56,472 bases of DNA, from contig JACSRE010000442.1 in assembly GCA_014879945.1 (NCBI GenBank), forward strand, positions 1 through 56,472, in the 5' to 3' direction. The position numbers were made by a program, and so were the translations under genes. This stretch comes from Myxococcus sp. GTDB lineage: Bacteria > Myxococcota > Myxococcia > Myxococcales > Myxococcaceae. Position 1 is the first letter of the stretch. Every line of letters starts with the position of its first letter. The notes beneath the pieces were generated by a model that made no database searches, was not told where the DNA came from, and was given only the letters and a program-made list of their open reading frames with translations. Positions 1-56,472 of the stretch are shown here, one piece after another.

Positions 1-1
1 G

Positions 2-307
2 CCCCCCGTCGCCCCCGCCATCGAAGCGCCTGGCGCGGTGGTGCCGGTGAGGCCGACGAAGGAGCCGCGCCCCGCCGTGCCGGAGAAGGGCTGCCAACCC
101 ACCGAGGCGTGGAAGAAGCGCCTGAAGCTCGACATCGCCGAGATGGGTGAGAACGAGCGGGTCATCGGCGACGCCGCCCTCTACGAGGTCTGGGACCGGA
201 GCCAGGCCCGGTTGGTGAAGAAGATCGTCTCGGCCAGCACCAGCGCCGACTGCGGGAAGGCCCAGGCGGACTACGAACAGCTCCGCGCGCGGCTCCGCTT
301 CCGCTGA
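2..307 (+). CDS. C-terminal end of an unidentified protein (5' truncated)
   Basis: The reading frame is open to the left edge of the window, so this is the tail of a longer gene. It begins in a Pro/Ala/Val-rich linker and continues into a roughly 65-residue charged, helix-prone segment with two cysteines (in 'KGCQPTEAW' and 'SADCGKAQADY'). Proline-rich linkers like this often follow a transmembrane or kinase domain in myxobacterial proteins, but nothing visible identifies the family. An internal GTG at 38 could be a start, but the open frame upstream argues against it. The gene ends 22 bases before the next CDS on the same strand. No function is assigned. Confidence 0.6.
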   Translation, partial: PPVAPAIEAPGAVVPVRPTKEPRPAVPEKGCQPTEAWKKRLKLDIAEMGENERVIGDAALYEVWDRSQARLVKKIVSASTSADCGKAQADYEQLRARLRFR

Positions 308-328
308 GCCGTTTTTCCAGCGGCGCGC

Positions 329-334
329 TATGAC
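329..334 (+). promoter_or_regulatory. Candidate -10 element (TATGAC)
   Basis: TATGAC lies 7 bases before the ATG at 342, the spacing seen before several other starts in this window. If used, it would favour ATG 342 over ATG 330 and give a nearly leaderless transcript. No convincing -35 was identified. Confidence 0.25.
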
Positions 335-1256
335 TTCGCCCATGCGCCTGCTCTCGCGCCTGTCGACGCTCGCGGCCCTCATCAGCGGGCTGGCTTTCGC
401 GCAGGCGGTCAAGCCCTCGGTCATGCCCAACCCGCTCGAGCTCAAGCGGGCGCCGCAGGGCCTGTCGGCGGACGACGTCGAGCGGCTGCAGCGCGAGTAC
501 ACCCGCCTGTTGAAGGTGTCGGGCGCGATGGTGCCCGAGTTCACCCGCTACGAAGCCGCCCTCAACGAGGTCAAGCGCGAGGGCTGTGAGCGCGACGACC
601 GCTGCCTGGTGGCGCTGGCGACGAAGTCGGGCGCGCTCTACGCGCTCTTTGCGGCGATCGATCTGACCCTCGAGGGCTCCGTCGTGGTGTCGGGCCGGCT
701 GGTGCGAGACGACGGTGAGGTGGCTCGGCCCACCGCGACGGCCAGCCGGCCGCTCGGGAAGCGGAAGTTCGTCGACGCCGCGCGCGAGGTGATGGCCGAG
801 TTCTTCACCAGCCTGAAGGTGGGAGCGCTCCCGGCGCAGCGCCCGGCCGCGGTCGCGGCGCTGATCCCGCCGCCGGTCGTCGAGCCGGTCATCGTCAGGC
901 CCGTTCCCGCCGTTGCCGGGCCGGCCGTCACCGCCTCTGCGCCGGCGCGAGGTCCCGGGCTTCCCCTGCTCCTCACCGGCGGCGCGGTCGCGCTCGTCGG
1001 TGGCGCCGTCGCGGTGGTGGGTGGGCTGGTCGGCTCGAGCGCGAAGGTGACCGACGGCCTCGCGGCAAACGCTCCCGCTGCCGAGCAGCTGGCGACCGGC
1101 CGGCTGTTGACGGGCGCGGGGTTCGCTGCGCTCGGCGTGGGCGCCGCGGTTGGCGTGGTCGGCGCGGTGCTCCTGGGCGCCTCGAAGACGGCGCCGTCGG
1201 TGATGGTGGCGCCGGTGGCTGGTGGCGCTGCCGTTTCAATCGGAGGAACGTTTTGA
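330..1256 (+). CDS. Signal-peptide protein with two C-terminal membrane segments
   Basis: The protein has 308 residues from ATG 330. An alternative ATG at 342 starts directly at the signal peptide (MRLLSRLSTLAALISGLAFAQA). A mixed alpha/beta region (about 30-170) contains two cysteines in 'GCERDDRC', followed by a Pro/Val linker and two hydrophobic helices (about 210-235 and 260-283). The layout resembles the PEGA-like protein at 13921-14853: signal peptide, cysteine pair, a stretch like 'ALxxxGALYALFAAIDL', a linker and two C-terminal helices. They may be distant relatives, with the middle region exposed in the periplasm. The stop codon overlaps the TTG start of the next gene by 4 bases, so the two are probably translationally coupled. 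No enzymatic motif is visible. Confidence 0.8.
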   Translation: MTSPMRLLSRLSTLAALISGLAFAQAVKPSVMPNPLELKRAPQGLSADDVERLQREYTRLLKVSGAMVPEFTRYEAALNEVKREGCERDDRCLVALATKSGALYALFAAIDLTLEGSVVVSGRLVRDDGEVARPTATASRPLGKRKFVDAAREVMAEFFTSLKVGALPAQRPAAVAALIPPPVVEPVIVRPVPAVAGPAVTASAPARGPGLPLLLTGGAVALVGGAVAVVGGLVGSSAKVTDGLAANAPAAEQLATGRLLTGAGFAALGVGAAVGVVGAVLLGASKTAPSVMVAPVAGGAAVSIGGTF

Positions 1257-3490
1257 GGCTCCGGCTCCTGATGTCGATCGCGGTCGCGGGCGTGGGCGCG
1301 GGGTGCACCTTTGGCGCGAAGACCTGTGGCAGCGACGCGCTCGAGGAGTGCGGCGCTGGCAACGTCTGCGTGCAGGGCTTCTGCGTCGCGGGTGATGGCG
1401 GGCTCGCCGCTGGCGGTGGCGGAGGCTCCGTTGCAGGTGGAAGCGCGGCGGGAGGCAGCGCGGCGGGAGGCAGCGCGGCGGGAGGCAGCGCGGCGGGAGG
1501 CAGCGCGGCGGGAGGCAGCGCCGCGGGAGGCAGCGCGGCGGGAGGCAGCGCGGCGGGAGGCAGCGCCGCGGGTGGAGCGGCTGGCGGGTGCGCGTGCGCC
1601 GCTGGCCAGGCGTGCGTGCTTGGCCTGTGCGAGAACCGAGTCATCGCCCTTCGCCTCAGCGCGCCGTCGGTCATCGGCGCGGCGACCTCACCCGCCACCG
1701 GGCGAATCGACGCCGACGCGGGCACCGTGCTCCCCTCGACCGTCGAGGTCTTCTTCAACGGCGTCGGCCCCACCGCGGTCGCCGTCGACAGCGCCGGGCT
1801 CTTCGGCTTCGGCTTGAGGGGCCCTCCAGGGCAGAACCGGGTGGCGGGGCTGACCGTCTCGGTGACCGCCAGCCAGGGGCGCCTCGCCGCCGACGCGGGC
1901 GTGGTCATCGACACGCCGCCGCTGGTCGAGATCGAGCCACGCCCCGCAGCCGGTCGCACGCCTCAGTGGGAGTTCCCCGACGCAGGCGTGACGAGCGACA
2001 CCTATCGCCTCACCGACCTCGTGAGGGTGCGCGTCACCACCGAGGCGCCGCTGCCGGTCGACGTGACGATCGGCGCAAAGCCAGCGGTGCCGGTCGCGTG
2101 CGCGAATTGCACCGCGCCCGGGTGTGGCTGCTTCGAGGCGATTCCCGAAGACGTCAGCGTGAAGGGGCTGACCCGGCCGGTGAGCGTCTTCGCGCTGCTT
2201 CGTGACGGAGGCCTCGAGGCCGGCCTCGCGGCTGACGGCGGCGCCCCCTCTGTGCTGGTGACGCGCCTGCGCTGGCGCCAGCGGGTGCCCTCGGGCGTCG
2301 TGGTGGCGCCGCTGCTCGACGATCACGGGACGCTCTTCGTCGCCGGAGACTCGTTCGACGGTGGCCTCTTCGCGTTCACCCCCGAGGGCGACCCGTACCC
2401 CCTGTTTCAGGCGAACGTCGCAGGCAACCTTCGCAGCCTCGCGCTCTGGCGCGTTCCCAAGCGGTTGGATGACGACGTCATCTACTTCGCCTCGAACCTC
2501 CCCGACGGTGGCGGCTTGGTCGGCGCGCTCCTGGGTGGGAGCGGCGGCACCATCGCAACCCACCAGACCGCGCGCGCGACCTCGACCGCCCTCGCGCTGG
2601 CCCAGCCTTCTCCGGCGGCTCCCGTGACGCCGATCGTCCGCTTCAGCGCGAGTCCTCCGGTGCTCGGTGGCCTGCTGCAGTGGAACCCCGACGGAGGACC
2701 TCACAGCGTGTCGGTGATGTCTGACGACACCGTCGCGGCCCCGTTCAGCGCGACCAGCCCCATCACGCCGCAGCTCGTCGTCAGCACGGCGAGCGGCCAG
2801 AGCCACTTCGCCATCGCCAACGGCACCTCGGGCGGCTTCGTCTCTCGCCGCGACCTGTTCGCCGAGAACGCCTTCAGCCCGCGCGGGGCGTTCGGCGGCC
2901 CCTTCGGCCCGAGCCCGGTCCTCGGCCTGGGAGTCATTCGAAGCAGCCCGAGCACCGAGCCAGGCCTGGTCGTCTCGTCGGGCGGCTTGCGGGCGCAGCC
3001 ATCGGGGGTCCTTGTGGCGGGCTCCGGGCCGGTCGTCGTCGACGATTCCCAGACCACCTGGAGCCACGATGGCACGAACGTCGTCGTCACCGACTTCGGC
3101 ATGGTGGCTGCTGGGCTGACGGCCTTCCCTGGCCCCGTCCACGCGTCGCCGCTGCTGGGCCAGCGTGGCGCCAAGTTCGACCACGCGTACTTCGTGAACG
3201 CGGCGGGGCGGCTCGGGGCCTTCTTTCCACCTTCGGGCGGCGGCGCCGGTCCGGTGACCGACTGGGCCGAGCCGCTGCCGCTCTCGGGCCAGGTGGTGGC
3301 GCCGCTGACGCTCGACTGCGACCGGAGCGGCAGCCCGTACTCGTTCCTCTACGTCGCGACCACCGCCGGTGACGTGCTCTCGGTCATCGCGCCGTCACAG
3401 AAGCTGGCCGTCGACGCGCCGTGGCCGAAGTTCCAGCGAGACGTCTTCAACTCGGGGAACGTGGCGCTCCCCCACTCGAACTGCCCGTAG
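1253..3490 (+). CDS. Large secreted lipoprotein with (GGSAA)n linker, possible beta-propeller
   Basis: The protein has 745 residues from a TTG start with a good GGAGG at 1242-1246. It overlaps the upstream stop as TTGA. A lipobox (VGAGC, Cys18) predicts outer-membrane lipidation. Next come a cysteine-rich segment (about 25-47), nine GGSAA repeats encoded by 15-bp DNA units, a second cysteine cluster and a long region with repeated 'DGG', 'GLFAF' and 'LRSLALW'-like strands. The late phrase 'APWPKFQRDVFNSGNVA' resembles the closing strand of PQQ-type or WD-like propellers ('W...RD..NSG'), so a beta-propeller head on a flexible stalk is likely (inference). The last 44 bases overlap the convergent kinase gene. 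No catalytic residues were recognised. Confidence 0.85.
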   Translation: MRLRLLMSIAVAGVGAGCTFGAKTCGSDALEECGAGNVCVQGFCVAGDGGLAAGGGGGSVAGGSAAGGSAAGGSAAGGSAAGGSAAGGSAAGGSAAGGSAAGGSAAGGAAGGCACAAGQACVLGLCENRVIALRLSAPSVIGAATSPATGRIDADAGTVLPSTVEVFFNGVGPTAVAVDSAGLFGFGLRGPPGQNRVAGLTVSVTASQGRLAADAGVVIDTPPLVEIEPRPAAGRTPQWEFPDAGVTSDTYRLTDLVRVRVTTEAPLPVDVTIGAKPAVPVACANCTAPGCGCFEAIPEDVSVKGLTRPVSVFALLRDGGLEAGLAADGGAPSVLVTRLRWRQRVPSGVVVAPLLDDHGTLFVAGDSFDGGLFAFTPEGDPYPLFQANVAGNLRSLALWRVPKRLDDDVIYFASNLPDGGGLVGALLGGSGGTIATHQTARATSTALALAQPSPAAPVTPIVRFSASPPVLGGLLQWNPDGGPHSVSVMSDDTVAAPFSATSPITPQLVVSTASGQSHFAIANGTSGGFVSRRDLFAENAFSPRGAFGGPFGPSPVLGLGVIRSSPSTEPGLVVSSGGLRAQPSGVLVAGSGPVVVDDSQTTWSHDGTNVVVTDFGMVAAGLTAFPGPVHASPLLGQRGAKFDHAYFVNAAGRLGAFFPPSGGGAGPVTDWAEPLPLSGQVVAPLTLDCDRSGSPYSFLYVATTAGDVLSVIAPSQKLAVDAPWPKFQRDVFNSGNVALPHSNCP
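1436..1570 (+). repeat. Nine tandem 15-bp units encoding GGSAA
   Basis: Nine uninterrupted 15-bp units of the type GGAGGCAGCGCGGCG lie inside the lipoprotein gene. Only a few third-position changes occur (GCGGCG to GCCGCG twice, GGTGGAAGC in the first unit). Each unit encodes Gly-Gly-Ser-Ala-Ala, so copy-number change by slippage would keep the frame and alter stalk length. Confidence 0.9.
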
Positions 3491-4877
3491 CGCCTCCGCC
3501 GTCGGGTCGCGCGCGATGTGTGGCCCTGAGGAGCGCGTCGACCAGCCGCGCGGTGCTGTACGGCTTGGCGAGCGCGACCGTGGCGTCGGACGGGGCCTCG
3601 AGGCCGAGCGACGAGGTCAACACCGTCGGCAGGTGCGGCGCGCGTCGCCTCGCTTCGTGCACCAGCGTCTGGCCGTCGCCGTCGCCGAGGAGCAGGTCGG
3701 TCACCAGGATCACCGGCTGGCCCGCGCCCAGGCACGCCTCGAGCGCCGCGAGCGCGTCGGCCTGGCCCGCGCACGCGCTGACCTGGTACCCCATCTGCTC
3801 GAGCACCGTCGTGGTGACGCGCCGCAGGTTGGCCTCTTCTTCGGCGAACACCACCTGGCCCCGCTCCCCAACGTCGGTGCCGTTGGGCGGGGTCACCTGA
3901 ACGGGCGCCTCGGCGGCGAGCGGAAAGGTGAGCACGAAGGTGGTGCCTGCGCCGACCCTCGAGTCGATGGAGATCTGCCCGCCCGCGCGCTGCACCGCGT
4001 CCATCACGACGGCCAGGCCCAGCCCGGTGCCGCGGCCTTCGCCCTTGGTGGTGAAGAAGGGCTCGAAGATCCGGGCCTGCACCTCGGGCGACATGCCGGC
4101 GCCGGTGTCGCGCACCTTCAGCACGGCCTGAGGCCCCTGGCGCTCGGTGGTGAGCGTGAGCGTGCCTCCACGGGACATGGCGTCGCGGGCGTTGACGACG
4201 AGGTTGAGGAGCAGCTGCTCCACGAACGAGCGGTCGAGAGGCACCGTCAACGAGCCTGGGCACCGCGCGACGGCGAGGGCGATGTCCCGGCCGACCAGCC
4301 GGCGCGCGAGCGGCTCGAGCCCCTCGACCGCGCGGTTGAGGCAATGGGCGCCGGTGGTCTCACGCGGCGGCCGCGCCAGCGCCAGGAGCTGGTTGGTCAA
4401 CGTCGCGCCGCGCTCGCCGGCCGAGAGAATGCCCTCGACGACCTCGCGCGCCTCGCCCGACGCCGTCTCGTTCAAGAAGGCGGCCCCCGAGAGCACCACC
4501 GTCAGCAGGTTGTTGAAGTCGTGCGCGAGCCCGCCTGCCAGCAGGCCCACGGCGCCCAGCCGGTCGGTCTCCAGCAGGCGGCTCCGCGCCGTCTTCAGCT
4601 CGTGGCCCTGGAGGCGCACGGTGCGCGAGAGCTGCTCGTTGAGGTGGGCGATCTCCTGACGCTGGGCCTCGAGCTGCGCGGCGCTCTGGCGCGCCACCGC
4701 GCGGGCGTTGATCACCGCCGCGAGCAACACGCCGAAGAGCGACCCCAACCCCACGGGCACCAGCAGCCGAACGGGCGTGATGGCCATGTCGAGCACCACC
4801 AGCATCTGAACGCTCGACGCCGCCAGCACCAGGCCGACACAGCCGAGCACCGTGAGCAGTTGCGTGCGGCGCGACAT
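3447..4877 (-). CDS. Membrane hybrid sensor histidine kinase with C-terminal receiver
   Basis: The start is ATG 4877, preceded by CAGGAGACC, giving 476 residues; the longer upstream reading lacks coding character. Two hydrophobic helices (about 7-55) are followed by a coiled linker (about 60-110). A HisKA domain has the phospho-acceptor in 'GGLAHDFNNLLTV' (His119). The HATPase has an N box 'NLVVNARDAM', G boxes 'DTGAGM' and 'GTGLGL', and 'FEPFFTTKG'. A receiver (about 350-455) has the acidic pair in 'FAEEEANLR', Asp in 'VTDLLLGDG' and Lys in 'ALAKPYS'. No extracellular sensor domain is visible. A C-terminal receiver without an output domain implies a phosphorelay partner elsewhere. It is divergent from the PLP enzyme gene, with 213 bases between. 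Confidence 0.9.
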   Translation of the reverse strand: MSRRTQLLTVLGCVGLVLAASSVQMLVVLDMAITPVRLLVPVGLGSLFGVLLAAVINARAVARQSAAQLEAQRQEIAHLNEQLSRTVRLQGHELKTARSRLLETDRLGAVGLLAGGLAHDFNNLLTVVLSGAAFLNETASGEAREVVEGILSAGERGATLTNQLLALARPPRETTGAHCLNRAVEGLEPLARRLVGRDIALAVARCPGSLTVPLDRSFVEQLLLNLVVNARDAMSRGGTLTLTTERQGPQAVLKVRDTGAGMSPEVQARIFEPFFTTKGEGRGTGLGLAVVMDAVQRAGGQISIDSRVGAGTTFVLTFPLAAEAPVQVTPPNGTDVGERGQVVFAEEEANLRRVTTTVLEQMGYQVSACAGQADALAALEACLGAGQPVILVTDLLLGDGDGQTLVHEARRRAPHLPTVLTSSLGLEAPSDATVALAKPYSTARLVDALLRATHRARPDGGGATGSSSGGAPRSPS

Positions 4878-4991
4878 GGTCTCCTGGCGATGACAGCGGG
4901 GAAGGCGAAGTGTCTCGCGGACAGCCGTGGCCGTCCATGTGCGCGCCGTCGCTCCGCGCGCATTCCCGCTCCACTGAAACGAGCGCCTGGG

Positions 4992-5005
4992 CAGCACTGG
5001 TGCTG
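4992..5005. promoter_or_regulatory. 14-bp palindrome in a divergent intergenic region
   Basis: CAGCAC-TG-GTGCTG has perfect 6-base arms and sits in the 213-bp region between the divergent hybrid kinase and PLP enzyme genes. It is flanked by an outer CCTGG/CCAGG pair. It could be an operator for one or both genes. No matching regulator is identified. Confidence 0.3.
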
Positions 5006-5090
5006 GGCGGGCCAGGCACGACCGCGCAGGCTCGGTGGTGTGCGTCTTCCCCCGCTGACGAGTCCTCGGCCGTGTGCCAAGAGCGCCCAC

Positions 5091-6980
5091 ATGAGCGCCA
5101 CCCTCACACCGCCTCCCGGCTTCGCGACGCAGTTGCTCTCGGTGCTGCCGACGCTGCTCGCCCCCGGCGCGCTGCCCGACGACTGGGACACCGAAGCCAC
5201 CACCTACGATCTCAACCGCTTTCGCTCCGAGGCCGACTTCGTGCAGCGCTTCTTCGAGGTGGTGGCGGCGCTCGCCAACGGCGGGCCGGTGGAGCCGTCG
5301 ACGGTGCGCGCGCAGCTGGCGAGCTGTGGCCTGCCGTCGGACTACGCCCGCCTCGGCCAGCCCCTGTCGACGGTGGTGGAGCTCTTGCTGCAGAGCCAGA
5401 GCGGCGCCCGTCGCGCCCTCTCGTTCGCGTCGCGCACCAAGCCGTACCTCTCCATCGTCGAGGCCTACGCCACCCCGTCGCGCGCGGTGCGGCTCTTCAC
5501 GCCGGGCGCCTTCGCGTTGTCGAGCCAGAAGAAGGCGGCGCTGCGGGCGAGCTCGGTGGAGCTACACGAAGGGCACCGCGGGCTGTTGCCGCCCGCCACG
5601 GGCAACGCGCTGACCGTCTTCGTCGCCGAAGACGCGGCGCTCCTGTCGAACCGCGCAGGCCTGGTCGCCGACGCCGTCGTGATCCCCGTCGAGGGCGGCG
5701 GCGTCACGCTGCTCGAGAACGACGCCATCGACCCGCACGCGCTGCAGCTGGTTCGCAAGCGCACCGCCGGGGCCCTGCTCGCGATCGACGCCCGCGACGC
5801 GCTCTGTCGCGCCGCGGGGCTCCCGGTGCCGGCGCGCGCAGAGGCCACCCACGCGGCGTGCGAGGCGCTGCTGCGCGGGCTGTTTCCTCAGCTGCGCACG
5901 AGCGCCATCTTCCACACCGGGCTGGCCGCCGAAGCCGCCGTCTTCAGCGCCGCCGCGCGCCTGCTCAACGCGAAGCGGCCGGTGAAGCTGCTGTACGCCG
6001 AGAACGGCTACGGAGGCACCTGCCAGCTCATCGCCGAGCTGCTCGAGCGCGACGGCGTGGTCGAGCCGGTGCCGCTCCCGGTGCTCTCGCGCGACGGCCG
6101 CGGCACCACGCTCGTCGAGCGCATGGTCTCGACCATCGAAGGCCTCGACGGCGCGCCGGCGGTGCTCTTCCTCGAGACGCCCACCAACCCCGAGCTGCAG
6201 GTGCACGACTTCCCCCGGCTGTTCGCGGCGCTGCGGGCGTACCAGGACCAGCACGGGCTGCAGCTGCCGGTGCTCGCCGACACCACCCTGGCGCCGCTGT
6301 TCCCGCTCCTGGCGCAGCCGTACGCGCAGGGCTGGCCGTGCGTCATCATCAAGAGCGGCTCGAAGTACTTCACCAGGGGCAAGGCCACCCTCGGCGTCGC
6401 CTTCGCCTCGGAGCACCCGCTCGGGCGCGCCATCATCGACCACGCCATCGCCTACGGCCGCGACGCCGACACCGCCGCGAAGCCCACGCAGCTGTTCGCG
6501 CTCGCCGAGGGCCTGAAGGACCTGCCGCAGCGCATGGCGCGCATCGCGACCAACACCGCGCAGCTCGCCGCCGGGCTCCGGGCCGCGCTCGAGCAGCACG
6601 GGCACCAGCTGCTCCTGTACACCATCGACGAGGCCGACCTCGCGCGCGGGCTCGCCAGCGGCGTGCTGTCGTTCTACCTGCCGGCCGCGCCGACGACCCA
6701 CGCCGACCTGGTGGATGAGTTCGTCGACGAGCTGCTCGCGAAGGCGCCCACGCTGGTGAAGAACCGGGTCAGCTACGGGCAGTCCACCGGCGGCGGGCGG
6801 CCCGATTATTTCTACGTCATCAACCCGCAGGAATCGACGCAGGGCGCGCTGTCGGCCGAGGTGAAGGCGGCCCAGAAGCGCGACAACGTGCAGATCTGCC
6901 GCATCTCGGTGCCGGAGCACGCCGACGTGCCCGGCCTGCTCCGCGTCATCGAAGCGTTCCTGGCTCGCAAGTACGGGTGA
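5091..6980 (+). CDS. Cys/Met-metabolism-type PLP-dependent transferase, long form
   Basis: The protein has 629 residues from ATG 5091. The C-terminal two thirds is a fold-type I PLP enzyme of the cystathionine gamma-synthase/beta-lyase family. 'LFLETPTNPELQ' matches the ETP(S/T)NP signature. 'LADTTLAPL' holds the cofactor-binding Asp. 'IKSGSKYFTRGKATLG' carries the likely Schiff-base lysine (Lys425). The family is usually about 400 residues; here about 200 extra N-terminal residues precede the core, an arrangement reminiscent of fungal Str2-type cystathionine gamma-synthases (family knowledge, not verified). The likely role is trans-sulfuration or methionine/cysteine metabolism; the exact reaction cannot be read. 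The start is favoured because coding character begins there. Confidence 0.85.
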   Translation: MSATLTPPPGFATQLLSVLPTLLAPGALPDDWDTEATTYDLNRFRSEADFVQRFFEVVAALANGGPVEPSTVRAQLASCGLPSDYARLGQPLSTVVELLLQSQSGARRALSFASRTKPYLSIVEAYATPSRAVRLFTPGAFALSSQKKAALRASSVELHEGHRGLLPPATGNALTVFVAEDAALLSNRAGLVADAVVIPVEGGGVTLLENDAIDPHALQLVRKRTAGALLAIDARDALCRAAGLPVPARAEATHAACEALLRGLFPQLRTSAIFHTGLAAEAAVFSAAARLLNAKRPVKLLYAENGYGGTCQLIAELLERDGVVEPVPLPVLSRDGRGTTLVERMVSTIEGLDGAPAVLFLETPTNPELQVHDFPRLFAALRAYQDQHGLQLPVLADTTLAPLFPLLAQPYAQGWPCVIIKSGSKYFTRGKATLGVAFASEHPLGRAIIDHAIAYGRDADTAAKPTQLFALAEGLKDLPQRMARIATNTAQLAAGLRAALEQHGHQLLLYTIDEADLARGLASGVLSFYLPAAPTTHADLVDEFVDELLAKAPTLVKNRVSYGQSTGGGRPDYFYVINPQESTQGALSAEVKAAQKRDNVQICRISVPEHADVPGLLRVIEAFLARKYG

Positions 6981-7274
6981 GCCAGGGCCGCAGGCGCCCC
7001 CGCTCCCCGCCAGCGCGCCCCGACACGTGCAGTGTTCGCCCTCCAGGGTGAACGACCACTCGGGGCCGCCCGCCTCGCAAGAAGCGGCGACGCAACGTGC
7101 AGAGGCCGGCCCGCGATAACCCCACATGCGGTTGTTCGTACGCCTGACGACGACGATTCAAGCGGCCCGAGACCGGGTCGAAGCGGTCGTCGCCGCGCTC
7201 GTGGCTTCGCCGCAGCCGCCGTCGCTGGTGGTCGTGCCCGTGTCCCCCCTCCCTCGGGGACGCAGGAGACGACC

Positions 7275-7997
7275 ATGTTCCGAACGCTGGCGCTGAGCGC
7301 CGCGCTGTTGCTGCCTGCTTGCCCACGCCGCGCGCCGCCTGGCGAGCTGGCCGTCGAGTACAACACCCGCTGCGCCGCGGCCCTGACCGCCGGTCGCCTC
7401 GACGAGGCCGAGGCGCTGTGTGATCACTCGCTCGAGTTCTGCGACTTCTACGGCGACGCCCAGACGAACAAGGGGCTGATCCGCAAGCTGCGCGGTGACC
7501 ACGAGGGCGCCAGGCGCTGGTTCATCAAGGCGCTGCGCAGCTCGCCCGACCAGGCGCAGGCCGCGAACAACCTGGGCGTGCTCTACCTCGAAGCGCAGCG
7601 GTTGGCCGAGGCCGAGGCCGTCTTGCTCCAGGCCCTCACCACGAACCCCGACTACGCCGAGGCGCGCTGGAACCTGGCGATGGTGAAGCTCGCGCGTGGC
7701 CGCTACGCCGAGGCCGAGAAGGCCTACCGGCAGCTCGTCATCTCAGCGCCCGCCGTGACCGATGGGCACCTGGGCCTGGGGCGCGCGCTCATGCTCCAGA
7801 AGAGGGTGGAGGACGCGCTGCCTTCGCTCGAGCAGGCCGTCGCGCTGGAGCCGGGGCGGGCCGAGGCGTGGCTGCTCCTGGGCGCCGCGCGGCTCGAGCT
7901 GGGTCGCCGCGACGAGGCGATGCACGCGCTCGGGCGCTGCCTCGACGAAGCCCCGCAGGAGCCCGAGTGCCGACGGCTCCTCGCGGCCATGCCCTGA
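7275..7997 (+). CDS. TPR-repeat lipoprotein (PilF/Tgl-like architecture)
   Basis: The protein has 240 residues from ATG 7275, with AGGAG at 7264-7268. The N-terminus is a lipoprotein signal ending 'LLLPAC' (Cys16). The rest is five to six consecutive tetratricopeptide repeats; 'AQAANNLGVLYLEAQRLAEAE' and 'AEARWNLAMVKLARGRYAEAE' are near-consensus. A short outer-membrane lipoprotein made only of TPRs matches PilF/PilW and the myxobacterial Tgl protein, which help assemble the type IV pilus secretin. Many unrelated TPR lipoproteins look the same, and no pilus gene is adjacent, so that role is only a possibility. It lies upstream of recA but is separated by a 144-bp region containing a LexA-type box, so the two are probably independent. 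Confidence 0.85.
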   Translation: MFRTLALSAALLLPACPRRAPPGELAVEYNTRCAAALTAGRLDEAEALCDHSLEFCDFYGDAQTNKGLIRKLRGDHEGARRWFIKALRSSPDQAQAANNLGVLYLEAQRLAEAEAVLLQALTTNPDYAEARWNLAMVKLARGRYAEAEKAYRQLVISAPAVTDGHLGLGRALMLQKRVEDALPSLEQAVALEPGRAEAWLLLGAARLELGRRDEAMHALGRCLDEAPQEPECRRLLAAMP

Positions 7998-8099
7998 TCC
8001 TCCACCCGCGCGCGCTTCATCCATCGGGAATCACACGCGAACCAGCGCCGAGCCCCCGCAATGTCAGACCGCTGGTCTATGACGGCTCATGTCTGATAG

Positions 8100-8111
8100 G
8101 AACAGGCGTTC
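8100..8111 (+). promoter_or_regulatory. LexA-type SOS box upstream of recA
   Basis: GAACAGGCGTTC is a perfect GAAC-N4-GTTC palindrome, the core of the Gram-positive-type LexA box. It lies 30 bases before the recA ATG. The extended sequence, ending GTTCAGG, also matches most positions of the published Myxococcus xanthus LexA motif as I recall it. A further 13-bp palindrome, AGACC-GCT-GGTCT, lies just upstream at 8066-8078. Confidence 0.65.
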
Positions 8112-8141
8112 AGGTCACTACACCCCGAGGGAGAACACGTC

Positions 8142-9221
<1,080 letters not shown>

Positions 9222-9247
9222 CCGGCGCTCCGACGTTCGCGGTGCTC

Positions 9248-9284
9248 CCGCCGGCCGTGCGCGCGCCCGCGCCCGCGCCGGCGG
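9248..9284. terminator. Possible bidirectional hairpin between convergent genes
   Basis: CCGCCGGC (9248-9255) and GCCGGCGG (9277-9284) are perfect 8-base inverted arms with a 21-base GC-rich loop. They lie between recA and the convergent lipoprotein gene. There is no T-run, so intrinsic termination is uncertain. Confidence 0.3.
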
Positions 9285-9293
9285 TCGTCGTCT

Positions 9294-10973
9294 TCAGGCC
9301 TCGGGCTGCGCCCCGCCCTCGAGGATGATCATCAGCAGCACGTAGCGGCCCCACGGCTCCTTCTCGTCGCGCTCGGTGGTGACGACGAACATCAGCTCGA
9401 GCGACTCCTTCGTCAGCACCTCGGGCGGCCAGGCGATGTCGTCGAGGTCGAGCACCGGAATGCGCCAGCCCCGCACCGCGCGGCCCGTCACGTTCGAGGC
9501 CTGCGACATGAAGCGCTGGAGCGCCTCGCCCGAGTCGTACTCCCGCTTCGAGACCGCCTCGGCGTAGCGCGGCTCCCCCGACGACGGCAGCAGCACCCAC
9601 TGCACCGGCTTGCGCCCGCTGCGCTGGCGTTGCCCGTTGAGCGCGGTCAGCACCGTGTTCGCGGTGTCGGGCCACGTCGGCGCCTGAAGCGAGTCGTAGG
9701 TGGCCACCAGCGCGCCCAGGGCCGGCCCCTCTTGCAGCACGCCCACCGCCACCACGCCCACGCGCGGCGACAGCAGGTTGCGCCGGTAGCCAGGCGACTC
9801 GAGCAGGTCTGCCAGCAGCTCCGACGCCGTCGAGCCCTCGATGGTGGTGGCGCCGAAGGTGCCGTTCATGATCTCCCGCTCCACCCGCCACCCGGCCATC
9901 ACGCCCAGCGCGATGCGGTCGACCAGCGCGTCGTCGTTGCGTTGGCTGGCCTCGAAGTAGAACGGCGCCAGCTCGGCGTGGTCGGCGGTCTGCGCCTCTG
10001 ACAGCGTCACCGCAGGCGCGCCCACCTTCGCGCGCACGGCGTTGAGCTGGGTGACGAAGTCGGCGGCGGTGGCGCCCGGGGCCTTCGCGACCAGGCTCGG
10101 CGCCGTCCACGTGTTGGCGGTGGCGCCCGAGGGCCGCGCGAGCAGCCGGAGCACCTCGAAGCCCAGCACCCGGCCCCGCTCGCGCGCCGAGATCGACACC
10201 CACGCCGTCTCGTCGCTCTTCGACACCGGGCACTTGAGCTCGAACGCCGGCGCCGGCCGCGCGCCGGTGTTGACGCACTCGCCGGTGCCGGTGGCGCCCT
10301 GGTTGCTGGCGCCGAAGATGGTGTCGGCGCGGCGGCCGCTCACCCCCCGCACCACCATGAAGCCGTCGTCACCGGGGGTCATCGACACCGGCTCGATGGT
10401 CGTCTCGTCGCGCACGTGAGCCAGCGCCACCACCACCGTGTCGCCCTCGCGCCAGGAGCCGATGCCCGCGCGCTCACCGGCGCCGATGGAGGCGGCGCTC
10501 TTGAGGACGTCGGCCCGCCACTGCTCCGCGAGCTTCGCCTCGTCGACGTCGGCCGGCGCGGTGCCGGTCAGCCACTGCGTCAGCACCGTCTGGGCGGGGA
10601 CTCCGCAGCGCGCGTCGATGAAGCCGCGCAGGCCCTGCGTCGGCGCGTTGCCCTTGAGCGCGACGAACCGCGCCGTCTCGCGGGCGACACAGGCCAGGGG
10701 CTGCGAGGCGCGGAAGCCCTTCGTCGCCGCGGCGTCGGCGAAGACCTTCGAGAACGGCGAGGCGCTCTCGTGCGGCGCGTCGGCGTAGCCGTCGGGCAGC
10801 GGGCCCACCAGCTCCCAGCGCTCGACCGCCACCGTCTTGCCCGAGAAGACCTTCGCCGGCTTCGGCTGCGTCATCACCCGCTTGAGCTCGTCGGGCGAGG
10901 TGAAGCGCGTCGACGACCTCGACGAGGCACACCCGGTCAGCACCACCACGCACCACAGGGCCAGTTGTCGCAT
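9294..10973 (-). CDS. CAP/SCP-domain lipoprotein
   Basis: Starting at ATG 10973 gives 559 residues and places the lipoprotein signal at the N-terminus ('VVVLTGC', Cys15); an upstream TTG at 11009 would add twelve residues. The first about 300 residues match no family I recognise and contain repeated Ala/Val-rich strands. Around residues 310-445 there is a CAP (cysteine-rich secretory/SCP-PR1) fold: 'FVTQLNAVRAKVGAPAVTLS', a following 'DHAEL' and 'SPGYRRNLLSPRVGVVAVGV'. These match the helix 1, conserved residue and 'SpgHr.nil.p.~~vGvg~' regions, but the usual His is replaced by Tyr in 'SPGYRRN'. Bacterial CAP proteins are extracellular and mostly of unknown activity. It stands alone, 75 bases downstream of the MopE lipoprotein gene start region's 3' end. 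Confidence 0.85.
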   Translation of the reverse strand: MRQLALWCVVVLTGCASSRSSTRFTSPDELKRVMTQPKPAKVFSGKTVAVERWELVGPLPDGYADAPHESASPFSKVFADAAATKGFRASQPLACVARETARFVALKGNAPTQGLRGFIDARCGVPAQTVLTQWLTGTAPADVDEAKLAEQWRADVLKSAASIGAGERAGIGSWREGDTVVVALAHVRDETTIEPVSMTPGDDGFMVVRGVSGRRADTIFGASNQGATGTGECVNTGARPAPAFELKCPVSKSDETAWVSISARERGRVLGFEVLRLLARPSGATANTWTAPSLVAKAPGATAADFVTQLNAVRAKVGAPAVTLSEAQTADHAELAPFYFEASQRNDDALVDRIALGVMAGWRVEREIMNGTFGATTIEGSTASELLADLLESPGYRRNLLSPRVGVVAVGVLQEGPALGALVATYDSLQAPTWPDTANTVLTALNGQRQRSGRKPVQWVLLPSSGEPRYAEAVSKREYDSGEALQRFMSQASNVTGRAVRGWRIPVLDLDDIAWPPEVLTKESLELMFVVTTERDEKEPWGRYVLLMIILEGGAQPEA

Positions 10974-11048
10974 AGGCCCGGAGCATCGGCATTTGCCGCC
11001 CCGAATCAAGCGCGGGAGCGCGGCATGGGAAAGGCGCCTGCTTTGGCC

Positions 11049-12509
11049 TCAGCGCGGAAAGCCGGCGTCGGGCGACACCAGAATCGACAGCGTCTTCACG
11101 TCGAACGGCCCCGGCATGGCGACGGGGAACGGGCCCACCGTCACCTCGACGCGCCTGACGCGCGCGGGGTTGAAGCTGGCCGACTGCTCTCGGGTCCACC
11201 CGGCGGTGGTTCCGCTCAGCGCCAGGTCTTGCCGCACCGAGCCGCCCTGCGAGAGCTGGTTGGTGGCGGGGCTCCACCGCAGGTACTCGGTGTCGAGCGC
11301 GCCGCAGAGGGTGACGACGGGCCCGGGGAAGTGCGCGGTGGTGAAGAGGTTGGTGCCCAGCGTGGAGCGGTCTCGCAGCGCCACCTGCACCACGGCTCGG
11401 CGCGAGAGGTCCCACGTGGTGCCCGGCTCGGCCTCGGCGAACCAGGTGTGGCGCAGCGGCACGCCCGTCGACGTCTCGGCCTGCGCCCCCACCCACGTCG
11501 GGTTGAACCAGCTCTGCGCGTCGGCGGTGGGCAGGCCCTTGAGGCACCGCTGCGGCAACAGGCTGGGCTGTGACGTCGACGGAATGGGCGCGCGGAAGCT
11601 GCCGAACTGCACCCGCGGCGTGGTGAGGAAGCCGGTCGGCCCGCCACACCCGGGCGGGTTGTCGACGACGCCGTCACAGTCATTGTCGAGCCCGTCGCAG
11701 ACCTCGGTCGTCGCGCGCGTGCGGGGAATGCAGACCAGCTCGTTGCGCTGGCTGACGGCGTTGCGGCGGCACTCGGTGCCGCCGGCCTGACACACGCCCA
11801 GGCCGTCGGCGCAGTCGACGGTGGGGCTCCCGGTGACGCCCGGGCTCTCGGCGTCCACCAGCGGCGGCTCGTCGACGACGCCGTTGCAGTTCTCGTCGGT
11901 GTTGTCGCAGCGCTCGGGCGCGCCGGGGAACACCTGGGCCTTCATCACGTCGCAGTCGCCCGCGCGGGCCGCGAAGCCGGGCGGCCGCGCGCAGGCCATC
12001 ATCACGTCGCCCGGCGCGTCGGAGCCGAAGCCGTCTCCGTCGAGGTCGCGGTACCACGCCGTCTGCGGCGTCAGCCCCTCGTCCACCTCACCGTTGCAGT
12101 CGTCGTCGAGCCCGTTGCAGCGCTCGCGCGCGAGCGGGTTGAACGGCAGCCCCGCGTCGGAGTCGTCGCAGTCGAGCTGCACGCGGCCGCCGACGACGGT
12201 CTCGGGCGCCCACGACTCGCGCTGGGGCAAGGCGCAGAACAGCCGCGGTTGGCCGGCGCCGAAGCCGTCGCCATCGAGGTCGCGGTAGAAGCGCTTCGGC
12301 GCGCCCGAGGGGCACACCCCGTCGACGGGCAGGGTGGGGCAGGCCGGCGCGCCTCCGGGGCGGCAGCACACGCCGTCGTCGCACGTCAGGCCGTCGAGGC
12401 AGGTGCCATCGGGCGCGCACGCGTAGGGGCCGCTCAACGGCCACACCGGCAGGCACGCGGCCGCCGCGAGGGCCCCCACCATGACGGCGAGCAGCGCGCG
12501 CGGGCTCAC
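11049..12509 (-). CDS. MopE-motif lipoprotein, second copy
   Basis: The protein has 486 residues from GTG 12509, whose first bases overlap the upstream stop as GTGA. The signal ends in a lipobox 'LAAAAC'. The front half carries cysteine pairs and repeated MopE-type metal-binding motifs: 'RDLDGDGFG' twice, 'CNGLDDDCNGEVDEG', 'CDNTDENCNGVVDE' and 'CDGLDNDCDGVVDN'. The rear half (about 290-486) resembles that of the neighbouring MopE gene, including 'TWDLSRR' versus 'GWDLSAE' and 'RVRRVEV' in both. The motif family was named for a copper-binding protein of methanotrophs, but in myxobacteria it is widespread on surface proteins and may bind calcium or copper. The tandem arrangement points to gene duplication. 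Confidence 0.88.
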   Translation of the reverse strand: MSPRALLAVMVGALAAAACLPVWPLSGPYACAPDGTCLDGLTCDDGVCCRPGGAPACPTLPVDGVCPSGAPKRFYRDLDGDGFGAGQPRLFCALPQRESWAPETVVGGRVQLDCDDSDAGLPFNPLARERCNGLDDDCNGEVDEGLTPQTAWYRDLDGDGFGSDAPGDVMMACARPPGFAARAGDCDVMKAQVFPGAPERCDNTDENCNGVVDEPPLVDAESPGVTGSPTVDCADGLGVCQAGGTECRRNAVSQRNELVCIPRTRATTEVCDGLDNDCDGVVDNPPGCGGPTGFLTTPRVQFGSFRAPIPSTSQPSLLPQRCLKGLPTADAQSWFNPTWVGAQAETSTGVPLRHTWFAEAEPGTTWDLSRRAVVQVALRDRSTLGTNLFTTAHFPGPVVTLCGALDTEYLRWSPATNQLSQGGSVRQDLALSGTTAGWTREQSASFNPARVRRVEVTVGPFPVAMPGPFDVKTLSILVSPDAGFPR

Positions 12510-13924
12510 TTCACGAACCCCGTCGGCGGCTGCATCGAGAAGTCGTAGGTGGCGCCGAGGAAGCGCACCATCACCTCGACGCGCCGCACCCGCCGGGTGT
12601 CGAAGCCGCTGCCCAGGCCCAGCACGAAGCCGCCGTCGGGCTGGGCCGGGTCGAGGTGCAGCAGCCCGCTGAACGACGTCTCGTTCAGCTTGAACGAGGT
12701 GGTGGCCTGCTCCCACCGGTAGCGCACCAGGTCGGAGTCGGCCTCGCCGCAGAGGTACACCACCGGGTGCACCCCGTCTTCGCCTGCGCCGGTGCCCGCG
12801 ATGCCCCACAGCCCGCGCGTGGCGCTGGGGCTGGTGCCGGTGGCCGTCCACGACAGCCGCAGCCGCAGGTTCTCGGCCGACAGGTCCCACCCGGCGTCGC
12901 TGGTCGCCTCGGCCCACCACACCAGCGAGACGTCGCCGTTGCGGGCGCCCGTCAGCCGGCCGTTGACGTTGGTGCCGGCGGCGGTGACGCGGTTCTTCTG
13001 GCAGCGGTCGAACAGGCCGGTGCCGCCGGGCACCATGCCGCCGCCGTAGCGCAGCGTGGGCTGGTTCACGAGCGAGGGCGGGCCTCCACAGCCGGGCTGG
13101 TTGTCGAGCGCGCCGTCGCAGTCGGTGTCGATGCCGTCGCACGTCTCGGCCGAGGGGCCGCGGAGCGCCGTGCACACCGCCATCGCGCCGGTGGGGCAGG
13201 TCAACACGCCGTCGACGCACACGCCCCGGGCGTTGGGCACCAGGCAGGGGAAGCGCACCGGCTCCGAGAGCAGCTGGGTGTCGACGTAGCGGCTGGCCAC
13301 CGTCGAGCCGTCGCAGTCGTCGTCGAGGCCGTTGCAGCGCTCGCCCGCGTCGGGGTGCTGCGAGGGTGAGAAGGGCTGGCAGTCGTTGAGCGCGCCCTGC
13401 GCCCGCACCGTGCCGGGCGGCGCCATGCAGGCCAGCACCCCCCCGTCGAGCTCGGGGTAGCAGTCGCCGTCCTCGTCGCGCAGGTACGCTTCACGCGGCG
13501 AGAGCCCCTCGTCGATGACGCCGTCGCAGTTGTCGTCGACGCCGTTGCACGCCTCGGCCGTCATGGGGTTCACGTCGACGTCGGCGTCGTCACAGTCTTC
13601 CATCGCGCCCGCCGCCGCGAAGCCCTTCGGCCGCGCGCAGCGGATGACGACGTCGCTGGCGTTGCCGTAGCCGTCGCCGTCGCGGTCGCGCTGGTAGGGG
13701 CGGCCCTTGCTCCCGTCGGCGCAGGTGCTGTCGGGCGCGCGCAGGGTGGGGCAGGTCAACACCCCGGGGATGCAGCAGACCGCCGGCCCGTCGAAGGGCT
13801 GGTCGCAGGTGTAGCGCGCGGGGCAGGTGCCGTCGTCGTTGCACGCGTACAGGCGCGCGGGCGCGGTCGGCTCGAAGCAGGCCGTCAGCGACAGCAGGGT
13901 GACGAGGGGCGCCAGGCGGCTCAT
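12506..13924 (-). CDS. MopE-motif lipoprotein, first copy
   Basis: The protein has 472 residues from ATG 13924, overlapping the PEGA-like gene's stop by 4 bases. The lipoprotein signal ends 'LSLTAC' (Cys16). The order is: a cysteine-rich N-terminal module ('YACNDDGTCPARYTCD'), 'DRDGDGYGN', 'CNGVDDNCDGVIDEG', 'RDEDGDCYPE', 'CNGLDDDCDG', 'CDGIDTDCDGALDN', then a roughly 200-residue C-terminal beta-rich domain without cysteine motifs. The Asp-rich loops resemble EF-hand or thrombospondin type 3 calcium loops as much as copper sites, so the ligand is uncertain. It is the middle gene of a three-gene coupled set. A surface or outer-membrane role downstream of the PEGA-like protein and Ser/Thr kinase is plausible (inference). 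Confidence 0.88.
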   Translation of the reverse strand: MSRLAPLVTLLSLTACFEPTAPARLYACNDDGTCPARYTCDQPFDGPAVCCIPGVLTCPTLRAPDSTCADGSKGRPYQRDRDGDGYGNASDVVIRCARPKGFAAAGAMEDCDDADVDVNPMTAEACNGVDDNCDGVIDEGLSPREAYLRDEDGDCYPELDGGVLACMAPPGTVRAQGALNDCQPFSPSQHPDAGERCNGLDDDCDGSTVASRYVDTQLLSEPVRFPCLVPNARGVCVDGVLTCPTGAMAVCTALRGPSAETCDGIDTDCDGALDNQPGCGGPPSLVNQPTLRYGGGMVPGGTGLFDRCQKNRVTAAGTNVNGRLTGARNGDVSLVWWAEATSDAGWDLSAENLRLRLSWTATGTSPSATRGLWGIAGTGAGEDGVHPVVYLCGEADSDLVRYRWEQATTSFKLNETSFSGLLHLDPAQPDGGFVLGLGSGFDTRRVRRVEVMVRFLGATYDFSMQPPTGFVK

Positions 13925-14853
13925 TGCAGCAGCACGTCCACGGCGAAGAGGCTGACCGCGAGGGCCATCAGCGACGCGCCCACGCCGAGCAGGACGTTGC
14001 CCGTGCCGGCGTACTGCTGGGCCTGGAGCTGCGCGGCCTGCGCCTGCGCGAGCGTGCTGCAGGAGCGCGCGTCAGGGCCTTCGCAGCTGGTGAGGCCGAT
14101 GCCGGCGCCGCGGCTCAACGCGCCCGCGATGAAGCCGGCCGCGACGCTGCCGGCGCCCGCCATGAAGAGCCCGTAGCTGCCGTAGCGCAGCGCGGTGGGG
14201 CCCGACGAGGCGCGCGCGGACAGCGCCGTCGTCGGCTCGACCTCGAGCGGCACCCGCCCCCCCTCGGCCACCTCGAGGCGCTGCATCACCGCGTCGCCAG
14301 AGGGGAACACCACGTCGACCTGGTGAACGCCGGCGGGCACGGGCACCAGGTCGCCGTTGCGCGCGGCCACCACCCGGCCGTCCACCTTCACCACCGAGCC
14401 GCCCTCGACCTGCACCGCCATGGCGCCGAAGCCCTTGCGCATCCACCCCGGCAGCAGCTGCTCCAGCGCGGCCTTCATCGAGGGCTCGAGCGCGTCGGGG
14501 GGCGTCTCGCCCTTGCGGGCGGCCACGCGCTCGCCGTCGAGCCAGAACGACAGCTCGAAGACGACGCGGGTGTCGGAGCCCTTCAGCTCGAGCAGGGCCA
14601 CCCCGGGGACCTGGAGGGCGCGCACCAGCTCCTTCGCGCAGTCGTCGGTGCACCGCTTCGGGCTGCCCTTGCGGTAGGGCTCGCCCTCTTTCACCGCCGC
14701 GCCCGAGAGCGCCTTGAGCGAGGCGTCGACGGCGCGCTGGGCCTTGCGGGCCACCGCCTCAGACGGGCCGTTGCTGTCGAGGACGGCCGAGACCAGCGCC
14801 TGGGCGTGACCCAGGCAGGGCAGGGCGAGGAGGGCGGCGAGGAGGAGCCTCAC
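13921..14853 (-). CDS. PEGA-like periplasmic/membrane protein
   Basis: The protein has 310 residues from GTG 14853, preceded by GAGGGG. It has a signal peptide (MRLLLAALLALPCLGHAQ). A first domain contains 'CTDDCAKELVRALQVPGVALLEL', split here by a cysteine pair typical of myxobacterial proteins linked to kinases. The middle has a PEGA-like beta segment with 'VVKVDGRVV', 'LVPVPAGVHQVDVVF' and 'GGRVPLEV'. Two C-terminal hydrophobic helices follow ('YGLFMAGAGSVAAGFIAGAL' and 'LLGVGASLMALAVSLFAVDV'). PEGA domains usually sit on the extracytoplasmic side of Ser/Thr kinases; here the protein is a separate gene 57 bases downstream of such a kinase. Its stop overlaps the next gene's ATG (ATGA). Confidence 0.85.
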   Translation of the reverse strand: MRLLLAALLALPCLGHAQALVSAVLDSNGPSEAVARKAQRAVDASLKALSGAAVKEGEPYRKGSPKRCTDDCAKELVRALQVPGVALLELKGSDTRVVFELSFWLDGERVAARKGETPPDALEPSMKAALEQLLPGWMRKGFGAMAVQVEGGSVVKVDGRVVAARNGDLVPVPAGVHQVDVVFPSGDAVMQRLEVAEGGRVPLEVEPTTALSARASSGPTALRYGSYGLFMAGAGSVAAGFIAGALSRGAGIGLTSCEGPDARSCSTLAQAQAAQLQAQQYAGTGNVLLGVGASLMALAVSLFAVDVLLQ

Positions 14854-14859
14854 CCCCTC

Positions 14860-14865
14860 TGTGTA
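14860..14865 (-). promoter_or_regulatory. Candidate -10 element (TACACA) before the PEGA-like gene
   Basis: Read on the minus strand, TACACA lies 6 bases before the GTG start at 14853, separated by GAGGGG. It could give the PEGA/MopE genes a promoter of their own, independent of the kinase. Confidence 0.25.
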
Positions 14866-14910
14866 GCGCCCTTGTCGTGGGGAGCGGTAGCGGAGTTCAG
14901 GGAAGGCCCG

Positions 14911-17439
14911 TCACTGCGCCTGAATGCGGAACGTGCCCTCTTTGCACCCCACCTGCACCTCGTTGACGAGGTTGGGGGCGGTCGGGTCGAACACGAAGCT
15001 CTGCAGCGCGAACTCGCGGCGCGCGCCGGGGATCAGCGAGCTGAAGGCCATGCGGCGCTGGCCGGGCGCGTAGAGGGTGCAGGCGTTCCAGCTGAACTTC
15101 GAGGTGTTCTGCAGGAAGACCGCCCACACCGGCTGGGTCTGCAGCTTCAGCGTGCCCGTCATCGAGCCGAGCGCCGGGCTCCTGGTGGCCGCCGCGCCCG
15201 TCTGCGCCACCGGCGTGCCCGCGGCGTCGAGCGAGGCGAAGCGCGGGCCCTTCACCGCGTTGGCCTCGGGGTCGAGCAGCACGCGCGCGAGCTTGCCCTG
15301 CACCTCCATCACCGTCGCGGTGCCCAGCTTCTGGCGCTTCTTGTCGGCCTTCGCGGGCCCGACGATGACGAGCTCCTGGCCCACCACCAGGCCCTCAGGC
15401 TTCCCGGCGCGCACGTACAGCTTGTCGCCGTCGGCGAAGAGGTCGACGGCCTTCTTCACCTCGAGGTCGGTGCTGGGCGGGGCGAGCTCCTTCACCTCAC
15501 CGATGGCGACGAAGCGCTCGCCCGAGAACGCGGCCGCCTCGGCGTCGAGGGCCAGCCGCGACATCTTGGGGAACACCTCCATCACCGTGCCGGTGCCCAG
15601 CTTCGTGCGCGCGCCGCCAGGCTGGGGCGCGCTGACGATGACGAGCGTCTGGCCCACCACCAGGCCCTCGGGCGTGCCAGCGCGGGCGTAGGTCTTGTTG
15701 GCGTCGGTGAAGAGCTCCACGGCCTTCTTCACCTCGACCGCCGAAGGGCCCACCGCGACCGGGGCCGCCGTCACCTTCACGTCGCCCAGGGCCGCGAAGC
15801 GGGGGCCCTTCTCCTGCGCCGCGGCCGCGTCGAGGGCCACCCGCGACATCTTCGGGAACACCTCCATCACGGTGCCGGTGCCGACCTGCTGGCGCTTTCC
15901 ATCGGCGCCGGGCGCGCCGACGATGACGAGCGTGCTGCCCACCACCAGCGCGTCACCCTGGCCGGCGCGCACGTACGTCTTGTCGCCGTCGACGAAGAGC
16001 TCGACCGCCTTCTTCGCCTCGACGACGTCACCCGCGGCGGCGCTGGCGGTGTCGACGACGGGCGGCACGATGACGGGCGCCGGCTCCTTCGGCGGCTCGG
16101 GCGGCTGCTCCCCCGTCGGCGGCGTCGGTGTGCCCTTCGCGTCGGCGACGGGCTCCACGGCCTTGAGGGTGGGCGCGACCGGCGGCGGCGCCTCGGCCTT
16201 GTCGGCGCGGCCCTGCGTCAGCAGGTAGCCGCCGGCCAGCAGGCCCAGGGCGGCGACCAGCCCCACGGCGATGAAGAGCGGCGCCTTCGACTTGCCGACG
16301 GCGGCGGCCTCGAGTTGTGCGGTGGACATGGGGGCTCCTTGAGGTGGTTGAGGTGAAGCAGAGACGGGCGTCGCCCGCTCCACGGCGCGGTGGTTGGCGG
16401 TCGGCTTGACGACGGTGGCCTCGACGGCGTCGGCGGGGGCAGGGGAACCCGCAGGCGCCGGCGTGGGCAGGCCCCGAATCGTCGACACCCGCGTCAGCAG
16501 CGCCTGCGTCGACTTGTACTCCGACGCGCAGAACTGCTTCACGAAGTCGCCGATCTGCACCTTCGACGGCATGCCCGACAGCTTGAGCAGCTCATCGAGC
16601 AGGGCGCGCGAGAACTCGTCGGTGCTGGCGTAGCGGCCCTCGGGGCTCGCCGAGAGCGCCTTGAGCACCACCGTCTCGAGCGAGGCCGGCACCTCGGGCC
16701 GCAGCGGCGACAGCGGCTTGAGCGCGGGGTTCGCCATCGCCACCACCATCTCGGTGAGGGTGCCGCGGGTGACGAAGGGGCGGTTGGCGAGCAGCTCCCA
16801 CAACACGATGGCGAGCGCGTACTGGTCGGCGCGGTGGTCGACGTTCTCGCCGCGCGCCTGCTCGGGGGCCATGTAGCCGAGCTTGCCCATCACCGACGGC
16901 GCCGCGGTGGCGTGGCTGCGGGCCTCGGACTTGGCGATGCCGAAGTCGATGACCTTCACCTCGCCCTCGTACGAGACCATCAGGTTCTGCGGGCTGACGT
17001 CGCGGTGCACGATGTTCATCGGCGCGCCGTCGACCGAGGCCTTGCGGTGCGCCGAGCCCAGGCCCTCGGCGGCCTGCTGCACGAGGTAGACGCCGACCGG
17101 CACCGGGAGCGCCTGGTCGGACTCGCGCACGTGCTGGTGCAGCCGCGCGAGGTCGATGCCGGCCACGTACTCGAGCGCGAGGTAGAGCGTGCCGTCTTCG
17201 TCGCCCATGTCGAGCACCTGGGCGATGTTCGAGTGCTGCAGCTGCGTCAGCACCCGGCCCTCGTGCAGGAAGCGCGAGACGAACGACTTGTCCTTCGCGA
17301 TGGCGGGGAGCACCGTCTTGACGATGCAGAGCTTCTCGAAGCCGCCGGTGCCCGTCAGGCGCGCGAGCCACACCGCGCCCATGCCACCTTCGCCGAGCTG
17401 CTCGAGGAGCTCGTATCGTCCCAGCTTCGTTGGCGCCAT
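14911..17439 (-). CDS. Membrane Ser/Thr protein kinase with three extracytoplasmic repeats
   Basis: The protein has 842 residues from ATG 17439. The Hanks-type kinase (about 8-275) is intact: 'GEGGMG' (16-21), Lys41, Glu60, 'HRDVSPQN' (145-152, HRD), 'DFG' (165-167) and 'APE' (191-193). A Pro/Ala linker (about 322-385) leads to one transmembrane helix (387-408) and another Pro-rich linker. Three homologous repeats of about 80 residues follow (472-553, 568-649, 659-737). Each opens 'KKAV(E/D)LF' and contains 'Y.RAG', 'GLVVG' or similar, 'LVIV' and 'G(T)xTVMEV', and each ends 'G.RF'. A final domain (about 760-842) has two cysteines. The repeats are not PASTA or PEGA as I recognise them. The likely role is transmembrane signalling. 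It follows the permease gene by 50 bases. Confidence 0.93.
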   Translation of the reverse strand: MAPTKLGRYELLEQLGEGGMGAVWLARLTGTGGFEKLCIVKTVLPAIAKDKSFVSRFLHEGRVLTQLQHSNIAQVLDMGDEDGTLYLALEYVAGIDLARLHQHVRESDQALPVPVGVYLVQQAAEGLGSAHRKASVDGAPMNIVHRDVSPQNLMVSYEGEVKVIDFGIAKSEARSHATAAPSVMGKLGYMAPEQARGENVDHRADQYALAIVLWELLANRPFVTRGTLTEMVVAMANPALKPLSPLRPEVPASLETVVLKALSASPEGRYASTDEFSRALLDELLKLSGMPSKVQIGDFVKQFCASEYKSTQALLTRVSTIRGLPTPAPAGSPAPADAVEATVVKPTANHRAVERATPVSASPQPPQGAPMSTAQLEAAAVGKSKAPLFIAVGLVAALGLLAGGYLLTQGRADKAEAPPPVAPTLKAVEPVADAKGTPTPPTGEQPPEPPKEPAPVIVPPVVDTASAAAGDVVEAKKAVELFVDGDKTYVRAGQGDALVVGSTLVIVGAPGADGKRQQVGTGTVMEVFPKMSRVALDAAAAQEKGPRFAALGDVKVTAAPVAVGPSAVEVKKAVELFTDANKTYARAGTPEGLVVGQTLVIVSAPQPGGARTKLGTGTVMEVFPKMSRLALDAEAAAFSGERFVAIGEVKELAPPSTDLEVKKAVDLFADGDKLYVRAGKPEGLVVGQELVIVGPAKADKKRQKLGTATVMEVQGKLARVLLDPEANAVKGPRFASLDAAGTPVAQTGAAATRSPALGSMTGTLKLQTQPVWAVFLQNTSKFSWNACTLYAPGQRRMAFSSLIPGARREFALQSFVFDPTAPNLVNEVQVGCKEGTFRIQAQ
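15229..16026 (-). repeat. Three intragenic repeats of about 240 bp in the kinase sensor region
   Basis: The three units encode residues 472-553, 568-649 and 659-737 of the kinase. They share 'KKAVxLFxDxxKxYxRAG', a 'VVG...LVIV' strand and 'GTxTVMEVxxKxxRVxLD' (R-L in one). The first two are most alike. This looks like internal duplication of one small beta-rich domain. Confidence 0.8.
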
Positions 17440-17441
17440 GT

Positions 17442-17481
17442 CGTGGTCCCGATTGTCGTACGCCTTGGTCGAAGGACCACG
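17442..17481 (-). promoter_or_regulatory. Inverted repeat overlapping the kinase ribosome-binding region
   Basis: CGTGGTCC and GGACCACG are perfect 8-base arms 24 bases apart, between the permease stop and the kinase ATG. On the mRNA the 3' arm contains the only SD-like bases (GGGA) and ends 2 bases before ATG 17439. A hairpin here could reduce kinase translation or end some permease transcripts. Confidence 0.4.
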
Positions 17482-17489
17482 CGCTTTCT

Positions 17490-18932
17490 TCACCTGCGGC
17501 GCTTGACGGCCTGGGTCAGGCCCCACGCGGCGAGGCCGATGGCGAAGATGAGGCCCACCCAGAGGGTGAGCGAGGGCACCGCGTAGAGGCTGCCGGCGCC
17601 GAAGGGAATCGAGAGGCTGGCCAGCCCTGACAGCGCCGCCTCGAGCGCCGCGTCGCCCGCGTGGCCGAACTTCACCAGCACCAGCCCCGACGAGGTGAAG
17701 CCGACGTACAGCATCCACCCCGAGGCGCAGAGGTAGAGCCCGGCGCAGAGCAGCCCCAGCAGGCTCGGCCGCCCCAGGCCCGGCAGCGGCTTGACCGCCA
17801 GGCGGAACAGGCCCGCCACGGTGAGCGCCGCGAAGAAGACAAGGATGGCGCCGACGTTCGCGAGCACCGTGCGCAGCTCGTGGGTGAAGAGCACCACCAG
17901 CGAGAGCGCGCCCTGCAGCAGCACCGCGGCGGTCGGCGGGCGCCCCTCTTTCCCCGCGAGCACGCTGGGCAGCACGCCGTCTTGCGCCATCACCGCGTAC
18001 ACCCGCGGCCCCACCAGGGTCATCGCGCTGATGGCCGAGACGAAGAGCACCAGCGTCACCGCGCTCATCACCTGCGCCGCGCCGGGCCCGAGGATGGTGG
18101 CCATCACCGCCTGGCCGAGCGTCACCTGGTCGTACTGCGCGGCGCCCGAGGTGAAGGCGTCGTAGCGGAACACCACGGTGCCCTGCTCGGGCGTGAGGTT
18201 GGCGACGAAGATGAAGTTCACCACCAGGTAGAGCACGCCGACGAGGAAGCAGCCGATCATCATCGCGCGCGGCACGGTGCGGTGCGGCTCGCGGAAGTCG
18301 TCGGCGGCGTACACCGCGGCGTTCCAGCCCGAGTAGGCGAACGCGATGTAGAAGAGGCTCGAGGCGAAGCCGCCGAACGTCTCGCCGTCGGTCGAGGGCG
18401 GCGCCCAGGTCGGCCACGAGGTGGAGCCCGCGAAGAGGCCCACCAGCACGAAGCCCACCAGCAGCGCCACCTTCACCGCCACCAGCCCGTTCTGCACCCG
18501 CGCCGAGAGGTGCAGCCCCACGGCGTGCAGGAGCGTGAGGAGGAGGATGAGGGCCGCGCCGAACAGCCGTGGGTCGAGCGAGGGGAAGAGCACCCGCGCG
18601 AAGGCGCCGGCCGCCAGCGCGTCGAGGGCGATGGGCGCCGAGAAGCCCACCAACAGCGAGCCCCACCCCGCGACGTAGCCCAGGGCCGGGTGGAGCAGCG
18701 CGCTGACGTAGCGGTACTCGCCGCCCGCGGTGGGGAGGAAGCGGGCGATCTCGGCGTAGGCCCGCGCGCCCGCCAGCGCCAGCACCCCGCCCACCACCCA
18801 CGCCAGGAGGATGGTGCCCGGCCGCATCGACTGGGCCATGAAGCCCGTCGAGAGAAACACCCCCGCGCCCACCATGTTGGCGATGACGAGGCCGACGCCA
18901 GACCAGAGGCCGAAGGAGCGGGGAGAGCTCAC
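17490..18932 (-). CDS. APC-superfamily amino-acid permease
   Basis: From GTG 18932 the protein has 480 residues and about twelve hydrophobic helices. The first helix has the APC signature 'VGLVIANMVGAGVFLSTG'. 'YAEIARFLPTAGGEYRYVS' matches the conserved 'aElas~~P~aGG.Y.y' segment, and 'FYIAFAYSGWNAAVYAADDFREP' matches the TM6 region and following E-P loop. It probably exchanges or imports amino acids at the inner membrane; substrate unknown. An ATG at 19019 would add 29 Arg-rich residues that look non-coding and would overlap the divergent gene's ATG. A TACACC element 12 bases before GTG 18932 also supports the shorter form. It is followed by the Ser/Thr kinase. Confidence 0.88.
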   Translation of the reverse strand: MSSPRSFGLWSGVGLVIANMVGAGVFLSTGFMAQSMRPGTILLAWVVGGVLALAGARAYAEIARFLPTAGGEYRYVSALLHPALGYVAGWGSLLVGFSAPIALDALAAGAFARVLFPSLDPRLFGAALILLLTLLHAVGLHLSARVQNGLVAVKVALLVGFVLVGLFAGSTSWPTWAPPSTDGETFGGFASSLFYIAFAYSGWNAAVYAADDFREPHRTVPRAMMIGCFLVGVLYLVVNFIFVANLTPEQGTVVFRYDAFTSGAAQYDQVTLGQAVMATILGPGAAQVMSAVTLVLFVSAISAMTLVGPRVYAVMAQDGVLPSVLAGKEGRPPTAAVLLQGALSLVVLFTHELRTVLANVGAILVFFAALTVAGLFRLAVKPLPGLGRPSLLGLLCAGLYLCASGWMLYVGFTSSGLVLVKFGHAGDAALEAALSGLASLSIPFGAGSLYAVPSLTLWVGLIFAIGLAAWGLTQAVKRRR

Positions 18933-19017
18933 GAGAGAGGGCAGGGTGTAGCGCAGGCCGGGAGGATGGCGACCAAGAACCCGTCGCGCGAGACGAGAGG
19001 GGCGAATTCGAGACGTC

Positions 19018-20190
19018 ATGCTACGTCACGCGGTCATGCTCCTGTCTGTCCTCGTCGCCGTGCTCACGCAGGCTCCTGCTGCTCCCGCGCCGTCTCAAGA
19101 CGCGCTCGACTTCACCAGGCAGGTGAAGGTGCTCTACCGGGTCGTCGCCTGCGCCGGTGACGAGCCCATCCCCGCGAGCTTCGACGTGAAGGTGGTCGAG
19201 GCGCACTGCAAGGAGCTCAACCGCCGCACCGACCTCTACAAGAAGACGTGGGTCGCCGAGGCGATGCCCTTCATCCAGAACCTCAAGCCCGCGGGGCTGC
19301 CCACCACCGTGGTGTACCCGTTCGGCGGCGGCGACCTCATCTCGGCGCTCACCACCTACCCAGACGCCACCGACATCACCACCATCTCGCTGGAGCACGC
19401 CGGCGACCCGCGCCGCATCGACACCATCACGTCGAAGGAGCTCGCCCAGTCGTTGGCGCTCATTCGGGCCACCTCGTCGGGCCTGCTGGTGGCCAACGAC
19501 TCGAAGACCGAGAACCTGATGAAGGGCCAGCGCGGCGAGCTGCCCGGCCAGCTGTCCTTCTTCCTCATCGGCCTGGCGGTGCACGGCTTCGAGCCGGTCT
19601 CGCTGAAGTACGTGAAGACCAACCCCGACGGCAGCCTGCGGTACCTGAGCGCGGCCGAGCTGCAGGCGACCGAGGAGAAGTCGGCGAAGCTGCTCCACAA
19701 GGCCTGGGTGTCGCCCGACTTCTCAGAGGCCTTCGACAACCTCGAGCTGGTCTTCGTGAAGAAGGGCGAGGACCCGAAGACGAGGGCCCGCGTGCACCGC
19801 CACTTCGCGCAGAACCTGTCGGACACCAACTTCGGCCTCGACGAGGGCATGAAGCGCTACCTCGAGGGCAAGGGCCGCGTCGTCGCCATGACGAAGGCCG
19901 CCAGCTACCTGCTGTGGCGCGACCAGTTCTCGACCATTCGCAACTTCCTCCTGGGCCACATGGAGTTCATGGTGAGCGACTCGACGGGCATTCCGCCGGT
20001 GTTCGCGAAGAAGGCGGGCTTTCACCAGCAGGCCTTCGGCAAGTTCAACGAGTCGTTCCTCGGGGCGAACCCGGCCTACAACGCCGACTTCCGCGAGCTG
20101 TGGAAGACGGCGAAGCCGCTGCCCTTCCGCTACGGCTACCTCGACAAGGGCCTCTCGAAGCACATGCTGGTGACCTCGAAGCAGCCCTGA
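19018..20190 (+). CDS. Secreted protein of uncharacterised family
   Basis: The protein has 390 residues, with a signal peptide from ATG 19018 (MLRHAVMLLSVLVAVLTQAPA); an internal ATG at 19036 is an alternative. The mature part is mixed alpha/beta with no catalytic motif I can name. 'VVYPFGGGDLISALTTYPDA' followed by 'ITTISLEHAGDP' reminds me of an uncharacterised secreted family with 'YPFSGPD...FFP...GLEP', but that is from memory and unverified. Other conspicuous stretches are 'SFFLIGLAVHGFEPV' and 'YLLWRDQFSTIRNFLLGHMEFMVSDS'. The next gene starts one base after its stop and encodes a predicted alpha/beta hydrolase, so the two probably act in one extracytoplasmic process. Confidence 0.8.
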   Translation: MLRHAVMLLSVLVAVLTQAPAAPAPSQDALDFTRQVKVLYRVVACAGDEPIPASFDVKVVEAHCKELNRRTDLYKKTWVAEAMPFIQNLKPAGLPTTVVYPFGGGDLISALTTYPDATDITTISLEHAGDPRRIDTITSKELAQSLALIRATSSGLLVANDSKTENLMKGQRGELPGQLSFFLIGLAVHGFEPVSLKYVKTNPDGSLRYLSAAELQATEEKSAKLLHKAWVSPDFSEAFDNLELVFVKKGEDPKTRARVHRHFAQNLSDTNFGLDEGMKRYLEGKGRVVAMTKAASYLLWRDQFSTIRNFLLGHMEFMVSDSTGIPPVFAKKAGFHQQAFGKFNESFLGANPAYNADFRELWKTAKPLPFRYGYLDKGLSKHMLVTSKQP

Positions 20191-20191
20191 C

Positions 20192-20977
20192 GTGCTCTCG
20201 CTCGCCGTCACCGCGCTGCTGCTCCTGCAGGCGCCCGAGCCGCTCTCGCCCGCGATGGCGTCGGTGCAGGTGACGACCGAGAACGAGCTCGCCGACCAGC
20301 TCAATGAAGACGGCCGGCACGTGCGGTTCGGCACGTCGGGCCAGGGCGCGGTGCACGTGTGGAGGCCGCGCGCGTTCAAGCCGGCCACCGCCGTCACCGT
20401 CATCTACCTGCACGGGTTCTTCACCGACGTCGACCGCGCGGTGCTCGAGCACCAGCTGCTGGCGCAGTTCCGCGACTCGGGCCGCAACGCGCTCTTCATC
20501 GTGCCCGAGGCGCGCAGCGGGCGCGGCGACCCCATCTTCTGGAGCGACGTGAAGTCGTTGCTGGCGATGGTGGAGCGGCGCACCCGCCTCAAGCCTCCGG
20601 AGCGGCTGGTGGTGGTGGGGCACTCGGGCGCCTACAAGACCATCGTGGAGTGGCTCGCGCACGAGCCGCTCGAGCAGGTGATGCTCGTCGACGGCCTCTA
20701 CGGCAACGACGACGAGTTTCGCGACTGGGTGAGCGCGGCTGAAGAGAAGACGCGGCAGTTGGTCCTGGTGGGCTTCGACACCCAGCAGCGCGCCGAGTGG
20801 TTCCTCAAGAAGCACCCCGAGGCGGTGAAGCTCGAGCAGCTGCCCTACCTCTACGACGAGCTGCCGGCGCGGGTGCGCAAGGCGAAGGTGGTGTCGTTTC
20901 AGTCGCGGCGGCTCGACCACATGGGGCTGGTGACGACGGGGCACGTGGTGCCGTGGCTGCTGCACGCGTTTCGCTGA
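20192..20977 (+). CDS. Secreted alpha/beta-hydrolase-like protein
   Basis: The protein has 261 residues from GTG 20192, one base after the upstream stop. A short hydrophobic N-terminus (MLSLAVTALLLLQA) suggests export. The fold is alpha/beta hydrolase: 'VIYLHGFFTD' is the strand 3/oxyanion loop, 'VVVGHSGAYKT' is the nucleophile elbow (G-H-S-G), 'VMLVDGLYG' offers the acid and 'RRLDHMGLV' the likely histidine. The complete triad implies an active esterase, lipase or peptidase; the substrate cannot be read. The tight spacing with the uncharacterised secreted protein indicates co-expression. Alternative in-frame starts exist, but the GTG fits the spacing. Confidence 0.82.
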   Translation: MLSLAVTALLLLQAPEPLSPAMASVQVTTENELADQLNEDGRHVRFGTSGQGAVHVWRPRAFKPATAVTVIYLHGFFTDVDRAVLEHQLLAQFRDSGRNALFIVPEARSGRGDPIFWSDVKSLLAMVERRTRLKPPERLVVVGHSGAYKTIVEWLAHEPLEQVMLVDGLYGNDDEFRDWVSAAEEKTRQLVLVGFDTQQRAEWFLKKHPEAVKLEQLPYLYDELPARVRKAKVVSFQSRRLDHMGLVTTGHVVPWLLHAFR

Positions 20978-20988
20978 GCGCGTTCGTC

Positions 20989-21004
20989 TACCTCAGTTGA
21001 GGTA
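20989..21004. promoter_or_regulatory. 16-bp palindrome upstream of the EGF/fibrinogen gene
   Basis: TACCTCA-GT-TGAGGTA has perfect 7-base arms separated by 2 bases, too close for a stable RNA hairpin loop. That points to a dimeric DNA-binding protein. It sits in the 62-bp gap, ending 23 bases before a TAGCGT -10-like element, near where a -35 would lie. Confidence 0.45.
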
Positions 21005-21027
21005 CGACCAGCGGCGCGCCTGCGCCC

Positions 21028-21033
21028 TAGCGT
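21028..21033 (+). promoter_or_regulatory. Candidate -10 element (TAGCGT)
   Basis: TAGCGT lies 6 bases before ATG 21040, with no SD sequence between. Transcription would begin at or next to the start codon, giving a leaderless mRNA for the EGF/fibrinogen lipoprotein. Confidence 0.35.
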
Positions 21034-21039
21034 TCGGGC

Positions 21040-23205
21040 ATGAACAGCTCGTCCCGGCTCTGCCTGTTGGTCTCCCTCTGGGGGCTCGTCGCCGGGGGCT
21101 GCATCAGAGGCCGGGCGGAGGCCGACGCGGGCGCGCCGGTGGGCGGCGGTGAGGCCGACGGCGGCGGCGCCACAGGGCACGACGCCTGCGCGTCGCCCGT
21201 CAATGGCGGGTGCAGCGAGCACGCCCTCTGCGTGGCGTCGGGCGCCTCGCGGACGTGTACCTGCAAGGGGGGCTTCGCCGGTGATGGGCTGACCTGCGCC
21301 GACGTCGACGAGTGCGCCGCCAACCACGGCGGGTGTCCTCCCGAGGCCACCTGCGTCAACCGCGTCGGCGGCTACGCCTGTGTGTGCCGCGCGGGCTTCG
21401 CCGGTGACGGCGGCGCCTGCGTGGACCTGGACGAGTGCGCGACCGCGCACGGCGGGTGCGCGGCCATGGCCACCTGCTCCAACTTCCCCGGCGGCGCGCG
21501 GTGCGACTGCCTGGCGGGCCATGTTGGAGATGGTGGGGTGTGTGTCGACGTCGACGAGTGCGCGACGGGCAACGGCGGCTGCGCGGCGAGCGCCACCTGC
21601 ACCAACACGCCCGGGGCCTCCTCGTGCGCGTGCGTCGCGGGCTACGCAGGAGACGGGGGCGTGTGCGTGGACGTCGACGAGTGCGCGACGGGCAACGGCG
21701 GCTGCGCGGCGAGCGCCATCTGTACCAACGCGCCCGGCAGCTTCTCCTGCGCCTGCGGCGCGGGCTTCGCCGGTGATGGCGGGGTATGCAGCGACGTCGA
21801 CGAGTGCGCGACGGGCAACGGCGGCTGCTCGCCGAGGGCCACCTGCACCAACGCGCCTGGCGCCTTCTCATGCGCGTGCGTGGCCGGGTACGCAGGCGAT
21901 GGCGGCGTGTGTGCCGACATCAACGAGTGCGCGACGGGCAACGGCGGCTGCGCGGCGAACGCCACCTGCACCAACGCGCCCGGCAGCTTCTCGTGTGCGT
22001 GCGGCGCGGGCTACGCGGGCGACGGCGGCGTGTGCACCGACGTCAACGAGTGCGCGACGGGCAACGGCGGCTGTTCGCCGAGGGCCACCTGTACCAACGC
22101 CCCCGGCAGCTTCTCGTGCGCGTGCGTGGCCGGGTACCAAGGCGACGGCGGGGTGTGCAACGACGTCAACGAGTGCGCGACCGGCAACGGTGGCTGCGCG
22201 GCGAACGCCACCTGCGCCAACGCGCCCGGCAGCTTCTCGTGCGCGTGCGTCGCGGGGTACCAAGGCGATGGTGGGGTGTGCAACGACGTCAACGAGTGCG
22301 CGACGGGCAACGGCGGCTGCGCGGCGAACGCCACCTGCACCAACACGCCCGGCACCTTCTCGTGCGCGTGCGCCGCGGGCTACGCGGGCGACGGCGGCGT
22401 GTGCACCGACGTCAACGAGTGCGCGACCGGCAACGGCGGCTGCTCGCCCTTCGCGACCTGCCAGAACTACACCGGCTCGTTCGGCTGCACGTGCAACACC
22501 GGCTTCGTCGGCGACGGCGGCGCGTGCCTGGCCCCCAACTGCCGCGCGCTTCGCGACGCGGGGATCGCCGTGTCTGGCACGTACACCATCGACCCCGACC
22601 TCGCCGGCCCCCTCGCGCCCCTGCAGGCGTCGTGTGACATGACCCGCCGCGGCGGCGGGTGGACCCGCGTCTACGCCGAGAACGACGTTCCGCAGACCGC
22701 CTACGACGCCGCGAGGACGAACGCCGCGCTCGCGCCCGCGCAGCTGCTGCAGCCGACGGTGCCAGCGGGCACGGTCGCGCACCTCGCGCAGGCCGACGTC
22801 AACGCGCTGGGCTTTCAGCAGGTGTGGGACTCGTTCGGGAACGACACCTACTTCTCGCTCTTCGACCGGGGCGCGAGGACCTTCGACTTCGTCTCGTACT
22901 CCGCCGCCAGCGGTGCGCCGGCCGGGCTCTCGTTCTCGTACCAGTGGTCGTCAGGGCGCATCTACGAGCGCTGGAGCCTGTGCCCGCAGAACGCGCTGTA
23001 CCAGAACATCGGAGGCACCGGCCTGGGCGTCATGGGCGACTTCGGCGTTCGGCCGGGCGGCTCCTACGGTGGTTGCCCCTCGTACGTCGCGCTCTTCCCG
23101 GCCGACGGCGTGCGGGCCGCGTTCCAACACGGCGACTACTACTCCTCGCCCTGCTACGTCGGCCAGGCCTCGTGGCGCACCCCGCGGTCCATCTGGGTGC
23201 GCTGA
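21040..23205 (+). CDS. Surface lipoprotein: eleven EGF-like repeats and a fibrinogen-like domain
   Basis: The protein has 721 residues from ATG 21040. The signal ends 'LVAGGC' (Cys21), then an Ala/Gly/Asp-rich tether (about 22-47). Eleven EGF-like repeats occupy 48-497. Ten are exactly 41 residues with a D(V/I/L)(D/N)EC calcium-binding opening and six cysteines; repeats 4-11 are nearly identical. The C-terminal 220 residues open 'CRALRDAGIAVSGTYTIDPD', and 'CDMTRRGGGWTRV' matches the fibrinogen C-terminal signature. The layout is that of animal extracellular-matrix proteins and suggests a calcium-stiffened rod carrying a glycan- or protein-binding head on the cell surface (inference). It is a single gene, preceded by a palindrome and a -10-like element. 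Confidence 0.92.
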   Translation: MNSSSRLCLLVSLWGLVAGGCIRGRAEADAGAPVGGGEADGGGATGHDACASPVNGGCSEHALCVASGASRTCTCKGGFAGDGLTCADVDECAANHGGCPPEATCVNRVGGYACVCRAGFAGDGGACVDLDECATAHGGCAAMATCSNFPGGARCDCLAGHVGDGGVCVDVDECATGNGGCAASATCTNTPGASSCACVAGYAGDGGVCVDVDECATGNGGCAASAICTNAPGSFSCACGAGFAGDGGVCSDVDECATGNGGCSPRATCTNAPGAFSCACVAGYAGDGGVCADINECATGNGGCAANATCTNAPGSFSCACGAGYAGDGGVCTDVNECATGNGGCSPRATCTNAPGSFSCACVAGYQGDGGVCNDVNECATGNGGCAANATCANAPGSFSCACVAGYQGDGGVCNDVNECATGNGGCAANATCTNTPGTFSCACAAGYAGDGGVCTDVNECATGNGGCSPFATCQNYTGSFGCTCNTGFVGDGGACLAPNCRALRDAGIAVSGTYTIDPDLAGPLAPLQASCDMTRRGGGWTRVYAENDVPQTAYDAARTNAALAPAQLLQPTVPAGTVAHLAQADVNALGFQQVWDSFGNDTYFSLFDRGARTFDFVSYSAASGAPAGLSFSYQWSSGRIYERWSLCPQNALYQNIGGTGLGVMGDFGVRPGGSYGGCPSYVALFPADGVRAAFQHGDYYSSPCYVGQASWRTPRSIWVR
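21301..22530 (+). repeat. Ten tandem 123-bp units encoding calcium-binding EGF repeats
   Basis: The units run in phase with the 41-residue EGF modules. Units from about 21547 onward are highly similar at DNA level, sharing GAGTGCGCGACGGGCAACGG with few changes. This suggests recent expansion or gene conversion and a potential for copy-number variation without frameshift. Confidence 0.85.
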
Positions 23206-23225
23206 GGCAGCCCCGGCCCCGACGC

Positions 23226-23741
23226 TCACGACTCCGGCAGCACCCCCCGCCACGGTGGCGCGCCCACGTCCAAGAGCCGCTCGAACGACACCATGACCAC
23301 CGCCGACATCACGCAGAGGGCGACGCTGAGCGGGTGAGGCGCCGACCCCGCGGCCCACGCGGCGCCAGCGATGATGACGAAGGGCCTGGCGAGCGTGAAC
23401 GGGCCCAGCACCAGCACCGTCGCCAGCACGCCCAGGTCGAAGTGCCCGATGACGTAGAGGCCCAGCGCGCTCAACGTCACCACCGCGTAGACGCCGTAGA
23501 CCTGCACCATGGCGTCGGCGGCCAACAGGAGCGCGTCGAAGCCCTCGGGGCTGAACTCCCACACCAGCAGCGCCGCGCCGGCGAACACCGCCAGCACCAC
23601 CAGCGAGCGCCCCGCGCCGCGCCCAAGTGACGCCAGGTAGTACGAGCGGAGGAAGAGCCTCGGGTTCCTCCCCGCCGCGGCGCGAAAGCCGCACAGCGTG
23701 CCGTCCACCACCACCAGGAGGGCCAGCAGCCAGGGGCTCAC
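23226..23741 (-). CDS. Multi-pass membrane protein, unknown family
   Basis: From GTG 23741 the protein has 171 residues. The first bases overlap the upstream methyltransferase stop as GTGA, so translation is probably coupled. About five hydrophobic segments can be seen: 'WLLALLVVVDGTLCGF', 'SLVVLAVFAGAALLVWEF', two between about 75 and 130, and 'LSVALCVMSAVVMVSF'. A conserved-looking 'DGTLCGFRAAAGRNPRL' loop follows the first helix. No transporter or enzyme motif is recognised. It is the last gene of a minus-strand group with the tail-anchored protein and the methyltransferase. It converges on the EGF/fibrinogen gene, 20 bases away. Confidence 0.75.
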   Translation of the reverse strand: MSPWLLALLVVVDGTLCGFRAAAGRNPRLFLRSYYLASLGRGAGRSLVVLAVFAGAALLVWEFSPEGFDALLLAADAMVQVYGVYAVVTLSALGLYVIGHFDLGVLATVLVLGPFTLARPFVIIAGAAWAAGSAPHPLSVALCVMSAVVMVSFERLLDVGAPPWRGVLPES

Positions 23742-24655
23742 GCGAAGCCGCCCAGGCGTGCCTGCGAGGCGCCCAACCTCGCGCGCAGCGGCGCTTCGAG
23801 GGCGGCGTCGAGCCCGACCACCGTGTTCATCGAGCGCAGCAGGGGCAGCGGCGCCCACTCGCCGTCGTGGAGCGCGTAGCGCAGCGGGCGGCCGCCCGTG
23901 CTCGCCGCGTCGAGCAACACGCTCGCCGGGTGCGCGCGCACCGCCGACAGCACGCCGTCATGTCGGGCCAGCGGCTCGCGCATGCGCGCCTGGTGAAACA
24001 GCCACGAGCCCAGCGGCGCGGCCCACGACGCCTTGATGTCGCAGTGGAGCATCGCCTTCGCGCCGGCCTGCGCCTGCTGCCCGAAGAAGCGCGACAGGGC
24101 GGCGCCGCGGAAGTGGTGCAGCACGCCGGTGGAGATGAAGACGTGCGCGCGCCGCTCGAGCGTGAAGGCGTTGGCGAGGCGGAACTCGCAGCGCAGCCCC
24201 TCCTCCGCCGACAGCCGCCGCGCCAGGCCGATGAGGGCGGGGTTGAAGTCGCAGCCCACCAGCTCCACGTCGTCACCCAGCTGCCCGTGCGCCGCGAGCC
24301 ACCGCACCACGAAGCCCAGCCCGCAGCCGACGTCGACGACGCGCAGCGGGCGCTCCGTCACCTCGGCGCGCAGCACCTCGAGCAGGGGGCGCAGGAGTTG
24401 CTGGAGCCGCACGCCGTTGCGGAACTCCACCGCCAGGCGCTGCAGCTCGGTGTGCGAGCGCACCAGCACGCCGTCGACCGCGGCCTCGTCGAGCACGTCG
24501 GCGCCCGCGATGGCGTCGACGATGCGACGGCCAGCCCGCATGCCGTGCCGCGCGAGCGCCGCGTTCACCCTCGCGCGAGGCACGGGCCGCCGCGCCAGCG
24601 TCAGCGGGTCGACGTCGAGGAGCAGGTCGCTCAGCTCTGGCCAGTCGGCGCGCAC
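23738..24655 (-). CDS. Class I SAM-dependent methyltransferase
   Basis: The protein has 305 residues from GTG 24655. An N-terminal helical region (about 1-100) precedes a Rossmann methyltransferase core: motif I 'LRVVDVGCGLGFV', motif II acidic end 'VELVGCDFNPALIGLARRL' and 'FISTGVLHHF' at the motif IV/V region. The last about 100 residues are Arg/Ala/Leu-rich. The 'STGVLHHFRG' wording resembles small-molecule and lipid methyltransferases more than rRNA ones, but the substrate is unknown. It follows the tail-anchored protein gene by 9 bases and overlaps the membrane protein gene by 4, forming a compact three-gene group. Confidence 0.82.
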   Translation of the reverse strand: MRADWPELSDLLLDVDPLTLARRPVPRARVNAALARHGMRAGRRIVDAIAGADVLDEAAVDGVLVRSHTELQRLAVEFRNGVRLQQLLRPLLEVLRAEVTERPLRVVDVGCGLGFVVRWLAAHGQLGDDVELVGCDFNPALIGLARRLSAEEGLRCEFRLANAFTLERRAHVFISTGVLHHFRGAALSRFFGQQAQAGAKAMLHCDIKASWAAPLGSWLFHQARMREPLARHDGVLSAVRAHPASVLLDAASTGGRPLRYALHDGEWAPLPLLRSMNTVVGLDAALEAPLRARLGASQARLGGFA

Positions 24656-24664
24656 GAGAGCGCG

Positions 24665-25582
24665 TCAGATGGTCAGCAGGAAGACGGCCAGCATCACCGC
24701 CACGAAGACCAGCAGCAGGCCCGCGGTGACGATGAGCTTGTTGAGCGCCTCTTTCTCTTCGGGGCCCTCGGCGCCGTCGCGGAAGAGGTGCAGCGCGTTC
24801 CACAACATGTTGCTGCCGAGCTTGCCTTCGCGCCCGCGCCGCCGCGCCTTCACCTCTTCTTCTTCGTCCTTCTTCTCCTTGATGAGCCGCTGGTGCGCCG
24901 CGCTGACGGCGATGGAGGTGGCGGCGTTGGGGTTCTCCGGGTCGCGCCGCGCGGGCCCCTCGAGCGAGAGCTCCTTCGTCTTCTGGCGCAGCTCGTCGAC
25001 CGACTTCGAGTCCAGCAGCGAGCGCCCGACGGCCAGCCCGTCGCGACCGGTGGTGCGGTCGGTGAGCTCCTTGAAGCCGCCGTCGGCCAGCGCCTTCTCG
25101 AACTGCTTGAGCGCCTTGGCCTGGTCCTCGGGGCGCATCGCGGTGACGGGCGCGTCGGGCAGGTGCGCGCCGGGGTGTGCCAGCTCGACGAAGCGCTCGG
25201 CGTAGGCCGAGAAGAACGCCACCATGCGCTCGGCGTTCTCGTCTTTCGGCAGCCGCGGGTCGATCAGCTGCTGCTGCATCAGCGTCAGGTCGGCGCCGAA
25301 GCGCTGGCCGAGGTTGCGGGGGTCGAGCGACCTCGGGTTGGGCAACAGCGCCTTGACGTCGCGAACCGGGAAGCCGCCGCCGCCCAGGGCCTCGCGCAGC
25401 GAGGTGCCCAGCCCGTCCTTGAAGACGTCGTGCAGCTCCGGCGAGGCCAGCAGCTGCTTCACCTCGGTGACCTCGTGGGGCCGCAGCGCGCCGGCCTGGG
25501 CCGTCTCGAGCAGCGAGGTGGCCGCGACGCGCGCCTGCTGGCCACCCAGCCGCACCGTTCTGAGGAGGTCGTTCACCGCCAT
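24665..25582 (-). CDS. C-tail-anchored protein of unknown function
   Basis: From ATG 25582 the protein has 305 residues. The body is helical and charged, with repeated Leu/Arg/Asp patterns. A strongly acidic/basic patch ('KEKKDEEEEVKARRRGREG') lies before a single C-terminal transmembrane helix ('LIVTAGLLLVFVAVMLAVFLLTI') that ends the protein. This is the topology of a tail-anchored inner-membrane protein with a cytoplasmic body. No motif connects it to a known family. It is the first gene of the group with the methyltransferase and multi-pass protein, and is divergent from the PilZ gene with 75 bases between. Confidence 0.75.
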   Translation of the reverse strand: MAVNDLLRTVRLGGQQARVAATSLLETAQAGALRPHEVTEVKQLLASPELHDVFKDGLGTSLREALGGGGFPVRDVKALLPNPRSLDPRNLGQRFGADLTLMQQQLIDPRLPKDENAERMVAFFSAYAERFVELAHPGAHLPDAPVTAMRPEDQAKALKQFEKALADGGFKELTDRTTGRDGLAVGRSLLDSKSVDELRQKTKELSLEGPARRDPENPNAATSIAVSAAHQRLIKEKKDEEEEVKARRRGREGKLGSNMLWNALHLFRDGAEGPEEKEALNKLIVTAGLLLVFVAVMLAVFLLTI

Positions 25583-25644
25583 GGCGTCACGAGTCTGACG
25601 CAGACCGGGCCAACGACGAAGCGGCATACCGCCGCCGACACAGC

Positions 25645-25650
25645 TACACT
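25645..25650 (+). promoter_or_regulatory. Candidate -10 element (TACACT) before the PilZ gene
   Basis: TACACT lies 7 bases before ATG 25658. No SD sequence is present between the two, so a leaderless or very short-leader transcript is likely. Confidence 0.4.
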
Positions 25651-25657
25651 GTCATTC

Positions 25658-26023
25658 ATGAGCGACAGTGACGAGCCGGGTTCAGAGAAGCGACGGTTCG
25701 CGAGGACCGCGCTGTCCCTGCTCGTGCAGTACCGCTTCAACACCTTCGAGGACTTCCTGGCCGAGTACTCGGTCAACCTGTCGGCCGGCGGCATGTTCAT
25801 TCGCACCGACCACCCGAAGGCCGAGGGCAGCATCATCTACCTGCAGTTCTCGCTCAAAGACGGCAGCCGGCTCGTCGAGGGCATGGGGCGCGTGGTGCGG
25901 GTGAACCCGCCCGGGGTCGAGGGGCGGGTGGCCGGCATGGGCGTCGAGTTCTTGAACTTCGACGACGAGTCGATGGCGCTCATCGGCGAGATCCTCGCCA
26001 GCAAGAACGCCAAGAAGAGCTGA
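25658..26023 (+). CDS. PilZ domain protein
   Basis: The protein is 121 residues and is a single PilZ domain. The c-di-GMP-binding signature is intact: RxxxR as 'RRFAR' (12-16) and the [DN]xSxxG motif as 'NLSAGG' (40-45). 'GMGVEFLNFDDES' closes the barrel. The shape matches the short PilZ paralogue family expanded in Myxococcus. It probably acts as a cytoplasmic c-di-GMP-responsive adaptor. A sensor kinase gene follows after 36 bases on the same strand, so second-messenger and two-component signalling may be co-expressed. ATG 25658 is the first start in frame with PilZ homology and has a -10-like element just upstream. Confidence 0.92.
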   Translation: MSDSDEPGSEKRRFARTALSLLVQYRFNTFEDFLAEYSVNLSAGGMFIRTDHPKAEGSIIYLQFSLKDGSRLVEGMGRVVRVNPPGVEGRVAGMGVEFLNFDDESMALIGEILASKNAKKS

Positions 26024-26059
26024 CGAAAGCGCGCGGCCCTTTGCTTTGATGGCCGCTCC

Positions 26060-27484
26060 GTGACGCTCCGCGCCCGCCTGCTGTTGGCCTTCCTGGTGCC
26101 CACCCTGGCGCTGCTCGTCTTCGGCGGGTTCCTCTTGTTCCGCGCCAGCCGCAACGTGCTCGAGCAGCAGCTCGGTGAGTCGTTGTCGGCCGTGGCCGCG
26201 ACGGTGGCTGCGCAGGTGAGCCCCGAGCGGGTGCTGGCCCTCACGCCCGAAGACGCGGTCGGTGACGGCAGCCGCACCTGGCGCTCGCTGAAGAAGACGC
26301 TCGAGGCGGCGCAGCAGGCGTCGGGCACCCGGCGGCTCTTCATCTTCGACGCGCAGCGCAGGGCGCTCATCGACGTCGGCGGCGGGCTGCCGCCCGGGGC
26401 CGAGGCGCCAGAGTTGCTCCGCGACGCGCTCGAGCTCGAGCAGGTGTTCGCCGGCGCGCCCAACGCGTCGCAGGTGCTCTTCAAGGGCACCGACGGCGCC
26501 TTCTACAAGACGGGCTACGCGCCGGTGCTGCAGGACGGGAAGGTGGTGGCCGTCGTCGCCGTCGAGGGGAGCGCCGCCTTCTTCGGGCCGCTGGCCGACC
26601 TCCGCAACGCCTTCGTCGCGCTGGCCGCGCTGACGCTGGTGCTGCTCGCCGCCGCCGCGGTGCTGTCGGCCCGCCAGGTCTCGCGCCCGCTCGAGCAGTT
26701 GGTGCAGGTCGCGCAGGTCATCGGCCAGGGAGACCTGACGTCACCGGTCGCGACCGACGCGAAGACCGTCGAGCTCGCCGCGCTGTCGCGCGCGCTGGAG
26801 CAGATGCGCGCCGGCCTCGAGAGCCGCGACCGACAGCTGAAGATGATGCTCGGCGGGGTGGCGCACGAGGTGAAGAACCCCCTGGGCGGCATCGAGCTCT
26901 TCACCGGCCTGCTCGACGAAGAGCTGCGCGGCGGGCAGCCCAGCGTGCCAGACGCGCTCGAGCACCTCGGCCGCATTCGCCGCGAGCTCGACTACCTCGG
27001 GCGCATCGTCGAAGACTTCCTCGCCTTCGCGCGCGAGCAGAAGGTGGCCAGGACGCCGTTCGAGCTCGCGCCCTTCGTCCACGGCGCCGTCGGGCACCTG
27101 CAGGGCGAAGCGAGCGCGCGGGGGGTGGCGCTGGTGCTCGAGGTCGGCGCGGCCAGGCTGGAGGGGGACGAGAGCCTGTTGACGAGCGCGCTGGTGAACC
27201 TGGTGAAGAACGCGCTGCAGGTCTCGAAGGCCGGCCAGACGGTGCGCGTGGTGGGCCGCGTCGAGGGCGGGCGCGGGGTGCTCGAGGTGCACGACGAGGG
27301 CCCGGGCATTCCCGTGGAGCTGCAGGCGCGCGTCTTCGAGCCCTTCTTCACCACGCGCGAGAAGGGCACCGGGCTGGGCCTGCCGCTGGCGCGGAAGTTG
27401 GTCGACGCCAACTCAGGCGCGCTGACGCTCGAGTCGCAGCCCGGGCACACGGTGTTTCGGTTGAGCCTGCCGCTCGCGGCCTGA
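26060..27484 (+). CDS. Membrane sensor histidine kinase with HAMP domain
   Basis: The protein has 474 residues from GTG 26060. The order is: transmembrane helix (5-27), a periplasmic sensor of about 155 residues that looks cache-like ('[20 protein letters not shown]'), a second helix (184-203), HAMP (about 205-257), HisKA with '[13 protein letters not shown]' (His269) and a HATPase with 'NLVKNALQ', 'DEGPGIP', '[19 protein letters not shown]'. There is no receiver or output domain and no response regulator next to it. It follows the PilZ gene by 36 bases. A TTTGAT element 9 bases before the GTG may allow separate transcription. Confidence 0.92.
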
Positions 27485-27536
27485 CGCCCGTGCGATGCAG
27501 GGGCAAGAAGGCGCTGGCGCCGCTGGGCCGCTCGCC

Positions 27537-27542
27537 TACCTT
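27537..27542 (+). promoter_or_regulatory. Candidate -10 element (TACCTT) before the receptor pseudogene
   Basis: TACCTT lies 9 bases before ATG 27552, matching the start-proximal pattern seen elsewhere in the window. The promoter may have survived the decay of the gene. Confidence 0.25.
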
Positions 27543-27551
27543 GCCGCGCCG

Positions 27552-28196
27552 ATGCCGCACCGACTCGTGACGTTGATGGTGTGCCTTGGGGCCGCGCCGG
27601 CCCTGGCCGACAGCGCCGACGTCGACGACCTCTCCCTCGAGGCCCTGCTCGACACCCGGGTCGAGGTCGCGACCAGCGACGCGCGCACCGCCCTCGAGGC
27701 GCCCAACGTGGTGGTGCTGCTGACGCGCGACGACATCGTCGCCTCGGGCTCGAGGGACCTGCTCGAGGTGCTCCAGTTGGTGCCGGGCTTCACCTTCCAT
27801 CACGACGTCTCGGGCGTGGTGGGCGTCGCCTTCCGCAACCTGTGGGGGCACGAGGGCAAGGTGCTGGTGATGCTCGACGGGCAAGAGGTGAACGAGCTGC
27901 TCTACTCGAGCACCCAGTTCGGCCACCACGTGCTCGCGCACACCATCGAGCGGCTCGAGATCATTCGCGGCCCCGGCTCGGCGCTCTACGGCGGCTCGGC
28001 CGAGCTGGCGGTCATCAACGTCATCACCCGGCAGGGCCGTTCGCTGCAGGGCGGCGAGGTGGCGGGGCGCGTCGCCGCGGGGGGCTCCACGACTGGTCGC
28101 TCGCCGGCTCCGCGGGCGCGCGCGACGAAGCCAGCGACGTCGAGTGGAGCGTGCACCTCGGTGCTCAAGCTGGTGCGCGTGGTGCAAAGCCCCTGA
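27552..28196 (+). pseudogene. TonB-dependent receptor, frameshifted and truncated
   Basis: A signal peptide (MPHRLVTLMVCLGAAPALA) is followed by 'DLSLEALLDTRVEVATS' and a complete plug domain with 'LLEVLQLVPGF', 'VLVMLDGQEVNE', 'IERLEIIRGPGSALYGGSAELAVINVITR', given here only as landmarks. Near 28088 the barrel-like reading shifts frame: one missing C would join 'AAGG-S' to 'HDWSLAGSAGARDEAS', a typical first barrel strand. Only about 40 barrel residues remain before the next gene starts at 28204, whereas the family is usually 600-900 residues. So the barrel is lost by deletion as well as frameshift. It cannot be a functional outer-membrane receptor. Confidence 0.85.
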
Positions 28197-28203
28197 CGCG
28201 GGT

Positions 28204-28836
28204 ATGCCCGCGACCGACGTGGTCGACCTCCGCACAGCGCTGGCGCGCACCGAGCCGCTCCCCGGCCTCCACGCGTGGACGGCGCCCGAGCCGGTGCCCC
28301 TGTGGCTCGAGCTCGAGGCGCAGCTCCAGCGCCAGCTCGAGCCGCCGTTCTGGGCGCACGCCTGGCCGGGCAGCCTGGCGCTCGCGCGGCACCTCTTGCA
28401 GCGCGCGCTCCCGGGGGTGCACGTGCTCGACTTCGGCTGCGGCGGAGGCCTGGCCGGCATCGCGGCGGCCAGGCAGGGCGCGCGCGTCGAGGCCAACGAC
28501 CTCGACCTCCTCGCGCTCGAGGCCACGCAGCTGAACGCGCGCGCGAACGGGGTGTCGGTGACGGTGACGGCCGACGACCGGGTCGGCGCCGACGAGGGGT
28601 GGCAGCTGGTGTTGGTGGGCGACGTCTTCTACGAGGCCCCGCTGGTCGCGCGGCTGGTGCCCTGGCTCGACGGGCTGGTGGCGCGGGGGGCCGAGGTGCT
28701 GGTGGGCGACCCGGGCCGCCAGTTCCTCCCGAAGGCGCGGGTGGACTTCGTCGAGGCGCACGGCGTCTCGTGCCTTGCCGCGTGGGACAGCGTGTCGGAC
28801 CGGCCCGCGACGGTGTGGCGATGGAGGCGCCCGTGA
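28204..28836 (+). CDS. EtfB-lysine-methyltransferase-like SAM methyltransferase
   Basis: The protein has 210 residues from ATG 28204. Motif I is 'VHVLDFGCGGGLAGIAAA' and the next acidic motif is 'VEANDLDLLALEATQLNA'. 'LVLVGDVFYEAPLVARLVPWL' with 'VLVGDPGRQFLP' is characteristic of the METTL20/EtfB lysine methyltransferase and ribosomal L11-like group. 'PPFWAHAWPGSLALARHLL' is the usual N-terminal signature. It probably methylates a protein lysine, but no etfB gene is nearby, so the target is unknown. Its stop overlaps the YkgJ-type gene as GTGA. It begins directly after the remnant receptor, whose truncation probably brought it here. Confidence 0.85.
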   Translation: MPATDVVDLRTALARTEPLPGLHAWTAPEPVPLWLELEAQLQRQLEPPFWAHAWPGSLALARHLLQRALPGVHVLDFGCGGGLAGIAAARQGARVEANDLDLLALEATQLNARANGVSVTVTADDRVGADEGWQLVLVGDVFYEAPLVARLVPWLDGLVARGAEVLVGDPGRQFLPKARVDFVEAHGVSCLAAWDSVSDRPATVWRWRRP

Positions 28837-29285
28837 GCCTCTGCCTGGCGTGCGGCTTCTGCTGCGACGGCACGCTCTTCAACCGCGTGCCGTTGACCGA
28901 GGCCGAGGCGCCCGCGCTCAAGGTGCCGCTCCAGGTCGTCGACGGGCAACACCACGCGCGCCAGCCGTGCCCGGCGCTCGAGGGCACCGCCTGCCGCGTC
29001 TACGCGGAGCGCCCCTTCACGTGCCGCCGCTTTCGCTGCTTGTTGCTCGAGGCGCACGAGGCGACCGAGGTGTCGCTGAGCGGCGCGGTCGAGATCGTCG
29101 AGGCGACGCGGGCGCTGCGCGCGACGTTGGCCGCCGCCCTGAGCCGGCCGGACGCGGGCCGAATCGTCGACGAGGCGCGCGCCCTGCGAGGCCCGCTCGA
29201 GCCGGCCGTCGCGCAGGCCCTCGAGCGCCTCGAGAAGCAGCTCGCCTTTCACTTCCTCGGCCAACGGTCGCGTCAACCCCGCTGA
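28833..29285 (+). CDS. YkgJ-type cysteine-cluster protein
   Basis: From GTG 28833 (TGGAGG just upstream, 4-base overlap with the methyltransferase) the protein has 150 residues. An ATG at 28821 would add four residues. The N-terminus has Cys4, Cys7, Cys10 and Cys11 in 'CLACGFCCDG', followed by 'CPALEGTACRVYAERPFTCRRFRC', the YkgJ/DUF3109-like Fe- or Zn-cluster pattern. The C-terminal half is helical, with many Arg/Leu/Ala residues. Proteins of this family bind zinc or an iron-sulfur cluster and are of unknown function. The methyltransferase-YkgJ coupling suggests a shared pathway. Confidence 0.88.
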   Translation: MSLCLACGFCCDGTLFNRVPLTEAEAPALKVPLQVVDGQHHARQPCPALEGTACRVYAERPFTCRRFRCLLLEAHEATEVSLSGAVEIVEATRALRATLAAALSRPDAGRIVDEARALRGPLEPAVAQALERLEKQLAFHFLGQRSRQPR

Positions 29286-29301
29286 GGCGTCGGCGGGAGC
29301 G

Positions 29302-30264
29302 TCAGGCGCGCGGCTCGAGGAGCGCGGCCGCCAGCGCGTCGAGGTCGTGACACCAGAAGGCCATTGGGCGCCGCGGCCTGCAGGCCCTCACCACCTCGAC
29401 CCACCGGGCGGGAATGGCGTCGGCGCCCAGTACGCTCCCCAGCAGCGCGCCCGCGATGCAGCCGTTGGTGTCGGTGTCACCGCCCAGGCCCACCACCTCG
29501 ACGAGCGCCTGCTCGAAGTCGCGCGCGTGCAGCAGCTGATGGAAGGCGGCCTGCAGCGCGTGGCGGACCCACCCCATGCTGGCGAAGGCGTCGCGCGGCA
29601 GCTCGCGGCGCGCGTCTTCCAGCGTCGGGAGCGCCTCGGCGCAGCTCGGCGTCGCGCGCGCCCACGTGAGGGTGGCCTCGAACACCTCGACGCCGGTGGC
29701 GCCGGTGCGGAGCGCGTGCGCGATGGCGAAGCAGAAGACCTCGTTCGCCGCCACGCACACCGGGTGCGGGTGGCTGAGGGTGGCGTCGGCGGCGGCCAGC
29801 CGGGCGAGCGCCTCGGGCTCGAGCGCGCACCCGAAGACGGCCAGCGGGCTCACCCGCATCAGCGCGCCGTTGGCCTGGCTGTCGCGCGAGGCGCGCGCTC
29901 TCACGGTCTGGGCGACGGCGCCGCCCGGTTTCACTGCTGCACCGAAGGCGCGCCGCGTGGTGCCGCCGCAGTCGGGAGGACCGCCGAGGCACCACGCCAG
30001 GTAGCGGCCCGCCGCGTCGTCTTCGTCGTAGCGGCCCTGGGCCGCGAGGCTGCGGGCGAGGCAGAGCGCCAGCTCGGTGTCGTCGGTGATCTGCCCCGGC
30101 AGCAGCCCGAACGGGCCACCCCCCACCAGCTCCCGGTGCCCGGTGGGATGTCTGGCCGCGATGGCGTCGGCGCGCTCGAACTCCACCGTGGTGCCCAGCG
30201 CGTCACCCACCGCCTGGCCCCACAACACACCGCGCGCCCGATTCAGGAGGAGGGAGTCGATCAT
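29302..30264 (-). CDS. ADP-ribosylglycohydrolase (DraG/ARH family)
   Basis: The protein has 320 residues, full length for the family. The dinuclear metal-site motifs are present: 'GQITDDTELAL' (T-D-D at 60-62) and 'GLGGDTDTNGCIAGALLG' (D263, D265). 'NGALMRVSPL' (132-141) is also conserved. These enzymes hydrolyse ADP-ribose from modified protein side chains or small molecules. No ADP-ribosyltransferase (DraT) or nitrogenase gene is nearby, so the substrate is unknown. ATG 30264 is preceded by a locally AT-rich stretch with a plausible promoter. It converges on the YkgJ-type gene, 16 bases away. Confidence 0.92.
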   Translation of the reverse strand: MIDSLLLNRARGVLWGQAVGDALGTTVEFERADAIAARHPTGHRELVGGGPFGLLPGQITDDTELALCLARSLAAQGRYDEDDAAGRYLAWCLGGPPDCGGTTRRAFGAAVKPGGAVAQTVRARASRDSQANGALMRVSPLAVFGCALEPEALARLAAADATLSHPHPVCVAANEVFCFAIAHALRTGATGVEVFEATLTWARATPSCAEALPTLEDARRELPRDAFASMGWVRHALQAAFHQLLHARDFEQALVEVVGLGGDTDTNGCIAGALLGSVLGADAIPARWVEVVRACRPRRPMAFWCHDLDALAAALLEPRA

Positions 30265-30266
30265 GA

Positions 30267-30295
30267 ATAAAAGAGTCTCAAGAACTCAATATCAA
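30267..30295 (-). promoter_or_regulatory. Candidate sigma-70-like promoter for the DraG-like gene
   Basis: On the minus strand TTGATA and TTTTAT are separated by exactly 17 bases, and TTTTAT ends 2 bases before ATG 30264. The region is unusually AT-rich for this genome. Transcription would start inside or just after the start codon region, so either the mRNA is leaderless or the real start is the next one downstream. Confidence 0.4.
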
Positions 30296-30424
30296 GTCAA
30301 CGGGCTCTGGAGGCTCGGCGCCGGCGGTTCGGTGAGGACGTCGGTGACATGAGCCTCCATCGCGCCAGCGGCGACGTTCTCGACGCCACCGACGACGACG
30401 CCACCGCCGACGCCGCCGCGCAGC

Positions 30425-31438
30425 TCACCGACGACGCCGCGCGAGCGCCACCACGCCCAACGCGAGCAGGAACGTCGAGGCGTCGACCGACGAGCAGCGA
30501 CAGCCCGACCTCGCGTTGAGCGGCGGCGCGGTGCCGGCGTCAGGCGGGGAGCCCGCGTCGCTCGAAGGACCCGCGTCAGGAACCACGGCGCCAGCGTCGG
30601 GCGGAGGCAGGCCCGCGTCGGGTCGGCCGGCGTCGACCGGCGTCATGGCGCCTGCGTCGAAGCCCGCGTCGAACGGCGCTGGCCCTGCGTCGAGGCCTGC
30701 GTCGCCCGGCACGCTCCCCGCGTCGGGCGTGCCGCTCGAGCCACCATCGGGGAAGCAGAAGACGGCCGGCGATGCGCTGTTCCTCGCCACCGGCGTGGTG
30801 GCCTCGAAGTCGAGCGCGTTCACGTCGGTGTCGAGGCAGCCTTCGGCGCGGCGCACCAGGCCGGTGGTGACCGAGGGCGCCGGCGCGCCTGCGTCGGCGG
30901 CGCCTCCCGCTGCCTCGAAGCAGTTGGCGGTGCCCGCGCCCACGAAGTCGATCACCCGCGCGGCCTCGGCCGTGGCCAGCGGGCAGGAGGCCGACAGCGG
31001 CGCCACGCCATCGACGACCGCCAGCTTGAAGTCCGAGCGCGCCAGGTCGATGAGCGGGTTGACGGTGTCAGGCGTGGGCAGCGGCGCGCCACGCGTCGAC
31101 ATGCCCGACGAGAAGGCGATGAGGTGGTACCCGCCGGCTGGCACGCTCGCGCCGGGGTCGAAGTCGGCCACCAGCCAGTTGGTGCCCAGCGCCGACGCGT
31201 ACTGCACGGTGGTGTTGCCGAGCGCGACCGTCGCGCCCGAGGTGTTGTGCAGCTCCACGAAGTCGGTGCGGTACGGCGGGGGCGAGGGCGTGCCGATGGC
31301 GCCGCCCGCGCCGAACACCTGGCTGATGACGAGCGTCGTCGAGGGCAGCGGCTGCTGCACGCGGCCGACCGCTGGGTCGAGCGCGGGCCCGCACGCCGCC
31401 AGCCAGAGGAGGAGCAGCCGAAGGGGCAGGGCGCGCAT
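30425..31438 (-). CDS. Lamin-tail-domain lipoprotein with MYXO-CTERM-like tail
   Basis: From ATG 31438 the protein has 337 residues. The signal has a lipobox ('LLLWLAAC', Cys16). A lamin-tail-like domain follows (about 35-190): 'LVISQVFGAGG', 'YRTDFVELHNTSGATVALG', 'WLVADFDPGASVPAGGYHLIAF'. After cysteine-containing segments comes a Pro/Asp/Ala/Gly linker with about fifteen 'DAG' triplets. The end is 'SGCRCSS', a hydrophobic helix and 'ARRRR', the MYXO-CTERM layout recognised by myxosortase. Having both an N-terminal lipobox and this tail is unusual. It is 10 bases downstream of the hybrid kinase and is the last gene of a minus-strand run. Confidence 0.88.
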   Translation of the reverse strand: MRALPLRLLLLWLAACGPALDPAVGRVQQPLPSTTLVISQVFGAGGAIGTPSPPPYRTDFVELHNTSGATVALGNTTVQYASALGTNWLVADFDPGASVPAGGYHLIAFSSGMSTRGAPLPTPDTVNPLIDLARSDFKLAVVDGVAPLSASCPLATAEAARVIDFVGAGTANCFEAAGGAADAGAPAPSVTTGLVRRAEGCLDTDVNALDFEATTPVARNSASPAVFCFPDGGSSGTPDAGSVPGDAGLDAGPAPFDAGFDAGAMTPVDAGRPDAGLPPPDAGAVVPDAGPSSDAGSPPDAGTAPPLNARSGCRCSSVDASTFLLALGVVALARRRR

Positions 31439-31448
31439 CGGCCTCACT

Positions 31449-33731
31449 TCAGCTGGTGGACCGGGCCCGCGCCACCTGCTCGTTGGCGATCTTCCGGACG
31501 CCCTCGGCTGTGAAGGGCTTGTCGAGAATCGGCCGCCGCGCCTCGTCGAGGAAGTCACGGGCCGACTCGCTGAAGGCGCCGCCCGTCATGAAGACGACGC
31601 GCTCGGCGAGCTGGGGGTGGCTGGCGCGGAGCCGGTGGAAGACCTCGGTGCCCGACATCTCGGGCATCATCACGTCGCAGAAGATGACGTCGGGCCGCAG
31701 CTGCGGCAGCGCCTCGAGCGCCGCCCTCGCCTCCGAGAACGCGCTCACCTCGTGCAGCGGGCCCAGCAGGCGCTTGAGCGCCATCAGCACCGACGGCTCG
31801 TCGTCGATGAGCGCCACCACGCCGCGCGCCACGGGCACCGGGGTGGCGATGGGGGCGGGTGACTTGCGGGTGTCGACCGCCGCGCGCGGCAGCGTCACCT
31901 TGAAGGTCGTGCCGCGGCCGAGCGCGCTCTCGACCTGAATCGAGCCCCCGAGGCTCGTCACGATGCTGTGGCAGATGGAGAGGCCCAGGCCGGTGCCCTG
32001 GCCCACCGGCTTGGTGGTGAAGAAGGGGTCGAAGATCTGCGGCAGCACCTCGGGAGAGATGCCCTGCCCGGTGTCGCGCACCTGCACCACCGCGTTGCCG
32101 TCTTTGTCCACGCCGGTGGACACCACGATGCTGTGGTTCGAGACGTCACCGTCGGGCACCGCGTGGGCCGCGTTGATGAGCAGGTTGAGGAAGACCTGGC
32201 TCAGCTTGCCCTCGTTGCCCTTCACCAGCGGCACGTCGTCGAGGCGGCGCTCGAGCTGAGCGCGGTGCCGAATCTCGTTGCGCGCCATGGTGATGGCCGA
32301 CTCGATGACGCGCCGCACGTCGACCAGGCCGGTCTGCTCGTCGGGCGCGCGCGAGAACACCTTGAGGTCACGCACGATGGTGCTGACGCGGTCGGCGCCG
32401 ACGCGCGCGTCGCTGAGGGCCTCGGTCACCTCGTCGAGCCCCAAGAGGCTCGTCTCGCGCCTGAGCCGGGTCAGCTCCTCGACGGCGAACTGCAGGTTCG
32501 AGGTGATCCACGCCAGCGGGTTGTTGATCTCGTGGGCCACCCCGGCCGCGAGCGTGCCCACCGACGCCAGGCGCTCGGTGAGGGCCAGCCGCGCCTGCAG
32601 GAGGTGCTGGCCCGAGACGTCGCTCATCTCGCCGATGAGCCGCGAAGGAACGCCGGCGTCGTCGAAGAGCAGGTGCCCGCGGTCGATGACGGTGGCCCAG
32701 CTGCCGTTCTTGCGCCGGAACCGGTACGTCTCGCCCCACGTCTTGCGCCGCTCGATGAGCGCGTCCTGGAGCGTCGTCACCACGCGGTCGCGGTCGGCCG
32801 GGTGCAGGCACGACTCCCACCAGTCGAAGCTCAGCTCGTGCTCGTAGCCGAAGACCTGCTTCATGCGCGGGCTCCACTCGAGGTGGTTGTTGCGCAGGTT
32901 CCAGTCGTAGATGACGTTGGTGCTGGCCTCGGCGACGAGGTGGTACCGCTCCAGCATGTCCCGGGTGGTGCGCTCGTTGCTCGAGTGCTCGATGGCCAGG
33001 GCCGCGAAGCGCACCAGGGTGCTCATGATGTTGGTGTGCCGCTCGGTGGGCAACCCCGGCACCGGGCCCGACACCGTGAAGGCGCCCACCACCTCGCTGC
33101 TGAAGGTGATGATGGGCCACGCCCACCAGCTGCGCACCCCGCTGGCCACCACCTGCTCGTCTTCGGCGAAGCGCGGGTCGGTGGTGACGTCGTCGACGAA
33201 GACGGTGCGCTTGGTCGAGATGCACTCGCTGCACACGCCCCGGCTCTCGCTGGGCGCCAGGTGCTCGCACAGCTCGCGCAGCCGCGGCGGCACGCCAGCG
33301 CCTGCGCCGAACCGCAAGAGCCCGTCTTCGCCCAGCAGCACCACCGCGGGCGCGGAGCCGGGGAAGGCGGTCTCGGCCGCGCGACAGAGCTCGAGCAGCA
33401 CCCGCGACAGCGGCTGGCCCGACAGCAGCACGTCGACCAGCTCGAGGCCCGCCAGGGTGAGGCCGACGTCGAGCGCGCCCCGGCGCAGCGTCACGAACGT
33501 CGAGCCGTCCACCGCCAGGTCGCACGTCACCTCCCACGGCGTGTTGCCCAACAGCAGCGTGCGGGCGGCCGTCCGCGCGCGGCGCGCCTCGACCACGATG
33601 GGGAGCACGGGGCGCAAGAACGCGACGTGCTCGACCCTGGCGCCGACCCGGAGCGCCGGGTCGAGCGGCTGCGCGTCGTTCGTGAGCGAGGCGATGGTTC
33701 CATCGACTGAGAGGACCATCGAGACGCGCAT
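31449..33731 (-). CDS. Hybrid sensor kinase: GAF, PAS, HisKA, HATPase, receiver
   Basis: From ATG 33731 the protein has 760 residues and is soluble: no membrane helix is visible. The first 95 residues are of unknown fold. A GAF domain (about 105-270) contains two cysteines in 'GVCSECISTK'. A PAS domain follows ('NVIYDWNLRNNHLEWSPRM' and 'YRFRRKNGSWATVIDRGHL'). HisKA has 'AAGVAHEINNPLAW'. The HATPase has 'NLLINAAHA', 'DTGQGIS' and 'GTGLGLSICHSI'. The receiver has 'LIDDEPSVL', 'VIFCDVMMPEMSG' and 'ILDKPFT'. A TATGCT element 8 bases upstream suggests its own promoter. It lies between the ATP-grasp and lamin-tail genes. Confidence 0.92.
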   Translation of the reverse strand: MRVSMVLSVDGTIASLTNDAQPLDPALRVGARVEHVAFLRPVLPIVVEARRARTAARTLLLGNTPWEVTCDLAVDGSTFVTLRRGALDVGLTLAGLELVDVLLSGQPLSRVLLELCRAAETAFPGSAPAVVLLGEDGLLRFGAGAGVPPRLRELCEHLAPSESRGVCSECISTKRTVFVDDVTTDPRFAEDEQVVASGVRSWWAWPIITFSSEVVGAFTVSGPVPGLPTERHTNIMSTLVRFAALAIEHSSNERTTRDMLERYHLVAEASTNVIYDWNLRNNHLEWSPRMKQVFGYEHELSFDWWESCLHPADRDRVVTTLQDALIERRKTWGETYRFRRKNGSWATVIDRGHLLFDDAGVPSRLIGEMSDVSGQHLLQARLALTERLASVGTLAAGVAHEINNPLAWITSNLQFAVEELTRLRRETSLLGLDEVTEALSDARVGADRVSTIVRDLKVFSRAPDEQTGLVDVRRVIESAITMARNEIRHRAQLERRLDDVPLVKGNEGKLSQVFLNLLINAAHAVPDGDVSNHSIVVSTGVDKDGNAVVQVRDTGQGISPEVLPQIFDPFFTTKPVGQGTGLGLSICHSIVTSLGGSIQVESALGRGTTFKVTLPRAAVDTRKSPAPIATPVPVARGVVALIDDEPSVLMALKRLLGPLHEVSAFSEARAALEALPQLRPDVIFCDVMMPEMSGTEVFHRLRASHPQLAERVVFMTGGAFSESARDFLDEARRPILDKPFTAEGVRKIANEQVARARSTS

Positions 33732-33739
33732 CGCGGCGC

Positions 33740-33745
33740 AGCATA
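33740..33745 (-). promoter_or_regulatory. Candidate -10 element (TATGCT) before the hybrid kinase
   Basis: Minus-strand TATGCT lies 8 bases before ATG 33731 with no SD between. It agrees with the start-proximal pattern and supports ATG 33731 over the ATG at 33719. Confidence 0.35.
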
Positions 33746-33784
33746 GCCCCCGCCGCGCGGGCGATTGGGAGCTTTCCCACGGGC

Positions 33785-34639
33785 CTACATGTGCGCGAGG
33801 AGCGCCTCGGCGAACCGGCCCGCGGCCTCTGGGTGCAGGCGGAAGAAGAGCTCGGGCTCGACCACCTCGAGCTCCATGAGGCGAAGGCCGCCGTCGTCGT
33901 CGACCCCGTCGACCCGCGCGTAGAGCGCTGATGGCACCGCGAGGTCCACGACCCGCTGCGCGGCCTTGAGGAGCGTCAACGGGGGAGCGGCCAGGCGGCT
34001 GGTGCCGCCGTGCTCTGCCTGCACGCGGAAGTCGCCCTCGCGCGGGGCCTTGCGCACGGCGTGGGAGAAGCGCCCCGAGAAGAAGACGAACGACCACTCG
34101 CCCTCGCGCTCGATGCCCTCGAGGTACGGCTGCAGCATCCACTCCGAGTCCACCTCGTACCGTCGCGCGGCGTCGACGGCCTGCTGGACCTGCCCTGCTT
34201 CGAAGCGGTGCGCGCCCGCGGCGTTGGCGGTGAAGGACGGCTTGAGCACCGCGCGGCTCCAGCCTCGCTCGGCGAGGGCGGCCGGCACCTCGTGGAGCCG
34301 CTCGGGCGTGAAGAACACCGTCGGCACCGTCTCGACGCCCAGCGCCCCGAGGTGCCGGAAGTACGTCTTGTCGGCGAAGCGGCTGAGCAGCGCGGGCGGG
34401 TTGAAGACGCGCACCGGGGTGGTCGAGAGCCCCGCCAGGTAGGCGCGGAACGCAGGCCGGTGTCGGTACCAGTCCCATGGAGAACGAAGGACGAGGGCGT
34501 CGAAGGCGCTGGCGTCGAGCGGGGCGTTCCACACCACCGGTGACACCGACGCGCCCCGCGCCTCGAGCGCGCGCGCGGCGAGCAGGTCGTCGTCGGCGAG
34601 CCCGTCGAGGAACTGCGCGGTGACGAAGCCGATGCGCAC
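33785..34639 (-). CDS. ATP-grasp-fold ligase-like protein
   Basis: The protein has 284 residues from GTG 34639. 'ALVLRSPWDWYRHRPAFRAYL' followed by 'PALLSRFADKTYFRHLGALGV' matches the substrate/pre-ATP domain of a bacterial ATP-grasp group that includes cycloserine-biosynthesis DcsG and glutathione-synthetase-like proteins. 'AVLKPSFTANAAGAHRF' is the phosphate-loop lysine strand. 'LYARVDGVDDDGGLRLMELEVVEPELFF' carries the metal ligands (E-x-E-x-x-x-x-E). It probably joins a carboxylate to an amine with ATP; the product is unknown. It begins 14 bases after the GAF gene and may be co-transcribed with the Rossmann oxidoreductase upstream. Confidence 0.85.
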   Translation of the reverse strand: MRIGFVTAQFLDGLADDDLLAARALEARGASVSPVVWNAPLDASAFDALVLRSPWDWYRHRPAFRAYLAGLSTTPVRVFNPPALLSRFADKTYFRHLGALGVETVPTVFFTPERLHEVPAALAERGWSRAVLKPSFTANAAGAHRFEAGQVQQAVDAARRYEVDSEWMLQPYLEGIEREGEWSFVFFSGRFSHAVRKAPREGDFRVQAEHGGTSRLAAPPLTLLKAAQRVVDLAVPSALYARVDGVDDDGGLRLMELEVVEPELFFRLHPEAAGRFAEALLAHM

Positions 34640-34653
34640 CGAGGGAGCTCGCC

Positions 34654-35361
34654 TCAGCGCAGCGGCAGGTGGCTGGCGACCTCGAGGGCCAGCGCGGCCA
34701 CCCAGCCGAGCCGCTCCTCGTCGAAGGCCCCCACGGTGGAGTGCTCGGCGTCGACGATGCCCACCACGGTGCCGTCGGTGGCGAAGATCGGCAGGCACGC
34801 CTCGCTGCGCACCGTGGGGCTGCACTCGTAGTAGGCGCCGCCAGCGCGCGCGTGGGCCTGCACGTCGTCGATGACGCGGGCCGTGCCGGTCCTGGCCACC
34901 GCCACGTTGGTGCTGCGCTGCTCGAAGTCGTCGGTGAGCGGGAACTCGGCGCGGCTGGGGGCGCCGCGCGAGGCGAGCTTCACCAGGGCGGGGCCCGAGG
35001 GCCGCTGCCGGCGCTGGTACACGCCCAGCCAGTCGATGGGGCAGCGCTCCAGCACGCGCTCGAGGAAGCCCGACATCACCATCAGCGAGAGCGTGTTGCG
35101 CATGCCGCGGCCGCCGAGCGCGGCGGCGAGGTCGTACGGCTCGGGCTCGAGCTCGTCGACGAGGCTGCACGTCCCGTCGGCCGAGAGCTTCGGCACCGGG
35201 TAGGCGTAGAGCCGGGCGAGCGCGTGCGGCGTGGCGGGAATGGAGGCCTTGCGCGTCTCGTCGAGCACGCCCCACAGCGCCGTCTGGGCCGCGCGCACCA
35301 ACTGCTCGGACAACGAGAGCCCGGCCCGGGTGAGGTAGTCGCGTGGTTCCATGCGAGGCAT
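34654..35361 (-). CDS. GAF-domain protein
   Basis: The protein has 235 residues from ATG 35361; ATG 35352 is equally possible. The N-terminal about 95 residues are helical and match no family I recognise. The rest is a GAF domain: 'DWLGVYQRR', 'SRAEFPLTDDFEQRSTNVAVARTG', 'YYECSPTVRSEACLPIF', 'VVGIVDAEHSTVGAFDEERLGWVAALA'. The C-terminal wording resembles free-methionine-R-sulfoxide reductases, with Cys residues in 'YECSPT' and 'SEACLPI'. The characteristic upstream 'GxC' segment is missing, however, so a sensory role is more likely than reductase activity. It lies between the Rossmann oxidoreductase (37 bases) and the ATP-grasp gene (14 bases). Confidence 0.8.
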   Translation of the reverse strand: MPRMEPRDYLTRAGLSLSEQLVRAAQTALWGVLDETRKASIPATPHALARLYAYPVPKLSADGTCSLVDELEPEPYDLAAALGGRGMRNTLSLMVMSGFLERVLERCPIDWLGVYQRRQRPSGPALVKLASRGAPSRAEFPLTDDFEQRSTNVAVARTGTARVIDDVQAHARAGGAYYECSPTVRSEACLPIFATDGTVVGIVDAEHSTVGAFDEERLGWVAALALEVASHLPLR

Positions 35362-35398
35362 GGTGGCCCGCCGGCTGCCGGCCGACAAGGCGCGACCT

Positions 35399-36634
35399 TC
35401 AGCGCTTGCCGGGAAAGGCGTCGAACGTCATGCCCGCGCCGCGCAGCCGCTCCACCAGCGGCATGCCCAACGCCGTCGCGGGCGTCAGCACGCCAGCGCG
35501 CGGGGGCAGCTTCGCCTCGTCTTGCGCCAGGCAGAGGGCGGCGTGTGACAGCATCTTCGCGGTCTCGCCGTAGCCCGGGTCCGAGGTGCCGACGACCTTC
35601 GCGTGGAGGCGCTCGCCCTCGACGGTCTCGCCCTCGAACCGGAACTTGAACGAGCCGGCGTCGCGGGCGGCCTTGTCGGGGCCTTCGCCCGGCTTCGGGA
35701 GCAGCCGCCGCGCCAGGGCGCGGGTGGGCTTGAAGGCCTGTGAGGCCAGCAGCGCGCCCATGCCCGCCGTCAGCATCGCGCCGTAGGCCAGGCCCTTGAG
35801 CCCCTTTCTCAGCGACGTCACCTCGCGGTACTCGAGCTCCCGCCCGTAGAGGTAGCCGAGCAGCGCGTTCGAGCGCCGCACCACCCGCGTGTTGACGCTC
35901 GCCATCACGAAGGGCGCCGTCCACGTCTCGAGGAGGTCGTCGTAGCGGACCGCCGCGAGGTCGCGCTGGCGCCCCAGGTCGGGCTCCTTCGCGCGGTCGG
36001 GGCTCAGCGCGTACGGGTCGCCCATCAGCCGCCGCACCGCGCGGTCGGCCATGGCCTCTTCGACGCCGTGGAGGAGCGAGGCCACGGTGCCGCCGCTGAA
36101 GCCGCCCTTGAGGCTCACCGCGACCGCGACGTGCTTGAACCGGCCCGAGAGGCCGCGCGACTTCGCGAACTCGTGCAGCGTCAGCAGGCCGAGGTCCGAC
36201 GGGATCGAGTCGAAGCCGCAGGTGTGCACGATGCGCGCGCCCGACGCCTTCGCGAGGTCGTCGGCGAGGTCGATGGAGCGGCGCATGAACTGGGGCTCGC
36301 CGGTGAGATCGCAGTAGTGCGTGCCCGCGCGCGCGCAGACCTCGACGAGGGGCAGGCCGTACTTCGCGTAGGGCCCCACGGTGGTGCAGAGCACGCGGGT
36401 CGCCTCGGCGATGGCGCGCAGCGAGGCCGGATCGGCGCTGTCACCGAGCAACACGCCGAAGCGTGCCCCCGCCGCGCCCAGCCCGCGCTTCACCTCGTCG
36501 AGCTTGTCGCGGTTGCGCCCCGCGAGCGCGATGCGCACCTCGGGCGGGGCGTGTTGAGAGAGGTACTCGGCGACGAGGGCGCCGGTGAAGCCGGTCGCGC
36601 CGAAGAGAACGAGGTCCCACGTGCGGGTCGTCAT
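35399..36634 (-). CDS. Saccharopine-dehydrogenase-like/trans-acting enoyl reductase
   Basis: The protein has 411 residues from ATG 36634. The N-terminus is a Rossmann fold ('LVLFGATGFTGALVAEYLS'), followed by 'IALAGRNRDKLDEV' and 'VLCTTVGPYAKYGLPLVEVCARAGTHYCDLTGEPQF', signatures of the saccharopine dehydrogenase NADP-binding family. 'IVHTCGFDSIPSDLG' is also typical. Within this family the closest type I recognise is the trans-acting enoyl reductase group that works with polyketide synthases, but no polyketide genes are nearby. It is the first gene of a five-gene minus-strand run and is divergent from the small protein at 36701. Confidence 0.9.
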   Translation of the reverse strand: MTTRTWDLVLFGATGFTGALVAEYLSQHAPPEVRIALAGRNRDKLDEVKRGLGAAGARFGVLLGDSADPASLRAIAEATRVLCTTVGPYAKYGLPLVEVCARAGTHYCDLTGEPQFMRRSIDLADDLAKASGARIVHTCGFDSIPSDLGLLTLHEFAKSRGLSGRFKHVAVAVSLKGGFSGGTVASLLHGVEEAMADRAVRRLMGDPYALSPDRAKEPDLGRQRDLAAVRYDDLLETWTAPFVMASVNTRVVRRSNALLGYLYGRELEYREVTSLRKGLKGLAYGAMLTAGMGALLASQAFKPTRALARRLLPKPGEGPDKAARDAGSFKFRFEGETVEGERLHAKVVGTSDPGYGETAKMLSHAALCLAQDEAKLPPRAGVLTPATALGMPLVERLRGAGMTFDAFPGKR

Positions 36635-36687
36635 GTCGGGCAGGCGTGTAACGGCGCCGGCGGGCGAACGCGAGCCCATGGTTGGGC

Positions 36688-36693
36688 TAACCT
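36688..36693 (+). promoter_or_regulatory. Candidate -10 element (TAACCT)
   Basis: TAACCT lies 7 bases before ATG 36701. An AGCCCA-TGGT-TGGGCT inverted repeat (36673-36688) overlaps its left edge and could be an operator controlling the divergent pair. Confidence 0.35.
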
Positions 36694-36700
36694 GCGCGCC

Positions 36701-37111
36701 ATGGTCACCGTGATGCTCAGCCTCCTGCTCGCAGCCGGTGACGCCGACGAGGTCGCCGCCCTGGTGAAGCGCGCGCAGGCCTTCGCGGTCAAGCCCGAGG
36801 CCACCTGGGCCGAGGCCCACTACTTCGAGTACAGCGACGGCGTGGCCGCGTGGCGCAAGCAGGCCAGGGCGCTGCAGGAGCGCCCGACGCTCACCCGGCG
36901 CGACGCCGTCAAGCTCCTCGAGGCGCACCGGCGCGTCGTGGAGAACTACCGCGCGCTGCTGGCCGTGCAGCCGGTGCCGAAGTCGATGACCGCGCTGGGC
37001 GAGCAGGCCGTGGCGGTGTGGAAGGACTCCATCTCGAAGTGGATGCGGGCCCTCGACGCCGAGGCCGCGGCCCTCAAAGAAGAGGCGCGCCGCCGGGCCA
37101 GTTCGCGCTGA
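36701..37111 (+). CDS. Small helical secreted or exported protein, unknown
   Basis: The protein has 136 residues. A short hydrophobic N-terminus (MVTVMLSLLLAAGDA) may be a signal peptide. The rest is predicted helical, with 'EAHYFEYSDGVAAWRKQARALQ', a 'LLEAHRRVVENYRALLAVQ' helix and a strongly basic/acidic C-terminal coiled segment. There are no cysteines or catalytic motifs. It starts a plus-strand run with the V4R-like protein (43 bases) and the ABC ATPase. A -10-like element lies immediately upstream. Confidence 0.7.
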   Translation: MVTVMLSLLLAAGDADEVAALVKRAQAFAVKPEATWAEAHYFEYSDGVAAWRKQARALQERPTLTRRDAVKLLEAHRRVVENYRALLAVQPVPKSMTALGEQAVAVWKDSISKWMRALDAEAAALKEEARRRASSR

Positions 37112-37154
37112 GCAGGGCAGAGCGGCTATCGTCACCCCAGCCCCGGGGCCCGTG

Positions 37155-37712
37155 ATGGCGCATTGCAAAGGCATCGCCGTGCTCGCCCGCCTCAAGTGGG
37201 TGCAACAGCACCACGGCGACGAGGGCAGCGCGCGGCTGCGCGAGGCGCTCCCCGGCCCCACGCGCGAGGTGGTGGACCGCCACGTCTTGCCGCACGGCTG
37301 GGTGCCGATGGAGCACTTCATCGCCCTCAACGTCACCGCCGACCGGCTCTTCGGCGCCGGCGACCTCGCCTTGTGCAAGGTGATGGGCGCGTGGGCGGCC
37401 GCCGAGACGCTGCCGAAGCTGTTCCGCCTCTTCTACCGGCTCGGCTCCCCCACCTTCATCTTCGAGCGCGCCGGCAAGCTGTGGAGCGCCCACTACGACT
37501 CGGGCCACCTCGAGCTCGCCGAGCCAGCCGACACCAGCTGCCGCCTTCGCCTCTCGGCCTTCGCGCAGCCCCACCGCGCGCACTGCCTCTCGGTGCTGGG
37601 CTGGGCCGGCAAGTCGGTCGAGCTGGCGGGCTCGACCCTGCTCGAGGCTGACGAGGTGAAGTGCCGCGCCCGCGGCGACGAGACCTGCGAGATGATGCTG
37701 CGATGGACGTGA
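37155..37712 (+). CDS. V4R/heme-NO-binding-like domain protein (DUF2378-type)
   Basis: The protein has 185 residues from ATG 37155; a GTG directly in front at 37152 is the alternative start. The fold signature 'RLFGAGDLALCKVMGAWAAAETLPKLFRLFYR' and the terminal 'DEVKCRARGDETCEMML' (C-x-A/R-G-D-x-x-C) resemble V4R and HNOB domains and the Myxococcus paralogue family annotated as DUF2378. Such domains bind small ligands or heme and often modulate signalling proteins. The gene lies 4 bases before the ABC ATPase gene, so the two are probably co-translated, and the V4R protein may regulate it or act with it (inference). Confidence 0.8.
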   Translation: MAHCKGIAVLARLKWVQQHHGDEGSARLREALPGPTREVVDRHVLPHGWVPMEHFIALNVTADRLFGAGDLALCKVMGAWAAAETLPKLFRLFYRLGSPTFIFERAGKLWSAHYDSGHLELAEPADTSCRLRLSAFAQPHRAHCLSVLGWAGKSVELAGSTLLEADEVKCRARGDETCEMMLRWT

Positions 37713-37716
37713 CGAG

Positions 37717-38472
37717 GTGAAGGCCATCATCGAGCTGCGCGAGGTGCACAAGGCCTTCGGCGACAACCAGGTGCTCAAGGGCGTCTCGCTCGCCATCGAA
37801 GAAGGAGAGACCTTCGTGCTCCTGGGCCGCTCGGGCTCGGGCAAGACGGTGCTGCTCAAGCTCATCGAGGGCCTGATGCAGCCCGACGCCGGCGAGGTGC
37901 TGCTCGACGGCCAGGACCTGGGCACCGCCACGGGCAAGGCGCTGCGGGAGCTGCGAGGCCTGTTGGGCATTCAGTTTCAGTCGGGCGCCCTCTTCGACTC
38001 GATGAGCGTGTTCGACAACGTCGCCTTCCCCCTGCGCGAGCGCAAGCTGCTGCCTTCCCGCGAGGCCATCGAGGAGCGCGTGCACCAGACGCTCACCCTG
38101 GTGGGCCTGGCGAGCGCCGCCCACAAGCTCCCGGGGGAGCTCTCGGGCGGCATGCGCACCCGGCTCGCCTTCGCCCGGGCCTACGGCGTGCGCCCGAAGA
38201 TCCTGCTCTGCGACGACCCCACCGCCGGGCTCGACCCGCTGCTGACCGAGGCCATCGACGAGGCGCTGCTCGTCGGGAAGAAGGAGCTCGCGGCCACCAT
38301 TCTGCTCGTCACCAACAGCCTGCCGTCGGCCTTCCAGCTGGGAGACCGCCTGGGCCTGCTGCACGAGGGGCGGCTGGTCGAGGTCGGGGCCCCCGCGCAG
38401 TTCAAGCAGTCGCCGCACCCCGCGGTGCAGGCCTTCCTGCACGACTGGCTCGAGCGCCGCGCCGAGCACTGA
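37717..38472 (+). CDS. MlaF-like ABC ATPase with altered catalytic residues
   Basis: The protein has 251 residues from GTG 37717. Walker A is 'GRSGSGKT' (37-44), the Q-loop is 'IQFQSGALFDSMSVFDNVAFPL' around Gln88, a wording typical of the lipid-transport MlaF group, and the signature is 'LSGGM' (142-146). Walker B reads 'ILLCDDP': the usual catalytic Glu is Asp167. The H-loop reads 'LLVTNSLPSAF': the usual switch His is Asn200. No MlaE permease or MCE-domain gene is adjacent. The protein should bind ATP, but hydrolysis may be slow or absent. It is the last gene of the run that includes the V4R-like protein and converges on acnA. Confidence 0.9.
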   Translation: MKAIIELREVHKAFGDNQVLKGVSLAIEEGETFVLLGRSGSGKTVLLKLIEGLMQPDAGEVLLDGQDLGTATGKALRELRGLLGIQFQSGALFDSMSVFDNVAFPLRERKLLPSREAIEERVHQTLTLVGLASAAHKLPGELSGGMRTRLAFARAYGVRPKILLCDDPTAGLDPLLTEAIDEALLVGKKELAATILLVTNSLPSAFQLGDRLGLLHEGRLVEVGAPAQFKQSPHPAVQAFLHDWLERRAEH

Positions 38473-38481
38473 AACGGCGAC

Positions 38482-38511
38482 GGGCGCCGCTCCGTCGAGG
38501 AGGCGACGCCC
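38482..38511. terminator. Probable bidirectional hairpin between the ABC ATPase and acnA
   Basis: GGGCG...CTCC and GGAG...CGCCC form an imperfect GC-rich stem between the two convergent genes, 10 bases after the ABC stop. No clear T-run follows on either strand. Confidence 0.45.
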
Positions 38512-38537
38512 GCCTGTTCCCGCCGGGGAGGAGCCGG

Positions 38538-41225
<2,688 letters not shown>

Positions 41226-41228
41226 GGC

Positions 41229-41248
41229 CAGAGCGTTATTTCGCTCTG
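41229..41248 (-). promoter_or_regulatory. Hairpin immediately upstream of acnA
   Basis: CAGAGCG-AAATAA-CGCTCTG has perfect 7-base arms and a 6-base AT-rich loop. On the mRNA it ends 3 bases before the acnA ATG, where an SD sequence would be expected, and no SD is visible. It could serve as an RNA switch or protein site for translational control, or as the end of the kinase transcript. Confidence 0.45.
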
Positions 41249-41273
41249 CCTCGTCGAGCGCAACGAAAGACGC

Positions 41274-44200
41274 TCACCCCAGCGCGGTGGCGACCGCGTC
41301 GAGCAGGGTGGCCGGGGTGAAGGGCTTCTGGAGCAGCTGCAGCTTCCCGTCTCTCACCCCGCTGCGCATCACGGTGTCGTCGGTGTAGCCCGACATGAAC
41401 AGCACCTTCAGCCCCGGCACGCGCGCCAGCAGCTCGTCGGCCAGCTCGCGCCCGCCGCCGTCGGGCATCACCATGTCGGTGAGCAGCAGGTCGAGGTGGG
41501 CGATGGTCGCCACCAGGGCGCGCGCCTCGGTGGTGCCGGCCGCGACGTGCACCTGGTAGCCCGCGCCGCGCAAGAGGCGCTGCGCCACCTCGCGCACCGG
41601 CGCGTCGTCTTCGACCAGCAGCACCACGCCCCTGCCGGCGGGGCGCTTCGTCGGCTGGCGCGGCGCCTCGGCTTGCGGGGCGCCTTCGAAGACGGGCAGC
41701 CAGACCGAGAAGGTCGCGCCCTGGCCCGGGGTCGAGCGCACGGTGATGGTGCCGCCGGTCTGCCGGGCGATGCCGTAGCTCGTCGAGAGCCCCAGGCCCG
41801 TGCCCTTGCCCGGGCCCTTGGTGGTGAAGAAGGGCTCGAAGAGCCGCTCCTGCACCTCGGGCGAGATGCCGAGGCCCTCGTCCGTCACGGCCAGGCACAC
41901 CCAGGCGCCCGCGGGGAGCTCCGGCGGCCGCGCGGGCGACGCCGCCGCGTGCAGCGCCGTCGTCACCACGAGCCGCCCGCCCGAGGGCATGGCGTCACGC
42001 GCGTTGACGCACAGGTTCATCACCACCTGCGCCAGCAGCGCCGGGTCGGCCTTCACGCGCGGCAGGCCCTCGGCGAGCGAGAGCGAGAGGGCGATGGGCT
42101 CGCCCAGCAGCGGCTTGAGCAACCCCTCGAGGCCCCGCACCGTCGCGTTCACGTCGACGTCGCTCAGCTTCATCACCTGCTTCCGGCTGAAGGCCAGCAG
42201 CTGCGCCGTCAGCGCCCCGGCGCGGGTGGCGGCGTCGCGAATGTCGCGCAGGTCGTCGCGGTCAGGGTCCTCGTCGGAGCGCCCCGCCAGCATCAGCTCC
42301 ACCACGCTCAAGATGACGGTGAGCAGGTTGTTGAAGTCGTGGGCCACGCCGCCAGCCAGCTGGCCGAGCGCCTCGAGCTTCTGGCTGTGCCGCAGCTCGG
42401 CCTCGGTGCGCTGCAAGACCTCGAGCGCGTTCGTCACCTCTCGGTAGAGCTGCGCGTTTCGAATCGCCTGGGCGGTGCGGTCGGCCAGGTCAGCGAGGTA
42501 GCGCTTCTCGTCATCGTCGAAGCCAGCCCCGGCGGTGCGCGCCACCGCCAGCATGCCCTCGGTCTTGCCGTGCGCGCGCAGCGGCTGGAGGAGCACCGCC
42601 GAGAGCTCGACCCCGCCCAGCATCGACGCGGTGCCTGAAGAGACCTGCTGCCGCAGGACCGCGCCGGGCAGCTCCACCACGTCGCCGCCCAGTACCCGCA
42701 GCCCGAGGGGCCCGGCGAGGAAGGGCGCCGCGAACCGGCTGGCGAAGTCGCGCAGCGCGGCGGTGTGGGCGAACGAGGCCGACGCCTGCACCTGAGGCGG
42801 CGCCCCGCTCGTCACCAGGAACACCACGCAGAGCTGGTCGGGCGCCAGCGCGGCGAGCCGGGCGGCGTTCTCGAGGATGCGGGACAGGTCGAAGCTCGCC
42901 TCGGCCAGGTCGCGGGCGAGCTCCGCCGCGGCCTGGCTGAACGAGGCCTGGCGCGCCAGGCGCAGCTGCAGGGCGCTGGCGTCGTCGACGCGCTGGAGGA
43001 TGGTCAGGCGCGCGGGCTCGCCGTCGATGTCCACCGGCTGTGGCACGTGCACCGCGTCGACGAGCACCTCCTCGGTCGGCCCGCGAACCCGGAAGCGCCG
43101 CGGCGGGAGCGCCTCGCCCTGCGCGAGCGCCTCGAGGCGGGGCGTCGCGACGGGAAGGTCTTCGGGCGGCGCGAAGTCCAGCAGCGAGCGGTTCACCAGC
43201 GCCTCGGGCGAGGGCGCGCCGAGCAGCCGGGTCACCACCGGGTTCGCCCACACCACCTGGGCGGCCCGGGTGGCGACCACCCCCACCGGCATCGCGTTCA
43301 TCACCGACTGCAGCGTGGCCGCGGCCCGCTTCAGCTGGCGTTGGGCGGCGTGCTCGTCAGTCATGTCGCGGAAGACGAGCACCACGCCTTGCAGCGCCCC
43401 GTCTCCGCCCCTCACCGGCGCGCCGCTGTCGGCGATGGGCCGCTCCCGCCCGCCGCGGTCGACCAGCAGCGTGTGGTTGGCCAGGCCCACCACCACGCCC
43501 TCCCGGAGCACCCGGTGCACCGGGCTCTCGACCCGCGCCCGGCTCTCTTCGTTGATGATGTGGAAGACGCGCTCCACCGGCTGGCCCTTCGCCTCGCTCG
43601 AGCTCCAGCCCGTCAGCTGCTCGGCGACGGGGTTGAGGCGCGCCACCAGGCCCCGCGCGTCGGTGAGCAACACCGCGTCGCCGATGGAGTCGAGGGTGAT
43701 GCCCAGGTCGAGCTCGTGGCGAGACACCGTCGCGGTGAAGCGCAGCACGCCGGCCAGCAGCAGCGCCACCGCGGGCACCAACACCTGAGAGATGGTGAGC
43801 GCCGCGGCCCGCGCCGCCTCGCCGCCGAGGTGGACGACGGCGAGCGCGCCGAGCCACGGCACCGCCACCATCAGCACCGCGAGGCGGCGACCCAACGCCG
43901 CCGCCGCCCCCGGCCCGAGCAGCGCCCGGGTGAGCGGCCCTTCTCTGGTGTGGAGCAGCACCGCCGCGCTGGCCAGGAGCAGCGCCAGGGCCGTGGGCAG
44001 CGCCATGGTGCTCCACACCGCCGAGCCGCCCAGCGAGGGCAGCCCCAGCGTGTAGCCCGCGAGCCCGACGGCAGCGACGGCGAGGGCGGCCGTGGCGGCA
44101 GCCTGGGCCAGGCCCAGCAGCGCCGGCCGGGCGAGGGCGAACGTCACCCCGAGGGCCACCAGCGCCAGGGCCGACGCGGTGGCCACCGACATGCGCTGGG

Positions 44201-44510
44201 GGAGCCCCGAGCGCCACCACAGGTGGTCGATGCCCGGTGACCACCCCGCGAGCGTGCTGGCCACCGTGGTGAGCCCGATGCCGAGCGACACCGCCGCCGT
44301 CGTCAGCGCAGGCCACCGCCGCCCCCTCGACAGGAAGAGCAGGCCGGCCGCCACCGAGAGCAACCCGAGCGCGGTGTTCGGCTTCGTCGGAGAGGGGCCG
44401 GCGCCGAAGGTGCGCAGCGCCTCGACGTCGAAGACCCAGCCCGCGATGCCCAGGAGCGCGAGGACGCCAGTGAGGGTGGCGAGGGCCGCGGTGGTGGACT
44501 GCTTGCGCAT
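41274..44510 (-). CDS. Large membrane hybrid sensor kinase: PAS, PAS, GAF, HisKA, receiver
   Basis: From ATG 44510, preceded by a G-rich stretch, the protein has 1,078 residues. The N-terminal about 260 residues form six to eight hydrophobic helices without a recognised name (MASE-like). Two PAS domains follow; the first contains 'DAVLLTDARGLVARLNPVAEQLTGW'. A GAF domain (about 530-700) precedes HisKA with 'AGGVAHDFNNLLTVILSVVEL'. The HATPase has 'NLCVNARDAM', 'DEGLGIS' and 'GKGTGLGLSTSYGI'. The receiver has 'LVEDDAPVR', 'LLLTDMVMPDGGG' and 'LQKPFTP'. The final layer lacks an output domain, so phosphate must pass to another protein. It lies upstream of acnA. Confidence 0.92.
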   Translation of the reverse strand: MRKQSTTAALATLTGVLALLGIAGWVFDVEALRTFGAGPSPTKPNTALGLLSVAAGLLFLSRGRRWPALTTAAVSLGIGLTTVASTLAGWSPGIDHLWWRSGLPQRMSVATASALALVALGVTFALARPALLGLAQAAATAALAVAAVGLAGYTLGLPSLGGSAVWSTMALPTALALLLASAAVLLHTREGPLTRALLGPGAAAALGRRLAVLMVAVPWLGALAVVHLGGEAARAAALTISQVLVPAVALLLAGVLRFTATVSRHELDLGITLDSIGDAVLLTDARGLVARLNPVAEQLTGWSSSEAKGQPVERVFHIINEESRARVESPVHRVLREGVVVGLANHTLLVDRGGRERPIADSGAPVRGGDGALQGVVLVFRDMTDEHAAQRQLKRAAATLQSVMNAMPVGVVATRAAQVVWANPVVTRLLGAPSPEALVNRSLLDFAPPEDLPVATPRLEALAQGEALPPRRFRVRGPTEEVLVDAVHVPQPVDIDGEPARLTILQRVDDASALQLRLARQASFSQAAAELARDLAEASFDLSRILENAARLAALAPDQLCVVFLVTSGAPPQVQASASFAHTAALRDFASRFAAPFLAGPLGLRVLGGDVVELPGAVLRQQVSSGTASMLGGVELSAVLLQPLRAHGKTEGMLAVARTAGAGFDDDEKRYLADLADRTAQAIRNAQLYREVTNALEVLQRTEAELRHSQKLEALGQLAGGVAHDFNNLLTVILSVVELMLAGRSDEDPDRDDLRDIRDAATRAGALTAQLLAFSRKQVMKLSDVDVNATVRGLEGLLKPLLGEPIALSLSLAEGLPRVKADPALLAQVVMNLCVNARDAMPSGGRLVVTTALHAAASPARPPELPAGAWVCLAVTDEGLGISPEVQERLFEPFFTTKGPGKGTGLGLSTSYGIARQTGGTITVRSTPGQGATFSVWLPVFEGAPQAEAPRQPTKRPAGRGVVLLVEDDAPVREVAQRLLRGAGYQVHVAAGTTEARALVATIAHLDLLLTDMVMPDGGGRELADELLARVPGLKVLFMSGYTDDTVMRSGVRDGKLQLLQKPFTPATLLDAVATALG

Positions 44511-44585
44511 CGAGCCCCCCCGCTGGCGTCGGCCAGCGCCTTCCACCCCACCACAGTCAGCGCGCGGTGCTGCCCATCGGCAGCC

Positions 44586-44984
44586 TCAGCCTACCCGCTG
44601 CGGGTCGACCGTCATCACCCCGCTGGCCGGCACCGCCTCGGCCAGCTTGTTGAGCTCGTCTTGCAGCACCAGCACCGCGGCGACCCACGTCACGCCCACC
44701 ACCAGGCTCGCGAGGTCGAGCACCAGCACCAGCGTCGACTTGTCCTCATGGGCCCCGCGCCACGCCTTCATCTGCTCGGTGACGAGCTGCGCGTTGCGGT
44801 AGTGCGCGTAGATGCCGAAGAGCCCGCACGTCACCAGCGTCAGCAGCACCTCGAGGCCCGGGTTCAGGTCTCGGCGGGTGACGGCCTTGAGCTCGTCGGT
44901 CGTCTTGTACTGCCAGATGAGGGCGTAGATGCCGCAGGTGAAGAAGGTCAGCAGCCCCACCACCACCAGGTCTCGTCTCGTCAT
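44586..44984 (-). CDS. DUF4234-like membrane protein
   Basis: The protein has 132 residues. The N-terminus 'MTRRDLVVVGLLTFFTCGIYALIWQYKTTDEL' carries the C-G-I-Y motif of DUF4234. A second 'LLTLVTCGLFGIYAHYRN' repeats it. Three to four hydrophobic helices are visible. Family function is unknown. It is the last gene of a compact set (two WYL regulators, FHA protein, this), 4 bases after the FHA gene. Co-expression with an FHA protein suggests a membrane partner in a phosphothreonine-dependent assembly (inference). Confidence 0.85.
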   Translation of the reverse strand: MTRRDLVVVGLLTFFTCGIYALIWQYKTTDELKAVTRRDLNPGLEVLLTLVTCGLFGIYAHYRNAQLVTEQMKAWRGAHEDKSTLVLVLDLASLVVGVTWVAAVLVLQDELNKLAEAVPASGVMTVDPQRVG

Positions 44985-44988
44985 CGGT

Positions 44989-46557
44989 TCACTCCAGGGT
45001 GGACGCGAGCTCGACCCGCTCGGCGAGCGCGCGGTACTGGCAGGGGTGGGCCTTGGTGGGGAAGAACTTCTCGACCCAGTCGAGCGTCTTCGAGGCGTCC
45101 TCGTACTTGCCCATCTGGAACTCGGCGCGGGCCTGGAGCAGCAGCTTGTTGCACTGGTTGTCGAGCTCGCGCCGCGCCTCGTTCATCTTGTCGCGCGAGA
45201 GCTGGTACACCGGCCCGCGGTCGTCGGGGTCGAGGGCCTCGAACGTCAGCCACGCCTCGCGGAAGGCCTTGTACGCCTCCCAGCGGTTGGCCGAGCCGAT
45301 GTCGCGCTGCTCCCACTTCTGCTCGCCGCGCCGGTACTTCTCGTTGGCGTCGGCCTTGAGGCCCGCGACGTCTTTCTCGGGCAGCACCGTCACCTCGACC
45401 CACAGGTTCCAGATGCGCCAGGGGTCCTTCTCGGGCGGGTTCCTGGTGTTGTCGAAGACGACGGTGTTCACCGCGTTGCGCTTGATGTGCTTCGAGGGGA
45501 TCAACAGCTCGATGCTGCGCTCGTTGACGGCGAGGGTGTCGGGGGGCGCGAAGCCCATGTCGACGCCGTTGACGCTGACCGACAGCTCACCCTCTGAGAT
45601 TTCGGCGCACTGGTAGTGGAGCACCACCATCACGTCGACCGGTGACTTCACCTGGAAGTCGAACTCCTTCTGGTCCACGCGCTCCCACGTCACGCCCTCG
45701 CCGACGCCGTAGCTCTGGTCGGTGGGCTCCTCGCCCAGCTCCATCGCCTCGGGCTTCTTCTTCTTCACCTCTTGCGGCAGCACCGCCTGGAGGAAGAGCG
45801 CGAGCACCAGCAGCGCGAACAGCCCGCCCGAACCGGCGACCGCGATGCGCTTGGGGAGCGAGGCGTCGAGCCAGAACAGCTTCGCGGCCCCCGCGGCACC
45901 TCCACGCTTGAGGCGCGCGCGCTCGGCGGCCGACAGGCGCGCCTCTTTCGCGGCGCCGCCCACCTGCACCTTGTTGAGGTCGGTGCTGCTGTCGGCGACC
46001 TCGAGCGCCGAGGGGTCGGGCCGCAGCGCCGGGCCCCCGGGCCGGCTGATGCGCGGCGGCTTCGGGGCGCTGGGGCGGGGCCCGCTGATGACGGGCATCA
46101 TCTGGGTGGAGCGCCGCTCGATCTTCTCTCGCTCGCCGGTGTTGACGTCCTTGGGCAGCATCGCCACGCCCTTGTTGCGCGAGCGCTTGAGCTCCGAGGC
46201 GTTGACGACCCGGGTGTGCTGGCCGCTCTCTTCTTCTTCAGGAGCCGCGTCGGCGGGCACCTCACCCACGACCGCCGTGAAGGTGAACTTCACCGGCCCC
46301 AGGGTGATGCTGTCGCCCTCTTTGAGCGCCTGCTTGGCCACCTTGGTGCCGTTGACGACGGTGCCGTTGGAGCTGCCGAGGTCTTCGATGTGGAAGCCGG
46401 CGCCCTCGTCGAAGATGCGGGCGTGCCGTCGCGAGACCCCCGCGTCGTACAAAATGACGTCGCACTCCGGGGTGCGCCCGATGACGACCGAGGCCTGGTC
46501 AAAGAGGAACTCCCGGCCGGCCTCTTTGCCCTCTGCGATGACGAGTTGGAAACCCAT
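44989..46557 (-). CDS. FHA-domain membrane protein
   Basis: The protein has 522 residues. An N-terminal FHA domain (about 22-95) has 'VVIGRTPECDVILYDAGVSRRHARI' and 'DLGSSNGTVVNG', the full phosphothreonine-recognition set (G-R, S-R-R-H, S-S-N-G-T). A long charged, Pro-rich linker leads to one transmembrane helix (about 238-260). The extracytoplasmic part begins 'VLPQEVKKKKPE', contains a beta-rich region ('MVVLHYQCAEISEGELSVSVNGVDMGF') and ends in helical TPR-like repeats. Its ATG follows the WYL gene's TAG with no gap. It presumably senses a phosphorylated partner inside and reports across or at the membrane. Confidence 0.9.
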   Translation of the reverse strand: MGFQLVIAEGKEAGREFLFDQASVVIGRTPECDVILYDAGVSRRHARIFDEGAGFHIEDLGSSNGTVVNGTKVAKQALKEGDSITLGPVKFTFTAVVGEVPADAAPEEEESGQHTRVVNASELKRSRNKGVAMLPKDVNTGEREKIERRSTQMMPVISGPRPSAPKPPRISRPGGPALRPDPSALEVADSSTDLNKVQVGGAAKEARLSAAERARLKRGGAAGAAKLFWLDASLPKRIAVAGSGGLFALLVLALFLQAVLPQEVKKKKPEAMELGEEPTDQSYGVGEGVTWERVDQKEFDFQVKSPVDVMVVLHYQCAEISEGELSVSVNGVDMGFAPPDTLAVNERSIELLIPSKHIKRNAVNTVVFDNTRNPPEKDPWRIWNLWVEVTVLPEKDVAGLKADANEKYRRGEQKWEQRDIGSANRWEAYKAFREAWLTFEALDPDDRGPVYQLSRDKMNEARRELDNQCNKLLLQARAEFQMGKYEDASKTLDWVEKFFPTKAHPCQYRALAERVELASTLE

Positions 46558-47502
46558 CTAACTGGGGGGTGACTCTAGTGATGCTGCCGCCGCCTCGGCA
46601 ACGCTTCGTATTGCCCATTCGGGGCTCGTCACCACCGCTTCGCCACCAAATGACAGCACCCAGCGCGTCAGCCAGCGCAGGTTGTCGCCCGGCACCTCGA
46701 CCTCGACGCGGCCGTTGGCCAGCGCGCGGGCTTCGGCGCCGAAGCGCTCCCTGATGAAGGGGGCGGTGGCCGGCTCGAAGCGCACCGTGACGCGCGAGGT
46801 GGCCTGGTGCGCGCCCGGCATCGACGCGCGGGGCGGCTCGCGCGGGGCCTCGAACGTCTCGGGCGTCACCTCGAGCGGGCCCATGCGGTCGAGGCGGAAG
46901 AGCCGCTCGCCGCCGCGGGCGACGTCGAAGCCCGAGAGGTACCACTGGCCGCGGTGGCTGAAGAGCTCGTACGGCCTGACGCGGCGGCGCTCGGCCTGGC
47001 CCGAGCTGGTGGCGACGTAGTCGAAGGCCACCACCCGGCGCTCGACGATGGCCTGGGCCACCGGCGCCAGGCCCATGGGCGCCTCGAGCGCGACGTCGAG
47101 CCGCTTGCCCATCTCGCGGAAGCGCTCGAGCGCCTGCTGCGGCAGCACCTTCTCGAGCTTGTCGATGGCCGAGCGCAGCGCGTCACCGGGGCCGGGCTTG
47201 AGCAGGGTGGCCGCGGCGGCCAGCGCCACCCCTTCGGCGGCCGTCAGGCGCGGGGGCGCCGAGAGCCGCTGGTGGAGGTCGACGTAGACGCGGTCGTCCT
47301 CGACGTAGATGTCGATGAAGTCGTCGGGCTGGAAGGGGGGCCGGCCGACGAGGGTGAGCAGGTCGAGCTCCTCGAGCAGCGCGTCGCGCTCAGTCCCCAG
47401 CGCGCGGGCGACCTCGTCGACGGTGAGCCCCGGGTTCCGCGAGACGAACGGCACCAGGAAGAGGAGCCGCCGCAGCCGCTGGTGCCCCTCGGCGCCGCTC
47501 AT
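46558..47502 (-). CDS. WYL-domain transcriptional regulator (PafC-like position)
   Basis: The protein has 314 residues. An N-terminal winged-helix segment ('RLRRLLFLVPFVSRNPGLTVDEVARALGTE') is followed by a WYL domain with 'RRVRPYELFSHRGQWYLSGFDVARGGERLFRLDRM' and a C-terminal WCX-like extension. WYL proteins bind nucleic acid or nucleotide ligands; the actinobacterial PafBC pair controls a RecA-independent DNA damage response. Here the gene overlaps an upstream WYL gene by 4 bases and runs directly into the FHA gene, repeating the tandem PafB-PafC order. No proteasome genes are nearby. Confidence 0.9.
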   Translation of the reverse strand: MSGAEGHQRLRRLLFLVPFVSRNPGLTVDEVARALGTERDALLEELDLLTLVGRPPFQPDDFIDIYVEDDRVYVDLHQRLSAPPRLTAAEGVALAAAATLLKPGPGDALRSAIDKLEKVLPQQALERFREMGKRLDVALEAPMGLAPVAQAIVERRVVAFDYVATSSGQAERRRVRPYELFSHRGQWYLSGFDVARGGERLFRLDRMGPLEVTPETFEAPREPPRASMPGAHQATSRVTVRFEPATAPFIRERFGAEARALANGRVEVEVPGDNLRWLTRWVLSFGGEAVVTSPEWAIRSVAEAAAASLESPPS

Positions 47503-48500
47503 GAGGGCCGCTCCTGGTGCGCGGCGAGCACGGCGGTGGCGAGCTGGCGGTGGCGCGCGACGGCCTCGGCGGGCCCCACCACCTTCGCGTCGGGCCCGAG
47601 CGACAAGACGTACTTCACCAGCCCGTCGAGGTCGGTGGCCTTCACCGTGACCCTGGCGCCGCGCGCGTCAGCCGAGGGCGCTGCCGGAAAGAGGGAGCGC
47701 GCCAGCGGCGCCAGCTCGCCCGTCAACAGCACCTCGACGTCGAGCGGCGGGTGGAAGCGGTGCTGCCAGGGCCAGGTCGCCACGTACTCGTCGAGCTTGA
47801 ACGAGGCGGGCACTTCGTAGTCGGGCGACTTCGGCCGGCTCTGGTTGACGGCCAGCGAGCGCACCCGGTGCACGAGGAAGGTGCGCACGCCCTTTCGAAG
47901 GTGGCAGTAGCCGACGAGGCTCCACAGCCCGCGGCGCAGCGCCAGGCCGTAGCCGTCGACGACGCGGTGCGAGACCTCTTTGGTGTGCGGCGAGAAGTAG
48001 TCGAGGGTGACCGACTTGCGCGTGGTGATGGCGCCCCACAGCCCGTCGAGCCGAAGCGGCAGGTCCTTCACCTCGGCGACGGCCCCGAGCTCGAGGCGAA
48101 CGCTCGGCGCGATGGGCGGACCGCCGGCGAAGAAGCCCACCTTGCGCAGGGCGTGGGCGAGGTCCTGGCTCCCGGGGAAGGCGCCTGAGGCGAGGGCGGC
48201 GGCGCCCGCGGCGTACAGCACCGCCAGCTCGTCGGCGGTCAGCCCCACCTCGGGCAGGTAGTAGGCGTCGCGCTCGACGACGTAGCCCTCGGGCGTGTCG
48301 TCGCCGGCCTTCACCCAGGTGAGGGGAATGCCCAGCTCGAGCAGCTCGGCCTTGTCGCGCTCGAACTTGCGCTCACAGGCCTCGAGGGAGCCGCTGCCGT
48401 AGTCGTCCTTGAACGCCTCGCGCAGCTCCGTCCACGAGATGGGCCGCTTCGAGTCGAGCAGGAGCGCCACCAGGTCGAGCAGTCGTTCGGTGCGTTCCAT
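47499..48500 (-). CDS. WYL-domain transcriptional regulator (PafB-like position)
   Basis: The protein has 333 residues. An N-terminal helix-turn-helix ('RLLDLVALLLDSKRPISWTELREAF') is of the DeoR-like type often joined to WYL. 'GSGSLEACERKFERDKAELLELGIPL' matches the second wing. A WYL core has 'DGYGLALRRGLWSLVGYCHLRKGVRTFLVHRVRSL'. The C-terminal WCX-like domain ends 'AVLAAHQERPS'. The stop overlaps the next gene's ATG (ATGA), implying equal amounts of the two WYL proteins and a heterodimer. It is the first gene of the WYL-WYL-FHA-DUF4234 operon. Confidence 0.92.
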   Translation of the reverse strand: MERTERLLDLVALLLDSKRPISWTELREAFKDDYGSGSLEACERKFERDKAELLELGIPLTWVKAGDDTPEGYVVERDAYYLPEVGLTADELAVLYAAGAAALASGAFPGSQDLAHALRKVGFFAGGPPIAPSVRLELGAVAEVKDLPLRLDGLWGAITTRKSVTLDYFSPHTKEVSHRVVDGYGLALRRGLWSLVGYCHLRKGVRTFLVHRVRSLAVNQSRPKSPDYEVPASFKLDEYVATWPWQHRFHPPLDVEVLLTGELAPLARSLFPAAPSADARGARVTVKATDLDGLVKYVLSLGPDAKVVGPAEAVARHRQLATAVLAAHQERPS

Positions 48501-48547
48501 GTCGGCTGGCAGAGGTTCTACTTCACCTGCGCGTCAGGCGGTGGCCT

Positions 48548-49234
48548 TCACTCGCACCCCTCGGCGACGAAGGTGCAGGCCGGGCAGCTGATGAGGGCGC
48601 GGGGCACCTGGGTGCCCAGGGGGCTGCCCAGGCAGGTGCCGCCCAGCGCCGGGAGGTCGAGGAGCAGCCGCCCCATCGCCATGGAGCCGAGCCACACGCC
48701 GGCGAGCCCACCGTCGCGCACCACCCCGCCGCCGCAGCGGCCGCTGAAGGGCTGCACCACGAAGGGCTGGAAGTCGTCGAAGGGGGCGGGGCAGCGGCCC
48801 TGCACGGGGTCGACGGTGAAGGTGCAGACGTTCGCGTCGCACCTGGCGCACTCCCGCGTCGCGCCGTTGCAGGTGAGGCAGTCGGCCGTCGCGCTCTGGC
48901 AGGTGCGCAGGCCGGCGTCGGGCGTGGGGCACTCGAGGAGGCAGTGGTTGTTGACGCAGACCGGTCGCAGCCCGCCGCAGAACTGCTGCGTGGGTGCGTT
49001 CATGGGGCAGTCGGCCGCCGTGGTGCAGGCACCGCCAGCGTCAGAGGCTCCGGCGTCGATCGGTGCGAAGCCGGCGTCGATGAGGCCTGCGTCCACTCCT
49101 CCAGCGTCGGTTGGAGCGGTGCCTGCATCGCTCAGCCCTGCGTCCGCGGCTCCAGCATCAGGGCGCTCGTCGACCGGTTGGAGGCACTGGCACGCCGAGA
49201 GCGCGCAGAGGGTGAGGAGGGCGAGGCGGCGCAA
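48548..49234 (-). CDS. Secreted lipoprotein with DAG-rich tether
   Basis: A TTG start at 49234 with GGAG 5 bases upstream gives 228 residues and a lipoprotein signal ('LTLCALSAC', Cys15). A linker of repeated 'DAG' triplets (about 20-65) precedes a cysteine-rich region ('CTTAADCPMNAPTQQFCGG' and at least 16 more cysteines), then a beta-rich segment with 'GSMAMGRLLLDLPALGGTC'. No enzymatic motif is visible. The tether type is shared with the lamin-tail lipoprotein at 30425-31438. A longer ATG-initiated form up to 49444 is possible but has no coding character. Confidence 0.75.
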   Translation of the reverse strand: MRRLALLTLCALSACQCLQPVDERPDAGAADAGLSDAGTAPTDAGGVDAGLIDAGFAPIDAGASDAGGACTTAADCPMNAPTQQFCGGLRPVCVNNHCLLECPTPDAGLRTCQSATADCLTCNGATRECARCDANVCTFTVDPVQGRCPAPFDDFQPFVVQPFSGRCGGGVVRDGGLAGVWLGSMAMGRLLLDLPALGGTCLGSPLGTQVPRALISCPACTFVAEGCE

Positions 49235-49468
49235 GGCGGCTCCGTCGTCGATCGCCGGCCGATCGCGCGGGGACACCGTACTCCAGATGAGCCGCCCCGA
49301 GCGCCTCGACGTCCTGCGCCTCGAGGGCGTCGAGCACGACGCGCGTCCTGGGCGGGGGAGCGAATACGTCCCGCGCGCTCCGCGCGGCCTTCTCGCCCTG
49401 GTCGCGCGGGCTCGGTGCTCTCTCTCAGCGGCCGCAGTGGGCACAAGCCGAAGCAGCCCGCGTCGTAC

Positions 49469-49702
49469 TCACTGGAGCAGCCCGCGCAGCTGCACCTCGC
49501 ACCAGGCCAGCGGCGCGAACGCGCGGAGCACCAGCGGCTCCTCAGACACCACGTCGTGCACGTGGTGCCCGTCGAGGCCTTCTTCGCTCGTCCACAGGGC
49601 CGTGTGCACGAGCAGGTGCGAGCCACGCGCGGCGGCGTAGGCCAGCGCGTAGGCGCCGAGCGCGAGCCAGGTCAGCCCAAGAATGACGGTGAGGCGTCGC
49701 AT
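49469..49702 (-). CDS. Small single-helix membrane protein
   Basis: The protein has 77 residues from ATG 49702, preceded by GAAAGGCG, a good SD. The N-terminal helix 'LTVILGLTWLALGAYALAYAA' is either a signal anchor or a transmembrane segment. The remainder is short and soluble with 'EEGLDGHHVHDVVSEEPLVLRAFAPLAW'. No family is recognised. It follows the class V aminotransferase-fold gene by 47 bases. Confidence 0.6.
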   Translation of the reverse strand: MRRLTVILGLTWLALGAYALAYAAARGSHLLVHTALWTSEEGLDGHHVHDVVSEEPLVLRAFAPLAWCEVQLRGLLQ

Positions 49703-49749
49703 CGCCTTTCGTGACCCGCGGGCTCCCGCCGAGGTGAAGAACGCCTCGC

Positions 49750-50931
49750 TCAGCCCGGCTTGACGCCCACCGCGTCGAAGCCCGCGAGCAGCCGCGCCAC
49801 GTCTTCGTCGGTGTTGAAGACGTGGGTCGAGATGCGCACGCCTCCGCCTCGGGGCGTCGTCACCACGCGCGCCTCTTTGATGAGCGCTCGCACCACGTCC
49901 TCCGGAGGGCCCTGCACCGGCACCACGCAGATGCCGCTGGAGAAGGCCGGGTCGTCGGGGGCGTTGGGCGAGAAGCCGCGGCTCCGAAGTCCGGCGCGGA
50001 GCGTGGCTTGGAGGCCCGTCACGTGCGCCAGCGTCGTCGCGACGCCGACCTGCTCGTGCACGGCCAGGGCGGCGTCGAGCGCGTGACAGTTGAGCCACAT
50101 GCCGCCGCCGCCCTCGAGGGCCGAGGCCTCTCTGCGCACGCGCGTGCCGGTGGCGACGAAGCCCTGCGCGTCGTCGACCCGCGTCGTCTCTGGGAAGGCC
50201 TGCCACAGCGCCTCAGGCCGCACCGACAGCCAGCCCGCCATCGGCAGCACGTCGAGGAACGGCTCCGCCACCACCAGCATGCCGGTGCCGTAGCCTGCGC
50301 CCAGCCACTTGTGGCTCGTCATCGAGAGGAAGCTGGCGCCCAGGGCGTGCACGTCGATGGGGACGTGGCCCAGGGCCTGGGCGCCGTTGAGGGCCAACGG
50401 AATGCGCCTGTCTCGGCACAGCCTCGCCACGCCCTCGACGTCGACGCGGAAGCCCGAGTTGAACTGCACCAGCGACAGCGCCACGGCGCCGGTCGAGGGG
50501 CGCAGCGCCGCGGCGATGTCGTCGAGCGGGTAGCTGCCATCGGGCCGTCGCCGAACGCCGCGCACCGTGAGCCCACCGAAGAGCAACGGCACCGTCGTCG
50601 AGGGGAACTCGTGCTCCAAGGTCAGCACCTCGGTGACGCCGCGCGCCTTCAGGCACTGCGCGATGACGTGAACGCCGAACGAGGTCGAGGGCGTGAAGGC
50701 GACCTCGGTGGGGTGGGCGCCGACGAAGGCGGCCAACCGCGCGCGCACCGCCTCTCTCTGCGCGAGCCACCTCGGGAAGCCCAGGTCACCGCGACGTTCG
50801 CAGTCGTCGACGTGCTGCCGCATGGCGTTCGCCACCGGCGTGCACAGGGGAGAGGAGGCCGCGGCGTTGAGCCACACCAACTCCTGCAGCGACGGGAACA
50901 GCGCGCGCACCTCGGCCGGCGTCATCGACAT
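49750..50931 (-). CDS. Aminotransferase class V-fold PLP protein
   Basis: The protein has 393 residues from ATG 50931; an in-frame ATG at 50925 is an alternative start. Class V features: 'VWLNAAASSPL', 'EVAFTPSTSFGVHVIAQCL' and 'LSMTSHKWLGAGYGTGMLVV' with the Schiff-base Lys208. The residue that normally bonds the PLP ring nitrogen is Asp in '(V)DGAQ(A)'; here the segment reads 'LALNGAQALGHV', with Asn182. The protein may be a cysteine desulfurase- or isopenicillin-epimerase-like enzyme with altered chemistry, or PLP-binding without standard activity. Substrate unknown. Confidence 0.88.
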   Translation of the reverse strand: MSMTPAEVRALFPSLQELVWLNAAASSPLCTPVANAMRQHVDDCERRGDLGFPRWLAQREAVRARLAAFVGAHPTEVAFTPSTSFGVHVIAQCLKARGVTEVLTLEHEFPSTTVPLLFGGLTVRGVRRRPDGSYPLDDIAAALRPSTGAVALSLVQFNSGFRVDVEGVARLCRDRRIPLALNGAQALGHVPIDVHALGASFLSMTSHKWLGAGYGTGMLVVAEPFLDVLPMAGWLSVRPEALWQAFPETTRVDDAQGFVATGTRVRREASALEGGGGMWLNCHALDAALAVHEQVGVATTLAHVTGLQATLRAGLRSRGFSPNAPDDPAFSSGICVVPVQGPPEDVVRALIKEARVVTTPRGGGVRISTHVFNTDEDVARLLAGFDAVGVKPG

Positions 50932-50934
50932 GCC

Positions 50935-51115
50935 GCGCGTTCAAGCCGAACGGCCGCGCCCTGTCCACGCGCACGCCGGGCGGCCAGCGCCCAGCCGCGA
51001 TGCGCTCCGCCGCGGCCTCGATGAAGTGACACGCACCGCCCGGCTTCAGCACCCGGTGCACCTCGCGCACGACGCCCGCTGGGTGGGCGACGTCGCCCGC
51101 AGGCAGTTCGCTGAT
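50935..51115 (-). pseudogene. Remnant of a SAM-dependent methyltransferase
   Basis: A minus-strand frame contains 'VVREVHRVLKPGGACHFIEAAAERI', which matches the motif after strand 5 ('..EV.RVLkPGG.~~~~E') of class I methyltransferases, followed by about 35 residues. Upstream the expected motif I is absent and the frame becomes Pro/Arg-rich. The region (50932-51272) otherwise contains no gene I can support, so this appears to be a gene fragment. Confidence 0.45.
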
Positions 51116-51272
51116 GCCCTCTGACGGTGAACGACGCGGTGAGTGAGGCCGAGGCTGCGGGAGCGGGGCGCTGCTCGGCGTGAAGCGCACCGCGTTCTGA
51201 ACCATGTCGAACGAACGACCCCAACCGAGCCTGACGCGCTCCGACGACGCCTCTGCCTTCGTCGAAGCCCGT

Positions 51273-52358
51273 TCACTTCGCGGTGAGGAACCCCTCGGCC
51301 TTGAGCAGCTCGGCGGTCAACACCGCGCCGCCCGCCGCGCCGCGCACGGTGTTGTGCGAGAGCGCCACGAAGCGCCAATCGAACACCGCGTCGGGGCGCA
51401 GCCGGCCGATGCTGATGCCCTGGCCGTTGCCCTGGTCGCGGTCGAGCTTCGTCTGAGGCCGGGCGTCGTCTTCGAAGTAGGTGAGGAAGGGGTGGGGCGC
51501 GCTGGGTAGCTTCAGCTGCTGCGGCTTGCCCGAGGCGCCGCGCCACGCCGAGAGGATCTCCTCCCTCGTGGGCTTCCGCTCGAACGCCACGAAGACGGCC
51601 GCCAGGTGCCCGTCGGACACCGGCACGCGAATGCACTGGGCCGTGATGGCCGGCCCGGTCGCGGTGACGATGCGGCCGTCGGCGACGTGGCCCCAGATCT
51701 TCAGCGGCTCCTGCTCGCTCTTCTCTTCTTCGCCCTTGATGAAGGGAATGACGTTGTCGACCATCTCGGGCCACGACTCGAACGTCTTCCCGGCGCCCGA
51801 GATCGCCTGGTAGGTGCAGACGGCGAGCCTCGTGGGGCCGAAGTGCTTGAGCGGGTGAATCGCGGGCACGTAGCTCTGAATGGAGCAGTTCGGCTTCACC
51901 GTGATGAACCCGCGCCTGGTGCCGAGCCGCCGGCGCTGCGCCTCGATGACGGCGGCGTGGCCGTCGTTGATCTCGGGAATGAACATCGGCACGTCGCTCG
52001 TCCACCGGTGCGCCGAGTTGTTCGACACCACCGGCGTCTCGGCCTTCGCGTAGTCGTCTTCGAGCTTCGCGGTGGCATCCTTCGGCATGTCGACGGCGCA
52101 GAAGACGAAGTCGACGGTCGCGGCGACCTGCTCCACCCTCGAGGCGTCGAGCACCGTCAGCTTCGCGGCGTTCGCCGGCACGCCACCGGGCAACGTCCAC
52201 CGGCCCGCGACGGCCTCGGCGTACGACTTGCCTGCCGAGCCTGGGCTCGCCGCCACCGTCGCCAGCTCGAACCACGGGTGCTGCTCGAGGAGCGAGACGA
52301 ACCGCTGGCCCACCATGCCCGTCGCGCCGAGGACTCCCACCTTCAACTTCGTCGTCAT
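51273..52358 (-). CDS. asd: Aspartate-semialdehyde dehydrogenase
   Basis: The protein has 361 residues from ATG 52358. The N-terminus has the NADP-binding 'GATGMVGQRF' (11-20). The active-site cysteine is Cys158 in 'VKPNCSIQS', the substrate-phosphate arginine/lysine region follows ('LAVCTYQAISGAG') and 'RVPVSDGH' provides the catalytic histidine. The length and these strings fit the archaeal/fungal-type aspartate-semialdehyde dehydrogenase group. It reduces aspartyl phosphate to the semialdehyde for lysine, threonine and methionine synthesis. It is a single gene with a short hairpin 17 bases upstream. Confidence 0.93.
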   Translation of the reverse strand: MTTKLKVGVLGATGMVGQRFVSLLEQHPWFELATVAASPGSAGKSYAEAVAGRWTLPGGVPANAAKLTVLDASRVEQVAATVDFVFCAVDMPKDATAKLEDDYAKAETPVVSNNSAHRWTSDVPMFIPEINDGHAAVIEAQRRRLGTRRGFITVKPNCSIQSYVPAIHPLKHFGPTRLAVCTYQAISGAGKTFESWPEMVDNVIPFIKGEEEKSEQEPLKIWGHVADGRIVTATGPAITAQCIRVPVSDGHLAAVFVAFERKPTREEILSAWRGASGKPQQLKLPSAPHPFLTYFEDDARPQTKLDRDQGNGQGISIGRLRPDAVFDWRFVALSHNTVRGAAGGAVLTAELLKAEGFLTAK

Positions 52359-52374
52359 GGCCCGTTTGTACCTT

Positions 52375-52393
52375 CCCCGCCTTTCTTGCGGGG
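52375..52393 (-). promoter_or_regulatory. Hairpin in the asd leader region
   Basis: CCCCGC-AAGAAAG-GCGGGG (minus strand) has perfect 6-base arms, 16 bases before the asd ATG. It could act in a leader control element, or it may be coincidental. Confidence 0.3.
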
Positions 52394-52549
52394 TCTGGAA
52401 ATGGGGGAACAAACCCTTCGTGGTGTCAGTTTGTCCGCGTTCGGTTCGTGCTCGGGCGCGTCTGTCAGCGGCTCTCGGCGCGAGGCGCTTGCAGGTCGTT
52501 GGAATCGCTGGCTGTGGGCGCTGGTGTCGAAGTTGCTACGGGGAGCCTC

Positions 52550-53014
52550 ATGGTGCGTCACTTCCGCCGCGGGCTGCTCCTTTGCTGTGTGGGCCTGCTG
52601 GCCGGCGTGGTGACGGCCTGTGCGTCGGGCCCCGAGGCGCGCGACCCCGACAAGCTCTTCTTCGCGGTGCGGGTGGAGCAAGACGGCCGCCCGGTGGGCA
52701 CGCCTCGGCTGCTCGGCTTCGAGGGCAAGCGCCTGTTCGCCGAGAAGTGGAGGCCCGGTGAGCCGCTGCCCGACTACCGGCTGTTGCTCCAGCCCAAAGA
52801 AGAGGGCGGTGGCTACGGCATCTCGCTCGACCTGGAGCTCCCCTCGGGGCGCTCCCGCGGGCGCCTGGGGCTGCTCCACGGCGAGGAGCGCACCATCACC
52901 CTGAACCCGCGCACCCGGCTGACGCTGATGGTGATGCGGGTCGACTCGCCCGAGTTCCGCGCCCTGATGCGCGCCGCGCCGCCCCGAGACGACACCTCGC
53001 CCGGCGCCATCTGA
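52550..53014 (+). CDS. Small secreted lipoprotein
   Basis: The protein has 154 residues from ATG 52550 with GGGAG at 52541-52545. The signal ends 'LLAGVVTAC' (Cys24). The mature part is beta-rich with 'LFFAVRVEQDGRPVGTPRLLG', 'YRLLLQPKEEGGGYGISLDLEL' and 'TITLNPRTRLTLMVMRVDS', perhaps a single small sandwich domain. No family is recognised. It converges on the arrestin-like gene with a 6-base gap. Confidence 0.75.
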   Translation: MVRHFRRGLLLCCVGLLAGVVTACASGPEARDPDKLFFAVRVEQDGRPVGTPRLLGFEGKRLFAEKWRPGEPLPDYRLLLQPKEEGGGYGISLDLELPSGRSRGRLGLLHGEERTITLNPRTRLTLMVMRVDSPEFRALMRAAPPRDDTSPGAI

Positions 53015-53020
53015 CGCCCT

Positions 53021-53569
53021 TCAGGCGCGCGGCCTGGGCTTCTTCTTCGGCGGCTTCTTCTTCAGCTTCGGCGGCTTCGGTTTCACCGCGGCCCGCCGCC
53101 TGGGAGGCGCTCGCGTCGGCCGGCTCACCACCTGCACGTCCACCGCGGCCTTCACGTTCAGCTTCCACGGGCGCTCCAGCACCGCGGTGACGCTCCACTC
53201 GGGCGGGAAGCGGTGGTTGGCCGTCAGCGCGTCGAGCAGGCTGTGGCCGAAGGTGGGCTCCAGCGCCCCCTCGGGCACCAGGAGCTCGAACGGGTACGAG
53301 AGCCCCGTGCGGTAGACGCGCTCACCATCGAGCACCAGCTCGAACCTCCACACCGTGTCCTTGCGGTAGCTGAGCGCGAGGCCGCGTTGCCCCGGCGCGA
53401 GCCCCACCGCCCGCTGCTTCGCCGCGAGGGCCACCACCAGCCGCCGCGCCTCTCCCGGCTCTCGCAACGAAAGCGTCACCCGGCCACGAATGGCGTCACC
53501 GGGCGAGAAGGCGCGCCCCTTCACCTCGAGGGCCAGCGTTCCGGGCGTGAGGCCGAGCGCGTCGAGCAT
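53021..53569 (-). CDS. Arrestin-like-fold protein with basic tail
   Basis: The protein has 182 residues. 'ALEVKGRAFSPGDAIRGRVTLSL' and 'AKQRAVG' followed by 'YPFELLVPEGALEPTF' look like the N-terminal half of an arrestin/Spo0M-type beta sandwich, where 'G~.v.G.v.l' and a 'P' strand are usual. The match is by pattern only. After about residue 140 comes a Lys/Arg/Pro-rich tail ('KPKPPKLKKKPPKKKPRPRA'), which may bind nucleic acid or membranes. The gene is convergent with the small lipoprotein. Confidence 0.65.
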   Translation of the reverse strand: MLDALGLTPGTLALEVKGRAFSPGDAIRGRVTLSLREPGEARRLVVALAAKQRAVGLAPGQRGLALSYRKDTVWRFELVLDGERVYRTGLSYPFELLVPEGALEPTFGHSLLDALTANHRFPPEWSVTAVLERPWKLNVKAAVDVQVVSRPTRAPPRRRAAVKPKPPKLKKKPPKKKPRPRA

Positions 53570-53596
53570 GCAGAGCGAAGGTTCTGACAGACGCGC

Positions 53597-54346
53597 TCAG
53601 GTGTCGTCATCGGCCTTGCGAAGGCCCAGCCGCTTTCTCAGGTCGCGCGCGGCCTGCCGTGACACCTCGACGCTGTGGCCAGTGGTGGTGCGCGCCAGGT
53701 ACCCGCCGGTCTCGAGCGGCTCGAGCCGGGCGACGGCCTCGAGGTTGAGCAGCGCGCGGCGGTGCACGCGCTCGAAGCGGCCCGCGGGGAGCCGCTGCTC
53801 GAGGTCGTTGAGCGAGTAGTCGGTGAGGAACGAGGCGTCTTTGGTGTGCACCGTCACCAGCTCGCCCTCGAGCACCGCGTGCGTCACCGCCGAGGGGTCG
53901 AGCAGCACCAGGCCCTGCCGGGTCTGCACCGGGAGCCGCGGAATGGCCTGGTGCTTCTTCACCGCGGCGCTGAACGTCTCGCGCGTCTCGCGCTGGCGCG
54001 CCTTGTCGAGGGCCCTCTTGAGCCGGTCGGGCTCGATGGGCTTGAGCAGGTAGTCCACCGCGTCGACCTCGAAGGCCTTCACCGCGTGCTCGGCGTGGGC
54101 GGTGCAGAACACCACCCACGGGCCCTCGACGGGCCACAGCGCCATCGCCTCGACGCCGGTCAGCTTCGGCATCTGCACGTCGAGGAGCACCACGTCGATG
54201 CCGCCTGCGCGCACGCGCGTGAGCACCTCTTCCCCGTCCTTCGCCTCGCCGACGAGGGTGACGCCCTCCATCGCCGAGAGGAGGCGCGTCAGGCGCGCGC
54301 GGGCGAGCTGCTCGTCGTCGGCGATGAGGACTCTCAAGGGCGTCAT
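53597..54346 (-). CDS. LytTR-family response regulator
   Basis: From ATG 54346 (4-base overlap with the kinase stop) the protein has 249 residues. The receiver has 'LIADDEQLARARL', Asp56 in 'VVLLDVQMPK', Thr in 'VVFCTAHAEHAVKAFEV' and Lys102 in 'YLLKPIEP'. The C-terminal domain (about 145-240) is LytTR: 'ELVTVHTKDASFLTDYSLNDLEQRL' and 'RFERVHRRALLNLEAVARLEPL'. LytTR regulators bind DNA direct repeats. The preceding gene encodes its probable kinase. Confidence 0.93.
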   Translation of the reverse strand: MTPLRVLIADDEQLARARLTRLLSAMEGVTLVGEAKDGEEVLTRVRAGGIDVVLLDVQMPKLTGVEAMALWPVEGPWVVFCTAHAEHAVKAFEVDAVDYLLKPIEPDRLKRALDKARQRETRETFSAAVKKHQAIPRLPVQTRQGLVLLDPSAVTHAVLEGELVTVHTKDASFLTDYSLNDLEQRLPAGRFERVHRRALLNLEAVARLEPLETGGYLARTTTGHSVEVSRQAARDLRKRLGLRKADDDT

Positions 54347-55359
54347 GGGTGGGGCTCCGGGAAGATGAGCTCGGCGCAGGTGCGCTCGTCGCCGGCCGGC
54401 CCGATGGACAGGCGGGCGCGGCCGTTGGTGGCGAGGTGCAGTTGGCGCTCGAGCGTGGGCAGGCCGTCGCTGCCGGCGCGCGCGCCGCCCCAGGGCCCGG
54501 GGTTCTCGACCCGCAGGCGCACCGCCCCTGCTGCGCGGGTGACCGAGACCGAGATGCGCCCGCGGTGCCCCTTCGCCGGCCCGTGCTTCACCGCGTTCTC
54601 GGCCAGCGTCAGCAGCGACATCGGCGGCACCTTCACGTTCGGCAGCGGGGTGGGCAACGTCAGCTCGAGCGAGAACAGCTCCTTGTCGCGCAGCAGGTGG
54701 AGGTCGAACAGCATCTTCACCAGCTCGAGCTCCTTCTCGAGCGGCCACAGCGGCTCCTTCACGCCCGACAACACCGTGCGCAGCATCTGCGAGAGCTGCA
54801 GCACCGCGGCCTCGGCCACCACCCCGTCGATGCGGCACCACTCGGCGATGGCGTTGAGGGTGTTGAAGAGGAAGTGCGGGTCGAGGTGCGCCCGCAGCGA
54901 CAGCAACTGCGCGCGCTCGGCCTCGGCCTGGAGCCGGTTGAGCCGCTGCTCGAAGCCCACGTCGCGGCCCAGCCCCCAGCCGCCGACCAGGAACATGGCG
55001 ATGATGACGGCCAGCGAGGAGCGCTCGGTGAGGAAGGTGGGCCGCAGGTTCAGCAGCTTCGGCACGCCGACGCCGAGCGAGAGCACGACCCCGGCGCCGA
55101 CCAGGGAGTACAGCACCACCCGCACCGCGCCGTGCGAGAGGTCGAGCCCGTCGGGGAAGAGCACCCGGTACGAGACGGGCGCGAGCGCGACGAAGGCCAG
55201 GCACATCACGATGCCCAGCGGCGCCGCCAACGGCTCCCGGCTGAAGGCGGCCTGGGTGAAGACGAGCGGCACGCACACCACCAGGATCGGCACCAGCCGC
55301 TTGGGGGCCAGCAGCGCCAGCCACGTCGCCCGCACCAGGCTCGTCGAGGGAACGCTCAC
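54343..55359 (-). CDS. LytS-type sensor histidine kinase
   Basis: From GTG 55359 (G-rich stretch upstream) the protein has 338 residues. Four membrane helices (about 10-145) are followed by a His_kinase domain with 'LRAHLDPHFLFNTLNAIAEW' and a HATPase with 'MSLLTLAENAVKHG'. No ligand-binding domain is visible. It is translationally coupled to the LytTR regulator and is the sensor of that pair. A small frame ending at 55356 upstream overlaps the GTG as GTGA, but it is not accepted as a gene. Confidence 0.9.
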   Translation of the reverse strand: MSVPSTSLVRATWLALLAPKRLVPILVVCVPLVFTQAAFSREPLAAPLGIVMCLAFVALAPVSYRVLFPDGLDLSHGAVRVVLYSLVGAGVVLSLGVGVPKLLNLRPTFLTERSSLAVIIAMFLVGGWGLGRDVGFEQRLNRLQAEAERAQLLSLRAHLDPHFLFNTLNAIAEWCRIDGVVAEAAVLQLSQMLRTVLSGVKEPLWPLEKELELVKMLFDLHLLRDKELFSLELTLPTPLPNVKVPPMSLLTLAENAVKHGPAKGHRGRISVSVTRAAGAVRLRVENPGPWGGARAGSDGLPTLERQLHLATNGRARLSIGPAGDERTCAELIFPEPHP

Positions 55360-55804
55360 CGGGCCCCCGGGCCTGCGCGGCGCGCCTTCGGGCCGGCTGC
55401 GACGTCGTGCGCTTCGCGGTGCACGGCGCGACCCTGACACACCTGGGCACGAGCGGTGATGGCGAAGGGCGCGGTCACGTCGTCCATCAACGCACGGTCG
55501 AGCGCGCTGAGTCCGGGGCGGCGGGGCGGGCGGTCGAAACCTCGCGCCCACCGGTCGGACGGGCGGGCCGGCGGAGCCCGAGCCACGGCCGCTCACCAGC
55601 CACGCCTGGCAGCACCGCGCTCAGCGCCCGGAGGACGTCGGCATCGAAGACCGCCGACCTTGGGCGCTCGCGCGGCTCTTTCGGCGCGTTCGGGTCCGAG
55701 CGCCCGTGGCCCCTCCTGACGGCGGGTGAAGGAACGGGCTGGCGAAGCCGACGCCCGGCCGGTAACTCCCGTTTCTTCCCCCCGCAGCCTGGAGCACCCC
55801 ACCG
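55360..55804. other. Gene-poor region (445 bp) between the LytS kinase and peroxiredoxin
   Basis: No gene with protein-like composition was supported on either strand. Reading frames are Arg/Pro-rich and overlap without start or SD signals. The region probably holds the divergent promoters of the LytS/LytTR pair and the peroxiredoxin gene; no clear -10/-35 pair was found. Confidence 0.5.
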
Positions 55805-56371
55805 ATGGCACTCTCAGTTGGTCAGAAGGCCCCTGCATTCTCAGCGAAGGACCAGAGCGGCGCGACCGTCACCCACACGACGAACGCCGGCAAGTACGTG
55901 GTGCTGTACTTCTACCCGCGGGACAACACCCCGGGCTGCACCGTCGAGGCCTGCGCGTTTCGTGACGACCACGCGAAGCTCAAGGCCGCCGGCGCGGTGG
56001 TGCTGGGCGTCTCTCCGGACTCGAGCAAGAGCCACCTGGGCTTCATCGCGAAGTACGACCTGCCGTTTCAGTTGCTCGTCGACTCCGACAACGCCGTCTC
56101 GACCGCCTACGGCGCGTGGGCCGAGAAGAGCAACTATGGGCGCACGTACATGGGCGTGGTGCGCTCCACCTTCCTCATCGGGCCCGACGGCAAGCTCGCC
56201 CACGTGTGGCCGAAGGTGAAGGTGAAGGGCCACTCCGACGAGGTGCTCGCCGTCCTCACCGCGCTGAAGAGCGGGCGGCCCCTGCCCACCGACGCCGCGC
56301 CCGCGAAGGCGCCGAAGGCGAAGCCCGCGGCGAAGGTGAAGAAGGCCGCCCCGAAGAAGAAGTCGGCCTAG
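55805..56371 (+). CDS. Peroxiredoxin, Bcp/PrxQ type
   Basis: The protein has 188 residues. The active site is 'PRDNTPGCTVEACAFRD', with peroxidatic Cys45 and resolving Cys50 in the C-x4-C spacing of PrxQ/Bcp. 'FLIGPDGKLAHVW' is the usual late strand. The core ends near 155, and a Lys/Ala/Pro-rich tail ('AKAPKAKPAAKVKKAAPKKKSA') follows. It reduces hydroperoxides with thioredoxin-type reductant in the cytoplasm. The final twelve codons and the stop lie in a perfect inverted repeat that continues to the window edge. Confidence 0.93.
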   Translation: MALSVGQKAPAFSAKDQSGATVTHTTNAGKYVVLYFYPRDNTPGCTVEACAFRDDHAKLKAAGAVVLGVSPDSSKSHLGFIAKYDLPFQLLVDSDNAVSTAYGAWAEKSNYGRTYMGVVRSTFLIGPDGKLAHVWPKVKVKGHSDEVLAVLTALKSGRPLPTDAAPAKAPKAKPAAKVKKAAPKKKSA

Positions 56372-56472
56372 CGCCACCAACGCGCCGCGCTGCTACCGTC
56401 ACCTGCATGGTTCGCCGCGCGGCGCGTTGGTGGCGCTAGGCCGACTTCTTCTTCGGGGCGGCCTTCTTCACC
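56335..56472. repeat. Perfect 56-bp inverted repeat with 26-bp spacer, reaching the window end
   Basis: Bases 56335-56390 are the exact reverse complement of 56417-56472, with a 26-base centre (56391-56416). The left arm contains the last twelve codons and the stop of the peroxiredoxin gene. The centre contains a TACCGT element and an ATG at 56407 that looks like the start of a next gene, which is interrupted by the switch of strand at a GCGC. The arm may extend beyond the window. Confidence 0.95.
56394..56399 (+). promoter_or_regulatory. Candidate -10 element (TACCGT) before an interrupted start
   Basis: TACCGT lies 7 bases before an ATG at 56407. The frame from that ATG runs for only ten codons before the inverted-repeat arm gives a stop, so the gene it would have served is not seen. 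Confidence 0.25.

Follow-up and report, generated by a model that had tools for sequence, protein, structure and literature searches.

The open reading frame at 21040-23205 (plus strand, ATG start) of the window, the whole 56,472-nucleotide stretch of Myxococcus sp. DNA that was analysed, encodes a 721-aa lipoprotein in which an array of EGF modules is joined to a C-terminal GGGWT domain, and this modular surface protein probably works as a stalk-and-head adhesin. The observation made in the first-pass annotation was confirmed: it is real, its location is right and its reading largely so. The novelty lies in the rare combination, as both modules are ordinary for the lineage. The features are as follows.

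20989-21004, plus strand: inverted repeat TACCTCA-GT-TGAGGTA between the stop of the upstream hydrolase gene and the gene start, of uncertain membership (sequence).
21040-21102, plus strand: signal peptide with lipobox LVAGGC, the lipid-anchor Cys being residue 21, with Ile at +2 (sequence and lipoprotein pattern match).
21103-21174, plus strand: low-complexity Ala/Gly/Asp tether behind the anchor Cys, residues 22-45 (sequence).
21175-21300, plus strand: degenerate EGF module 1, in which the calcium motif D-x-[DN]-E is missing, residues 46-87 (11 stretches for Pfam EGF_3 versus 10 for EGF_CA; sequence).
21301-22530, plus strand: EGF modules 2-11, ten head-to-tail 41-aa repeats predicted to bind calcium, residues 88-497 (profiles, motifs, predicted hairpins, and Notch and NELL matches).
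22531-23202, plus strand: GGGWT head, most likely fibrinogen-related, residues 498-721, with a CDM-GGGWT lobe, a variable middle and a terminal IWVR strand (NF040941, family profile, AF2 and fold searches).

The N-terminus of the ORF fits the PS51257-type lipoprotein pattern (VSLWGLVAGGC), with an Arg in the n-region and the +1 Cys present, in agreement with the lipobox on which the protein had been called a lipoprotein. The low-complexity stretch behind Cys21 spans about 24-26 residues.

The identity of the EGF array is beyond doubt from profile and residue patterns. Pfam EGF_3 matched 11 stretches (5.8e-102) and EGF_CA, the profile that the first-pass annotation had proposed as a check, matched 10 (2.6e-80). 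All ten 41-residue modules carry Cys at positions 5, 12, 18, 27, 29 and 40, which is the EGF spacing, and all ten open with D-x-[DN]-E-C, the consensus of the calcium site; the second motif, C-x-[DN]-x4-[FY]-x-C-x-C, is complete in eight of them, with its Asn present in every one. Calcium binding is predicted from these site motifs. Modules 2-11 are separated by one-residue linkers, and Tandem Repeats Finder reported the array with a period of 123, plus an overlapping 369-base register. Ten exact repeats behind a degenerate first one, as originally described, are therefore borne out by both the profiles and the Cys and motif pattern. Structure prediction of the whole protein, the other check proposed for the array, gave each EGF module a hairpin pair, and the model resembled the EGF arrays of NELL2 and Notch, as well as ficolins, in a fold search; its scores speak for the module fold alone, the inter-module placement being unreliable (pTM 0.46).

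The annotated C-terminal signature is present in the last 224 residues as CDM-RRGGGWT, and the head exceeded the cut-off of the NCBIfam model NF040941 (GGGWT_bact, fibrinogen-like YCDxxxxGGGW domain proteins) with 50.5 bits against 30 (1.5e-13). That model is only 46 residues long and is silent on the stalk and on the other ~175 residues of the head. Pfam Fibrinogen_C (PF00147) scored 16.4-18.4 bits, below its cut-off of 22, and covered the initial ~50 residues only, to which a single-sequence PDB search with the head was again confined (ficolin, 0.01). As the Pfam match is sub-threshold and limited to this part, the identity of the remaining head rests on structure and the family profile. At least 283 head relatives were found in a scan of genome contigs, and the labels of the 80 retained include Myxococcota, Bdellovibrionota, Bacteroidota and Auribacterota. 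Most of the relatives' heads have a W/L-V-R type strand near the end and a common core extending past the GGGWT lobe. A profile built from the heads of 69 relatives matched the tenascin FBG domain in the PDB at 3.1e-15 over ~160 positions, followed by MFAP4, fibrinogen beta and ficolins, with intelectins matching over the N-terminal half. A scan of viral contigs revealed no head relative, tblastn gave no match in plasmid records, and no paper on bacterial GGGWT domains was found in the literature searched.

The AF2 model of the last EGF module plus the head gave pLDDT ~85-95 in the head core, with high confidence over the initial ~110 head residues. Model residues 178-254, equal to protein residues ~634-710, fell below pLDDT 50, as did the putative ligand region in the whole-protein model; this segment corresponds to the calcium- and ligand-binding part (P-subdomain) of animal fibrinogen domains. 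Among the matches listed by Foldseek and VIA-align 2, all were fibrinogen-related domains and no other structural family occurred, ficolins being among them. Tachylectin-5A reached Z 10.5 over 137 residues in VIA-align 2, and this lectin, Ang1, FIBCD1 and tenascin lay at Z ~10 with 137-150 residues aligned within model residues 41-265, a range that is partly of low confidence. The fibrinogen-type fold of the head core is thus a predicted one, and the head is most likely a divergent fibrinogen-related domain, C-terminal strand included. The earlier reading of the head as fibrinogen-like accordingly stood on GGGWT_bact, the family profile and the predicted fold, but not on Pfam Fibrinogen_C. The profile failure that had been named in advance as refuting it occurred only in part.

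Animal proteins with fibrinogen-related domains, including tenascin, ficolin, tachylectin-5A and intelectin, share with the bacterial head the predicted core fold, the C-terminal strand and the CDM-GGGWT lobe, and tenascins likewise combine EGF repeats with a fibrinogen domain at the end. The bacterial protein differs in its sub-threshold Fibrinogen_C score, in the divergence of the ligand and calcium region, in having neither FNIII repeats nor a collagen stalk, and in being lipid-anchored. Wholesale transfer of an animal gene is disfavoured, since the GC content over the gene (72-76%) is similar to that of the neighbourhood and close relatives of both modules exist in bacteria.

Searches of related genomes showed that both parts are common in the lineage and their pairing rare. 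The source genome (7.7 Mb, 448 contigs) holds one GGGWT protein, plus a second EGF-array protein interrupted by a contig end. Matches to the present protein at 1e-20 occurred in 44 of 96 same-family genomes, and the EGF-array proteins inspected there bear RCC1, Laminin_G_3, FG-GAP or Kelch heads, or heads without a Pfam name. Those compared directly (L141-L153) feature 41-aa EGF arrays and a C-terminal globular head, often with a lipoprotein signal and a Cys-rich lead; they carry RCC1, Kelch, FG-GAP, laminin-G or unassigned heads, none of them GGGWT. A GGGWT domain above the cut-off turned up in 75 of the 195 phylum genomes searched, on stalks (named by eye) such as DCGG-type cysteine repeats and linkers of the collagen-like Gly-X-Y, PKD-like and EG-repeat kinds. 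Of a further ~140 GGGWT frames inspected, part of which were truncated, just one protein (bins L076 and L078) had an adjacent EGF array, and a query spanning the EGF-head junction matched only the source genome among 145 genomes of the order at 1e-15, a threshold at which a more diverged EGF-head pairing might be missed. Stalks and heads have thus been recombined as modules among the relatives. With no order-level orthologue of the same architecture, functional support from conservation is absent. The arrangement had been described as striking, a judgement to be moderated, both parts being common separately and a second EGF-GGGWT protein existing.

In that second protein, a GGGWT head scoring 71.8 bits lies at the C-terminus directly behind the EGF array, with mixed EGF types, another head sequence and an N-terminus lying off the contig. 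The two contigs carrying it are near-identical and come from metagenome-assembled genomes labelled Myxococcales (L076) and Spirochaetaceae (L078), one of the bin labels being probably wrong. Two further observations concern the GGGWT domain elsewhere. In L041, L075 and L080 (Bacteriovoracaceae/Bdellovibrio, predatory), two to five tandem GGGWT domains occur per protein, possibly in prey-contact proteins. In G169 and G170, small and incomplete genomes of the same phylum (family f20), there are 15-17 GGGWT matches each, an apparent expansion of heads.

Matrix components are found among animal EGF-fibrinogen proteins, as in the tenascin matches, and many family lipoproteins of like build carry unrelated heads; both would suit a structural or matrix protein whose EGF rod and head chiefly self-associate or link matrix or envelope components, with no specific foreign ligand. 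This reading is judged unlikely, though worth some weight, as a free terminal head that is varied and recombined points more towards recognition, and no self-association motif was identified.

Two genes lie upstream, at 19018-20190 and at 20192-20977, and the second looks by eye like an exported alpha/beta hydrolase (GHSG). They adjoin each other in five genus-mates, and the slot behind them, 20978-25627, is variable. Read by eye, it holds other gene pairs in G002 and G006, a TonB-receptor-like gene in G003 and molybdenum-oxidase-like genes in G005, and it is empty in G001, where the hydrolase is directly followed by the PilZ-like gene (~25.6 kb in the window). None of the genus-mate slot stretches read contained an EGF-GGGWT gene. 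That the gene forms a functional operon with the hydrolase is disfavoured, as both upstream genes stay adjacent in the five genus-mates without the EGF-GGGWT gene. The inverted repeat at 20989-21004 is perfect and the sole exact copy genome-wide, possibly serving as an operator or hairpin; promoter and terminator scans gave no hits, and the flanking genes offered no clue to function. Elsewhere in the window, 15359-16023 contains ~285-bp tandem repeats (2.4 copies) in the C-terminal part of a minus-strand protein-kinase-like gene, a gene on the minus strand at 12506-13924 has Cu-binding motifs of the MopE type (PF11617), and 1442-1588 is a GC-rich 15-base tandem array of 8.7 copies.

Within the EGF array, modules 4-10 share 81-96% DNA identity (mean 86%), against just 70-75% between module 11 and modules 4-10 and 65-73% between modules 2-3 and modules 4-10. 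The near-identity at DNA level that had been noted for repeats 4-11 thus holds for modules 4-10 but not for module 11. By a simple counting estimate, modules 4-10 show dS ~0.35, dN ~0.10 and dN/dS ~0.29. A dS of this size argues against a very recent expansion, and the recent expansion proposed for repeats 4-11 was overstated, given also the diverged module 11. By these values the array centre is homogenised and evolves under purifying selection, with no fresh duplication, and its ends are older.

A new or decaying chimera devoid of selected function, one among the shuffled surface lipoproteins of a variable slot, would fit the changing slot contents of the readable genus-mates, the empty slot of G001 and the absence of the junction from the rest of the 145 order genomes. 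It is considered a poor prospect in view of the intact 2.2 kb reading frame, the dN/dS of modules 4-10 and the retention of every cysteine and D-x-[DN]-E motif in all ten repeats.

For the preferred stalk-and-head adhesin, the lipidated Cys21 would anchor the protein in the outer membrane, with display at its surface, and the ten calcium-binding EGF modules with their one-residue linkers would form a rod stiffened by calcium and held by disulfide bonds. Pairs of cbEGF modules of the fibrillin type, joined by a single linker residue, are stiff, and it is because such pairs behave in this way that stiffness is expected here; the rod would be roughly 30 nm long if its behaviour matches that of fibrillin arrays. 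It would present the fibrinogen-related GGGWT head to a ligand belonging to another cell, to prey or to the matrix, so that cell-cell recognition, prey binding and matrix attachment, the roles suggested originally, are all plausible. The gene probably originated when an EGF stalk of a locally common kind was fused to a GGGWT head of a type widespread in bacteria. More doubtful, although possible, is the fuller proposal that the protein is a functional bacterial counterpart of tenascin-type EGF-fibrinogen proteins, assembled independently of animals by local shuffling of stalk and head modules, with a lectin-like head on a calcium-rigid rod acting in cell-cell or predator-prey recognition. That the protein is no surface adhesin but a ligand or inhibitor, secreted or periplasmic and binding, for example, envelope glycans inside the cell, is very improbable: a lipobox by itself is no proof of surface exposure, but a long rigid rod of ~11 modules is easiest explained as reach past the membrane, and the TraA-like precedents are surface receptors (PMC3325183).

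TraA of Myxococcus xanthus is alike in carrying, at the outer membrane, a lectin-like head on tandem repeats rich in cysteine; the repeats were proposed as a stalk for the head, and calcium enhances stimulation (PMC3325183). It differs in its PA14 head, TIGR04201 repeats and MYXO-CTERM anchor, head and anchor being non-homologous to those of the present protein. The MAT fibres of Bdellovibrio bear interchangeable tips including lectin folds, one of which binds prey glycans (PMC10769870). Both systems are similar in working and belong to different families from the EGF-GGGWT protein.

The protein illustrates a combinatorial surface-protein system, in which a pool of cysteine-rich and EGF stalks and a pool of fibrinogen-like, RCC1, Kelch, FG-GAP and laminin-G heads are recombined gene by gene. 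An animal-matrix-like EGF-fibrinogen arrangement exists in bacteria, and its setting suggests local assembly over the transfer of a ready-made animal gene. The finding also opens to testing the question of whether bacterial GGGWT domains are lectins, as ficolins and intelectins are.
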